A stretch of 47,641 nucleotides of DNA from Gemmatimonadota bacterium. Its GTDB lineage: Bacteria; Gemmatimonadota; Gemmatimonadetes; Longimicrobiales; Gaopeijiaceae. The stretch lies in the NCBI GenBank assembly GCA_029863525.1, contig JAOTVL010000008.1:1-47641 (forward strand), written 5' to 3'. Shown here in pieces: positions 1 to 47,641 of the stretch; the first letter of the stretch is position 1, and the number at the start of each line of letters is the position of its first letter. The notes below the pieces were generated by a model. It was not told where the DNA came from, did no database searches, and saw only the letters and a list, made by a program, of their open reading frames with translations. Both the position numbers and the translations under genes were made by a program.

Positions 1-14
1 ACGCCCAGACCACG

Positions 15-38
15 TCCGTTGGCAAATCCGTTGGCAAA
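15..38. repeat. Two tandem 12-bp direct repeats
   Basis: The 12-mer TCCGTTGGCAAA occurs twice back to back (15-26 and 27-38), about 65 bp from the tRNA-Ser 3' end. Function is unknown. The left edge of the window prevents seeing whether more copies follow. Confidence 0.6.
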
Positions 39-78
39 AGGCCCGAGAGGCGAGAAATCACCTCTCGAGCCAATTTCC

Positions 79-99
79 GTAAGTGGTTGTGCCACTTAC
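79..99 (-). terminator. Hairpin just 3' of tRNA-Ser
   Basis: An 8-bp perfect stem (79-86 with 92-99, GTAAGTGG/CCACTTAC) with a 5-nt loop begins five bases after the tRNA 3' end. It could stop transcription or shape the precursor 3' end. No U-rich tract follows, so an intrinsic terminator is only a possibility. Confidence 0.4.
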
Positions 100-103
100 A
101 TTA

Positions 104-187
104 CGGAGGGGGTGGGATTCGAACCCACGAGGGCTTTCGCCCGCCGGTTTTCAAGACCGGTGCATTGAACCGCTCTGCCACCCCTCC
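104..187 (-). tRNA. tRNA-Ser (anticodon UGA)
   Basis: An 84-nt class II tRNA reads on the minus strand. The seven-base acceptor strands GGAGGGG (5') and CCCCTCC (3') pair, followed by discriminator G. The D arm contains GGCAGAGCGG, the anticodon stem CCGGT/ACCGG encloses the loop CUUGAAA, giving anticodon UGA, and a long variable arm is present. The T arm carries GTTCGAATC. The long variable arm and the anticodon identify a serine tRNA decoding UCA. CCA is not encoded; the next bases are TAA. It is not tRNA-Sec, whose anticodon is UCA and whose acceptor arm is longer. Confidence 0.96.
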
Positions 188-351
188 CACCTGTTTTGAC
201 AACAGATTCAGCCGCTTCACGTCCTCGATCCGCGGAACGCGGCCGAGTCGCCGTGGCCAGGGTGAAACATGGCGTACTTCATGGTCATTTCAATGTGCCT
301 ATGACCGAGCCGTTTCCGGAGTAGCTGCAGCGGCGTTCCTGTTCGGGCGAG

Positions 352-369
352 GGCCACGGGCGCGTGGCC
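352..369 (-). terminator. Hairpin after the DUF5777 gene
   Basis: A 7-bp perfect stem (352-358 with 363-369, GGCCACG/CGTGGCC) and a 4-nt loop sit 6 bp beyond the stop codon of the minus-strand DUF5777 gene. The position fits a transcription end, but there is no U tract. Confidence 0.4.
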
Positions 370-375
370 GGCCGA

Positions 376-1230
376 TCAGAAGCTCAATACCCTCGTGATG
401 TTGAACCCGATGCGGAGTTGATCCGCACCGTAGTCGGACGGCGTGCCGACCAAGAATTGGGTCGGGTTCATGCGGACCTGATTGCTCAGGACCAACTTGA
501 AGGCATGGCCGCGAGTTCGGATCTCGAGACCCGCGCTGACCGCATCGTATGGGTAATCGACGCTTTCCACGCTCATGTTCCACTCGGCCAAGACGCTCAG
601 GCTTCGCATCGCGTAGTACTGCCCATGAAGGCCGACTGCGAAGGTATTCACCGGGTCGGAGTCCTCGATCCGAGGATTTCTGAAGCCGGTCGGCACGACG
701 CCGAGCGCGACATCTCGCCAGCGGACGTTCGCGATCGCCTGTCCGTAAAACTGAGACTCGTTGTTCTCGACGTCCGCGGTTTCCAAGGCATTGAAGTTGA
801 ACCCGATACCGCCCATGGCCCCGATCTGGTAACGCCATTCACCAACGCTTCCAGACAGTAGCTGGCCCTTGAGGTTGAACTCGACGTTTCCGTCGAAGTT
901 CGAGCGAAGCACGCCGATCATCACTCGGTCGGATGGCGCGTAGGCCAGTCCGAGTCGGTTGTTCACCGGTCCGTCCAGTCCCCAGAACGCGTCCACTCCG
1001 TCCGAAATCGGAGGGAGGAAGCGGTGCGAGATCTCGAACATCCACAGCCCGCCCCGGATCATGGCAGCGGTGGGGAGATTGGCCGACTGCGTCGACTCGA
1101 ACACCTCGGGCGCCTGAGTCGATGCGGCCGACGGAAGCGCTGCCATGGCCACGATCAATCCGACGATCGGACCACGTCCGGCCACGATCGCGCGACAGCG
1201 GCGGAGGTCAGTTGTTCGGGGCACCGGCAT
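376..1230 (-). CDS. DUF5777-like outer-membrane beta-barrel protein
   Basis: The 284-residue product has an N-terminal signal peptide (arginine-rich start, hydrophobic stretch about residues 19-35). The mature part consists of alternating strands and contains a segment around LDGPVNNRLGLAY and SDRVMIGVLRSNFD that resembles the DUF5777 family of predicted barrels. It ends in Phe, as expected for an outer-membrane assembly signal. The ATG at 1230 was chosen because it gives a normal signal peptide and has GGATC just upstream; a longer open frame (to 1398) would run deep into the preceding gene. The start overlaps the end of the BIG2/cytochrome-like lipoprotein gene by 23 nt, so the two are probably co-expressed. 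The family assignment is from memory of conserved segments. The molecular role is unknown. Confidence 0.75.
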   Translation of the reverse strand: MPVPRTTDLRRCRAIVAGRGPIVGLIVAMAALPSAASTQAPEVFESTQSANLPTAAMIRGGLWMFEISHRFLPPISDGVDAFWGLDGPVNNRLGLAYAPSDRVMIGVLRSNFDGNVEFNLKGQLLSGSVGEWRYQIGAMGGIGFNFNALETADVENNESQFYGQAIANVRWRDVALGVVPTGFRNPRIEDSDPVNTFAVGLHGQYYAMRSLSVLAEWNMSVESVDYPYDAVSAGLEIRTRGHAFKLVLSNQVRMNPTQFLVGTPSDYGADQLRIGFNITRVLSF

Positions 1231-2923
1231 TGATCCAGTTCTTGATGTTCGCCAGGTCCGCCGCACCGAGCGGCGCACCACCAATCGGCATTCGTCCACC
1301 CGACGACTGCCTGCCTTCGAGCTTGATGACGAGGTAGCTGTTGTCTGCGTCACCGGGAAGCACCCGTATGAGCGTGGGCTCGGCAGTCGCCTGTACATCG
1401 ACCAGCTCAGCGTAGCTGGTCGCGGAATTGGTCGAGAGGGTCAGGTCCCCGGCGCCTCGCCCGTGGCAGCTGTTCGCCGCACAACCTCGACGGACGAAGA
1501 TCTCGTTCACCACCGCTGAGAAGGAAGGGGCCTCTGCAGGCTCGGTCACGACGACGACGAGCATGGTCGTCTGGGCGCCTGATGACGCGGTGACCGTCGC
1601 CGTGCCGAAGCCCGTTGCGGTAATCAAGCCCCCCGTGACGTCGGCCACGGTTGGATCACTGGACACCCAGGTCACGGTGGCATCCACGATCGGATTTCCG
1701 CCCGAGTCCCGCACCGTCGCCACCACCGTCGATGTGTCACCAATCGCCGAAAACGAGACGGAATCCACACTCAGTTCGATGGAGGCCGGTGTCTGAGTGA
1801 CCGTGACTGTGACCTCGCTCATCAGGGGTCCAGACTGGGCGGTCAGAACCGCCTCGCCCGGGGCTACACCCGTCACCAGGCCGGACGGACTGACCGTTGC
1901 GATCCCTTCAGCCGACGATATCCACGTCACGAGCTCGCCCACGATGACCGAGCCTCCGGCATCGAGAACCGACCCGCTGGCGGTCAGGGTGTCGCCGGGA
2001 CCGTTGAGCGTGACGGGGTTGGGTTCGATCTGCATCGCGGCGGGGACCTGTTCGACCACGACGACCACTGAGGCCGCGACGGGGCCGGCGGTAGCCACTA
2101 CTGTCGCGGTCCCGTTTCCGATCGCGACGAAGATCCCGTCCGTCACCGTGACGACATTGGAGTCTGAGGAGAGCCACTGCACGCCGGCGCCTTCGATGAC
2201 GACCCCTCCGCCGTCCCGTACCGTCGCAACGACAGCGGTCGCATCTCCCAAGCTGGCGAAGTCAACGAAATCAGGAGCAACCTCGATCGAGGCCGGCAGC
2301 GGCGTTACCGTGACCGCCACGGTCGTGGAAAGGCCCTCGGACGATGCCATGACGCTGGTTTCTCCGGTGGTCACCGCGGTCAGTAGCCCGTCATCCACGG
2401 TGGCAACTCCGGGGTCGTCGGAGGACCACGTCACGGCGGCGCCGGAAATGGTGGAGCCACCCGCGTCGAGAACGGTCGCTACCATTTGGAGGGTGTCACC
2501 CGAACCATTCAAGACAATCGGGTCGGGGATGACGACGATCGAAGCAGCGACCTGGCTGACCGTGATGAGGACACTCTCCATCACGTCTCCGGCCACCACC
2601 TCGATCATTGCCGTGCCGTTGGCGAGGGCCGTGACGAGTCCCTCACTGCTCACGGATATCACCGCACCGTCAGACGAGATCCAGTCCACGACTGTATCAA
2701 TCGGGGTTCCGAATTGGTCCAACACCTCGACCTGAAGTCGGACCGTATCCCCGATGGCCGAGAGGGCGACCGCGTCGGGAGTCACGGAAACCGTGGTCAC
2801 CACCGCGTCATCGACCGGCCCGGTGGGCACGTCACTACCTCCGCAAGACATCAAAGACAGGAGCACGGTCGCGCCACAGAGTGCCCGAACCGCTCCCACG
2901 AGCTGCTGATTCATGTCGTCCAT
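1208..2923 (-). CDS. BIG2-repeat lipoprotein with C-terminal cytochrome c-like domain
   Basis: The 571-residue product starts with a signal peptide ending in lipobox LMSC (24-27), predicting a lipid-anchored envelope protein. About five Ig-like BIG2 repeats of some 85 residues follow (about 45-462), each with a GDT-like turn, a V-T/Q-W-x-S-S segment and a T-G-x-A/S-x-V strand. The C-terminal about 100 residues contain CAANSCH at 481-487, a CX4CH variant of the heme-binding motif, and RMPIG at 544-548, whose Met545 could be the distal ligand. The layout suggests a surface stalk presenting an electron-transfer domain. ATG 2923 is used; ATG 2914 keeps the same signal peptide. The downstream DUF5777 barrel gene overlaps its 3' end. 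Heme attachment is inferred, not shown. Confidence 0.85.
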   Translation of the reverse strand: MDDMNQQLVGAVRALCGATVLLSLMSCGGSDVPTGPVDDAVVTTVSVTPDAVALSAIGDTVRLQVEVLDQFGTPIDTVVDWISSDGAVISVSSEGLVTALANGTAMIEVVAGDVMESVLITVSQVAASIVVIPDPIVLNGSGDTLQMVATVLDAGGSTISGAAVTWSSDDPGVATVDDGLLTAVTTGETSVMASSEGLSTTVAVTVTPLPASIEVAPDFVDFASLGDATAVVATVRDGGGVVIEGAGVQWLSSDSNVVTVTDGIFVAIGNGTATVVATAGPVAASVVVVVEQVPAAMQIEPNPVTLNGPGDTLTASGSVLDAGGSVIVGELVTWISSAEGIATVSPSGLVTGVAPGEAVLTAQSGPLMSEVTVTVTQTPASIELSVDSVSFSAIGDTSTVVATVRDSGGNPIVDATVTWVSSDPTVADVTGGLITATGFGTATVTASSGAQTTMLVVVVTEPAEAPSFSAVVNEIFVRRGCAANSCHGRGAGDLTLSTNSATSYAELVDVQATAEPTLIRVLPGDADNSYLVIKLEGRQSSGGRMPIGGAPLGAADLANIKNWINAGAPNN

Positions 2924-2970
2924 ATTGCGTCGCGGCGCATGCGAGACCGAGAACAAGGGTGAGGCGACCA

Positions 2971-3002
2971 GGGTTCGGCGGACCGGGTGATCCGACGAAC
3001 CC
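2971..3002 (-). terminator. Hairpin between DUF4382 and BIG2 lipoprotein genes
   Basis: Arms GGGTTCG (2971-2977) and CGAACCC (2996-3002), extended inward by CGGA/TCCG after one mismatch, form an 11-bp interrupted stem. It lies 34 bp after the DUF4382 stop codon. No U tract follows. It probably separates two transcripts. Confidence 0.45.
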
Positions 3003-3035
3003 GGGCCATTGCGCTTGTCCGTCCGCTCCCGATCG

Positions 3036-3929
3036 TCAGCCCTCGATCACGTTGAAATCGACCCCGGTCACGCTTGCGCCTGCGGCGACGCTCACCGTGA
3101 CGCTCGTGCTGGTGTAACCCTCACCGGTGTCCACCGACACCTCGTAGTCGCCCGGCACGAGGAAGAGGACCGTGTAGTCCCCGGTTTCGCCCGTCACACC
3201 CGTGGCCGACATCGTCTGGAACGGCTCCAGAGTCGTGCCCCCCACCGGTGTGGCTGTGACCACCCGCCCCTGGACCGAAAATCCGGGCACCTGAGTGGTG
3301 ACGCTGCCGGACATGCTGCCCGCGACGTCGTGTACGACCACGCGCAGGGTGGGCTGGAACGAAACGCCAGAAATGCCGGCGGGCGTTTCCGGGTTCCCCT
3401 GAATCACGAAGCTCTGGTTCACGTCGAAGTCGACCACGAGCACCATCTCGCCCGGCACGATCTCCACGCTGCCTTCGGTGCCCTCTGCATCTCCTGCCGC
3501 GAGGTTGAGCTTGATGCCCGTCTGGGCACCACTCGGGACAGTGAGCGCCATCGAGTTTCCACCGTCTACGAACTCCAGATTCCCAGCGAGCGTCACCCTG
3601 GCCTCCTCCACCGCGAGGCGGAGCTGCGTATAGGCACCCGCCTCGATTTGGGTGCTCGCGAGCGCCAAAGTCGCAGCGTCCCTAAGGTCGAGGAGGTTGA
3701 CGAAGCCGTTGGTGCCGTCGTCAGTGAGGACGATCGGGCCGCCGGCGCCCCCGAGGAGCTCGATCGCGCCGATATCAACCATCGCCTGACCGATGAAGTC
3801 CGAAGGCGCGTCGGTCAGGAGAATGCTGAGATTCGTCTCGGTGCCGACACCGGCGGAGTCGTCGCACGCCGTAAGCGTGCCTCCCATGAAAGCAATGCCG
3901 ATCCCGAGTCGAATGAATGAACGCTTCAT
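3036..3929 (-). CDS. DUF4382 domain lipoprotein
   Basis: The 297-residue product begins with MKRSF and a hydrophobic signal ending in lipobox LTAC (19-22), followed by DDS, so it should be lipid-anchored. Residues about 32-180 match the DUF4382 pattern: LLTDAPSD near the start, then a VDIGAIEL strand, a long region ending in FDV, and a TLRVVV-like strand. Residues about 200-295 look like a carboxypeptidase-regulatory or prealbumin-like beta sandwich (G-x-V-x-A, Y-x-V-x-F-L-V-P-G-D-Y-x-V-x-V). DUF4382 proteins are exported and of unknown function, often with Ig-like or regulatory modules. ATG 3929 was preferred to an upstream ATG at 3950 because it places the charged n-region correctly and has GGGA upstream. 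Confidence 0.85.
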   Translation of the reverse strand: MKRSFIRLGIGIAFMGGTLTACDDSAGVGTETNLSILLTDAPSDFIGQAMVDIGAIELLGGAGGPIVLTDDGTNGFVNLLDLRDAATLALASTQIEAGAYTQLRLAVEEARVTLAGNLEFVDGGNSMALTVPSGAQTGIKLNLAAGDAEGTEGSVEIVPGEMVLVVDFDVNQSFVIQGNPETPAGISGVSFQPTLRVVVHDVAGSMSGSVTTQVPGFSVQGRVVTATPVGGTTLEPFQTMSATGVTGETGDYTVLFLVPGDYEVSVDTGEGYTSTSVTVSVAAGASVTGVDFNVIEG

Positions 3930-4094
3930 CGTGGGTTTCCCGAAGAGCAAGTATCTGAGAGTGCGAAACGGGAAGTCTCAAACTCAAGAACCGTGCCGTG
4001 CGTGAGGGGATTCCGCTGGAACCGCCAACCGTCACGCACACAAAACCTTACGAAATCACGGGCGCTCGTTTGAACGCGAGGTCCGCGGGCACCC

Positions 4095-4727
4095 CTACGA
4101 AAGACCTTGCCGTCCGGAGACATTCCCGGACTGTCCCTGGAAGCCCGGATCGCTCTGGCCCTTCAGGCGGCGCATGTGGGCTTCCGCCTCCTCGACGCCC
4201 GGCGCGATGCCTACGGCGGCGTATAGATCGCGTGCCTCGCACCATAGCTGGAAGGCCAGCTCCCGTTCTCCCAGCTGGTCTTTCAGGGCCGCGACTCGCG
4301 ATACCGCGTTGGCGAAATCCAGACTGCCCGGGCGATCGTGACGCCGGTAGAGGGACAAAGCCTCGGAGTAATGTCCGTCCGCTTCCTCGAGCCGGCCGCA
4401 GTGTCGGTGAAGATCTCCCAGGTGCCGGACCTTGTGGGCCAGCTGGAGCGCATCGTCGGCTGCCCGCAGTACCTGCACCGCTTCCTCCCACAAAGAGAGG
4501 GCCTGCGCCTCGTCACCGGAGTCCAATTCCACGTTGGCCAGCAGGTGCACGGCGTGAGCATACGAAACCGGGCCACCGCCCTCACCGAGGATTCGCACCG
4601 CCTCGGACAGCTCCTCCCGGGCACGTGTCAACGCCGCTCGCGCTTCGTCCGGTGGGGCGTCCAAGGACGCGCGCCGCCTGGCCCACGCCGACTGCATGAG
4701 CGCCTCGGCCTTCTCGTTCGTCGTCAT
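4095..4727 (-). CDS. TPR-repeat cytoplasmic protein
   Basis: The 210-residue product has no signal peptide. Residues about 20-185 are helical with tetratricopeptide-like spacing: A-x-x-L-L-A-N-V-E-L-D-S-G-D is one unit, H-L-G-D-L-H-R-H-C-G-R-L-E-E-A another, and A-L-K-D-Q-L-G-E-R-E-L-A a third. TPR arrays bind partner proteins; no enzymatic motif is seen. It starts 27 bp after the end of the neighbouring methyltransferase gene on the same strand and may share its transcript. The partner is unknown. Confidence 0.75.
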   Translation of the reverse strand: MTTNEKAEALMQSAWARRRASLDAPPDEARAALTRAREELSEAVRILGEGGGPVSYAHAVHLLANVELDSGDEAQALSLWEEAVQVLRAADDALQLAHKVRHLGDLHRHCGRLEEADGHYSEALSLYRRHDRPGSLDFANAVSRVAALKDQLGERELAFQLWCEARDLYAAVGIAPGVEEAEAHMRRLKGQSDPGFQGQSGNVSGRQGLS

Positions 4728-4754
4728 CGCGTCGCCGAACGCCCTCGTCGCCTA

Positions 4755-5387
4755 CTAGCCCGTCGGGTCGACTCGCAGGAGTCGCGCATACACGAATTGT
4801 TGGTCGGCACCGGAAGGGGTTCTGTGAACTTCCGTTCGACTCTCCACCAACGTCACTCCGTCGCCCAGTGCGGCGGCGATCTCGTCCGCGCTGCATCGCA
4901 GCGTGTCCAGTCCACTGCACCGCGTCGGGCCTTCCGGGCCGAAGGTCGCCACGATCACGTGCCCGCCGGGCGCGACCGCCTCGTAGAGCGACGCCCTGTA
5001 TCGAGCGCGGTCCTCTGGATCGACGAGGAAATGAAAGACCGCACGGTCGTGCCAGATGTCCCACGGTTCGTTCGCCCGATACTCCAAGACGTCCGCCTCG
5101 ACCCATTCGACTGCGTCGGATCGAGGGCCGAGCCGGTCCCTCGAAGCGCTCAGCGCGGCGGGCGCGATGTCCATCACGCCGATGTGCTCGAATCCAGCCT
5201 CCAGCAATCGGTCGACGAGCACCGAGGCGCCTCCACCGACATCCAAGACTCGAGCGGAGGGACCCTCGCCCGTGGCTCGGATCAGGTCGAGAGAGATCCC
5301 GGGCTCGGATTGATACCAGCTGACCTCGTCCGGTCGCTTGGTCCGATAGACCGACTCCCAATGTGCGTGCCGGCTCACGCTTGCCAT
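4755..5387 (-). CDS. Class I SAM-dependent methyltransferase
   Basis: The 210-residue product has the Rossmann motif I VLDVGGGAS at 47-55, an acidic residue ending strand 2 (VMDIAP), the motif-II-like WVEADVLEY segment and a WHDRAVFHFL segment that replaces the usual post-I/IV region. The N-terminus (H-W-x-x-V-Y-x-x-K, then EVSWYQ) resembles bacterial proteins often annotated as class I methyltransferases of unknown substrate, distantly like thiopurine methyltransferases. It follows purH by 22 bp on the same strand. ATG 5387 is the first start after the purH stop and gives a full-length domain. The substrate cannot be told from sequence. Confidence 0.85.
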   Translation of the reverse strand: MASVSRHAHWESVYRTKRPDEVSWYQSEPGISLDLIRATGEGPSARVLDVGGGASVLVDRLLEAGFEHIGVMDIAPAALSASRDRLGPRSDAVEWVEADVLEYRANEPWDIWHDRAVFHFLVDPEDRARYRASLYEAVAPGGHVIVATFGPEGPTRCSGLDTLRCSADEIAAALGDGVTLVESRTEVHRTPSGADQQFVYARLLRVDPTG

Positions 5388-5409
5388 CCGTGGACGATCT
5401 CGACCGAGC

Positions 5410-6999
5410 TCAATGCCTGAACAGCCTTCGACCCGTGAACACCATGGCGATCCCGTGCTCGTCCGCGGCTTCGATGACTTCCGGATCCCGCATCGACCCG
5501 CCGGGCTGCACCACCGCTTTGACTCCGGCGTCTGCCGCCGCGTCCACGCCGTCTCGGAACGGAAAGAAGGCATCGGAGGCGAGAACCGCCCCGGTGAGAT
5601 CGAGGCCGGCATCCCCGGCCTTCCGGACGGCGATGATCGAGGAATCGACCCGACTCATCTGTCCTGCACCGATGCCGACCACCCCGCCCCGCTTCGCGAG
5701 CAGAATGGCATTGGACTTCACGCCGAAGATCGCGGCCCATGCGAAGCGCAGGTCGTCCCATTCGGCCTCGGACGGTTCGCGATCGGTAACGACCCGCCAA
5801 CTCTCGTCGACCTCGCCGTAGTACGGCGGCACCGGCGGGGTCTGCGCGAGGAGACCGCCGTACACCGAGCGGATGGCCCGCGGCGACGGCACGGTCCCGT
5901 GTGCGGCCAGAAAGCTCTCAGCGTCTCCTTCGGGAAAGGACAGGATCCTGATGTTCTTCTTCTCGGAGAGCTTCTTCATGGCCGCGTCTTCGTAGCCGGG
6001 CGCGACGAGACATTCGATGAACAGCTTCGACATATGCTCGGCCGCCTCGGCATCGACCGGTCGGTTGACCGCGATGACCGACCCGAACGCGCTCACCGGA
6101 TCGGTGGCCAACGCCCGCTGATACGCCTGAGTGAGCGTCCCGCCGATTCCGAGGCCGCACGGCGTCGTGTGCTTGATGATCGCGACGGCCGGTCGAGGCG
6201 AGCGGGCGAAGGGCGCGAGGCTCAGGAGCGCACCGTCGAGATCGAGGATGTTGTTGTAGGAGAGCTCCTTCCCGTGGTGCTTGCCGAGTGCGGAGATCCC
6301 GACGGGCTGCTCGGGCCCGTAGAAGGCGGCCTCCTGGTCGGGATTCTCCCCGTAGCGCAGCACCTGAACACGACGCATGGACACGTCGAGCCGCTCCCCG
6401 AGGACGCCGTCGCCGGAGGTCGATGTTCCAGCCTCGAGAAAATCGGCCACCGCCGCATCGTACGCGCTGATGTGACGGAAGACCTTCGCCGCGAGCGTGC
6501 GGCGTAGCACGGGGTCGGCCTCAGCCTCGTCCATGGCATCGATGACCGCGTCGTAGTCGTTCGGATCCACGACCACCCAGACGTCGCGGTGGCTCTTCGC
6601 CGCTGCACGGATCATGGTGGGCCCGCCGATGTCGACCTTCTCCATGGCCTGGGACAGCGTCACACCCGACTTCGCCACGGTCTCCCGGAAGGGATAGAGG
6701 TTCACGGCGACGAGATCGATCGCCCCATACCCATGTTCCTCCAACGCCGCCATGTCGTCGCCTCGATCACGACGGGCGAGAAGCCCGGCATGAATCGCGG
6801 GATGCAGCGTCTTGACGCGTCCCTCCATCATCTCGGGATGGCCAGTGACGTCCGAGACGCTCGTCACCGGGAGTCCGGCGTCCCGGAGGGCGCGCGCCGT
6901 TCCACCCGTCGAAAGCAGCTGCCACCCGCGCTCCACGAGCGACCGGCCGAAGTCCTCGATTCCGGATTTGTCCGACACGCTGAGTAGCGCGCGCTTCAT
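5410..6999 (-). CDS. purH: Bifunctional AICAR formyltransferase / IMP cyclohydrolase
   Basis: The 529-residue product carries out the last two steps of IMP synthesis: formylation of AICAR and cyclization to IMP. The N-terminal methylglyoxal-synthase-like cyclohydrolase domain starts at ALLSVSDKSGIEDF and includes LLSTGGTA, HPEMMEGRVKTLHP and a VNLYPF segment. The C-terminal formyltransferase domain contains KHTTPCG, SAFGS, and a late SDAFFPFRDG segment. Length fits the family. One feature is odd: the usual NPHQ of the RYGENPHQ motif reads NPDQ here. The start ATG at 6999 overlaps the purN stop as ATGA, so the genes are probably translationally coupled. Confidence 0.97.
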   Translation of the reverse strand: MKRALLSVSDKSGIEDFGRSLVERGWQLLSTGGTARALRDAGLPVTSVSDVTGHPEMMEGRVKTLHPAIHAGLLARRDRGDDMAALEEHGYGAIDLVAVNLYPFRETVAKSGVTLSQAMEKVDIGGPTMIRAAAKSHRDVWVVVDPNDYDAVIDAMDEAEADPVLRRTLAAKVFRHISAYDAAVADFLEAGTSTSGDGVLGERLDVSMRRVQVLRYGENPDQEAAFYGPEQPVGISALGKHHGKELSYNNILDLDGALLSLAPFARSPRPAVAIIKHTTPCGLGIGGTLTQAYQRALATDPVSAFGSVIAVNRPVDAEAAEHMSKLFIECLVAPGYEDAAMKKLSEKKNIRILSFPEGDAESFLAAHGTVPSPRAIRSVYGGLLAQTPPVPPYYGEVDESWRVVTDREPSEAEWDDLRFAWAAIFGVKSNAILLAKRGGVVGIGAGQMSRVDSSIIAVRKAGDAGLDLTGAVLASDAFFPFRDGVDAAADAGVKAVVQPGGSMRDPEVIEAADEHGIAMVFTGRRLFRH

Positions 7000-7688
7000 A
7001 CCTCGTCCTCGTCTTCGTTCGTGATTCGATTTTGTGAGCCCTTGGGCGGATAGTCGAGCCGAACGTCCTTCATTCGCTCGGGCGTGTGCCCTTCGGCCAA
7101 GGCCCTGCACAGGTGATCGACGGCGCTCGGGTAGAGCCGATGCTCGGCACGGAGCACACGTTCTGCGAGCGTGTCGGCGGTGTCATCGGGACGCACATCC
7201 ACGTACCACTGCCCGAGAATCGCGCCGTCGTCGTACTCCTCGTCTACGAAATGCACGGTGGCCCCGGAGGAGTCGACGCCCGCCGCGACCACCGTCTCAT
7301 GTACCTTCCGTCCGTACATCCCCGAGCCGCCGAAATCCGGCAGGAGCGCGGGGTGGATGTTGAGCATCCGCCCCCGGTATCGGGAAACGACCTCACTCGG
7401 AATCCGGCGCAGGTACCCGGCGAGCAACACGATGTCGATTCGGTGCTCTTCGAGGGCGGTCAGGGTCTCGCGCGCCACGTCTTCTTCGGCCCGGTCTCGA
7501 GTGGCGATCACGCGAACCGGCACGTCGGCGGCGCGCGCGCGGTCGGCCGCCCCGGCTTCCCGATTCATGACCAGGAGCGCCACCCTCCAAAGCCCTTGCT
7601 CGTTCTGGTGATCGAGCAGCGATTGGAAGTTGGTCCCGCCTCCCGACGCGAAGACCGCGACGTTGAAGGGCTCGCCCGTCGGGCTCAC
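6996..7688 (-). CDS. purN: Phosphoribosylglycinamide formyltransferase
   Basis: The 230-residue product formylates GAR with 10-formyl-THF in purine synthesis. The N-terminal FASGGGTNFQSLL is the phosphate-binding turn. NIHPALLPDF supplies the catalytic Asn and His, and GATVHFVDEEYDDGAI supplies the catalytic Asp and folate-binding loop. It is about 25 residues longer than the E. coli enzyme, mainly through a charged C-terminal tail. It starts with GTG at 7688, 28 bp after the MBL-fold gene; no strong ribosome binding site is visible. Its stop overlaps the purH start by 4 nt. Confidence 0.95.
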   Translation of the reverse strand: MSPTGEPFNVAVFASGGGTNFQSLLDHQNEQGLWRVALLVMNREAGAADRARAADVPVRVIATRDRAEEDVARETLTALEEHRIDIVLLAGYLRRIPSEVVSRYRGRMLNIHPALLPDFGGSGMYGRKVHETVVAAGVDSSGATVHFVDEEYDDGAILGQWYVDVRPDDTADTLAERVLRAEHRLYPSAVDHLCRALAEGHTPERMKDVRLDYPPKGSQNRITNEDEDEV

Positions 7689-7716
7689 GCGGCATCGCTC
7701 AGGAGACCCGGCACCA

Positions 7717-8370
7717 TCACGCCAATTCTCCCCCGTAGTGCGGGACCAGGAACGGGTTCGTCACCCGTTCGTGACCGACGGTGGTCGGTGGTCCGTGACC
7801 GGGGTAAAGCGTCGTGTCGTCGGGCAGGGTGAGCACCTGGCTGCGAATCGACGCCATGAGCGTCTGCATGTCGCCGCCGGGAAGGTCGCTGCGTCCGATC
7901 GAGCCCTGGAACACGACGTCGCCGACGAGCGCCAGCCCGTGGTCGTGCGCCACCAGAATAACGTGGCCCGGGGCGTGACCGGGCGTGAAGCGTACCTCGA
8001 ACGTGCACGAGCCCACGACGATCGGCTCACCCGGCACGATCTCGTGGGTCGGCTCCGGCTGGGGCTCGGCCGCCATGCCGAACATCGCGGCCTGCCGTTG
8101 GACGCCTCGATAAAGGCCGAGATCGGCGGGGTGGAGCCAGATCGGAGTCTCGGGAAATGTGGCCCGAACCGTCGACACGCCCTCGATATGATCGAGATGG
8201 GCGTGGGTCAGGACGATCCCTTCGAGAACGAGGCCCTCCGATTGGATCGCACGCACCAATTCGGGTGCTCCGCGCCCCGGGTCCACGGCGATGCAGCTTC
8301 CGGACTCGGTGCATACGGCCAGGTAGGCGTTCTCACCGAACCCGGGCCCCGTGAACGTCGAAATCTCCAC
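7717..8370 (-). CDS. MBL-fold hydrolase, glyoxalase II-like
   Basis: The 217-residue product has the metallo-beta-lactamase fold signature HAHLDH near residue 56, a second metal site at GHAPGHV, the bridging Asp in ALVGDVVFQGSIGRSD and a final YPGHGP segment. This order and GRSD match glyoxalase II-like hydrolases that cleave hydroxyacyl-glutathione or related thioesters; the exact substrate is not determined. The start is GTG at 8370, giving the N-terminus MEISTFTGPGFGENAY, which is typical for the family (F-x-EN-x-Y). It is upstream of purN on the same strand. Confidence 0.88.
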   Translation of the reverse strand: MEISTFTGPGFGENAYLAVCTESGSCIAVDPGRGAPELVRAIQSEGLVLEGIVLTHAHLDHIEGVSTVRATFPETPIWLHPADLGLYRGVQRQAAMFGMAAEPQPEPTHEIVPGEPIVVGSCTFEVRFTPGHAPGHVILVAHDHGLALVGDVVFQGSIGRSDLPGGDMQTLMASIRSQVLTLPDDTTLYPGHGPPTTVGHERVTNPFLVPHYGGELA

Positions 8371-8478
8371 GTGATCAGAGGGTACGGGACGTGGAGGAGG
8401 GGGCGGAACGGTCGATCGAGACGGACCGACCTCGTGGCGAGGGCGAACCGTCGTGGGCGGAGCTGGGCGCGGGGCGCC

Positions 8479-8805
8479 TCAAACGGTGAAGGAGCTACCG
8501 CAGCCGCAGCCGCCCGACGCCTTCGGATTCCGGAACGTGAATCCCTGACCCATCATCGAGCTGACGTAGTCGATCTCGACGCCCTCCAGATATTGGGCGC
8601 TGAACGGATCGACGAAGACCTTTACGCCCCCGACTTCGAGAATCTCGTCATCGGCCTCGGGGCCGTCTTCGATATTGAGCCCGTATTGGAATCCGGAGCA
8701 TCCACCGGGAAGAACCGCGACGCGCAGCCCGGCCTCGGTCTCGACCCCGTGCTCCTGAATGAAGTCCTGAACTTTTTGAGTTGCCGTGCTCGTCATTGTG
8801 ACCAT
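8479..8805 (-). CDS. erpA: A-type iron-sulfur cluster carrier (ErpA/IscA family)
   Basis: The 108-residue product has the three cysteines of A-type carriers: one in PGGCSGFQY and two in the C-terminal GGCGCGSSF. It accepts and transfers Fe-S clusters to apo-proteins. The segment VFVDPFSAQYLEGVEIDYV and FRNPKA fit the ErpA/IscA consensus. ATG 8805 follows AAGGAGG with an 11-nt spacer; ATG 8796 is an alternative that loses three residues. It is 72 bp downstream of gmhB. ErpA and IscA cannot be told apart with certainty from sequence alone, so the symbol is a best guess. Confidence 0.9.
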   Translation of the reverse strand: MVTMTSTATQKVQDFIQEHGVETEAGLRVAVLPGGCSGFQYGLNIEDGPEADDEILEVGGVKVFVDPFSAQYLEGVEIDYVSSMMGQGFTFRNPKASGGCGCGSSFTV

Positions 8806-8877
8806 GACGTCGACATCCTCCTTGAATTGTTACGTCGCACCGAGCACCTGCTGATCGGCACCCGGCTAGGGAAGATA

Positions 8878-9432
8878 CTACACACCACTGGCCGGCGGGT
8901 TCAAGATCCGCGCGGCCGCCGCGGGGAGATCGTCGACGACCCATACGTCTTCTCCCACATCGGCCTCGTGCTCCGTGCCGTAGCCCGTACGTACCAAGAT
9001 TCCCTGCCCTCCGAGCGAGCGGGCCGGAAGCACATCGGTGATCTTGTCACCGACGAAGTACGAAGAGGCGTAGTCGAGCCTCAGATTTGCGCCCGCGCGC
9101 GTGTACATGCCGGTCTCGGGCTTCCGGCAATCGCACGGCCCGCTCTGATCCGGATGATGCGGACAGAAGTGCGTCTCGTCCGGGATCATCCCGCGCCCGG
9201 CCAGGACCTCCTCGAGCCGTGCAGCGACCGCATGGTAGTCGTCGAGCGAATAGAGGCCCCGGGCGATCCCGGACTGGTTGGTCACGACCACGATCGCGTA
9301 CCCTGCGTCACGCAGGGCCTTCATGGCCTCCGCTGCACCGGGAATGAGCGCGACGCCGTCGGGGTCGGCCAGGTACGCCTTCTCCGCGATGATCGTCCCG
9401 TCCCGGTCGAGAAAGACCGCCGGGCGCGTCAC
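8878..9432 (-). CDS. gmhB: D,D-heptose 1,7-bisphosphate phosphatase
   Basis: The 184-residue product is a HAD-family phosphatase. FLDRDGTI holds the nucleophile and general-acid Asp pair, VVTNQSGIARG is motif II, and CPHHP...CDCRKP gives the Cys/His zinc loop specific to GmhB. YFVGDKITDV is motif IV. It removes the C7 phosphate during ADP-heptose synthesis for lipopolysaccharide. The start codon is GTG at 9432, overlapping the selA stop as GTGA. Other heptose genes (gmhA, hldE) are not in the window. Anomer specificity is not determined. Confidence 0.93.
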   Translation of the reverse strand: MTRPAVFLDRDGTIIAEKAYLADPDGVALIPGAAEAMKALRDAGYAIVVVTNQSGIARGLYSLDDYHAVAARLEEVLAGRGMIPDETHFCPHHPDQSGPCDCRKPETGMYTRAGANLRLDYASSYFVGDKITDVLPARSLGGQGILVRTGYGTEHEADVGEDVWVVDDLPAAAARILNPPASGV

Positions 9433-10862
9433 GGCAGGCCCTCGGCCTGGGGCAGCGATCGCGCAGCGCTTTCGGCCACGCGCCGCACGAGATCGCCCTC
9501 CTGGCCCGGGAGGACGGTCCTGGCGTCGAGACGCACTCGGTCGTCCACGATTCGGCCGATGACCGGAGGGTCACCGCCGCGCAGCGCGGTCGCCAGCGAC
9601 TCCGCCCCCGAGCCGCCGTCGAGCTCCAGCGCCCACGAATCCAGCTCGACCCCCGGATACGTCCCGCCCCCGATCGCACCCTTCGTGGGCACGATCGTCG
9701 AGGACACTCCCTCGACCCCGAGCCGCTCCGCAAGGGACTCGGCGCGGGCGCGCACCGAGGCGGCGGGCTCGGCGAGCATACGCAGCGTGGGGATTCGCGC
9801 GAGCGCCTGCTCCGTTCTCCGATACAGTCGGAGCGTCGCCTCCAGTCCGGCCAGCGTGACTTTGTCGACGCGAAGCGCCCGGCAGAGGGGGTTCTTCCGC
9901 ATCTTCGCGATCCACACGGCGCTCCCCACGATGATGCCGGCTTGTGGCCCACCGAGGAGCTTGTCACCGGAGACGACGACGACGTCGGCGCCCGCCGCGA
10001 CGGACTCCATCGCACGCGGTTCGGCCGGTAGCCCCAATGCCTCCGCATCGATCATCAGCCCCGAGCCGAGGTCATGCACCAACGGAACGCCCGCCCCCTG
10101 CGCGACCTCCGACAGCTCGGCGATCGAAGCTTCCTCCGTGAAGCCGGTGATCCGGAAGTTCGAGCGATGCACCTTGAGGACCGCGACGGCTCCCTGCTCC
10201 ATCAACGCGGTCCTATAGTCGCCGAGCCGCGTCCGATTCGTGCTACCGACCTCGACCAGCGTGGCACCCGCCCGTTCCAACACCTCCGGAATCCTAAAAC
10301 CGCCACCGATCTCGACGAGCTCCCCTCGAGAGACCGCGATCCCGGCACCGCGGGCGGTGGTGTTCACGGCGAGAACGAGCGCGCCCGCCGCATTGTTGAC
10401 CACGAGCGCGTCCTCGGCGCCCGTGAGCTCCGTGAGCAACGAGACGCAGTGCGCGTACCGTGAGCCCCGAGTCCCCGATTCGAGATCGAATTCGAGGTTG
10501 GTGTACTGACGGGCCGCAGCGCGCATCGCCTCGACAGCCACCTCGGCGAGCGGCGCCCGGCCCAGGTTCGTGTGCAGCACGACGCCCGTCGCGTTCACGA
10601 CCCGACGGAGGCTGGGCACATCGGCGACCTCCAGCGCCTCCCGGGCCGGTCCGAGATACGTAGCGACGTCTTCGACCCGGTCATCCCACTCCTCCAGGCG
10701 CCCTCCCGCTGCGGCCGCCGAGACGCGAGCGCGGATGGTGTCGACCGCTGCCCGAATCGCGTCGACCGAGCGGTCTCGACCGAACTCCTCGATCAGCGGT
10801 GCTGCATCCCTGGACGTCACGAGCGCGTCGACCGATGGAATCCTGCTGCGGGGGTCGTTCAC
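9429..10862 (-). CDS. selA: L-seryl-tRNA(Sec) selenium transferase
   Basis: The 477-residue PLP enzyme converts Ser-tRNA(Sec) to Sec-tRNA(Sec) using selenophosphate. The N-terminal helical domain precedes RVVNATGVVLHTNLGRAPL (88-106), a SelA hallmark, then YTNLEFDLESGTRG and the PLP-binding VVVSGDKLLGGPQAG with Lys301. A C-terminal domain ends near RRVAESAARSL. Length is close to the usual 460-470. The start is GTG 10862, overlapping the stop of the Ig-like lipoprotein gene as GTGA. The gene implies selenoprotein synthesis, but selB, selC and selD are not in this window. Confidence 0.96.
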   Translation of the reverse strand: MNDPRSRIPSVDALVTSRDAAPLIEEFGRDRSVDAIRAAVDTIRARVSAAAAGGRLEEWDDRVEDVATYLGPAREALEVADVPSLRRVVNATGVVLHTNLGRAPLAEVAVEAMRAAARQYTNLEFDLESGTRGSRYAHCVSLLTELTGAEDALVVNNAAGALVLAVNTTARGAGIAVSRGELVEIGGGFRIPEVLERAGATLVEVGSTNRTRLGDYRTALMEQGAVAVLKVHRSNFRITGFTEEASIAELSEVAQGAGVPLVHDLGSGLMIDAEALGLPAEPRAMESVAAGADVVVVSGDKLLGGPQAGIIVGSAVWIAKMRKNPLCRALRVDKVTLAGLEATLRLYRRTEQALARIPTLRMLAEPAASVRARAESLAERLGVEGVSSTIVPTKGAIGGGTYPGVELDSWALELDGGSGAESLATALRGGDPPVIGRIVDDRVRLDARTVLPGQEGDLVRRVAESAARSLPQAEGLP

Positions 10863-12334
10863 CGACGCGCGTCCCCGCCGGGCGGACCTGGACCCGCAAC
10901 GCCGGTGTCCGGGAGTACCGCGGAGTCCGGGACCGCCAGGGTGTCGATCGCCGCAGAGTCGGGCGCCGCCGTCGTGTCGACAACCATGGTGTCGGCGGGC
11001 GGCGCCTCCAGTACGAGCGAGGCGACGCCTCCGCCCCCTCCCAGCCCGGCAATGTTGACCACACCCGATACCTGGACCTCGTACTCCACATCGTACAGGA
11101 GCGCCTCGGACAAGAGGAGCACGATGCGCCGACCCGGAAGCACCCTTCGACCGTCCTGGGTCGGACCCGCGCGCGGTCCCTGAAGGCGCTCGAGCCCCGG
11201 CGGAGGCTTGCGTCCCACGGCCGCCCCGGCGGCGCCGGGAGGCGTCGGCGCGCCCACCCGACCGAGCCGGACCGTGTCGGCCGCCGCGGCCGAGTCGGGC
11301 CCAGCGGCTACCACCCCGGGCAGCGCCTCGGTCACTTCGGTCGAATCGGCCGGCGGGACCGAGTCCGGTGCCGTTTCCACCGGACCGACCGCGGCCGCCT
11401 CGGCGGCGGCGATCGAGTCGGCCCGGATGAGCGAATCCGCCACTTCTTCGATGTACGCTTCGTACTCCGCCTCTTGGAAGACCCTCACGATCGAGGGCGC
11501 CGAAGCTTCGGCCGACGAGATCGTCACGTCGAAGGCGCCCGCCTCGACGGTCGGGTCGAGGTAGTCGTCGAACAGCACCGCCACCGTGACTGAATCGAGC
11601 GGACTGGCGCCCGCGACCACCGCCGCCGCGGTGTCTGGCGCGAGAATCGGCAGGTCGAGGAGGAGTGTGTCCCCGGCCGCCAGATCTGCGGTGAAGCGCC
11701 CCTGCACCTCGGTCGAGTCGGCGTCCCCGTTTCGGTTCTGGTCCTCGAACGCGGTCACTCGGTACTGCCCGTCCGGCAGGTAGCGGAATGCGTAAATCCC
11801 GTCTCGATCGGCCGTGGCCTGATGAATGAGGCCGTCGGCCGCCTCCGCGAGGATCACCGCCTCGTTCACGGCATTCCCGTCGATGCGGTCCCACACCTCC
11901 CCTGCGAGCGTCGTCGCAGAGGGCGTCTCGCCCCCGGTCGTGAAGACGAGCTCGAACGGGTCGGTCATCCGGTTGTTGAACATGTCCGAGACGACCGCCT
12001 TGAGCGTGACGCGGTAGACCAACCCGGGCCGGAAGCCCCCCTCGGTGCGCACGGTGAGCGAGCGGCTACCGTGGCTCACCCGCACTTCCCCGCCACGGGG
12101 CGAAACGGTCACCGCCGACTCGAGCGTTCCGCCCGCCATGCGCTCGCTGATCCGTTCGTCGAAGAAGAAGCGCACCGGGGCGTCGAGCTCGGTGAGGATC
12201 CCGAGCGCCTCGGGGAAGGTCTGGACGACGACCGGTGGTCGAGTGTCCTCCGGTCCGCCGGGCGGGATTCCCTGTTGGGCGCACGCGCCCGCCACCACTC
12301 CAGCGACCGCGCAGGCGACGAAGGGGCGGATCAC
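10859..12334 (-). CDS. Ig-like (Big_5-type) lipoprotein
   Basis: The 491-residue product has a signal peptide ending in AGAC with Cys18. Residues about 30-130 look like a bacterial Ig-like SbsA/Big_5 domain (P-P-x-V-x-x-x-F-P, F-x-x-F-F-D-E-R-I-S-E-R, Y-R-V-T-L-K, F-E-L-V-F-T-T-G). Residues about 138-225 form a carboxypeptidase-regulatory-like beta domain (G-I-Y-A-F-R-Y-L-P-D-G-Q-Y-R-V). The rest is Ala/Pro/Asp-rich and probably disordered, with a small conserved-looking segment (R-R-I-V-L-L-L-S-E-A-L-L-Y-D-V-E-Y-E-V). It starts with GTG 12334, overlapping the valS stop as GTGA. Why it sits between valS and selA is unclear; an envelope role is inferred only from the anchor. Confidence 0.8.
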   Translation of the reverse strand: MIRPFVACAVAGVVAGACAQQGIPPGGPEDTRPPVVVQTFPEALGILTELDAPVRFFFDERISERMAGGTLESAVTVSPRGGEVRVSHGSRSLTVRTEGGFRPGLVYRVTLKAVVSDMFNNRMTDPFELVFTTGGETPSATTLAGEVWDRIDGNAVNEAVILAEAADGLIHQATADRDGIYAFRYLPDGQYRVTAFEDQNRNGDADSTEVQGRFTADLAAGDTLLLDLPILAPDTAAAVVAGASPLDSVTVAVLFDDYLDPTVEAGAFDVTISSAEASAPSIVRVFQEAEYEAYIEEVADSLIRADSIAAAEAAAVGPVETAPDSVPPADSTEVTEALPGVVAAGPDSAAAADTVRLGRVGAPTPPGAAGAAVGRKPPPGLERLQGPRAGPTQDGRRVLPGRRIVLLLSEALLYDVEYEVQVSGVVNIAGLGGGGGVASLVLEAPPADTMVVDTTAAPDSAAIDTLAVPDSAVLPDTGVAGPGPPGGDARR

Positions 12335-15081
12335 GAATCCGACAGGCTCGCGAGCTTCTCTCGGAGCTTCGAGACCTGCTCTCCCAGCTGGGCCGCCTTG
12401 TCGTGCTCCTTTTGCACGATTTCGTCGGGTGCGTTGGCGACGAACTGCTCGTTGGAGAGGCGCTTTCGCACGGCTCCCAGCAGCCCGGCGATTCGATCCA
12501 CCTCCGACGCCATCCGCGCACGCTCGCTCGCGACGTCGATGACGCCCTCGAGGGGGACGAAGAGCCCAGCACCGTTGGGCAGCACCACGTTGGCGCCCAC
12601 CCCGCTGGGCGCGCCACCCGCCACGCTCTCGATTCGAGCGAGCTGTTCGAGCGCCCCCGCCTGTAAGGCGAGCGTGTCGAGGAAGTGCTCTGGCCCGCCC
12701 TCGACCAGCAGCGAGATCCGCGCGCCTTCGCCTACGCCATACTCCTTTCGGAGTCGACGCACTTCGACCACCAGCGTCTGCACCTCGACCATTCGGCGCT
12801 CCGCCTCTTCGTCGCGTTCGACGTCGCCCGGCTCCGGCCATGGAGCGATAATCAAATCCGCGGGGCGATCGGCACCCTCCGGCCACGGGAGCCTCGACCA
12901 GAGCTCCGACGTGACGAACGGAACAATGGGGTGCAGCAGGCGGAACGCGGCGTCGAGCACGGTTACGAGCGTGGAGCGGGCGGCCTCTCGCGACGCGGGA
13001 TCCGTATCGGGACCCAATCGGCTCTTCACCAGCTCGAGGTACCAGTCGCAGACCTCGCCCCAGAAGAAGTGGTACAGGCCCTCCGCGACCTCGTGTAGGC
13101 GGAAGCGCTCGAGCCGGCGCGTCGCCTCCGCGCTCGCGTGAGCCACACGCGACAGGATCCATCGGTCCTCGAGCGTCAGGTCGCTACGGACATGGTCCAG
13201 CGGCTGCACGGGGTCCTCGCCGAGGCTCATCAGCGCGAACCGCCCGGCGTTCCAGATCTTGTTGGCGAAGTTGCGCCCGTTCGCGAACGCCGCTTCGACG
13301 TCTTCATGATCGAGGCTGATGTCGGTCCCGACCGCGCACTGACTCACGATCGTGTACCGCATCGCGTCCGCGCCGAACTCCTCGACCACGCCGAGCGGGT
13401 CGATCCCGTTGCCGAGCGACTTCGACATCTTCCGGCCCTTCATGTCGCGCACGGTCCCGTGGAGGTACACCTGCGTGAACGGTGCCTCACCCTGGAACTC
13501 GTAGCCCATCATGATCATGCGGGCGACCCAGAAGAAGAGGATATCCGGGCCCGTGACCATGGTGTGGCCCGGGTAGAACGCCTCGAGATCGTCGGTCTGC
13601 TTCGGCCAACCGAACACCGAGAAGGGCCAGAGCTGCGAGCTGAACCAGGTGTCGAGCACATCGGGATCCTGCTCGAGCTCGGTGCCTCCGCATTTCGGGC
13701 ACTCGCTCGGGTCCTCGCGCACCACGATCTGCTCGCCACAGGCGCAGTACCAGACGGGAATCCGATGACCCCACCAGAGCTGACGCGAGATGCACCAGTC
13801 CTGGATGTTCTCCATCCAGTGCTCGTACACGCGCTGCCAGTGCGGCGGCGTGAAGGTGATGGTCCCGTCTCGGGACGCTTCCAACGCGGGCTCGGCGAGC
13901 GGCTTCATGCTCACGAACCACTGCTCCGAAAGGCGCGGCTCGACGATCGTGCCGCACCGGTAACAGTGCGGCACCGAGTGCGTGTGCTCTTCACGGCCGG
14001 CGATGAGCCCGAGCTCCTCGAGCGCCGCGAGGACCGCCTTGCGCGCCACGAACCTTTCCATGCCGCGGAACGCTTCCGGTGCGGCGTCGCTCAGGTGCGC
14101 GTCGGGGGTCATCACGTCGAGGATCTCGATTCCCGTGCGGCCCGCGATCTCGAAGTCGTTCTTGTCGTGCGCAGGAGTCAGCTTGACCATCCCGGAGCCG
14201 AATTCCCGATCGACGTAGTGGTCCGCCACGACCGGAATCGTCCGGCCCGTCAGCGGGAGCTCGACATCCGCACCGACGAGCGCCTCGTACCGCTCGTCGC
14301 CCGGGTGGACCGCCACACCCGTGTCACCGAGCATCGTTTCGGGTCGCGTCGTCGATACCGTCAGGTACCAACGCCCATCGTCGAGCCGCCCGACCGCTGC
14401 CGAACCGGCCTCGGAGGCCGCGCGCGCCGCTTCAGCCGACCCCTCGGCGATCGGGTAGCGCAGATGCCAGAGGCGACCCTGCGTCTCCGTGCCCTCGGCC
14501 TCCTCGTTCGAGAGCGCGGTAAGGCAGCGAGGGCACCAGTTGATGATGTATTCGCCGCGGTAGATCAGCTCCTTCTCGTACAACGAAACGAAGACCTCAC
14601 GCACGGCTCGCTGGAGGTCGTCGTCGAGTGTGAAGCGCGTGCGCTGCCAATCGCACGAGGCGCCGATCGCCTTGAGCTGCTCGAGGATCGTCCCCCCCGT
14701 CTCCGTGACGAATTCCCAGACGCGCTCCACGAAGGCCTCGCGTCCCAGGTCGTCACGATGCAGCCCTTCCTCCGCGAGCTGGCGCTCGACGACGTTCTGC
14801 GTCGCGATGCCGGCGTGGTCGGTTCCAGGCACCCACAGCGAGGCCCGGCCCTGCATGCGCCGCCATCGGATCAGCACGTCCTGGACCGTATTGTTGAGCC
14901 CGTGCCCCATGTGCAGCGCGGCCGTGACGTTGGGCGGTGGGATCACGATCACGTACGGCTCCCGCCCGTCCTCCAGAACCGCCGATGCCGGCACGTGGAA
15001 GTAGCCGCCCTCCTGCCACGCCCGGTACCGGGCCGGCTCGATCGCACGGGGATCGAGTCTCGGGGCTAGCTCCTGACTCAC
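12331..15081 (-). CDS. valS: Valyl-tRNA synthetase
   Basis: The 916-residue class I synthetase charges tRNA-Val. The HIGH motif is HMGH (57-60) after PPPNVT, and KMSKS is at 551-555. The CP1 editing domain contains TTRPETMLGDTGVAVHP (244-260), which removes mischarged threonine. Cys pairs CPRC (183-186) and CxC with CPKC (447-464) resemble the zinc ribbons of ValRS. A C-terminal coiled coil (E-x-V-x-K-L-R-E-K-L-A) fits the tRNA-binding arm. The start is GTG 15081 after GGAG with a 7-nt spacer. It leads a coupled cluster with a lipoprotein, selA and gmhB. Confidence 0.97.
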   Translation of the reverse strand: MSQELAPRLDPRAIEPARYRAWQEGGYFHVPASAVLEDGREPYVIVIPPPNVTAALHMGHGLNNTVQDVLIRWRRMQGRASLWVPGTDHAGIATQNVVERQLAEEGLHRDDLGREAFVERVWEFVTETGGTILEQLKAIGASCDWQRTRFTLDDDLQRAVREVFVSLYEKELIYRGEYIINWCPRCLTALSNEEAEGTETQGRLWHLRYPIAEGSAEAARAASEAGSAAVGRLDDGRWYLTVSTTRPETMLGDTGVAVHPGDERYEALVGADVELPLTGRTIPVVADHYVDREFGSGMVKLTPAHDKNDFEIAGRTGIEILDVMTPDAHLSDAAPEAFRGMERFVARKAVLAALEELGLIAGREEHTHSVPHCYRCGTIVEPRLSEQWFVSMKPLAEPALEASRDGTITFTPPHWQRVYEHWMENIQDWCISRQLWWGHRIPVWYCACGEQIVVREDPSECPKCGGTELEQDPDVLDTWFSSQLWPFSVFGWPKQTDDLEAFYPGHTMVTGPDILFFWVARMIMMGYEFQGEAPFTQVYLHGTVRDMKGRKMSKSLGNGIDPLGVVEEFGADAMRYTIVSQCAVGTDISLDHEDVEAAFANGRNFANKIWNAGRFALMSLGEDPVQPLDHVRSDLTLEDRWILSRVAHASAEATRRLERFRLHEVAEGLYHFFWGEVCDWYLELVKSRLGPDTDPASREAARSTLVTVLDAAFRLLHPIVPFVTSELWSRLPWPEGADRPADLIIAPWPEPGDVERDEEAERRMVEVQTLVVEVRRLRKEYGVGEGARISLLVEGGPEHFLDTLALQAGALEQLARIESVAGGAPSGVGANVVLPNGAGLFVPLEGVIDVASERARMASEVDRIAGLLGAVRKRLSNEQFVANAPDEIVQKEHDKAAQLGEQVSKLREKLASLSDS

Positions 15082-15190
15082 GTGGACTCCAGGGATGGCG
15101 TTCGGGCAGCGATGCGCGGGCGGGTTTGCTCCACCCCGTCGCAGGGCCTCGAAAGATGGCGCGCGTGCGGGTTCCGTGGAACCGGGGCGG

Positions 15191-16003
15191 TCAGCGGATC
15201 CGCGTCGTGTCGATCGCGGCGGCGCGCTCCCGATCCCGACGAGCGCGGATGGCGGCCGCCCGCTCCTTCCACGATTGCTCGATGAGGAAGCGTTGGCTCT
15301 GACGCTCGATCTCCTCGAACTCCCAGATGCGGTAGTTGGTCACGTCGCGCTTTCCGACCGGAATCCCGAACTGCAGGGGCAGCGGCAACGCAACGTCCCC
15401 GAGATAGATCTTTCCGTCGGCGACGCCCCACCGGCCACCCTCGCGGTCTCGGAACGTCCAGTCTGTAAGCCGGTCTTCCGCGGCCTGTGCGGCGCTGAGC
15501 GAGTCGTACCACTCGACGATCCTGTCGGCCAGGAGGATCTCTTCCCGCTCTTCGAGGGTCAGCTCGAAAAACTCGTCGGGGAGGTTCGCCCACAGCCGAA
15601 CACTTCGACGGTTGGGTCGCAAGCGCTCGGCGGCGGTCGGCCCTGGCGGAATGAGCTCACCGACCACGGGGCCCGGGATGCGGGGTGGGCGGGCGTCTGC
15701 CTCGGGCGGGACGACCTCGTCGAGCTCCTCGGGCTCCTCGGGACGCTCGAGGTCCTCCTCGTCGATCTCCACCAGCCGGATGACGTCGATCCCCTGCTCC
15801 GCCTCCGTATCCGAAGGGATGGGGAACGCCGCCGCGTCCGGTCTCAGGACGTTCATCATCGTGGTATACGCGAGGATCGCGATCAGGTGGAGGACGGCCG
15901 AGACGGTGAACGCGGTGGCGCGCAGGCGCGGCGAGCCGAGGCCTCGGCTGTTCTGCCAGGCCCGGTCCGCCGAAGAGTCCGCGCCGTCGGGCCGTAATCG
16001 CAT
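15191..16003 (-). CDS. Membrane-anchored protein with TonB-like N-terminus
   Basis: The 270-residue product has one transmembrane segment (about 31-50, VSAVLHLIAILAY) preceded by a basic region, as in TonB and related energy transducers. An acidic/proline-rich linker follows (about 65-120: EIDEEDLERPEEPEELDEV). The remaining C-terminal domain (about 125-255) shows no TonB beta-alpha-beta pattern; it is mixed, with EFFELTLEEREEILLADRIVEW and a charged C-terminal helix ending in arginine-rich sequence. ATG 16003 follows AGGA at good spacing. It is downstream of the aminotransferase gene on the same strand. I do not recognise the C-terminal domain. Confidence 0.75.
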   Translation of the reverse strand: MRLRPDGADSSADRAWQNSRGLGSPRLRATAFTVSAVLHLIAILAYTTMMNVLRPDAAAFPIPSDTEAEQGIDVIRLVEIDEEDLERPEEPEELDEVVPPEADARPPRIPGPVVGELIPPGPTAAERLRPNRRSVRLWANLPDEFFELTLEEREEILLADRIVEWYDSLSAAQAAEDRLTDWTFRDREGGRWGVADGKIYLGDVALPLPLQFGIPVGKRDVTNYRIWEFEEIERQSQRFLIEQSWKERAAAIRARRDRERAAAIDTTRIR

Positions 16004-16042
16004 GTAGCGTCCTAAACCGAGCTCAGGGGCCCGGTTCCTCGG

Positions 16043-17206
16043 TCAGCGGGCAACGCGCCCCAATCGGCCGACCGCCTCGGTGAGGCGATCCGGGTCGACC
16101 GTGAGCGCGATGCGGAAGAAGCCTTCGCCACCCGCCCCCAACGCCCCCCCGGGGAGCACGATGACGCCCTCTTGGTCCAGCGCACGGGCCGCGAACACCT
16201 CCGACGGCTCTCCGCCTGGAACGGGAACCCAGAGATACATCGTCGATTTCGGCACGGTAACGTCGAAGCCGGCCTGCGAGAGCGCCGCGGAGGCGGCGTC
16301 CCGGCGTCGCTCGAAGATGGCGATGTTGCCCGGAACCCAGGCGGCCCAGCTCTCCAACGCCGCGACCCCGGCCGCTTGGATCCCCATGTACTGCCCGGTG
16401 TCCATGAAGGTCTTCACCTTCGTCAGGGCACCGATCATGTCGGCGTTGCCCACCGCCCAGCCCAAGCGCCATCCCGTCATGTTGTACGTCTTGGAGAGCG
16501 AGTGGAACTCGAGCGCTACGTCGCGGGCACCCTCGAACTCCAGGATGCTCCGGGGTCGGTACCCGTCGAAGCCGAACTCCGAGTAGGCGTTGTCGTGCGC
16601 CAGGATGATGTCGTGCTCGGAGCAGAAGCCGATCGCCTCTCGGAGGTAGTCGTCGGGGGCCACCGCCGCGGTCGGGTTGTTCGGATAGTTGAGGTATAGG
16701 ATGCGCGACCGATCCACGACGGTTGCCGGCACGCCGTCGAGCGGGATGAGGAAATCGTGCTCGGGTCGCAGGGCCACCAAATGGGGCTCGCCGCCCGCCA
16801 GGGTGACCGACCCGAGGTAGGCTTGATAGCCCGGATCGGGAATGATGGCCGCGTCTCCGGGCTCGATGTAGGCGAACGGCAGATGGGCCAGACCGTCCTT
16901 CGATCCGATGAGCGGGAGAACCTCCTTCCATGGGTCGACCGAAACCCCGAAGCGGACGTCCATGAAATGAGCGATCGCCTCCCTGAAGTCCGCTAGTCCA
17001 CTCTGGAACGCGTAGCGGGAATAGCGATTGACCCCTGCCACTTCACGTAGTTTCTCGACCACGGTGGGAGGCGGATCGAGCGGCGCGTCTCCGGCACCGA
17101 GGTCGATGACGTCGACCCCGGCCGCCTCGATCTCGCGGCGCTTCGCCGCCATCCCCGAGAGCGGAAACGGAGGCAGGGCACGATACCGCGCGTTGGGCGT
17201 CGGCAT
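16043..17206 (-). CDS. Class I/II aminotransferase, DapL-like
   Basis: The 387-residue PLP enzyme has the class I/II fold signatures: YLNYPNNPTAA (171-181), AHDNAYSEFGFDGY (203-216), and the PLP lysine Lys239 in HSLSKTYNMTGWRLG. The motif around EFHSLSKTYNMTGWR resembles LL-diaminopimelate aminotransferase (DapL) and alanine-type aminotransferases (AlaC). If DapL-like, it would make LL-DAP directly from tetrahydrodipicolinate, upstream of LysA, which is also encoded in this window. The ATG at 17206 shares one base with the stop of the FAH-family gene (TGATG). The substrate needs biochemical or phylogenetic evidence. Confidence 0.85.
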   Translation of the reverse strand: MPTPNARYRALPPFPLSGMAAKRREIEAAGVDVIDLGAGDAPLDPPPTVVEKLREVAGVNRYSRYAFQSGLADFREAIAHFMDVRFGVSVDPWKEVLPLIGSKDGLAHLPFAYIEPGDAAIIPDPGYQAYLGSVTLAGGEPHLVALRPEHDFLIPLDGVPATVVDRSRILYLNYPNNPTAAVAPDDYLREAIGFCSEHDIILAHDNAYSEFGFDGYRPRSILEFEGARDVALEFHSLSKTYNMTGWRLGWAVGNADMIGALTKVKTFMDTGQYMGIQAAGVAALESWAAWVPGNIAIFERRRDAASAALSQAGFDVTVPKSTMYLWVPVPGGEPSEVFAARALDQEGVIVLPGGALGAGGEGFFRIALTVDPDRLTEAVGRLGRVAR

Positions 17207-17829
17207 CAGGCCTCGGCGACCACGGGGTTCGAGACGGTCCCCACCCCGTGGACCTCCACCTCGACGACGTCGCCGGCGGCCAGCGTCCCGATCCCGTCCG
17301 GTGTGCCGGTCGCCACGAGGTCGCCCGGCTCGAGCGTCATGATCGCGCTGATGTATTCGATGATGGCAGGAACGTCGAAGGCCATGTCCGACACCGGAGC
17401 ATGCTGACGCACCTCGCCGTTCACACGGGTCGTCACCCCGAGTGCGTCCAAATCGACGTCCGCGACCGGCACCGGGGTTCCGACCGGGCAGAACGTGTCG
17501 AACCCCTTCGCGCGGGACCACTGGCTGTCGGAGCGCTGAAGGTCGCGCGCGGTCACGTCGTTGACGGGAACGATGGCGGCGATGTGCGCCCAGGCCTCGG
17601 CGGCTGGCACGGCCTTGGCACGAGTCCCGATGATGAGCCCGATCTCCCCCTCGTAGTCCACCTCGGACGATGCACCCGGCATGACGATCGGCTGACCGTC
17701 CGCGATCAGCGACGAGGGCGCCTTGAGAAAGATGAGCGGCTCTTTCGGTACATCGCCGCCCATCTCGGCCGCGTGCTTCGCGTAGTTCTTTCCGACGCAG
17801 ACAATCTTACTCGGTTTGATGAGGGGCAT
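17206..17829 (-). CDS. Fumarylacetoacetate hydrolase family protein
   Basis: The 207-residue product is a single FAH domain. K-I-V-C-V-G-K-N-Y-A-K-H-A starts it; VDYEGEIGLIIG holds the metal-binding Glu pair; VPVNDVTARDLQ gives a metal Asp; then KGFDTFCPVG and LEPGDLVATGTPDGIG. This subfamily includes acylpyruvases, oxaloacetate decarboxylase/tautomerases and related dione hydrolases, so the substrate is open. ATG 17829 follows GAAGGA at about 8 nt. The downstream aminotransferase start overlaps its stop by one base, indicating one transcript. Confidence 0.92.
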   Translation of the reverse strand: MPLIKPSKIVCVGKNYAKHAAEMGGDVPKEPLIFLKAPSSLIADGQPIVMPGASSEVDYEGEIGLIIGTRAKAVPAAEAWAHIAAIVPVNDVTARDLQRSDSQWSRAKGFDTFCPVGTPVPVADVDLDALGVTTRVNGEVRQHAPVSDMAFDVPAIIEYISAIMTLEPGDLVATGTPDGIGTLAAGDVVEVEVHGVGTVSNPVVAEA

Positions 17830-17862
17830 GGCCGGTCCTTCGAGAAGTTGGAGAAACGAGAA

Positions 17863-17891
17863 GAGGCCGTCCGAGCGGTTCGGACGGCCTC
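17863..17891 (-). terminator. Rho-independent-type hairpin
   Basis: A perfect 12-bp stem, GAGGCCGTCCGA (17863-17874) with TCGGACGGCCTC (17880-17891), closes a 5-nt loop. On the minus strand it is followed by TCTCGTTTCTCC, a pyrimidine-rich tail. It lies between the end of the small membrane protein gene and the FAH-family gene, so it should end the upstream transcript. Confidence 0.75.
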
Positions 17892-17932
17892 TCGCACTGG
17901 GCTGATGTCAGGCTCGCGCGGCGTGCACGACC

Positions 17933-18133
17933 TCAGCGTTCCCTGGGGCGGGTGTGGAGCCACGTGCCGATGAAAGCCCCACCCGCAGCGATTGTCAGGA
18001 TGACCGCGATGACGGTCCACCAGAAGCCGAGGTCGGCGTAGCCGGTGCTCCAACCCTCGTTCGCGCGGGTCAGCGCGATGAAAGCCAGGCCCAAATAGAG
18101 CACGCCGACACCCATGCCGATGATTCGCTTCAT
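17933..18133 (-). CDS. Small two-helix membrane protein
   Basis: The 66-residue product has two predicted transmembrane segments (about 4-23 and 39-60) separated by a short polar loop (TRANEGWSTGYADLG) and a basic tail. ATG 18133 follows an AGGA-like site (CAGGACGATCG). A strong hairpin follows the gene. No family is recognised. It is probably an independent small transcript downstream of dinG. Confidence 0.6.
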   Translation of the reverse strand: MKRIIGMGVGVLYLGLAFIALTRANEGWSTGYADLGFWWTVIAVILTIAAGGAFIGTWLHTRPRER

Positions 18134-18200
18134 CGATCGTCCTGAACTCTGAGGTGGACGCAGGCCTCTTCGCCCGCTCGGCGCTGAATCTACGGTGGCT

Positions 18201-18230
18201 GGGCCCGGCGACCAACCCCCGATCGGGCCC
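18201..18230 (-). terminator. GC-rich hairpin after dinG
   Basis: A 7-bp stem (GGGCCCG at 18201-18207 with CGGGCCC at 18224-18230) encloses a 16-nt loop and begins 5 bp after the dinG stop codon. There is no U tract. It may mark the end of the long trxA-dinG transcript. Confidence 0.35.
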
Positions 18231-18235
18231 TCGTC

Positions 18236-20863
18236 TCAGCGGTAAAAGTCGGCGAGTTTGCGCTCTACGTCGCTCCACGCGCCCTTCACCAAAGGTGCCG
18301 GTGGAAGGGAGTCTCGCAGGTAACGGCCGTACCGCTTGGTCAGGATCCTCTTGTCGAGAAGCACGACCGCGCCGCGGTCGGTCCTGGACCGGATGAGGCG
18401 GCCGAACCCCTGCTTGAGGCGAAGCGCTGCCTGCGGCAGCATGAAGTGGTTGAACGGATCCAGGCCGTGCTGTTCGAGCGCCTCCATTCGGGCCTGGGTG
18501 ATGGGCTCGGTGGGGACACGGAACGGGAGCTTTTGAATGAGAAGGCCCCGGAGCGGGTCACCCGGAACGTCGACACCCTCCCAAAACGACGTGGTGCCGA
18601 GGAGGATCCCTCGCCCGGACGCGACGAAGCGGTCGAGCATGCGGTGGCGATCGTCCTCGCCCTGCACGAAAAGCGGCCACTCCACGTCCAGCCCGAGCTC
18701 TCGCACGCCCCCCGCCACGGCACGTAGCGCGGAGTGGGAGGTGAAGAGCGCGAAGAGCCCACCGTCGGTCATCTCGGCGAAGCGGCCCAGTACGTCGACC
18801 GTCGACTCGTTGTACGCACCGGCTCCCGAGTCGGGGAGGTCCGTGGGCACGACGAGCATCGTCTGCGACGCGAAGTCGAAGGGTGAGGGCACGACCCGTT
18901 CGTCGACCTGGACCTCCTCCTCTTCGAGCTCCATCTCGAGCGAGGTGATGCCCATTCGGCTTCTGAGGAAGTCGAACCGCTTCCGGGTCGTGAGCGTCGC
19001 GGACGTGAGCACCGTCGTCTTCGCGCGGGTGAAGAGCGAATCACGCAGCAACGACCCAAGCTCGATCGGTGCGGCCGCCAGCACGAGATTGGCTCGTTTG
19101 CCGCGGCCCCTCGACTCCATCCAACGCACGAACGCGGCCGCCTCCTCGCCGGGCGCCAAGACGAGCCGGAGCCCGTGCTCGGCGGCGGCGAGGCGACGCT
19201 CGATCGAGCGCAGATCGAGCAGCCGCCCCTCGAGACGCTCCGCAAGCGTTTCGAAAAGCTCCAATCGGGCCCTCAGCTCCGCGAGCTCGCGCCCCAACGT
19301 GCCGAGTGCGGCGAGCGTGGCTCGGAGCCTCTCGGCCACGTCTTCATTTTCGGCCGGCTCTCCCGATCCGGCGGGGCCGAGTCGCACCGCACCTTCTCCG
19401 GCCGGCACGAACGGCTCGAGCCGCTCGAGGAGGCCCTCGACCTCGGCCCGCGCCTTCGACAATGCGGCGCGGACGCGATTCTCCACCCGCTCCCTCAGCT
19501 CGGGCCCGTTCTCGTCGCCGGCCACGGCCTCGTGGATGGCCGTCAAGATGCCGCGCCCCCGACGATCCAGTCGCGACATGGCCCGGTACAGCCCACGGCG
19601 GGTGATCTCCACGCCCAGGTGCGATGTCGCCGCGTCTTCGACGTTGTGTGCTTCGTCCAGGATTACTCGGTCGTAGGCGGGGAGTACCGCCGACTGCGTG
19701 TAGTTGTTGGTGGCGCGCCGCACGGCGAGATCGGTGAAGAGGAGATGGTGATTGACCACCAGGAGCTCCGCTCCCGCTGCGCGACGGCGGGCGCGCTGGT
19801 AGAAGCAGTGCTGGAAGTGGGGGCAACGCGCACGAAGACAGATATCCGGGTCGCTCCGGACCTCCTCCCAAGTCTCGGCCGCCGGCGTGAACCCGAGGTC
19901 GGAGAGAGAGCCGTCCTCGGTCGTCCCGATCCACTCGTGAAGCTCTCGCAGTTCCCCGGAGCGATCTTCCTCGAACAGGCTTCCCTGACTCTCCTGGGCG
20001 AGCAGTGCGCGTCGGATCGAAACGTAGTTTCCTCGACCCTTCACCAGCGCCCACTTCACGTCTCCCATGAGGCGCTGCACCAGCGGCAGGTCCTTGGTGC
20101 TCAACTGCTCCTGGAGATTGATCGTGTTGGTGGACACCACAGTGCGCTCCCCGTTCTGCTGCGCCCACCGCACCGCCGGTAGCAAATACGCGAGCGACTT
20201 CCCCGTACCGGTCCCCGCCTCGACGATCGAGATGCCCCCGTCGTTGAAGCGCGTGGCGACCGCCGACAGCATCTCCCTCTGGCCGGGTCGGTCCTCATAG
20301 CCTTCGTAGCGCCCCGAGAGCCCGCCACCGGGGGCCAGGATCTCTTCCAACTCGTCGAGGTCGAGCGGCAGCCGTTCGCGCGGAGTAGGCGGCTCCACGA
20401 CCACGTACATCCTCTCGGCGTCGTTGTCGATGATCGCCGTGCCGATGCCCTGCTCGTACAGGTGGGCCGCCACCCGCATGTCCGCGTCGGACGGCTCCAG
20501 CCCGCCACTCGGGTGATTGTGCAACATCACGCCGCCCTCGGCGGCGTCGCGCGCCGCTACGAGCACGGCTTCGAAGTTGCCCCTGGCGACCGCCCTCGGA
20601 TCCCGCACCACGCGGTCTTCATCGACCACGGCCAAAAAACAGACTTCGCGCCCTCCCGCCCGCTCCACCTCGGCGCGCAGCCGGGCCCGCGCCTCGTACG
20701 AGATCGTCAGTGGTTTGGCAGGCGCCCTCTCGCGCGCCCTCGCACCGCGCGGCGACACGCCGGAACCCGACTCTTCGTCCGGTACTCCATGCACGCCGTC
20801 CAACCCCGCGAGCGCTTCCTTGGGCAGCGTGATCGGGAAGCCCTCGGGCATCTCCACGCTCAA
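18236..20863 (-). CDS. dinG: DinG/XPD-type helicase with N-terminal RadC-like JAMM domain
   Basis: The 875-residue product is a superfamily 2 DNA helicase. Residues about 51-165 form a RadC-like JAMM domain: HNHPSGGLEPSDAD (115-128) has the full HxHx7Sx2D metal set. The helicase has Walker A GTGTGKS (217-223), LDEAHNVED (402-410) and QGFGRLIRS near the C-terminus. Cys342, Cys347 and Cys353 have the spacing of three of the four DinG Fe-S ligands, but the usual first cysteine in the GRGNY segment is Ser282. A coiled-coil region of about 100 residues (about 455-560) lies between the helicase halves. The start TTG 20863 gives a TTGA overlap with the upstream gene; ATG 20851 is an alternative. DinG enzymes unwind R-loops and other 5'-tailed structures; a JAMM fusion is unusual. 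Confidence 0.85.
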   Translation of the reverse strand: MSVEMPEGFPITLPKEALAGLDGVHGVPDEESGSGVSPRGARARERAPAKPLTISYEARARLRAEVERAGGREVCFLAVVDEDRVVRDPRAVARGNFEAVLVAARDAAEGGVMLHNHPSGGLEPSDADMRVAAHLYEQGIGTAIIDNDAERMYVVVEPPTPRERLPLDLDELEEILAPGGGLSGRYEGYEDRPGQREMLSAVATRFNDGGISIVEAGTGTGKSLAYLLPAVRWAQQNGERTVVSTNTINLQEQLSTKDLPLVQRLMGDVKWALVKGRGNYVSIRRALLAQESQGSLFEEDRSGELRELHEWIGTTEDGSLSDLGFTPAAETWEEVRSDPDICLRARCPHFQHCFYQRARRRAAGAELLVVNHHLLFTDLAVRRATNNYTQSAVLPAYDRVILDEAHNVEDAATSHLGVEITRRGLYRAMSRLDRRGRGILTAIHEAVAGDENGPELRERVENRVRAALSKARAEVEGLLERLEPFVPAGEGAVRLGPAGSGEPAENEDVAERLRATLAALGTLGRELAELRARLELFETLAERLEGRLLDLRSIERRLAAAEHGLRLVLAPGEEAAAFVRWMESRGRGKRANLVLAAAPIELGSLLRDSLFTRAKTTVLTSATLTTRKRFDFLRSRMGITSLEMELEEEEVQVDERVVPSPFDFASQTMLVVPTDLPDSGAGAYNESTVDVLGRFAEMTDGGLFALFTSHSALRAVAGGVRELGLDVEWPLFVQGEDDRHRMLDRFVASGRGILLGTTSFWEGVDVPGDPLRGLLIQKLPFRVPTEPITQARMEALEQHGLDPFNHFMLPQAALRLKQGFGRLIRSRTDRGAVVLLDKRILTKRYGRYLRDSLPPAPLVKGAWSDVERKLADFYR

Positions 20864-22158
20864 GTCTTGAGCTTCTGCTTCTTCGCGGCCGGAAAGAGGA
20901 CGTTGTTGAGGATCAGTCGGTAACCGGGGGAGTTGGGATGCAGCGCGAGGTCGGTCTGGGGGTCACCGATCTGGTGCTCCGCGTCCTCGGGGTCGTGACC
21001 ACCGAAGTACGTCCAAGTGCCTTCGCCCAGATTTCCGTGGATGTACTTCGCCCAGTCGCCTTCCTGCGCGAGCACGATCGTACCGGCCTTCAGACGGTCC
21101 TCACGAAACGCCGTCGTGAGGCCGTAGAAGTCGGGGAGCACCGACTCGTGGTTCTGCGTGAGCATTGCCGGAACCGGATCGAACTTGGCCGAGAACTCGA
21201 AGAGGCTGTACACCCCCAGCTCCTTGCGCCACGGCGTGTTGACTTGGTGGGCGTCGATGTCGGAGAACGAACTCACCGACGGCGCCACCTGCACTTGGGC
21301 GTCGGTGAACGCCATAGCCAAGTCCCACTTCATCTTGGCCGAGGCACTCGGATCGGGGGGCGTCCCGTCGGAATAGGCGGCCGCGATATCGACGCCTTCG
21401 GCGGCGAGCGCGAGCTCCAGCGTCTCCGTGGCCGAGCACATGGCGAAGAGAAAGCCACCATTGTCCACGTAGTCACGGATGGTTCGGGCCACGTGCTTCT
21501 TCAGCGCCGGCACATCGGCGAAGCCGCCGGCTCGCGCAACCTCCTGGTTGCGCGCAACCTCTTCCTGGAGCCAAGGAGCCCCGGAGTAGGTCAGGAAGAA
21601 CTTGGAGTACTGGCCCGTGAAGTCTTCATGGTGCAGATGGATCCACTCGTATTCGGACAGATCCGACTCGATCACCTGGTCGTCCCAGATCGTCTCGTAG
21701 TCGATCCCGGCGTAGTCGAGCGCCATCGTCACCGCGTCGTCCCAGGGCGTCGAGTTCGGCGGTGTGTAGATCGCGACCTTCGGCGCGCGCTCGAGGGGAA
21801 CCGTCTCCATGTTCGACGCCTGGACCGTCGCACGCATGCGTGCCTCCGCGGACGCATCCATCGCTTCGACCGTCACGCCACGAAAAGCGGCTTCTCGTCG
21901 AACGTCCTGACGATCGGGCAAGAGGAAGGAGCCGCCCCGGTAGTTCAGAAGCCATTCCGCCTTTTCTTCCTGCTCGAGCGCCCAATACGTCAGACCGTAG
22001 GCCTTCAGGTGGTTCTGTTGCGCCCGATCCATGGGGACCAACAGGAATTGTGCCTGCGCAGGGCCAGCGGCGACCAGGCCGAGGCCGACGGCGCAGGAGA
22101 GGGCACATAGACGCGCGAGGAGATCCCTGCGGCGTCCGGCGTATCGGTTCCGCGTCAT
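20860..22158 (-). CDS. Secreted GATase-like protein of unknown function
   Basis: The 432-residue product has a clear signal peptide cut after AQA (36). Relatives are sometimes labelled asparagine synthetase B, but no N-terminal Cys nucleophile or PP-loop of AsnB is present. The middle contains IYTPPNSTPWDDAVTMAL, WIHLHHEDFTGQY, and a Rossmann-like RTIRDYVDNGGFLFAMCSATET, whose strand-turn resembles class I glutamine amidotransferase/ThuA-type folds. Later come HESVLPDFYGLTT and WTYFGGHDPED. The start ATG at 22158 overlaps the TPR gene stop as ATGA, and its stop overlaps the dinG start. It also shares the Y-x-x-x-GGFL turn with the DUF4159 protein in the same operon. Role unknown. Confidence 0.7.
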   Translation of the reverse strand: MTRNRYAGRRRDLLARLCALSCAVGLGLVAAGPAQAQFLLVPMDRAQQNHLKAYGLTYWALEQEEKAEWLLNYRGGSFLLPDRQDVRREAAFRGVTVEAMDASAEARMRATVQASNMETVPLERAPKVAIYTPPNSTPWDDAVTMALDYAGIDYETIWDDQVIESDLSEYEWIHLHHEDFTGQYSKFFLTYSGAPWLQEEVARNQEVARAGGFADVPALKKHVARTIRDYVDNGGFLFAMCSATETLELALAAEGVDIAAAYSDGTPPDPSASAKMKWDLAMAFTDAQVQVAPSVSSFSDIDAHQVNTPWRKELGVYSLFEFSAKFDPVPAMLTQNHESVLPDFYGLTTAFREDRLKAGTIVLAQEGDWAKYIHGNLGEGTWTYFGGHDPEDAEHQIGDPQTDLALHPNSPGYRLILNNVLFPAAKKQKLKT

Positions 22159-23945
22159 CGTCTGACTCCGCGTAGTCGCTGAAGCTCGAGGCGCGCGTCC
22201 GGCACGATCGCCGCGTTCGGACGCTGGGCGATCAGATTCTCTAGCAGCCGGACCGCTTCGTCCACCCCGTCCGGAGTTCGCGCATGGTATCGAGCGAGCG
22301 CCAGCGCCGCCTCCGCGGTCTCCGGCGCGTCGGGGTACTCCTCGACCAGGAGCGTGCGAATATCCGCCGCTGCCACGCGGGCGTCGCCGCGCGCCGCGAT
22401 GCGCGCGGCCTCCGCGAGGATCCCCGCCCGTTCCCCGGAATCGAAGGCGTCGACCTGCGCGGCCAACTCCGAGGCGGCGCGACCCGCCTCTCCTCGATGT
22501 GCGGTCACGCCGGCGATCGCGAGAGCCTGTGCCGCGGCCGGCGAGACTCGCCCGAGTAGGCCCGTGTATTGGATGACCGGCGTCGCGTCGGCCGGGGGCA
22601 GACCCGTGAGCGCAAGCAAGAGCGCCGTCCGCCCGTTCTCGAGGTCCCCTTCGGCCAGCAGGAGGTAGCCTCGCTCCATCGAGCTGAGGGGGCCGCTGAC
22701 CCCCTCGAGCACCGCCCCGGCGCCTGCGAGGTCGCCCCGTGCGTGCAGCGCGGACGCCACCGTCGCGGCCAGGCCGTCCAGCTCGGGCGCGTTCTCGAAC
22801 GTGTCGCGGAAATCGGCGAGTAGATCGCGCAGTCGCGTCGGATCGGCGCCGGACCCCTCCAGCTGGATGGCGCGCGCCGTGGCGCGGCGTCGGTCAACGG
22901 AGCGGGCCGAGAACGACTCCACGAGTCTCCACTGAGCGTCGAGCGCGGTCAGGGTATCCCCCGCCGCGAGTGCGACATCGACGATCCGCTGATCGAATTG
23001 ACGCCGCTCGGCGGGAGAGGTGGCATCGTCTCCGAGTTCGTCGTACGCCCACGAGGCGAGCGCCACCATGCCACCGTCGCGCGCCCGGCGGGCGGCGTCG
23101 GCCAGGAAGGACGCCCGCGCCCTGCCCTCCAGGTCCGCGGCCACCGAGCGCACACCTCGGTCGGCCCGTTCCGTGAGTCCCACATCCAGCGCGATGCGCG
23201 CTCCCGCCCTACGTCGGGGGGGGAGGTTCGAGTCGCTCAGCGCGTCGACCACCAACGGCCCGAGGACGTCACGCCCGGCCTCGAGCTCGACAATACGACG
23301 GGCTATGGTCACGGCTTGACCCCCGTCGTCACCGACGGCGGTGGTCCACTCGCTCGCGGCCGCATCATAGTCGCCCTCCGCGGCCAGGAGGTCCCCGATC
23401 TCGAGCGCGAAGACTTCGTCTTCGCCGATCCGGGTCCGGCCTCGCCGATACACCGACATCGCCTCGTCGGCGTCGAAGGCACGCTCATAAACCCGCGCCA
23501 CCTCCCGGTAGGCGACCTCCGCCTGCGGGTCGAGCGCGAGCCACGCCTCGGCCTGCGCACGCACCGCATCGAGGGAGTCGACGTCGGTCAGAACGCGCAG
23601 GGCCAATGAGCGAACCCCCGGTGACTCCGGATCCTGCTCGAGATACGCGTAGACCGCGGGGAGGATCTCCACGACTTGGCCTTGGGCTCCGAGCACTCGC
23701 TCGAGCGCGAAGAGACCGCCCGAAGAATTCGGGACTTCGACCAGGAGCCGGCGAAGCGCTTCCTCCGCACCTGCATAATCTCCACGAGACTCTCGCGCCG
23801 CCGCCTCGCGAAGAAGGCGCGCCTCCTCTCCTCTCAGGCCCTGCCCCTCGACGGGCGCCGGCCCAAGCCCGGTCAGCAGCGCGCACGCGAGGATGACAGC
23901 CACCGCACCGCGCACGCCGTGTGCCTCTACGAACGAGCGCTTCAT
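22155..23945 (-). CDS. Exported TPR-repeat protein
   Basis: The 596-residue product has a signal peptide (hydrophobic segment about 12-28, cut near VEGQ). The mature part is alpha-helical and alanine/leucine/arginine-rich, with TPR-like units throughout (for example A-R-E-S-R-G-D-Y-A-G-A-E-E-A-L-R-R-L at about 50-67 and L-A-A-E-G-D-Y-D-A-A). A final TPR-like unit (ALALARYHARTPDGVDEAVRLLE) is near the C-terminus. Such proteins scaffold envelope complexes. ATG 23945 overlaps the DUF4175 stop as ATGA. No partner is known; the operon suggests the DUF4175 protein. Confidence 0.75.
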   Translation of the reverse strand: MKRSFVEAHGVRGAVAVILACALLTGLGPAPVEGQGLRGEEARLLREAAARESRGDYAGAEEALRRLLVEVPNSSGGLFALERVLGAQGQVVEILPAVYAYLEQDPESPGVRSLALRVLTDVDSLDAVRAQAEAWLALDPQAEVAYREVARVYERAFDADEAMSVYRRGRTRIGEDEVFALEIGDLLAAEGDYDAAASEWTTAVGDDGGQAVTIARRIVELEAGRDVLGPLVVDALSDSNLPPRRRAGARIALDVGLTERADRGVRSVAADLEGRARASFLADAARRARDGGMVALASWAYDELGDDATSPAERRQFDQRIVDVALAAGDTLTALDAQWRLVESFSARSVDRRRATARAIQLEGSGADPTRLRDLLADFRDTFENAPELDGLAATVASALHARGDLAGAGAVLEGVSGPLSSMERGYLLLAEGDLENGRTALLLALTGLPPADATPVIQYTGLLGRVSPAAAQALAIAGVTAHRGEAGRAASELAAQVDAFDSGERAGILAEAARIAARGDARVAAADIRTLLVEEYPDAPETAEAALALARYHARTPDGVDEAVRLLENLIAQRPNAAIVPDARLELQRLRGVRR

Positions 23946-26900
23946 GATCCTCCCGGGGGACGTCGGGCGCGGTTCAGCCGCTCGAAGTAATCGAGCACGA
24001 GCTGGCGCACCGCGGGGCTCAGCCTCTGAAGCTGCTCTCCGTCCGGCACTTCATAGGGCATGATTCCGAGCTGCTCTCCCGTGAGCGAGAGCACCTCGCC
24101 GCGCTCGAATACACCGGGCACCTCGGACTCACGCTCTTCGGAGAACTCCTCTCGTTCCAACGAGCGCCCCGCGTCGAGCAGACGGTGGAAGAGACGCTCC
24201 TGACGCTCGACCACCTCCGGCGTCAGCCGTCCCTGCTGGAGCTGCTCCGCCAGGGCCCTCGCTTCTTGCGCGAGCTGTTGCAGGTCCCCGAGCGACTGCT
24301 CAGACCCGGGCTCGTCGGCCAGGTCGCCGAGGTCGCTCGCCACGGACTCCTGGCCCTGCGACATCTGCTCGAGTTGCTGAGACATCGCCTGTTCGCCCAA
24401 CTGCATCGGCATGAGTTGGGTGCTTTGGTTCATGAGGTCGCCCTGCTGCTGCGCGAGCTGCTCCAACTGCTGGGCCATCTCTTCTCCGCTTTGACCCTCC
24501 CCCTGTTGGCCCATCTGCTGGGCCCCTGCAATCGCCATGAGCGCGAGCTGGTTGAGGTCGGCGATCGACTGCTCGGCCTGCGCCGTCGGGGACGGACTCG
24601 ATCCCCGCCTTCCCTCCATCGCTTCGATGGTGTTCTGCAGCGATTCCATCGCGAGGCCCATCTGCGCGGAAAGCTCACGATTCGCACCCATCGCGCCTTC
24701 CGTCGCCAGCTGGAGGTTCTCGGCGATGTTCTGGACGCCCTGGAGGAGCGAGGCTTCCTGGGCGCGCATCTCGGCCAGCCGTTCCTGGCCCGCTCCGCGC
24801 ATCTGCTCACGGAGCTCACCCTGCCGACGCGCGAGCGCCAGCGCATCGTCCGCGGTGCGCATGAGTGCCTCTTGCTGAGCCTCCATTTGCTCCTCGGCCA
24901 TCTCCTGCATGGCCTCCTGCATCTCCTGGGCAGCTTGCTGCATCTGGTCGGCCGCCTCTTGGGCCTGTTCGCCCGCCTCCTCACTCTGACCCTGACTCGC
25001 CTGCTGCTGCGCCTGCTCCATCTGTTGCTGAGCCTGCTGGGCGCTCTGCTGCGCCTCGCGCACGCCCTCGGACGCCTCGCGTTCACCCATCTCCGCGAGC
25101 CGCTCCTGGAGCGCTTCCATCCGCTGCTCCAATCGCTCGGCCTGGTCGGCGAGATCCTGCTGCTGCCGCGCGCGAAGCTCCGGGTCGTCGGCCTCTTTCA
25201 TGGCGTCGGCCAGGGCCTGTTCCTGGCGGGCCAGTTCCTCGGCCTCGCTCGTGGTCGCGCGGAAGTCCTGCTCCAACGCGGCCCGCTTGAACCGCTCCAG
25301 TGCCTCTTCGAGCCGCTCCCGGAAATCCTCTTGTTCGCTCGCCATGTTCTCGAGCGCTTCGTTGGCTTGTTGGAGATCCTCCCGGTCGAGGGCGTCGGAC
25401 AGCTCCTCCATGCGCTGCTGCAATTCGTCACCCGTCATGCTGCTGAGCATCTCCTGCAGCTCCTCGAGCTGACGGCGAAGCTCCGGGTCGGCCTGACCTG
25501 CCTCCTCCATCATCTGCTCCAAGGCGTCCATCTCCGCGCGGAGCGAGTCGACTTCGGCCGACATCTGCGCTTGCTCCTCGAGGGATCGGGCGAGTTCCTC
25601 GCGCGACTCGAAATCGGCTTGTCGTTCCTCGGCGGTCTGTTCGGCACCGCGCTGCGTCGCGGACTCGAGCGCCCGGTCTCGGTTCTCCTCGGACTGCTCC
25701 TGAGCCTCGGCGGCAAGCTCTTGGAGGCGCTCCGCGACGCTCTCGAACGCGTCCTCGGCCTCCCGCCTCAGCTCCGCCGCCTCCGGCATGCGGAGCAGGT
25801 ACTCCTCGGAAATCGAGACCTGCGCCGCCGGGCTATTGTCGATCGCCCGAGCGTAGTAGCGCACCGTGTCGCCGGGCAGGAGCCCCCAGGAGCGGAGGTC
25901 GAGGAGCGGACGCGCGAGGATCGCTCGTTGGCCTCCCACGTCGAAGCCCTGCGCTACCGGCTCCCGCCGCTCCCCGAAGGAGGTGATCCGGTAGGCCACC
26001 AACTCGACCCGTCGAAGGCCATAGTCGTCCCCGGATTCCAGGACGAGCGGCTGACGCATGTTCAGGGGCATGACGGTGTCACGCCCCGGTGTCGGAATGC
26101 GGATGATCGGAGGAGCGTCTGGAACGATCGTGACTTCGAGCGGCTCCGGCTGAATCTCCGCGGGTCCGCCCGCCACGTCACGGAAGTTCCACTCGACCGA
26201 GCGCGTGCGCCGCGGCGTCCAGCGGCCCGAGAACGTCTGGCCGTCCACGTCGAATGCCAGCACGTCAGAGCCGACCGAATCGACGAGCGAGACCGACGAA
26301 AGAGGACGACTCGCGCGACCCTCGAAGCGGAGCGATGAGCCCGCGGGCAGCCTCAGCGGCGGCGGGTCACCGCGGTACTCGTCCGGCGAAAGTCCGGTAT
26401 GCGCCGGATACAGCACCTCGAGCACCATGTCGCTCACGAACAGGGGATCGATCGGTACGATTCTATGCGTGGCGGTCTCGTTGCCCTCCACGTCCCGGAC
26501 TCGGTACTCGATGATGGCCGAGACCGTGCGGAAGACGTGGTCCGCCCGACCGCCCTCGACCTCGAGACGCTCCGTTCGCGCGATGTCGCCGGCGGCCTGA
26601 TAACCGAGGTCGACAAACGTCCGCGCGGCTGCCGAGACCTCGATGGTCACGTCCGTGCCCCTCTGCACTTCGACCGTCCCCGGAATGACGACCATCGCGG
26701 GGAGGACCGGATCGACCATCGTCGCGATGGGAGACGCCAAGCCACGCAGCCCGTTCACGGCGCGACTGGGGGAGGCGAAGGAGAGACCTGCGAACAGGAG
26801 TACAATGGCGCCGGCGACGATGAAGCCGCGCCCCCGCCAGAGAGCGATCATGGACCCCAGTCGCCCGGCGAGCTCCGGTACTCCGCGACCCTCCAGGTCG

Positions 26901-27295
26901 CGGAGCACCCCAGCGGCGGCCCTTTGGGCCAAGGCCCCCGAGACCCCCTCCGGCATCGAGCGGGTCAGCTCGAGGGACCCCCGCAGTACCCCGCTGCGCA
27001 CGCTCGCGGCGTCTTCCATGGCCGCTGCGACCGACGTCTCATCCAGCCGGCCGGCCACGACCCGGCGGGCGCCGAGGGCGGTCAGCAGCACAGCGACGAT
27101 CGCGATCGCGTCAATCGCCGCGGGTACGTCGGAGCCCTGTCTCCACCCCCCGGAACCGACGAGGAGCCACGCCACGGACGCGGCGAGGAACACGACGCTC
27201 ACCGCCCACAAGACGGTTGTGAATCCCAGCCGCCGCACCAGGTAGTCGCGGACCGTCGAGACGCGAAGCTCGAGTCCCCGGCTCGCTGGGCTCAT
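23942..27295 (-). CDS. DUF4175 membrane protein with giant Gln/Glu coiled coil
   Basis: The 1117-residue product has three transmembrane segments (about 25-47, 60-80, 157-174), then a beta-rich domain with a VVIPGTVEVQRGTDVTIEVSA-type start (about 205-470). A helical region of about 550 residues follows (about 500-1030), extremely rich in Gln, Glu, Ala and Met (runs such as QQAQQQMEQAQQQASQGQ), predicted as long coiled coil. The C-terminus (about 1060-1117) ends in a conserved-looking GEQLGIMPYEVPDGEQLQ segment. This layout fits DUF4175 proteins, which occur with DUF4159 and MoxR/DUF58 envelope genes. Start ATG 27295 overlaps the DUF4159 stop as ATGA. The function is unknown. Confidence 0.85.
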   Translation of the reverse strand: MSPASRGLELRVSTVRDYLVRRLGFTTVLWAVSVVFLAASVAWLLVGSGGWRQGSDVPAAIDAIAIVAVLLTALGARRVVAGRLDETSVAAAMEDAASVRSGVLRGSLELTRSMPEGVSGALAQRAAAGVLRDLEGRGVPELAGRLGSMIALWRGRGFIVAGAIVLLFAGLSFASPSRAVNGLRGLASPIATMVDPVLPAMVVIPGTVEVQRGTDVTIEVSAAARTFVDLGYQAAGDIARTERLEVEGGRADHVFRTVSAIIEYRVRDVEGNETATHRIVPIDPLFVSDMVLEVLYPAHTGLSPDEYRGDPPPLRLPAGSSLRFEGRASRPLSSVSLVDSVGSDVLAFDVDGQTFSGRWTPRRTRSVEWNFRDVAGGPAEIQPEPLEVTIVPDAPPIIRIPTPGRDTVMPLNMRQPLVLESGDDYGLRRVELVAYRITSFGERREPVAQGFDVGGQRAILARPLLDLRSWGLLPGDTVRYYARAIDNSPAAQVSISEEYLLRMPEAAELRREAEDAFESVAERLQELAAEAQEQSEENRDRALESATQRGAEQTAEERQADFESREELARSLEEQAQMSAEVDSLRAEMDALEQMMEEAGQADPELRRQLEELQEMLSSMTGDELQQRMEELSDALDREDLQQANEALENMASEQEDFRERLEEALERFKRAALEQDFRATTSEAEELARQEQALADAMKEADDPELRARQQQDLADQAERLEQRMEALQERLAEMGEREASEGVREAQQSAQQAQQQMEQAQQQASQGQSEEAGEQAQEAADQMQQAAQEMQEAMQEMAEEQMEAQQEALMRTADDALALARRQGELREQMRGAGQERLAEMRAQEASLLQGVQNIAENLQLATEGAMGANRELSAQMGLAMESLQNTIEAMEGRRGSSPSPTAQAEQSIADLNQLALMAIAGAQQMGQQGEGQSGEEMAQQLEQLAQQQGDLMNQSTQLMPMQLGEQAMSQQLEQMSQGQESVASDLGDLADEPGSEQSLGDLQQLAQEARALAEQLQQGRLTPEVVERQERLFHRLLDAGRSLEREEFSEERESEVPGVFERGEVLSLTGEQLGIMPYEVPDGEQLQRLSPAVRQLVLDYFERLNRARRPPGGS

Positions 27296-27969
27296 GAAGC
27301 GGACTGCCCCAGCACGTAGAGGAAGAGGTTGACGCCCATGCGGATCGCCTGCTCTCGCGTGGCGGGCGGATCCTCATGTACCGCTTCATCCTCCCAGCCG
27401 TCCCCGAGGTCGGACTCGTACGTGTAGAACACGAGCATGCGGCCGTCGATGAAGATGCCGAAGGCCTGGGGCGGCTTGCCGTCGTGCTCGTGGATCTTGG
27501 GTAGGCCTTCGCGAAAGTCGTACACCGTGTGAAAGACCGGATGGTCGGCCGGAATCTCGACGAGCTCCGCCTCGGGGAAGATCGCGGTCATCTCGGCACG
27601 AAACGACTCGTCGAGACCGTAGTTGTCGTCGGCGTGCAGGAAGCCGCCGGCGAGTAGGTATTCGCGCAAGGCGAGGCGCTCCGCGGCCGTGAAGGCGACG
27701 TTGCCGTGCCCCGTCATGTACAGGAACGGGTAGTCGCGAAGCGCCGGATCGAGCGGCGTGACCGTCGCCTCACGCCGTGCGACGGGGATCCCGGTTCGAT
27801 CACGGACCGCGGCCAGGAGGTTGGGAAGCGACGACGGGTTCGCGTACCAGTCGCCACCCCCGTCGTACTGGAGCCGGGCGATGGTGATCGAATCCGTCAT
27901 CTCGTCGGTCGACGTACCCGACCCCCCCGCGCTCATCGCGATCGCGACCGCCAGCACTGCCCAGTTCAT
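27292..27969 (-). CDS. DUF4159 protein
   Basis: The 225-residue product has a short signal-like N-terminus (about 1-15). The DUF4159 core follows: IARLQYDGGGDWYANPSSLPNLL, then FLYMTGHGNVAFTAAE, YLLAGGFLHADDNYGLDESF and HPVFHTVYDF. The fold is thought to be class I glutamine-amidotransferase-like; the segment before GGFLHADD is the likely strand-turn. DUF4159 genes usually sit beside DUF4175, DUF58, MoxR and VWA (Bat-type) genes. The start ATG 27969 overlaps the rsmI stop as ATGA. No catalytic residues can be assigned. Confidence 0.88.
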   Translation of the reverse strand: MNWAVLAVAIAMSAGGSGTSTDEMTDSITIARLQYDGGGDWYANPSSLPNLLAAVRDRTGIPVARREATVTPLDPALRDYPFLYMTGHGNVAFTAAERLALREYLLAGGFLHADDNYGLDESFRAEMTAIFPEAELVEIPADHPVFHTVYDFREGLPKIHEHDGKPPQAFGIFIDGRMLVFYTYESDLGDGWEDEAVHEDPPATREQAIRMGVNLFLYVLGQSAS

Positions 27970-28814
27970 TCGTCTCCTCGCGTGGCCTCGACGTCGTGCA
28001 CGATACGGTACGCCTCGTTTCGCGCCAGGTCGAGGCGCCCGGCGATCTCCTTCGCCGCCGCAGAGGGCCGCACCCCCTCGTCCAGAAGCGTCCGAGCCAG
28101 GCCGGCGGCTTCGGCCTCGATGTCGATGGCCGATCCGCCGGGTCCCGCAGGACCCACGACCACCGTGACCTCTCCCTTCGGCGGGTGCTTCCGGTAATAG
28201 CCGGCGACCTCGGAGAGGGTTCCCCGCACGAACTCCTCATGGACCTTGGTGAGCTCCCTCGCAACGGCAACCCTCCTCTCGGGCTCACAACGCTCGTCGA
28301 GCTCCTCGAGCAGGCGCACGAGCCGCTGCGGGGATTCGAACAGCACGACCGACTCCGCGGCCTCAGCCACCCGGGATAGGTCGGCGTCCCGATCACGCCC
28401 CTTACGCGCTGGAAAGCCGAGGAAGGAGAATCGCTCGGCGGGCAGACCGGAGCCCACCAGCGCAGTGAGGACCGCGCTCGGGCCCGGAATCGGTACGATC
28501 CGGTGCCCGGCGGTGAGAACAGCCGCGACGACCCGAGCCCCGGGGTCGGACACGAGGGGCGTGCCCGCGTCGGAGACCAGGGCGAGGGTCTCGCCGGCAT
28601 CGAGCCACCCCAGGATCTGCTCGACCCGTTCCCGCTCGTTGTGCGCGTGCACGGAGACGAGCGGCGCCGATGCCTCGACCCGATCCGCGAGGATGCGGGT
28701 ACGGCGCGTGTCCTCAGCGAGGATTCGGTCGGCCGACCTCAACGTCTCGGCAGCGCGAAGCGAGATGTCGTCGAGGTTACCGATCGGGGTGCTGATCAGA
28801 TGAAGCGTGGCCAC
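27966..28814 (-). CDS. rsmI: 16S rRNA (cytidine1402-2'-O)-methyltransferase
   Basis: The 282-residue SAM-dependent enzyme 2'-O-methylates C1402 of 16S rRNA in the decoding centre. The N-terminus LHLISTPIGNLDDISLRA is the tetrapyrrole-methylase-type opening, followed by AEDTRRTRIL, SVHAHNE, LVSDAGTPLVSDPG, IPGPSAVLTAL and FLGFPARKG. The C-terminal helical extension is typical of RsmI. It follows trxA by 38 bp and heads the coupled DUF4159-DUF4175 chain. The start ATG at 28814 gives the family's usual length. Confidence 0.97.
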   Translation of the reverse strand: MATLHLISTPIGNLDDISLRAAETLRSADRILAEDTRRTRILADRVEASAPLVSVHAHNERERVEQILGWLDAGETLALVSDAGTPLVSDPGARVVAAVLTAGHRIVPIPGPSAVLTALVGSGLPAERFSFLGFPARKGRDRDADLSRVAEAAESVVLFESPQRLVRLLEELDERCEPERRVAVARELTKVHEEFVRGTLSEVAGYYRKHPPKGEVTVVVGPAGPGGSAIDIEAEAAGLARTLLDEGVRPSAAAKEIAGRLDLARNEAYRIVHDVEATRGDE

Positions 28815-28852
28815 GCGAGGCGTACCCGATCGGCGAAGAGCCCCACGGGCCC

Positions 28853-29185
28853 CTACAGGTGCTGCTGGACCTTGTCTTCGTACATGGCGCGCGGTCCGGC
28901 ACCCACCACTTGGTCGACCAGCTCACCGTCCTTGAAGAACAGCACCGCGGGAATCGACCGCACGGAGAAGCGGACCGACGTCTGCGGATTGTGATCCACG
29001 TTGAGCTTTCCGACCTTGAGCCCCTTGTCGCGGTACTCCTCGGCCAACGCATCCACCGCCGGCGCAATCATGCGGCACGGGGCGCACCATTCGGCCCAGA
29101 AGTCGACCATCACGAGTCCTTCGTTCTTCTCGACTTCCTCGGCGAAGTTGTCGTCCGTGATTTCAGCGATCACGTCGTTTGCCAT
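28853..29185 (-). CDS. trxA: Thioredoxin (WCAPC active site)
   Basis: The 110-residue product has the thioredoxin fold with the redox centre WCAPC (33-37), where the usual CGPC is CAPC, and the cis-Pro in RSIPAVLFF. It reduces protein disulfides in the cytoplasm with thioredoxin reductase. ATG 29185 is chosen over an in-frame ATG at 29200 because GGAGAG lies 7 nt upstream and the N-terminus matches the family (D-V-I-A-E-I-T-D-x-N-F). It is divergent from the methylmalonyl-CoA epimerase gene with only 27 bp between starts. rsmI follows 38 bp downstream. Confidence 0.95.
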   Translation of the reverse strand: MANDVIAEITDDNFAEEVEKNEGLVMVDFWAEWCAPCRMIAPAVDALAEEYRDKGLKVGKLNVDHNPQTSVRFSVRSIPAVLFFKDGELVDQVVGAGPRAMYEDKVQQHL

Positions 29186-29212
29186 CTCGGCTCTCCTCAT
29201 ACAGAGTCATTC

Positions 29213-29626
29213 ATGAATATTCGTTCGCTCACGGCGAACGGCTCGCTCGATCACGTGGCCGTCGCCGTTCACTCCCTCGACGAGGGACGCGCCCTCTTCG
29301 AACTCCTCACCGGCGAAGCCGGTTCCCCACCCGAAATCCTCGAATCGCAGGGCGTCCGCGTGTCCTTCGTCGGCTCGGTCGAGCTGCTCGAGCCCCTCGG
29401 TTCGAACACCACCGTCGGGCGCTTCCTCCAGCGTCGCGGTCCGGGCCTCCATCACATCGCGTACCGTGTCGACGACCTCGAAGCCGAGCTCGCTCGCCTC
29501 GAGGCCGAGGGGCTACGCCTCGTCGACCGCAAACCCCGCAGAGGCGCGAAAGGTCACCTGGTCGCGTTCGTTCATCCGTCCTCGACCGGCGGGGTGCTCG
29601 TGGAACTGGTGCAGCACGGGACGTAG
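29213..29626 (+). CDS. mce: Methylmalonyl-CoA epimerase
   Basis: The 137-residue vicinal-oxygen-chelate protein interconverts (R)- and (S)-methylmalonyl-CoA, linking propionyl-CoA to succinyl-CoA. LDHVAVAV, GLHHIAYRV and the C-terminal GGVLVELVQ supply the metal-ligand positions and match MCE consensus, as does GRFLQRRGPGLHH. It is one of only three plus-strand protein genes among minus-strand neighbours. The start ATG at 29213 is 27 bp from the trxA start. Methylmalonyl-CoA mutase and propionyl-CoA carboxylase genes are not in the window. Confidence 0.9.
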   Translation: MNIRSLTANGSLDHVAVAVHSLDEGRALFELLTGEAGSPPEILESQGVRVSFVGSVELLEPLGSNTTVGRFLQRRGPGLHHIAYRVDDLEAELARLEAEGLRLVDRKPRRGAKGHLVAFVHPSSTGGVLVELVQHGT

Positions 29627-29644
29627 ACCCCGTTCGGCCGCGCC

Positions 29645-30151
29645 TCAGCGCGCGGCCATCACCATCTCGAGGTCGACGTTCTCGATCAGCCAGGTACCGT
29701 CGCCCGTTTGGACCACATCGAATGGGAGGGCCGACACCCTCGCGCCCTGCTGGGTGGTCATGTCGACGAGCACGCGCGTCGTGGGCGCGGTCCGCCCCGC
29801 GACGCGGCGCTCGGTCGTCACCCGGTAGTCCTGGTGCTGCAGGATCGAAGCGATCGCGTCCATGCGAACCTCGACGTCCTGCTTCCTCACGCACGACGAA
29901 CCTCCGAACCACGAGCCGATCTTCTTGAACATGCAGCCGAACGTGCTGCCGGTGTCCATCGCCGCGCCGTTTTGCGTCCCGAACAGCCGCCCCATGGCTC
30001 GAACGTCGCGCTCGTTGGCGGCCTGCAGAAAGCGCTCGACCGAGAGCTGGGCGCCGAGCGACGCGGGGGGGGTGTCGACCACGTAGGTCGTGCACGCCGC
30101 GGTCAATGTGAGGACGACGGCGAGAAGGCCGAACGTGCGGGTCATTCGCAT
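29645..30151 (-). CDS. Hypothetical lipoprotein
   Basis: The 168-residue product has lipobox LTAAC with Cys20, so it is a predicted lipoprotein. The mature domain opens with helix-forming LSVERFLQAANERDVRAMGRLFG, followed by strands ending in VVQTGDGTWLIENVDL, an order reminiscent of small alpha+beta (NTF2-like) folds, though no family was assigned. Two Cys (CMFKK and SCVRK) could form a disulfide. ATG 30151 follows GAGGA about 10 nt upstream. It converges on the MCE gene with an 18-bp gap. Confidence 0.65.
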   Translation of the reverse strand: MRMTRTFGLLAVVLTLTAACTTYVVDTPPASLGAQLSVERFLQAANERDVRAMGRLFGTQNGAAMDTGSTFGCMFKKIGSWFGGSSCVRKQDVEVRMDAIASILQHQDYRVTTERRVAGRTAPTTRVLVDMTTQQGARVSALPFDVVQTGDGTWLIENVDLEMVMAAR

Positions 30152-30220
30152 CGTGCTTGATCCTCGGATGGATTCGGGTTCCTCGAATCTCGGTAATTCA
30201 CGTACTCGGTGAAAGGCTTT

Positions 30221-30244
30221 CGTCCGCTCCCTCGAGGGCGGACG
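30221..30244 (-). terminator. Hairpin after clpB
   Basis: A 7-bp stem (CGTCCGC at 30221-30227 with GCGGACG at 30238-30244) encloses a 10-nt loop and begins 4 bp beyond the clpB stop codon. It is followed on the minus strand by AAAGCCTTTC, not a clear U tract. Confidence 0.45.
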
Positions 30245-30248
30245 CCGG

Positions 30249-32897
<2,649 letters not shown>

Positions 32898-33055
32898 ATG
32901 TTTTCCGTGGGTTCCTGAATCGCTGTCTCCGGACGCTGCCATAGTGGCAGCAATCGTGTCTTCTGCCCCCTATAAGAGACAAGATTCGGGCCACAGATCC
33001 GCGCCCACGGAGGAGAGCGCCACTGGCCGCCCTGGCGCGCCCTCGAGCGGCTCTG

Positions 33056-34492
33056 CTACCTCCCGACCCGCTCCCCCACCACGACCTTGATCCTCGTCCC
33101 CGCGCTCAGCACGGCACCCGGCTGAGTTCGATTGATGCGCGCCAAGTCGTCGATTTCGATCGGCTGCGGGTTACTCTGCACGTAGCTGGTGAGCGACATC
33201 GGGCCCGGAAGCGTCACGATGTCGAGCCGCATGGGCTGTACGTTCAGGACACGTGAGTCCGTTACGCCGGCGAAACTGGAGATGGTCGCGCCCACCGCGC
33301 GCGCGTACGCGCTCCACCGAGCATCCGAGGAGTATCCGAGAATCCTGTAGGTGTTCTCCCCGTAGGAGAGGAACGCGACCTCGCCGCGAAACTGCCCGTC
33401 CGACGTCGTCGCCGCGAAGTCCGCCCGCGCCATCACGATGCCGTTCGAGGAGCTCTGCGAGATCGGGCCGCCCGAAATCCCTTCTCCCCGCAGGAAATCG
33501 CGGAGCTCTGCGTCCGGAGCGCCGGCGTCGGATACGATGCCGAGCATGACGGCCGCGTCCTCGTCGGGCGCGATCGCGGCGACGACGCTCGTCTGATTGG
33601 CCGTCTGCCATCCGCCGGGGAAGGTCACTTCGAACGCCAGATCCGGATGCAGGAAGCGCGCGCCCTCGAAGTAGCCATGGCGGGGGTTCCAACCGTAGAC
33701 CATGCCGTCGATCATGTCCAAAAACTCGTCGCGGTCGACGATTCCCTCCCGCGAAGCCCCGGTCGCGGCGATCTCGGCCCGAATGCCGTCCTCTCGGTTC
33801 TCCGGGTACGGGTGCGTGAGCTGCCACTCCGGGAGCCGACCTTCCCCGCCCCCGCTCGCCGTGGCCAGCATCTGAAAGACCCCGATCATGGCGTCGCCGG
33901 CGTAACCGAGGCGTGAGATGTAGCGGAGGCCCAGGCGATCGGCCTGAGACTCGTCGTCACGCGAGTACGAGAGGTTCATGATCTGGAGTCCCGCGACCGC
34001 GACACCCCCGTAGTTACGGAAGGTCTCGGAGAAGACCATGCCGCCGACGAGCGCAAGCTGCTGAAGCTGCTGACGACTCATTTGGCTGGCCGAGTGTCGC
34101 GCCGTGACGTGACCGATCTCGTGCCCAAGGACGCCTGCGAGCTCGGCCTCCGAGGCGAAGTGCGCCAAAATGCCGCGCGTCACGTAGATGAAGCCGCCGG
34201 GAAGCGCGAACGCGTTGACCGTTGGATCATCGACGACTCTGAACGACCAGGGCAAATCGGGTCGCTCGGAGACCGCCGCGAGGCCCCTGCCCAGCTGCGA
34301 GACGTAGCTCTGGAGCTCGGGATCGTCGACCAGCCCGTAGGCCGCCGTGACCTGGGGGTCGGCCTCCATGCCCATCGCCACTTCCTGGGACTCGCTCACG
34401 AGCATGAGCTCGCGACGTCCGGTCGCCGGGTTCACCGCGCAGGCGACGATCACCGCGAGGAGGGACAGGACACCGATGGTTCGAATCTTCAT
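33056..34492 (-). CDS. M48-family metalloprotease lipoprotein
   Basis: The 478-residue product has a signal peptide with Cys18 lipobox (IVAC), followed by NPATGRRELMLVSESQEVAMG, the usual opening of M48B/C lipoprotein peptidases (BepA/LoiP-like). The zinc site is HEIGH (124-128) with the third ligand Glu181 in SRDDESQAD. The C-terminal region (about 430-475: PMSLTSYVQSNPQPIEIDDLA and GTRIKVV) looks like the small LysM-like module common in this group. It should act in the periplasm on misfolded or membrane-anchored proteins. ATG 34492 follows AAGGG. It lies upstream of clpB, but on a separate transcript is possible. Confidence 0.93.
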   Translation of the reverse strand: MKIRTIGVLSLLAVIVACAVNPATGRRELMLVSESQEVAMGMEADPQVTAAYGLVDDPELQSYVSQLGRGLAAVSERPDLPWSFRVVDDPTVNAFALPGGFIYVTRGILAHFASEAELAGVLGHEIGHVTARHSASQMSRQQLQQLALVGGMVFSETFRNYGGVAVAGLQIMNLSYSRDDESQADRLGLRYISRLGYAGDAMIGVFQMLATASGGGEGRLPEWQLTHPYPENREDGIRAEIAATGASREGIVDRDEFLDMIDGMVYGWNPRHGYFEGARFLHPDLAFEVTFPGGWQTANQTSVVAAIAPDEDAAVMLGIVSDAGAPDAELRDFLRGEGISGGPISQSSSNGIVMARADFAATTSDGQFRGEVAFLSYGENTYRILGYSSDARWSAYARAVGATISSFAGVTDSRVLNVQPMRLDIVTLPGPMSLTSYVQSNPQPIEIDDLARINRTQPGAVLSAGTRIKVVVGERVGR

Positions 34493-34652
34493 TTCACACC
34501 CTTGAGCATGCAGTCGTCTTTGGTCCTCGAGTCCTCCGCCGGACACCGAAGATCGGCTCCTACCACCGAGGTCGCGAGCCCCCCAATCATAAGGACCCTG
34601 GAGGGCGGTGTGGGATACCACCGCTCATCGATTCCTCTTCCACCCGCAATCT

Positions 34653-35033
34653 ATGACTTGGCTCCGTCCCCCTCTTCGACGCACCGCCGACCGCGGGGGG
34701 CTCGTCCGTGTCGGATTTCTGCTCGTCGTGGCGCTCGGCGGCTCGGGATGTGGACCCTCCGACCCGGAGGGCGTCATCGACCGCGAGACCTTCATCGACG
34801 CCTACGTACAGCTCCGCGTTGCGGCGCTCGACACCGACAGCCAGCGCGTGGCCGGGGGCGACAGGGACCGGATCCTGGCCGACCTGGGGATCAGCGAGTC
34901 CGATCTCACCACCTTCGTCGAGGTCCGCGGTGGCGAGCTCGAGTTCATGCGGGACGTGTGGACCGAGGTCGAGCTGAGACTAGACCGCACACCGGACTCG
35001 CCCGAAGCGGTCGAGGGCCGGGGCGGCAACTGA
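34653..35033 (+). CDS. Small lipoprotein, DUF4296-like
   Basis: The 126-residue product has a basic n-region and lipobox GGSGC with Cys33. The mature domain (about 38-110) is helical: RETFIDAYVQLRVAALDT, a helix ending in ILADLGIS, and DLTTFVEVRGGELEFMRDVW. This resembles DUF4296-type small lipoproteins. ATG 34653 gives a normal signal peptide; a GTG at 34608 after GGAGGG is also possible and would add 15 residues. It is divergent from the M48 gene across a 160-bp intergenic region and converges with the barrel-like gene seven bases away. Confidence 0.65.
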   Translation: MTWLRPPLRRTADRGGLVRVGFLLVVALGGSGCGPSDPEGVIDRETFIDAYVQLRVAALDTDSQRVAGGDRDRILADLGISESDLTTFVEVRGGELEFMRDVWTEVELRLDRTPDSPEAVEGRGGN

Positions 35034-35040
35034 CCCGCCG

Positions 35041-35649
35041 TCAGCTCCCGATTCGCACTCCGATCGCGATCGCCTCGCGGTCGCCCAGGCTGGCACCGAA
35101 TCGTACGAGCCAGCCGGAACGAAGCACCAGGTCGACGCCGAGGTCGAACGCCCCGCTCAGGTCAAGATCGTCACCGGGGCCGCTCCTGATATCGAGGGCG
35201 ATGTGCCCGCCGGCATAGGGCGAGAACAAAGCATCGCCTCCGGACCCGCTCCAACCCACCAGAGCACCGAGCGGCACGGACACGACTGTCTCACTGCCGA
35301 TTCCCATGCCGACACCCGACCACCAGAGGAGGTCGACCTCGGAGCCCTCGACGGCGCGGGCGAGGAATCCGGATACGTCGATGCCACCGGCCACGGCAAG
35401 GTCGTCAGTACCGTTCTCGTCGGCGATGGCGAACCGATAGCCGAGCCCGACCGGGCCAGCGGCATGGCGGAAGGTGAGCAGGCCTCCCAGATCCCCTCCC
35501 GCGGGGCTGACGAGGAAGACGCTCACGCCAGCCGGCGCTACGTGGCTGATGAGCGGCGGCGCGTCCCAGGCGACCTGCCCAGAGGCCGGGGAGGCCAGGA
35601 GGGCGGGAACGAACAGGAGCGAGACCACGGCGTTGCGTTTGCCAATCAC
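35041..35649 (-). CDS. Predicted outer-membrane beta-barrel protein
   Basis: The 202-residue product has a signal peptide cut near ASGQ, then alternating amphipathic strands (for example G-L-L-T-F-R-H-A, V-G-L-G-Y-R-F-A, F-S-P-Y-A-G-G-H-I-A-L-D-I, W-L-V-R-F-G-A-S-L). No family is recognised and the C-terminus is not the usual aromatic residue (it ends in VRIGS). GTG 35649 is chosen because GGAGGG lies 5 nt upstream; an in-frame ATG at 35688 adds 13 residues and has no good binding site. It is divergent from ridA. Confidence 0.6.
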   Translation of the reverse strand: MIGKRNAVVSLLFVPALLASPASGQVAWDAPPLISHVAPAGVSVFLVSPAGGDLGGLLTFRHAAGPVGLGYRFAIADENGTDDLAVAGGIDVSGFLARAVEGSEVDLLWWSGVGMGIGSETVVSVPLGALVGWSGSGGDALFSPYAGGHIALDIRSGPGDDLDLSGAFDLGVDLVLRSGWLVRFGASLGDREAIAIGVRIGS

Positions 35650-35711
35650 TGGAGCCCTCCGGGGCGTTGGTGATATCGTCGATTCCATAACTCATGATAG
35701 AGGAGCCGCAA

Positions 35712-36101
35712 ATGTCGTTCCATCGGGTCTTCAGCGGCGCGCAGTGGGAAGAGCATGTGGGCTATTGCCGCGCGCTCCGCGCCGGTGATCGGGTCTTCGT
35801 GACGGGCACGGCGCCCGTCAATCCGGACGGCACCGTTCACGCACCGCGGGACGGATACGCTCAGGCGGCCCACTGTCTGTCCATCATGCTCGAGGCTCTG
35901 TCAGGCCTCGGAGCCGGACCTGAGCACGTGACGCGCACCCGAATGTTCGTCACCGACATCGACCGTTGGGAGGAATTCGGCCGCGCGCATCGCGAGGTCT
36001 TCGGTGAGCATCCCCCGACGACGACGATGGTGGAGGTGCGTCGGCTGATCCACCCGGACATGCTGATCGAAATCGAAGCCGACGCGGTGGTGTCGGACTG
36101 A
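35712..36101 (+). CDS. RidA-family protein
   Basis: The 129-residue product belongs to the RidA/YjgF/UK114 family of enamine/imine deaminases that hydrolyse 2-aminoacrylate-type intermediates. The segments RVFVTGTAPV, CLSIMLEALSGLGAG, TRTRMFVTDI and TTTMVEVRRLIHPDMLIEIEADA match the family, including the Arg and Glu of the active site. ATG 35712 follows GAGGAG at 6 nt. It is one of three plus-strand protein genes and converges on guaA, 70 bp away. Confidence 0.93.
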   Translation: MSFHRVFSGAQWEEHVGYCRALRAGDRVFVTGTAPVNPDGTVHAPRDGYAQAAHCLSIMLEALSGLGAGPEHVTRTRMFVTDIDRWEEFGRAHREVFGEHPPTTTMVEVRRLIHPDMLIEIEADAVVSD

Positions 36102-36171
36102 GTCTCCGTTCTTACGGTGATGGCTCCGGGGGAGCGCGTGGCGCTTTCCACCCGTGCGACCGGTCGGACCC

Positions 36172-37722
36172 TCACTCCCATTCGATTGTGGCAGGGGGCT
36201 TGGAGCTGATGTCGTACGTGACGCGGTTCACACCCTTGACCTCGTTGATGATCCGCGTCGAGATCCGCCCCAGGACGTCGTGGGGAAAGGGGTACCAATC
36301 GGCGGTCATGCCATCGCGTGACGTCACGGCCCGTAGCGCGAGAACGTTCTCATATGTGCGGGCGTCGCCCATGACGCCGACCGACTGCACCGGAAGCAAA
36401 ACCGCGAAGGCCTGCCAGATCGAATCGTAGAGACCGGCGCTCCGGATCTCGTCCAGGTAGATGGCGTCGGCCTCCCGGAGGACGTGGAGCCGTTCCTTGG
36501 TGATTTCGCCGATGATACGGATGGCTAGGCCGGGCCCGGGAAACGGGTGGCGACCGACGAAGTGCTGCGGCAAGCCGAGCTCGCGGCCGACCGCGCGCAC
36601 CTCGTCCTTGAATAGCTCGCGTAGCGGCTCGACGAGGTCGAACGGCACGTCTTCGGGGAGACCGCCGACGTTGTGGTGCGACTTGATGGTGACCGAAGGC
36701 CCGCCGGCCGACACCGACTCGATGACGTCCGGGTAGAGCGTCCCCTGCACGAGGTACGTGGCACCGGTACCCTCGCGTGACGCAGTCGCGTCGAAGACCT
36801 CGATGAAGCGCTTGCCGATCGCCTTCCGCTTGGCCTCCGGATCCACGATGCCCTCGAGGTCGGAGAGAAAGAGCTCGGAGGCGTCCTCGACGACGAGGTT
36901 CAGGTCGTAATGGGACCGGAACATCGTCTCGACTTGCGGCCGTTCGTCTTTTCGAAGCAGCCCGTGGTCGACGAAGATGCAGGTCAGCCGGTCGCCGATC
37001 GCGCGATGGACGAGGAGAGCCGCAACGGAGGAGTCGACCCCGCCCGAGAGCCCGCAGATCGCGGTCGCGTCGCCGATCTGCTCCCGGATCTTCTCCACGG
37101 TGTCTTCCACGAAGGCACCCGCGGTCCACGTGGGCCGGCAGCCGGCCACCTCGAAGAGGAAGTTCGAGAGGATCTCGTCGCCGCGCTGTGTGTGGGCCAC
37201 CTCGGGGTGGAACTGCACCCCATAGATCGGACGGTCGGTCGCGCGGAACGCGGCCGTGGGAAGCGTCTGCGTGGAGCCGATCCGCTCGTATCCTTCGGGA
37301 GGTACGTCCACGTGGTCACCGTGGGAACACCACACGGTCGTTTCGGACCCCGGCTCGAAGCCGACGAACAGCCCGTCGCCGGTCTCCACCGTGAGCTCGG
37401 CCCGGCCATATTCACGATGACCGTGTTGGACCTTGGCTCCCTCCATGTCCGCGATGAGCTGCATCCCGTAGCAGATCCCGAGCAACGGGATCCCCGAGGT
37501 GAGCAGCTCGGGGTGGGCACTCGGCACATCCTCGTCGTAGACCGAGTTCGGGCCCCCGGAGAGGATCACCGCCTTGGGGTTCCACTCGAGAATCCACTCC
37601 ATCGACCGCGTCGGTGGGTGGATCTCACAGTACACGCTCTCCTCTCGAATCCGCCGCGCGATGAGCTGCGTGAATTGGGAGCCGAAGTCGAGGATCAGGA
37701 CGCGATCGTGCTCGTGACTCAT
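36172..37722 (-). CDS. guaA: GMP synthase (glutamine-hydrolysing)
   Basis: The 516-residue two-domain enzyme converts XMP to GMP using glutamine. The N-terminal class I glutamine amidotransferase has Cys84 (GICYGMQL) and the His172/Glu174 pair (FHPEVAHT). The ATP pyrophosphatase has the PP-loop SGGVDSS (226-232), and a C-terminal dimerisation region ends in [17 protein letters not shown], a GuaA hallmark. The length matches the E. coli enzyme (525). ATG 37722 gives the family N-terminus ([21 protein letters not shown]). It is 31 bp after lysA on the same strand. Confidence 0.97.
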
Positions 37723-37753
37723 GCGCTCTCTTGTTTCAAGGCGGGCAGGTGGG

Positions 37754-39025
37754 TCATGACGGCTCTTCCTCGCCCCGGATCAGGTCTTCGAACGTCTCTC
37801 GGCGGCGCGCGAGGCTCACAAGGTCGCCGTCGACCATGACCTCTGCGGGCCGCAGCCGGCCGTTGTAGTTGGACGCCATCGCAAAGCCGTAGGCTCCGAC
37901 GGTTCGCACGGCGAGGAGATCGCCCGCGTCCGGCATCGGCATCGAACGGTCGAGCGCGAGGAAGTCGCCGGTCTCGCAAATGGGACCGACGACGTCGACG
38001 GTCGCCACGTCGCGCCCGCTCGGGTCGGCCACCAGGTCCACCGAGTGATAGCCCCCGTAGTGGCTCGGCCGTATGAGCTCGCTCATGCCCCCGTCGACGA
38101 TGACGAACGTCTTCGTCGGCGTGTGCTTCACGTACTGGACGCGGGTGAGAAGGACACCCGCTTCGCCGACCAGCGAACGCCCGGGCTCGAGGAGGAGCTT
38201 GAGGCCGGCGGCCCTCACGCGGGGCACCACGTCTCGCGCGAGCGCACCCAGGTCCATGCCGGGCCGGTCATCGTAACTGATCCCGTAGCCGCCCCCGATG
38301 TCGAGGTACTCCAGCTCGATGCCGTCGGCTTTCAGAGCGCTCACGAGGCTCAGGACGCGATCGATTGCGCGCACGTAGGGTTCGGGCTCCACGATCTGCG
38401 ACCCGATGTGCACATCGATGCCGATTGGATCGAGGTGCGGGCGCTCGCGGGCCCAGCGGTACAGCTCGGGAGCCTCCGCCCACGGCACACCGAACTTCGT
38501 GTCGGCGTGGCCGGTACGGGTATATGCATGGGGCGTGTCCGCGAGCACGTCGGGATTGACGCGCACTCCGAAGGGCGCACGGGTCCCTCGTTCGCCCGCG
38601 ACCGCGTCGATCGTCTCGAGCTCGCTCCGGCTTTCGACGTTGAAAGCCATGATCCGTTCGTCCAGGGCGTATCCGATTTCACCCTCCGTCTTGCCCACAC
38701 CCGCGAAGACCATCCGCTCGGCGGGAATGCCGGCTCGAATCGCGCGAAAGAGCTCGCCTCCACTGGTGATGTCCGCTCCGCACCCCATCGTGCCGAGGGC
38801 ATGCAGGAGCATGAGATTCCCGTTCGCTTTGACCGAGTAGGCCAAGAGATGGTCCACCTCCGCAAACGCAGATCGGAACAGCGCAACTCGCCCTCGAATC
38901 GACGCGAGATTATAGACGTAGAGTGGTGTCCCAAAACGACGTGCAAGCTCTTCCGCGGCGACTTGCCCGCAGTGGAGCTCCCCCTCGATACGGGGGAAGG
39001 GACCCGTCAGTAGGCTCTGGCCCAA
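37754..39025 (-). CDS. lysA: Diaminopimelate decarboxylase
   Basis: The 423-residue PLP enzyme decarboxylates meso-DAP to lysine. The alanine-racemase-like barrel has Lys66 (YSVKANGN), [29 protein letters not shown] and a C-terminal [10 protein letters not shown] that supplies the catalytic Cys and Glu. The start is uncertain: TTG 39025 has GGAGGT immediately upstream (3-nt gap). CTG 39010 would overlap the proS stop as CTGA and gives an N-terminus closer to the family average. ATG 39064 lies well inside proS. It is between proS and guaA on the same strand, and a DapL-like aminotransferase is also encoded in the window. Confidence 0.93.
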
Positions 39026-40467
39026 GCCACCTCCGCCACCGAGTCGCCGTGGCCCGACACGCATTTCGTGGGAGTCTCCGGCGACCGGAATTCCTCTCCC
39101 AGAAGCACGCGGGGTGTGGCCTTGGTCCGCTCCTTGACCGCGTCTTCGACCGCCGGATCACCGCTCCACCCGGTCATGACGAACCCGGCCCCGCCGTCGA
39201 GCGCTTCCGCGAGCTCCTCGATGCTGTTCACTCCACGCACGGTGTTCGCGTCCCTGCGGGCAACGGCCGCGCCGCGGAGCTCGACTTGGAACGCATCGAG
39301 CCGCTCCGGCAGCTCGGCGATCGCCTGCGCCTCCGGCAGGAACTCCTTTCGCTTCGCACCCTCGGGTGTGAGACGGCGTGCCAAGGCGAGTTGACCCTGC
39401 TCCAGATCGCGGGGACCGACCTCGATGCGGAACGGCACGCCTTTCCTCTCCCACTCGTAATACTTGGAACCTGGCGAGAGATGCTCGCGCGCATCGAGCT
39501 TCACGCGCACACCTTGCCCCCTGAGGCGCGCGGCCACCTCGTCGGCCTTCTCGAGCACGGGCCCGGTGGTGTCGCCCCGAAGAATGGGCACGATCACCAC
39601 CTGTGTCGGCGCGAGCTTGGGCGGAAGCACCAGGCCGGCGTCGTCGCCATGCGTCATCACGAGGCCGCCGACGAGACGTGTCGAAACGCCCCACGAGGTG
39701 TTCCAGGCGTACTCCTCCTGGCCCTCCTCCGACTGGAACTTCAGGTCGAACTGTTTCGCGAAGTTCTGACCGAGGAAGTGTGACGTGCCCGCCTGGAGCG
39801 CCTTGTTGTCCTGCATGAGCGCCTCGAGGGCGTAGGTCCGCACCGCGCCGGCGAAGCGCTCCGAGTCCGTCTTCAGCCCCGTGAGCGGCGGCATTCCCAT
39901 CCACTCCTCCATGAAGCGGCGGTACAGGCCCAAGATCAGGAGCGTCTCCTCCTCGGCCTCCTCCGGCGTTGCGTGCGCCGTATGTCCCTCCTGCCAGAGG
40001 AACTCCGACGTGCGCAGGAAGAGCCTCGTGCGCATCTCCCACCGCATGACGTTGGCCCACTGGTTCATGAGCACAGGCAAGTCACGGTAGCTCTGCACCC
40101 ACTTGGAGTACATCGAGTAGATGATCGTCTCGGAGGTGGGCCGGATCGCGTAGGGCTCCTCGAGCTCCTTGCCGCCGCCCTGCGTCACGACCGCGAGCTC
40201 GGGGGCGAAGCCCTCGATGTGGTCCTTTTCCCTTTCGATGAAGCTCATCGGAATGAGCAGCGGAAAGTAGGCATTCTCATGCCCCGTCTCCTTGAACATG
40301 TCGTCCAGAGCTCGTTGCATGAGCTCCCATATCCCGTATCCCCACGGGCGTATGACCATGCTTCCGCGGACGGGCGAGTAGTCCGCCAGCTCGGCCCTCA
40401 GAACCACCTCGTTGTACCAGTTCGCGAAATCCTCCGCGCGCGTGGTCAGCTTCTTCTCGTCAGCCAT
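39007..40467 (-). CDS. proS: Prolyl-tRNA synthetase, archaeal/eukaryotic type
   Basis: The 486-residue class II synthetase charges tRNA-Pro. The catalytic core includes GSMVIRPWGYGIWELMQ (motif 1 region), RPTSETIIYSMYSKW, and RWEMRTRLFLRTSEFLWQEGHTAHA (motif 2). SWGVSTRLVGGLVMTHGDDAGLVLPP (motif 3) follows, and the C-terminal anticodon domain ends in Tyr. No inserted editing domain is present, which fits the shorter archaeal/eukaryotic-type (ProS3) rather than E. coli-type enzyme. ATG 40467 follows GGAAGGGG and overlaps the end of the small membrane protein gene by 8 nt. Confidence 0.95.
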   Translation of the reverse strand: MADEKKLTTRAEDFANWYNEVVLRAELADYSPVRGSMVIRPWGYGIWELMQRALDDMFKETGHENAYFPLLIPMSFIEREKDHIEGFAPELAVVTQGGGKELEEPYAIRPTSETIIYSMYSKWVQSYRDLPVLMNQWANVMRWEMRTRLFLRTSEFLWQEGHTAHATPEEAEEETLLILGLYRRFMEEWMGMPPLTGLKTDSERFAGAVRTYALEALMQDNKALQAGTSHFLGQNFAKQFDLKFQSEEGQEEYAWNTSWGVSTRLVGGLVMTHGDDAGLVLPPKLAPTQVVIVPILRGDTTGPVLEKADEVAARLRGQGVRVKLDAREHLSPGSKYYEWERKGVPFRIEVGPRDLEQGQLALARRLTPEGAKRKEFLPEAQAIAELPERLDAFQVELRGAAVARRDANTVRGVNSIEELAEALDGGAGFVMTGWSGDPAVEDAVKERTKATPRVLLGEEFRSPETPTKCVSGHGDSVAEVAWARAY

Positions 40468-40798
40468 CGTCCCCTTCCCGTGACGCGGAGATCCGGCGCG
40501 CGTCCTCGCGCTCCTCCCGCTTGATCTTGATGATCGCGATGGTGCCTGGGACCACGAAGAGCAGGATCGATGCTCCGATCCACGTCGCCCGGAAGTCCCA
40601 CCCGGCGATTCCTTCGAGTAGCCAGGCGATGATCCAGCCCGCGACCGTGGCGAGAACGGCGCCACCGAAGAAGATCACCCATTCGAGGATGTCGAGGCGA
40701 CGGATCGCGCGTTGCGCCACCGCTCGAGTGAGTTCGGCGGCCTCGCGCTCGGCACGGCTCTGACCCGACTCGTTCCGTTCGTCCATGCCCGCGCTCAC
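40460..40798 (-). CDS. Small two-TM membrane protein
   Basis: The 112-residue product has an acidic/charged N-terminus (about 1-37) and two transmembrane segments (about 39-62 and 71-93), then a charged tail rich in Glu and Arg. No family is recognised. The start is GTG 40798, overlapping the hisS stop as GTGA; GGAG lies upstream. An internal ATG (40786) is an alternative. It is flanked by hisS and proS, so it is likely co-translated with both, but no role can be inferred. Confidence 0.6.
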   Translation of the reverse strand: MSAGMDERNESGQSRAEREAAELTRAVAQRAIRRLDILEWVIFFGGAVLATVAGWIIAWLLEGIAGWDFRATWIGASILLFVVPGTIAIIKIKREEREDARRISASREGDDG

Positions 40799-42078
40799 GT
40801 CAGCTCCGACAGGCTCACGTCGACCTCTTGGCCCGTACTCATGTCGCGTGCCACGATACAGCCTCGCTCCAGCTCGTCCGGTCCAAGCAGCAGGACCGTC
40901 TTCGCGCCTTCACGCGTCGCCGCCTTCATTTGCTTCGCGACGCCCTGGTCGCGAAGCGCGTACGCGACCGAATGCCCACGATCGCGAAGTACATGGGCGA
41001 TCCGGAGGGTCTCGGGGCGCTGAGCCTCGGTCACCGGCACCATGAAGTAGTCCAGCTCGGGCGCATGTTCGGGCACGAGACCCCGTTCGTCGAGGAGCTC
41101 ACCGAGCACGACGTCGCCCATCCCGAACCCGACGGCGGGAAGCGGCTCGCCGCCCACCAGTTCCAACAGCCGATCGTAGCGACCGCCGCCGCAGATGGCG
41201 CGAAGCTCCCCCTGGCGGTCGAACAGCTCGAACACGATGCCCGTGTAATACGCCAGTCCCCGCACGATCTTGAGGTCGATCTCCACGAAGTCGCCGAGCC
41301 CCATGGCTGAGAGCATGCCGACGTACTCGCGCAGCCGGTCGACGGCGCTCGAGACCGCCTCGTCGTCCCCGAACTTTTCGGAAAGCGCGGTGAGGTCCGT
41401 GTTGCCGAGAACGTCTCGGAGCATAGCGATCTGTGCGCCGTCGAGGCCCACATCGGCGCGCAACAGCTCCGCGGACTTCTCGTCGGGTATCCGTTCGATC
41501 TTGTCGATGACCCCGAACGCGGCGGCCATCCGGTCGTCCGCGACCCCGACCGCGCGCAGCAGCGCGTTCAACAGCCGCCGGTCGGAGACACGAGCGGCGA
41601 AGTCGGCAGAGCCGAGACCCAGCTCCCTCAGCCCGTCGATCGCGACGGCGACGACCTCTGCGTCCGCCGCGACACCACCCTCACCCACGATGTCGACGTT
41701 CCACTGGAAGTGCTCGCGAAGTCGGCCCCTCTGCTGTCGCTCGTAACGAAACAGCTGAGGCATGGAGAACCAACGGATCGGCTTGCTCATTCCCCGACTA
41801 CGGTCCCCGAGGATCCGTGCCAACGAGGGCGTCATCTCGGGGCGGAGCGCGACCTCCCTGTCACCCCTGTCCACGAAGTGGTACAACTGGCCGACGATCT
41901 CCTCGCCGCTCTTTTCCACGTATAGGTCGAGAGACTCGAGCGGCGGACCGTCATACTCCGAAAAGCCGTAGCGCCGCGAGACGCGGCGCCACGAGTTCTG
42001 GATATGAGAGCGTAGGGCGAAGTCTTCCGGCGGAAAATCCCGAAACCCCGGTAGCTTCGCGAAGTCCGAGGTAGCCAT
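40795..42078 (-). CDS. hisS: Histidyl-tRNA synthetase
   Basis: The 427-residue class II synthetase charges tRNA-His. The N-terminus LPGFRDFPPED is the HisRS opening. ALRPEMTPSLAR contributes motif 2-side residues and RYERQQRGRLREHFQ is motif 2 proper. GLAYYTGIVFEL is the HisRS-specific A motif, and GGGRYDRLLELVGG and AVGFGMGD are motif 3. A C-terminal anticodon domain follows. ATG 42078 gives full length. It leads a chain of GTGA and 8-nt overlaps into the small membrane gene and proS. Confidence 0.97.
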   Translation of the reverse strand: MATSDFAKLPGFRDFPPEDFALRSHIQNSWRRVSRRYGFSEYDGPPLESLDLYVEKSGEEIVGQLYHFVDRGDREVALRPEMTPSLARILGDRSRGMSKPIRWFSMPQLFRYERQQRGRLREHFQWNVDIVGEGGVAADAEVVAVAIDGLRELGLGSADFAARVSDRRLLNALLRAVGVADDRMAAAFGVIDKIERIPDEKSAELLRADVGLDGAQIAMLRDVLGNTDLTALSEKFGDDEAVSSAVDRLREYVGMLSAMGLGDFVEIDLKIVRGLAYYTGIVFELFDRQGELRAICGGGRYDRLLELVGGEPLPAVGFGMGDVVLGELLDERGLVPEHAPELDYFMVPVTEAQRPETLRIAHVLRDRGHSVAYALRDQGVAKQMKAATREGAKTVLLLGPDELERGCIVARDMSTGQEVDVSLSELT

Positions 42079-42186
42079 CAGCCGGTCGCTGGAGACGTAC
42101 GGGCGGTCGCGTGCTTGGGCGCGGAATCTAGCCGCGCGGGAAGAGAGTTCAACCGAGACGAGACATGGCGTATCGGCCGCCGAGCC

Positions 42187-43551
42187 CTAGGTCTCGAGTG
42201 GGTCGAGCCCCAAGACGCTCATGGCCGAGCCCACGGTATGCACCGATCCGGTCACGACCACCGTGCCGCTTCCCGCGCGCGCCCGGGCTCGCTCGAGTGC
42301 CTCAAGGAAGTCCTCCACGACACGGACCACGGTGAGCGCGTCGACGACATCGGCCGCCTCGACGGGATTCCAGCGTCGCTCGACGGGCGCGGACGGCGGC
42401 TGGGTCAAGAACGCCGCGTCCATCCGGGACAAGATCGGCGGTAGCATCCTCTGCCAGTCTTTGTCGCCGAGCACGCCGATCAGACCCACCAAGGGGCGGG
42501 GCAAGTCCAGGCGGTCGATCGTGTCGACGAGCGAGAGAATGCCCGCAGTATTGTGAGCCACGTCGAAGAGCCACGTGCGTCCCTCGAGGATCTTCACCTC
42601 GTCCCGGCCGTGGTAGCGCACCCCCGCGATCCCTTCCACGATCTCCACCTCATTCGGACGCCACCGATCCCCGAGTTGCTCGAGCACCGCGACCGCGAGT
42701 ACTGCGTTGGACGCCTGATGAAGGCCGACGAGTGGCGTGCGCAGGTGGAGCGACCCCCACCGCTCGCTCGTGGCCACGAGCGAAGTGTGGTCGCTCTCCA
42801 CCTCGACGAGCGTCGGATCGGGCGCGGCGACCGCAACGAACGGGGCTCCACGCTCCCGGGCGATGTCCTGCAGGACCGCCCGAATCGCCGGATCGGCTTC
42901 GGCCGTCACGAACGGCACGCCGGTCTTGATGATGCCCCCCTTCTCACGCGCGATCTGCTCGAGCGTCTCGCCCAGGTAGTCGGCGTGGTCCATCGCAACG
43001 TTGGTCACCGCTGTGACCTCTGGGCGGATCACGTTCGTCGAGTCCAGTCGGCCGCCCAGGCCGACCTCCAGGACCGCGATCTCGACACCCTTCTCTCGAA
43101 ATGCGTGCATGGCCAGGACCGTCACCGCCTCGAAGAACGTGAGACCGTAGCCCAGCACCGCTGCGCGCACATCATCGGCGTATGCCGTGAGGTCGGCATC
43201 CGAGAGCGCCGTTCCGTCGACGAGCATCCGCTCGCGGAACGAAATCAGATGCGGCGAAGTGTAGCCGCCCGTCCGATGGCCCGATCGCGTGAGCACCGAA
43301 GCCACGGTCGAGGTGACGGATCCCTTACCGTTGGTGCCGCCAACGTGCACGGTGACGTACGAGAGATGCGGGTCTCCGAGCGATGCCAGCGCGCGCTCCG
43401 TCCGCTCCAGGCCCCAATGCACGCCGGTTGGAAGCGCCGGGAAGAGCCGGCCGACGAGTGGATCGGCGAAGGGCCGATCCAACCGCTCGGGCGTCGGGAC
43501 GGGCTGCGCCCGGGTTGCGCTCTTCACCGACGAGTCGGTCAGGGGCGCCAC
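42187..43551 (-). CDS. folC: Bifunctional folylpolyglutamate/dihydrofolate synthase
   Basis: The 454-residue Mur-ligase-like enzyme adds glutamate to folates. The P-loop VGGTNGKGSV is present, followed by YTSPHLISFRERM, EVGLGGRLDSTNVI (omega loop and metal site), and NVAMDHADYLGETLEQIAREKGGI. The C-terminal domain contains FDVAHNTAG and VLGDKDW. The N-terminal about 45 residues before the WGLERTERAL segment are longer than usual. The start is listed as GTG 43551, with no good ribosome binding site; GTG 43527 is an alternative. It overlaps the end of accD by 13 nt. Confidence 0.93.
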   Translation of the reverse strand: MAPLTDSSVKSATRAQPVPTPERLDRPFADPLVGRLFPALPTGVHWGLERTERALASLGDPHLSYVTVHVGGTNGKGSVTSTVASVLTRSGHRTGGYTSPHLISFRERMLVDGTALSDADLTAYADDVRAAVLGYGLTFFEAVTVLAMHAFREKGVEIAVLEVGLGGRLDSTNVIRPEVTAVTNVAMDHADYLGETLEQIAREKGGIIKTGVPFVTAEADPAIRAVLQDIARERGAPFVAVAAPDPTLVEVESDHTSLVATSERWGSLHLRTPLVGLHQASNAVLAVAVLEQLGDRWRPNEVEIVEGIAGVRYHGRDEVKILEGRTWLFDVAHNTAGILSLVDTIDRLDLPRPLVGLIGVLGDKDWQRMLPPILSRMDAAFLTQPPSAPVERRWNPVEAADVVDALTVVRVVEDFLEALERARARAGSGTVVVTGSVHTVGSAMSVLGLDPLET

Positions 43552-44387
43552 CCCGCGTGCTGATGTCGAAGAATGGTTGCGACCATCTCCTTCATCTCAC
43601 GCCGGTCGACCACGCGATCGACCATCCCGTGCTCCTCCAGGAACTCTGCCCGCTGGAAGCCCTTCGGGAGCTCCTGCTTGATGGTTTCCTCGATCACCCT
43701 CGGGCCCGCGAATCCGACGAGCGCCTCCGGCTCGGCGAGGTTGACGTCTCCGAGCATGGCGTAGGAGGCGGTCACACCACCCGTGGTCGGGTGTGTCAGG
43801 ATCGAGATGAACGGGATGGAGGCGTCATGCAGCCGAGCGAGCACGGTCGCCGTCTTCGCCATCTGCATCAGGGAGTAGATCCCCTCCTGCATCCGAGCCC
43901 CGCCCGAGGCGCTGACGATGAGGAACGGTCGCGCCTCCTCGAGGGCAACGCGCCCGGCACGGGCGATTTTCTCGCCCACCACGGAGCCCATCGAGCCACC
44001 GATGAACGAAAAGTCCATGACCGACAGCACCACCTCGATGCCGTCGAGCTCACCGGTGCCGCACAGCACGGCCTCGGATTTGCCCTTCGCCTCCGCGGCG
44101 GCGATTCGCTCCGGATACGGCTTGGAGTCCACGAATCCGAGTGGATCGGACGCGCGCAGGTCGGCATCCATTTCCTCGAATGTGTCGGAGTCGATGAGCA
44201 GCTCCACGTAGGTCTCGGCGGAGATGCGCAGGTGGTAGCCGCAGTCGGGGCACACGTTGAAGTTCTGCGCGAGCCGCTCGCGGTAGAGAATCTCACCGCA
44301 GCCCTTGCACTTGTCGAAGACGTCGGTGGGGACGTCGCGACGGTCCTGCGCCTTGAGGGGCTTCTTGTCCTTTCGGAACCAGGCCAT
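43539..44387 (-). CDS. accD: Acetyl-CoA carboxylase carboxyltransferase beta subunit
   Basis: The 282-residue subunit joins AccA to transfer carboxyl from biotin to acetyl-CoA, committing to fatty-acid synthesis. An N-terminal zinc ribbon with Cys27, Cys30, Cys46 and Cys49 precedes the crotonase-type carboxyltransferase core (FIGGSMGSVVGEK, SASGGARMQEG, THPTTGGVTASYAMLGDV, GFAGPRVIEETI). ATG 44387 follows AGGAG and gives the standard N-terminus (MAWFRKDKK). The upstream frame to 44432 would add 15 residues. It sits between rodA (48-bp gap) and folC (13-nt overlap). Confidence 0.97.
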   Translation of the reverse strand: MAWFRKDKKPLKAQDRRDVPTDVFDKCKGCGEILYRERLAQNFNVCPDCGYHLRISAETYVELLIDSDTFEEMDADLRASDPLGFVDSKPYPERIAAAEAKGKSEAVLCGTGELDGIEVVLSVMDFSFIGGSMGSVVGEKIARAGRVALEEARPFLIVSASGGARMQEGIYSLMQMAKTATVLARLHDASIPFISILTHPTTGGVTASYAMLGDVNLAEPEALVGFAGPRVIEETIKQELPKGFQRAEFLEEHGMVDRVVDRREMKEMVATILRHQHAGWRP

Positions 44388-44435
44388 GGGACTCCTGTCG
44401 AGTCGGGAGGGCCGCGCCGGCAGGTGCGACACTGT

Positions 44436-45680
44436 TCAGGAGGGCTCGTGCGCGACCCGGACGGCGACGGCCACCGCCACCCAAGACATGAACAAAAAGG
44501 TCCCGCCATAGCTCACGAACGGCAGCGGGATCCCCGTGATCGGCACGACGCCGACCGTCATGCCGATGTTGACGAAAACGTGGACCAACCAGGCCCCGAA
44601 GATACCGAGCAGCACGAGGCCGGCAAAGGGCTGGCTCTCGCCCACGCCCTCCGCCATGCGGACGAGCCGGGTCAGCACGTAGGCGAAGGCCAGGATAGCC
44701 AGGGCCGTACCCACGAAGCCCAACTCTTCGCCCACCACGCTGAAGATGAAGTCGGTGTGCTGTTCGGGAAGAAAGTCGAGGCGTTTCTGGCTGCCCAAGG
44801 TGAAGCCCTTGCCTCCGAAACCGCCACTCCCGACCGCAACCTTCGACTGGATGACCTGATAGCCTGCGCCCCTCGCGTCGACCTCCGGGTCGAGGAAGAC
44901 CAAGATCCGGTTCCGTTGGTACGCGGCGAGCGAATTCCACAACGGCGTCGAGATGGTGGCCGTCGCGAAATTGGCGAGCACGACCATGACGGACTCGAAG
45001 AGGAACAGCTTGTACCGGAAGAGGACGAGGAAGGCGATCACCGCCAAGATGTAGATCGACCAGACGCCGGTGTCGTACGACAAGAAAAGGCCAACCACGG
45101 GGCTGGCGACCAGAAGAAGCAGCCACACTGGAGTCGCCGCCCAGTAGAGCATGGCGAAGAGGATCCCGACGAACGCCATCGCGGTGCCCAGATCCGGCTG
45201 GAGCATGACCAGCCCGAGCGGCAGCGCGACGAGCGCTGCGGGCGGCACGAGGTCGCGCAACGACGTGAGGGCGGAGGTTCGTTGGGAGAGCATCATCGCG
45301 AGCGCCAGGATCGTCGCGAGCTTCGCGATCTCTGCGGGCTGAAAGCTGATGATGCCGAGGTCGATCCAGCTCCTCACACCCGTGGCCGTGCCCCTGCCCT
45401 CTCCGATGACGAGGGTCAGGGCCAACAAGACGAGGCTTACGACGTACGACGGAATCGCAGCCCATTCGATCCAGCGTAAGGGGACGCGTGAGATGATTGA
45501 GAACGACACCAAGGCCAACCCGAACCAGAGGCTCTGCCGTATCCATGCTTCGGCGGTGACCGGATTCGGGACGTGGACCTGGCCGGCCGAATAGATCATC
45601 GCGATGCCGAACAAGGAGAGCGCGATGATCGAGACCACCAACGGGGTATCGAGCGTCCAGCGGGCGAGGAGGCGGTTCAC
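44436..45680 (-). CDS. rodA: RodA peptidoglycan glycosyltransferase
   Basis: The 414-residue SEDS-family membrane protein polymerises lipid II with PBP2 in cell elongation. About ten transmembrane segments are seen, with QPAEIAKLATILALAMML, LQPDLGTAM, QSKVAVGSGGFGGKGF, LPEQHTDFIFSVVGEELGF and GIPLPFVSYGGT, all SEDS hallmarks. The Asp in the QPDLGTA segment matches the essential acidic residue. The start is GTG 45680, overlapping the mrdA stop as GTGA after a G-rich site. accD follows. Confidence 0.96.
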   Translation of the reverse strand: MNRLLARWTLDTPLVVSIIALSLFGIAMIYSAGQVHVPNPVTAEAWIRQSLWFGLALVSFSIISRVPLRWIEWAAIPSYVVSLVLLALTLVIGEGRGTATGVRSWIDLGIISFQPAEIAKLATILALAMMLSQRTSALTSLRDLVPPAALVALPLGLVMLQPDLGTAMAFVGILFAMLYWAATPVWLLLLVASPVVGLFLSYDTGVWSIYILAVIAFLVLFRYKLFLFESVMVVLANFATATISTPLWNSLAAYQRNRILVFLDPEVDARGAGYQVIQSKVAVGSGGFGGKGFTLGSQKRLDFLPEQHTDFIFSVVGEELGFVGTALAILAFAYVLTRLVRMAEGVGESQPFAGLVLLGIFGAWLVHVFVNIGMTVGVVPITGIPLPFVSYGGTFLFMSWVAVAVAVRVAHEPS

Positions 45681-47641
45681 GAGCCCCCCCCTCTTCCGAT
45701 CCGGCCGCGCCGGAGCGTGTCCACGGGTACGCGACGCGGTTGGGCGAGCCACGAGGGCTCGGTCGGCTCCAGGATCCGAGTCGGCTCGGGCTGTGTCGCC
45801 CGTCGGCGGGCCGCCTGCGGGAACCGCTCACGGTACCAGCCCGGCACCGGACCGGTGAGAATGTGCTCGAGGTAGGTCTGGATCGTGTCGACCGGGATGC
45901 CGTACTTCTTTCGCAGGTAGAAATCAGCGGTCTTCGCCACGATGGGTGCCGCGACCTGTCCGCCGCTTCGGCCATACTCGACGATCGCCACCACGACCAC
46001 TTCGGGGGCTTCACCCGGAGGGCCTGCGAGGCCGGCGAACCAAGCGTGGTCCTCGGCCAGCCCCTGAACGCTCAGCGGGTTCTGGCCGGTCCCCGTCTTC
46101 CCCAGCACGTCCCAATACTGAAGCGCCGTCCCGAAATGCGCCGTCCCGCCCGGAGCGGTTACCCTCCGGAGCCCCTCACGAAGCGATGCGATGTGGTCGG
46201 GGGCGAGGTTGAGCTCCCATCCCTCGCCGCCGGGAACGCCCTGCGCGATCATCGGCGCCGGCGCGGAACCGTCGCGCGCGAGTGCCACGTAGAACTGCGC
46301 CATCTTGAGCGGCGTCTGAGAGTTCGGACCCTGGCCGATCGCAAGGTTCAGGGCTTCACCGTCGGTCGGTCCGTACAGGTAGATGTCCCCGAAGCGCTCT
46401 CGGTACCACTCGGGTCGATCCGGGAACTCGCCCCGGCTCTCCTGCGGCAGGTCGATGCCGCACTGCCGACTGAAGCCGATCCGGGTGGCACGATCGAGGA
46501 GTCGATTCAGCCCGATGCGCAGGCCGAGCTGGTAGAAGTAGACGTCGCAGGAGTTCCCTATCGCTTCGGCCAGGTTGTTGTAGCCGTGCCCTCGCGGGTC
46601 CCAGCATCCCCAGGACCGGTTCCCCCAGTACCACGACCCGGTGCACGGGTCCGGCATGTGCTCGTCCGGGGTGACGACGCCGACGTCGAGGGCGATGCCG
46701 GCGGACGCGAGCTTCCACGTCGACGCCGGCGCATACAGGCCCAGCACCGATCGGTCGAAAAGCGGATTCCCCTCGTCCGTGTTCAGCCCCGCCCAGATGC
46801 TGTCCGAGATCCCGCCGACGAAGTCGTTCGGGTCGTAGCCGGGCGCGGAGTAGAGTGCCAGCACGCCGCCATCGGCCGGATCGAGCGCGACGACTGCCCC
46901 TGCCATGGAGTCCGGGAAGATCCGGTGGATCCAATCCTGAAGCTCCATGTCGATGTTCAGACGAAGATCCGACCCGGCCACGGCGGGTCGCGCCTCGACA
47001 CCCTCGAAGTCGCCGACGATGCGGCCGCGGGCGTCGAACTCGACGTAGCGAACGCCCGGCTCGCCTCGGAGGGTCGATTCGTATTGGCGCTCGATGCCGA
47101 TCTTGCCGACGATCATCCCCGCGTCGTAGTCGGGGCGTGCGAACGGGCCACCGAGCTCCTCGGCGGTGATCTCGCCCACGTATCCCGTCACGTGCCCCCC
47201 GGCCGCACCGAGGAGGTAACGGCGTCGCGGACGCATCTCGACGTAGACCCCCGGGAATTCGGTCCGACGCTCTTCGAGGGCCGCCACAGCCGCGAATTCG
47301 GCGCTCGCGTCCACCACCACCTCCCGGCCGTAGCTTCGGAGCGTGCCCATGAGCTGGTCGATACGCTCGTCCGATAGACCCACGTACTTCGACATGCGCT
47401 CGAGCGTGGCGCGCACCGAATCCGCGGGCCCTGGGAGGATGGTAATCGAATAGCCCGGAACGTTGTCCGCGATGATGCGGCCGTACCTGTCGTAGATCGT
47501 TCCCCTGGGCGCCGGAACCGGGAGCGTGCGTATGCGGTTCGACTCGGCACGAAGCTCCCAGGTGTTCGAGCCGAGCACCTGGATACGGAAGAAGGCGAAG
47601 ATCAGGGCACCCGTGAAGAGCGCCACGATGAGGTGCGCGCC
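45677..47641 (-). CDS. mrdA: Penicillin-binding protein 2 (5' end cut by window)
   Basis: About 654 residues are in the window; the frame stays open to the edge, so a few N-terminal residues are probably missing. A hydrophobic anchor is at the start, followed by a PBP-dimer region (R-G-T-I-Y-D-R-Y-G-R-I-I-A-D-N), a pedestal region, and a transpeptidase domain. That domain has the serine SxxK motif STWK, the SCD of the second motif and the KTGT third motif. A basic, Pro/Arg-rich C-terminal extension follows. It is a bitopic transpeptidase that pairs with RodA, whose start overlaps its stop as GTGA. mreBCD may lie beyond the window. Confidence 0.95.
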   Translation of the reverse strand, partial: GAHLIVALFTGALIFAFFRIQVLGSNTWELRAESNRIRTLPVPAPRGTIYDRYGRIIADNVPGYSITILPGPADSVRATLERMSKYVGLSDERIDQLMGTLRSYGREVVVDASAEFAAVAALEERRTEFPGVYVEMRPRRRYLLGAAGGHVTGYVGEITAEELGGPFARPDYDAGMIVGKIGIERQYESTLRGEPGVRYVEFDARGRIVGDFEGVEARPAVAGSDLRLNIDMELQDWIHRIFPDSMAGAVVALDPADGGVLALYSAPGYDPNDFVGGISDSIWAGLNTDEGNPLFDRSVLGLYAPASTWKLASAGIALDVGVVTPDEHMPDPCTGSWYWGNRSWGCWDPRGHGYNNLAEAIGNSCDVYFYQLGLRIGLNRLLDRATRIGFSRQCGIDLPQESRGEFPDRPEWYRERFGDIYLYGPTDGEALNLAIGQGPNSQTPLKMAQFYVALARDGSAPAPMIAQGVPGGEGWELNLAPDHIASLREGLRRVTAPGGTAHFGTALQYWDVLGKTGTGQNPLSVQGLAEDHAWFAGLAGPPGEAPEVVVVAIVEYGRSGGQVAAPIVAKTADFYLRKKYGIPVDTIQTYLEHILTGPVPGWYRERFPQAARRRATQPEPTRILEPTEPSWLAQPRRVPVDTLRRGRIGRGGGS

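What the first reader, a model, noticed from the sequence alone, without database searches (positions are those of the whole stretch)
18236..20863. RadC-like JAMM domain fused to a DinG-type helicase
The N-terminal about 115 residues carry the full JAMM metal motif HxHx7Sx2D (HNHPSGGLEPSDAD), as in RadC, directly upstream of a DinG/XPD-like helicase with Walker A GTGTGKS, DEAH and motif VI. DinG proteins in some Firmicutes carry an N-terminal exonuclease instead. A peptidase-type zinc domain on a helicase could tie proteolysis or isopeptide cleavage to R-loop or repair processing.
Basis: partly seen in the sequence, partly recalled or inferred. Interest (0 to 1): 0.7.

Follow-up and report, generated by a model that had tools for sequence, protein, structure and literature searches.

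The report
RadC-type domain fused to DinG helicase
A bacterial DNA-unwinding enzyme carries a RadC-like zinc-type enzyme domain at its front end; this pairing is real, conserved and already in print as a protein class, but what the front domain cuts is still untested.

Summary
One open frame on the minus strand (18236-20863, 875 aa) encodes a RadC-type JAMM domain (residues about 46-160; ligands E73, H115, H117, S125, D128) joined to an XPD-family DinG helicase (187-875). Pfam RadC, a confident model and Foldseek hits to RadC and JAMM deubiquitinases agree. It is no misjoin: the match runs through the JAMM region in 113 of 150 sampled genomes of the phylum, and 63 of 80 loci kept from a wider scan have the fusion with all five ligands.

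The architecture is published: Iyer 2017 mentions it and Cheng 2025 names it 'RadC-like DinG', unstudied. So this is a new member of a known kind.

New here: the JAMM domain is usually more conserved than the helicase, but in three rows that lost ligands the whole domain drifts, which points to a working site. Two ubiquitin-type families are rare in the phylum (E2-like 3 of 150, UBact 0 of 150), against isopeptide cleavage as the general job. In the window's order the first iron-sulfur cysteine is Ser.

Substrate unknown: nucleic acid is my first choice; protein crosslinked to DNA is the boldest open reading.

The parts
18236..20863 (-). RadC-like (JAMM) DinG helicase gene, 875 aa, stop included; start codon not settled (TTG/GTG/ATG at codons 1, 3, 5)
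20729..20863 (-). Residues 1-45: poorly conserved, low-confidence N-terminal tail
   Evidence: pLDDT under 50 for 1-45; identity 6-60% of aligned residues 1-49 against 16 relatives
20384..20728 (-). Residues 46-160: RadC-type JAMM domain
   Evidence: Pfam PF04002; AF2 model of 46-166 with pLDDT 94.6 and Foldseek to RadC 2qlc and JAMM deubiquitinases
20480..20521 (-). Residues 115-128 HNHPSGGLEPSDAD: JAMM metal motif (with E73)
   Evidence: E73, H115, H117, S125, D128 invariant in 61 of 61 rows of A2, the window's own included
20306..20383 (-). Residues 161-186: variable linker
   Evidence: 38-65% identity in the 16 window-to-relative comparisons
18239..20305 (-). Residues 187-875: DinG/XPD-family helicase core (Walker A 20195-20215, DEAH 19646-19657, motif VI 18389-18412)
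   Evidence: Pfam DEAD, DEAD_2, Helicase_C_2; Foldseek best hit DinG 6fwr, E 8.9e-44
19805..20020 (-). Residues 282-353: iron-sulfur region with Ser282 where most relatives outside the order have the first Cys, then C342, C347, C353
20860..22158 (-). Upstream neighbour, 432 aa, no Pfam match, 4-base overlap with the listed start; found beside DinG in 33 of 39 loci of the class
17206..17829 (-). Downstream neighbour, fumarylacetoacetate hydrolase family; found beside DinG in 33 of 39 loci of the class

Best explanation
It is a member of the 'RadC-like DinG' subgroup: a chromosomal XPD-family helicase, expected to move 5' to 3' on single-stranded DNA as solved DinGs do (inferred), with a RadC-type metal hydrolase domain fixed to its front. 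The hydrolase sits in the place that the DnaQ-like exonuclease holds in ExoDinG. I think it is catalytically active (about 0.8) and acts on what the helicase exposes, most likely the nucleic acid itself, a strand, an end or a modified nucleotide (about 0.4), as Iyer and colleagues proposed for RadC from context. Shown here: the architecture, the predicted fold, the conserved metal site, and drift of the domain where the site is lost. Inferred: metal identity, activity, substrate, pathway.
For: Architecture. RadC clade rather than deubiquitinase by sequence: the profile finds RadC 2qlc at E 6.9e-9 and AfJAMM only at 0.14-0.16; Pfam RadC in 59 of 59 members, Prok-JAB in 16 of 59. Active-site constraint: E, H, H, S, D invariant in 61 of 61 rows, the 60 relatives being 32-71% identical to the window protein, and all five present in 63 of 63 fused loci of the wider scan. 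Among 32 rows with an intact site (window included), JAMM identity exceeds helicase identity in 415 of 496 pairs; in the three rows with lost ligands it does so in 0 of 96, with mean residuals of -12.8, -15.7 and -19.2 points against a range of -5.4 to +2.7 for intact rows. Positional equivalence with nucleases and a nucleic-acid-processing proposal are in print (PMC5512222, passage), and S. aureus ExoDinG is a shown exonuclease-helicase (PMC12345164, passages).
Against: By fold the domain resembles (iso)peptidases at least as well as RadC: TM over the query 0.44-0.64 among the listed non-RadC JAMM hits, many near 0.6, against 0.51-0.53 for RadC. Cheng's DALI search found metalloproteases and no nucleases (PMC11981726, passage), and one paper calls E. 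coli RadC (YicR) a putative JAMM deubiquitinase (PMC4725251, passage). The paper listings showed no title on RadC biochemistry (most of those papers were not opened). Cheng also says that E. coli radC mutants have normal sensitivity to DNA damage. The JAMM domain was lost or decayed several times while the helicase stayed, so it is dispensable in some lineages. The pairs are not independent, and the intact rows were classed by the same ligands.
Confidence: 0.4

Rival explanations
1. One-chain helicase-protease: the helicase runs into a protein crosslinked to or tightly bound on single-stranded DNA, unfolds it, and the JAMM domain cuts the polypeptide, as FANCJ and the separate metalloprotease SPRTN do together in eukaryotes.
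For: The domain has the predicted fold and the metal-site residues of JAMM peptidases. The helicase is of the XPD/FANCJ family: FANCJ (9ej9) is matched at E 9.6e-8. FANCJ translocates into the crosslinked protein and unfolds it so that SPRTN can cleave (PMC12279946, passages).
Against: No peptidase activity is reported for any RadC-clade domain in the passages I read; Iyer et al. state that RadC JABs probably lack the groove that holds the ubiquitin tail (PMC5512222, passage). Characterised JAMM enzymes are specific, not general, proteases (recalled). No context link to repair was found.
Confidence: 0.2
2. Removal of a ubiquitin-like modifier: the JAMM domain is an isopeptidase that deconjugates a ubiquitin-like protein at sites of repair (near the first reader's idea).
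For: Foldseek hits include Caldiarchaeum Rpn11, CSN5, Rpn11, PfJAMM1 and the bacterial entries BubCD and 8tyx. E. coli RadC has been called a putative JAMM deubiquitinase (PMC4725251, passage).
Against: Prok-E2_B is over its cut-off in 3 of 150 (a fourth match is below it) and UBact in 0 of 150 genomes of the phylum (two matches below it), while 113 of 150 have the JAMM region on DinG. Neither family rang in the 14 control genomes, so sensitivity was not checked. Sequence places the domain with RadC. Other modifier families (Pup, ThiS-type) were not searched.
Confidence: 0.07
3. Non-catalytic role: the JAMM domain is a metal-stabilised docking or regulatory module that recruits partners or gates DNA entry.
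For: Several lineages lack it or hold a decayed copy: L062, L068, L088 and Fusobacterium L173, in parallel with the published pExoDinG, a DinG with a pseudo-exonuclease domain (PMC11981726, section 2).
Against: Ser125 and the other site residues are invariant across phyla, and the domain drifts once the ligands are lost, which a pure scaffold would not predict.
Confidence: 0.18
4. Artefact: a frameshift, assembly join or chance motif makes two genes look like one.
For: The window's genome is a draft of 221 contigs, 83% complete.
Against: An uninterrupted frame here and the same fusion in independent genomes, with largely the same gene order across the class.
Confidence: 0.01

Closest known systems
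RadC-like DinG subgroup (Cheng 2025, PMC11981726; model protein from Desulfuromonas soudanensis)
   Same: N-terminal RadC-like domain with conserved E, H, H, D plus FeS, arch and two motor domains; described as similar to YoaA apart from the RadC-like domain; no functional study (passages).
   Different: The paper's main text does not hold 'gemmatimonad' (its supplement was not read, so a member may be listed there). The window protein has Ser at the first FeS cysteine position.
RadC family (PF04002; NF000642; PDB 2qlc)
   Same: HNHPSG metal motif, the RG before it, JAMM fold.
   Different: HPRE is in 10 of 12 and DH[VI] in 12 of 12 RadC rows compared, and in 0 of 42 fused rows; NF000642 scores 26.1 against a cut-off of 180. 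The same genome has a separate RadC (G000:C44).
ExoDinG (S. aureus DinG, PDB 8zef)
   Same: Same helicase type with an extra enzyme domain at the same N-terminal place.
   Different: The added domain is a DEDDh 3'-5' exonuclease there (PMC12345164, passages) and a JAMM domain here.
E. coli DinG and YoaA
   Same: Helicase core; 6fwr is the best structural match and the YoaA model the best NCBIfam match.
   Different: The window protein has a far longer front part (DinG 6fwr aligns from its residue 25 to window residue 189) and is below both equivalog cut-offs.
FANCJ plus SPRTN (eukaryotes)
   Same: An XPD-family helicase working with a metalloprotease on DNA-protein crosslinks (analogy only; PMC12279946, passages).
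   Different: Two separate proteins; SPRTN is not a JAMM enzyme (recalled); no such activity is known for the window protein.

Membership tests
[quoted passage not shown]
RadC-like DinG (Cheng 2025) | Conserved metal site (E, H, H, D) | tested here: met
   E73, H115, H117, D128, also S125
RadC-like DinG (Cheng 2025) | FeS domain with four or three Cys (that paper's definition of FeS against pFeS) | tested here: met
   Three Cys (342, 347, 353) and Ser282
RadC-like DinG (Cheng 2025) | HolC absent from the organism | not tested
   Stated in PMC11981726 (passage); HolC not searched here
JAMM/MPN+ (JAB) fold | E plus HxHx7Sx2D | tested here: met
JAMM/MPN+ (JAB) fold | JAMM fold | tested here: met
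   Predicted model; Foldseek E 5e-5 to 1e-3 with RadC, Rpn11 homologue, COP9 subunit, PfJAMM1
JAMM/MPN+ (JAB) fold | Bound metal and hydrolase activity | not testable with these tools
   needs protein
RadC proper | NCBIfam RadC cut-offs (NF000642, TIGR00608) | tested here: not met
   26.1 against 180 and 20.0 against 133.85 bits
RadC proper | HPRE (10 of 12) and DH[VI] (12 of 12) as in the RadC rows compared | tested here: not met
   0 of 42 fused rows have either
DinG / YoaA equivalogs | NCBIfam cut-offs | tested here: not met
   YoaA 547 against 680; DinG PRK11747 402.7 against 598
XPD-family FeS helicase | Four cysteine ligands of a [4Fe-4S] cluster | tested here: not met
   The protein's only Cys are 75, 342, 347, 353; Ser at 282
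XPD-family FeS helicase | Walker A, DEAH, motif VI and the XPD/DinG fold | tested here: met
Ubiquitin-like deconjugation system | Ubiquitin-like protein or E2 in the genome | tested here: inconclusive
   own genome: no Prok-E2_B and no UBact match; the genome is 83% complete, no positive control rang and other modifier families were not searched

The most novel reading that the evidence does not exclude
RadC-like DinG is a self-contained bacterial helicase-metalloprotease for proteins crosslinked to DNA: the XPD/FANCJ-type motor drags single-stranded DNA until it meets the adduct and unfolds it, and the tethered JAMM domain cuts the chain. That would be a one-polypeptide counterpart of FANCJ plus SPRTN, in a scattered bacterial family, and would give the RadC clade a first activity.
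Probability: 0.17. Interest if true: 0.8.

Novelty: new member of a known kind. Interest (0 to 1): 0.35.

Why it matters
RadC-type domains are very widespread (143 of 150 genomes of this phylum have a PF04002 match, fused copies included, and 8 of 14 control genomes), and the passages I read report no biochemical activity for them. A version tied to a well understood DNA motor narrows where its substrate must be and gives a clean test: one protein, one metal-ligand mutant, and natural decayed copies as controls. The conservation pattern found here says that the site is worth assaying.

Tried and rejected
Misjoined gene or chance motif: rejected. Mobile or defence element: the PADLOC matches lie on the helicase part only; no plasmid or phage record covers 80% of the window protein; with a Geobacter relative as query 25 plasmid records reach 80%, and of the 20 listed only Fusobacterium vincentii aligns through the JAMM motif. 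That record is 2.1 Mb, and its JAMM region has lost the ligands. Gene-neighbour clue to function: largely shared gene order within the class, and in 50 loci outside the phylum only three weak matches to those neighbours. Clustering of the outside neighbours gave the DinG frame itself and frames antisense to it; the largest cluster clear of the DinG frame has 7 loci, all spirochaetes (the 14 largest clusters were printed). Standalone RadC replacing the fused domain or the reverse: no simple rule. 143 of 150 genomes have a PF04002 match; in 8 of these (G090, G133, G144, G150, G160, G162, G164, G166) the best match is as weak as a fused domain's, so RadC proper seems absent; G026, G167 and G177 have no match at all, but neither have G063, G114, G137 and G181. 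Single origin of the fusion: not proved. In the helicase tree (57 rows, quick method) the JAMM+ label needs 8 changes (at least 4 by starred branches), and rows without the domain from Proteus, Pseudoalteromonas, Sulfuricystis, Euzebya and Paenibacillus fall inside with weak support and long branches; in the domain tree (96 columns) the 42 fused domains lie on one side of 12 RadC (100). The AU test was not run. Iyer 2006 (PMC1779556) holds neither RadC nor DinG in its main text.
Full report
WHAT IS THERE. The finding lies on the minus strand. The frame 18236-20863 is open for 875 aa from a TTG; the whole open frame is 908 aa. Pfam places RadC (PF04002, 28.8 bits, cut-off 22.1) at residues 62-138, and DEAD, DEAD_2 and Helicase_C_2 behind it. 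NCBIfam's best matches are YoaA and DinG models, all below their cut-offs. AlphaFold2 on an alignment of 61 sequences gives mean pLDDT 89.3 and pTM 0.88; residues 1-45 are below 50. Foldseek's best match to the full model is DinG 6fwr (E 8.9e-44), then two chains of 6fws and S. aureus DinG. The domain modelled alone (121 aa, pLDDT 94.6) matches RadC 2qlc first (E 5.1e-5) and then BubCD, Caldiarchaeum Rpn11, COP9, proteasome and PfJAMM1 structures. TM-scores over the query are 0.51-0.53 for RadC and 0.44-0.64 among the other listed entries, so fold alone does not choose between them. Sequence does: the domain's profile finds RadC at 6.9e-9 and AfJAMM only at 0.14-0.16, and RadC is matched by 59 of 59 members against 16 of 59 for Prok-JAB.

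HOW WIDE. In a sample of relatives 57 of 59 genomes, the window's own included, have a match. In a sample of the phylum 126 of 150 have one. From the rows, 113 of the 150 have a match that runs through the JAMM region (recounted); 13 do not (G020, G034, G039, G067, G073, G078, G080, G083, G103, G152, G155, G172, G176; in G039 the match begins near a contig end, in G103 a JAMM piece lies on another contig, and the match of G067 is a weak C-terminal one); 24 have no match, among them every listed genome of families f7 and f9. Of the 113 only some were read residue by residue. The phylum is Gemmatimonadota by the titles of the nearest named records. The scan used the pattern HNHPSGxL[ED] or a Walker A pattern, so loci found by the first are biased towards intact sites. 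Titles of the 63 name Gemmatimonadota, Geobacter and its kin, Spirochaetes including Treponema, Sumerlaeota, KSB1, Dadabacteria, Planctomycetota, Acidimicrobiia, Halanaerobiaceae and Bacillota; most are metagenome bins whose labels may be wrong, but named strains are among them (Geobacter argillaceus, Geotalea toluenoxydans, Citrifermentans bremense, Treponema parvum).

THE SITE IS UNDER SELECTION. E73, H115, H117, S125 and D128 are all intact in 63 of 63 of those loci and invariant in 61 of 61 rows of alignment A2, whose 60 relatives are 32-71% identical to the window protein. In the first 51 relatives 50 are intact; the exception, L035 (G177, the same gene as L088), has K, R, L and E at positions 73, 117, 125 and 128. 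In the second set 31 of 39 are intact; besides L088, L062 (G026) and L068 (G167) have lost ligands, and five loci (L063, L064, L069, L070, L071) show no JAMM domain in the frame. The two sets overlap. The genomes of those five have one PF04002 match each, at RadC strength. Among 32 rows with intact sites JAMM identity exceeds helicase identity in 415 of 496 pairs; for the three decayed rows it does so in 0 of 96 pairs, with mean residuals of -19.2 (L062), -12.8 (L068) and -15.7 (L088) points against -5.4 to +2.7 for intact rows. The pairs are not independent, so this is a pattern and not a test, but it is what one expects if the domain is kept for its active site. The Fusobacterium vincentii homologue has a decayed copy as well.

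RELATION TO RadC. The own genome has a separate RadC at G000:C44. On a tree of 96 columns the 42 fused domains lie on one side of 12 RadC domains from the phylum (support 100). None of the 42 has HPRE or DH[VI], which 10 and 12 of the 12 RadCs have. On the helicase tree the Gemmatimonadota rows form one clade (99) with JAMM loss or decay inside it. Single origin across bacteria is not shown: the JAMM+ label needs 8 changes on that quick tree and long branches meet.

SURROUNDINGS. In the class the gene often keeps the same neighbours on the same strand: of 39 loci fetched, 33 have the 432-aa upstream protein (no Pfam match), 33 the FAA hydrolase, 28 the aminotransferase, 29 the large upstream protein, 25 the TPR protein and 18 ValS (the far ones are undercounted because the stretches end). 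This looks like a vertically kept housekeeping cluster. In 50 loci outside the phylum only three weak matches to these neighbours were found, and among the largest clusters of other neighbours none clear of the DinG frame spans more than 7 loci.

IRON-SULFUR SITE. Ser282 stands where most relatives outside the window's order have the first cysteine. It is Ser in 50 of 51 relatives of the first alignment, the Cys row being L052 of family f5; in the second alignment 24 of 39 have Ser and 15 Cys, following the split between the window's order and the other families of the class; in the 80 loci it is Ser in 6 and Cys in 74. The other three cysteines are almost invariant: the second is Ser in L148 and L151 and Thr in L154 and L155, the third and fourth are Cys in all rows of the three alignments. 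The window protein has no spare cysteine near the site: its only cysteines are 75, 342, 347 and 353. Cheng 2025 already notes CCHC and CCCS variants (section 2 and conclusions read).

MECHANISM. Shown: the architecture, the predicted fold, the invariant site, and drift when the site is lost. Inferred: that the domain is a metal hydrolase (0.8), that it works on what the helicase exposes, and that this is nucleic acid (0.4). Iyer et al. argue for a nucleic-acid role from fusions and position (PMC5512222, passages; their 2011 paper was not held). Cheng found metalloproteases and no nucleases by DALI (section 3.8 passages). The bold alternative is proteolysis of DNA-protein crosslinks, by analogy with FANCJ and SPRTN (PMC12279946, passages). 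Ubiquitin-like deconjugation is unlikely as a general role: Prok-E2_B is over its cut-off in 3 of 150 genomes and UBact in 0 of 150, though no control genome rang for either family and other modifier families were not searched.

NOVELTY. The class is named in print ('RadC-like DinG', one paper in the library holds that term) and that paper says that no research has been done on it. A search for DinG, DNA-protein crosslink, metalloprotease and RadC (three of four terms, 112 papers, 10 listed) listed no title that joins them; apart from Cheng's, those papers were not opened, and terms match at word start, so other words such as the name Ding are counted too. The member described here, its spread through one class, the selection pattern and the Ser282 variant are additions to a known kind; whether Cheng's supplement lists a member of this phylum was not seen.

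Noticed in passing
window residue Ser282 of the protein (20018-20020, minus strand); L002-L051, L073-L092: The first FeS cysteine is replaced by Ser in every row read from the window's order while the other three cysteines stay; a possible Ser-ligated or three-iron cluster.
   Followed up: partly
L062, L068, L088, L173: Decayed JAMM domains (lost metal ligands) on otherwise conserved DinG helicases, including a Fusobacterium vincentii record: natural pseudo-JAMM forms.
   Followed up: partly
L148, L151, L154, L155: Second FeS cysteine replaced by Ser or Thr in four fusions from other phyla.
   Followed up: no
window 20860-22158 (-): 432-aa protein with no Pfam match, overlapping the listed DinG start by 4 bases and found beside it in 33 of 39 loci of the class.
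   Followed up: partly
window 23942-27295 (-): 1117-aa Glu/Gln-rich protein with no Pfam match, next to a DUF4159 protein, part of the same conserved cluster.
   Followed up: no
families f7 and f9: Every listed genome of these families lacks a match to the DinG helicase, although most have a RadC match.
   Followed up: no
G026, G167, G177: Small genomes (1.8-2.0 Mb, 89-93% complete) that have both a decayed JAMM on DinG and no RadC match at all.
   Followed up: partly
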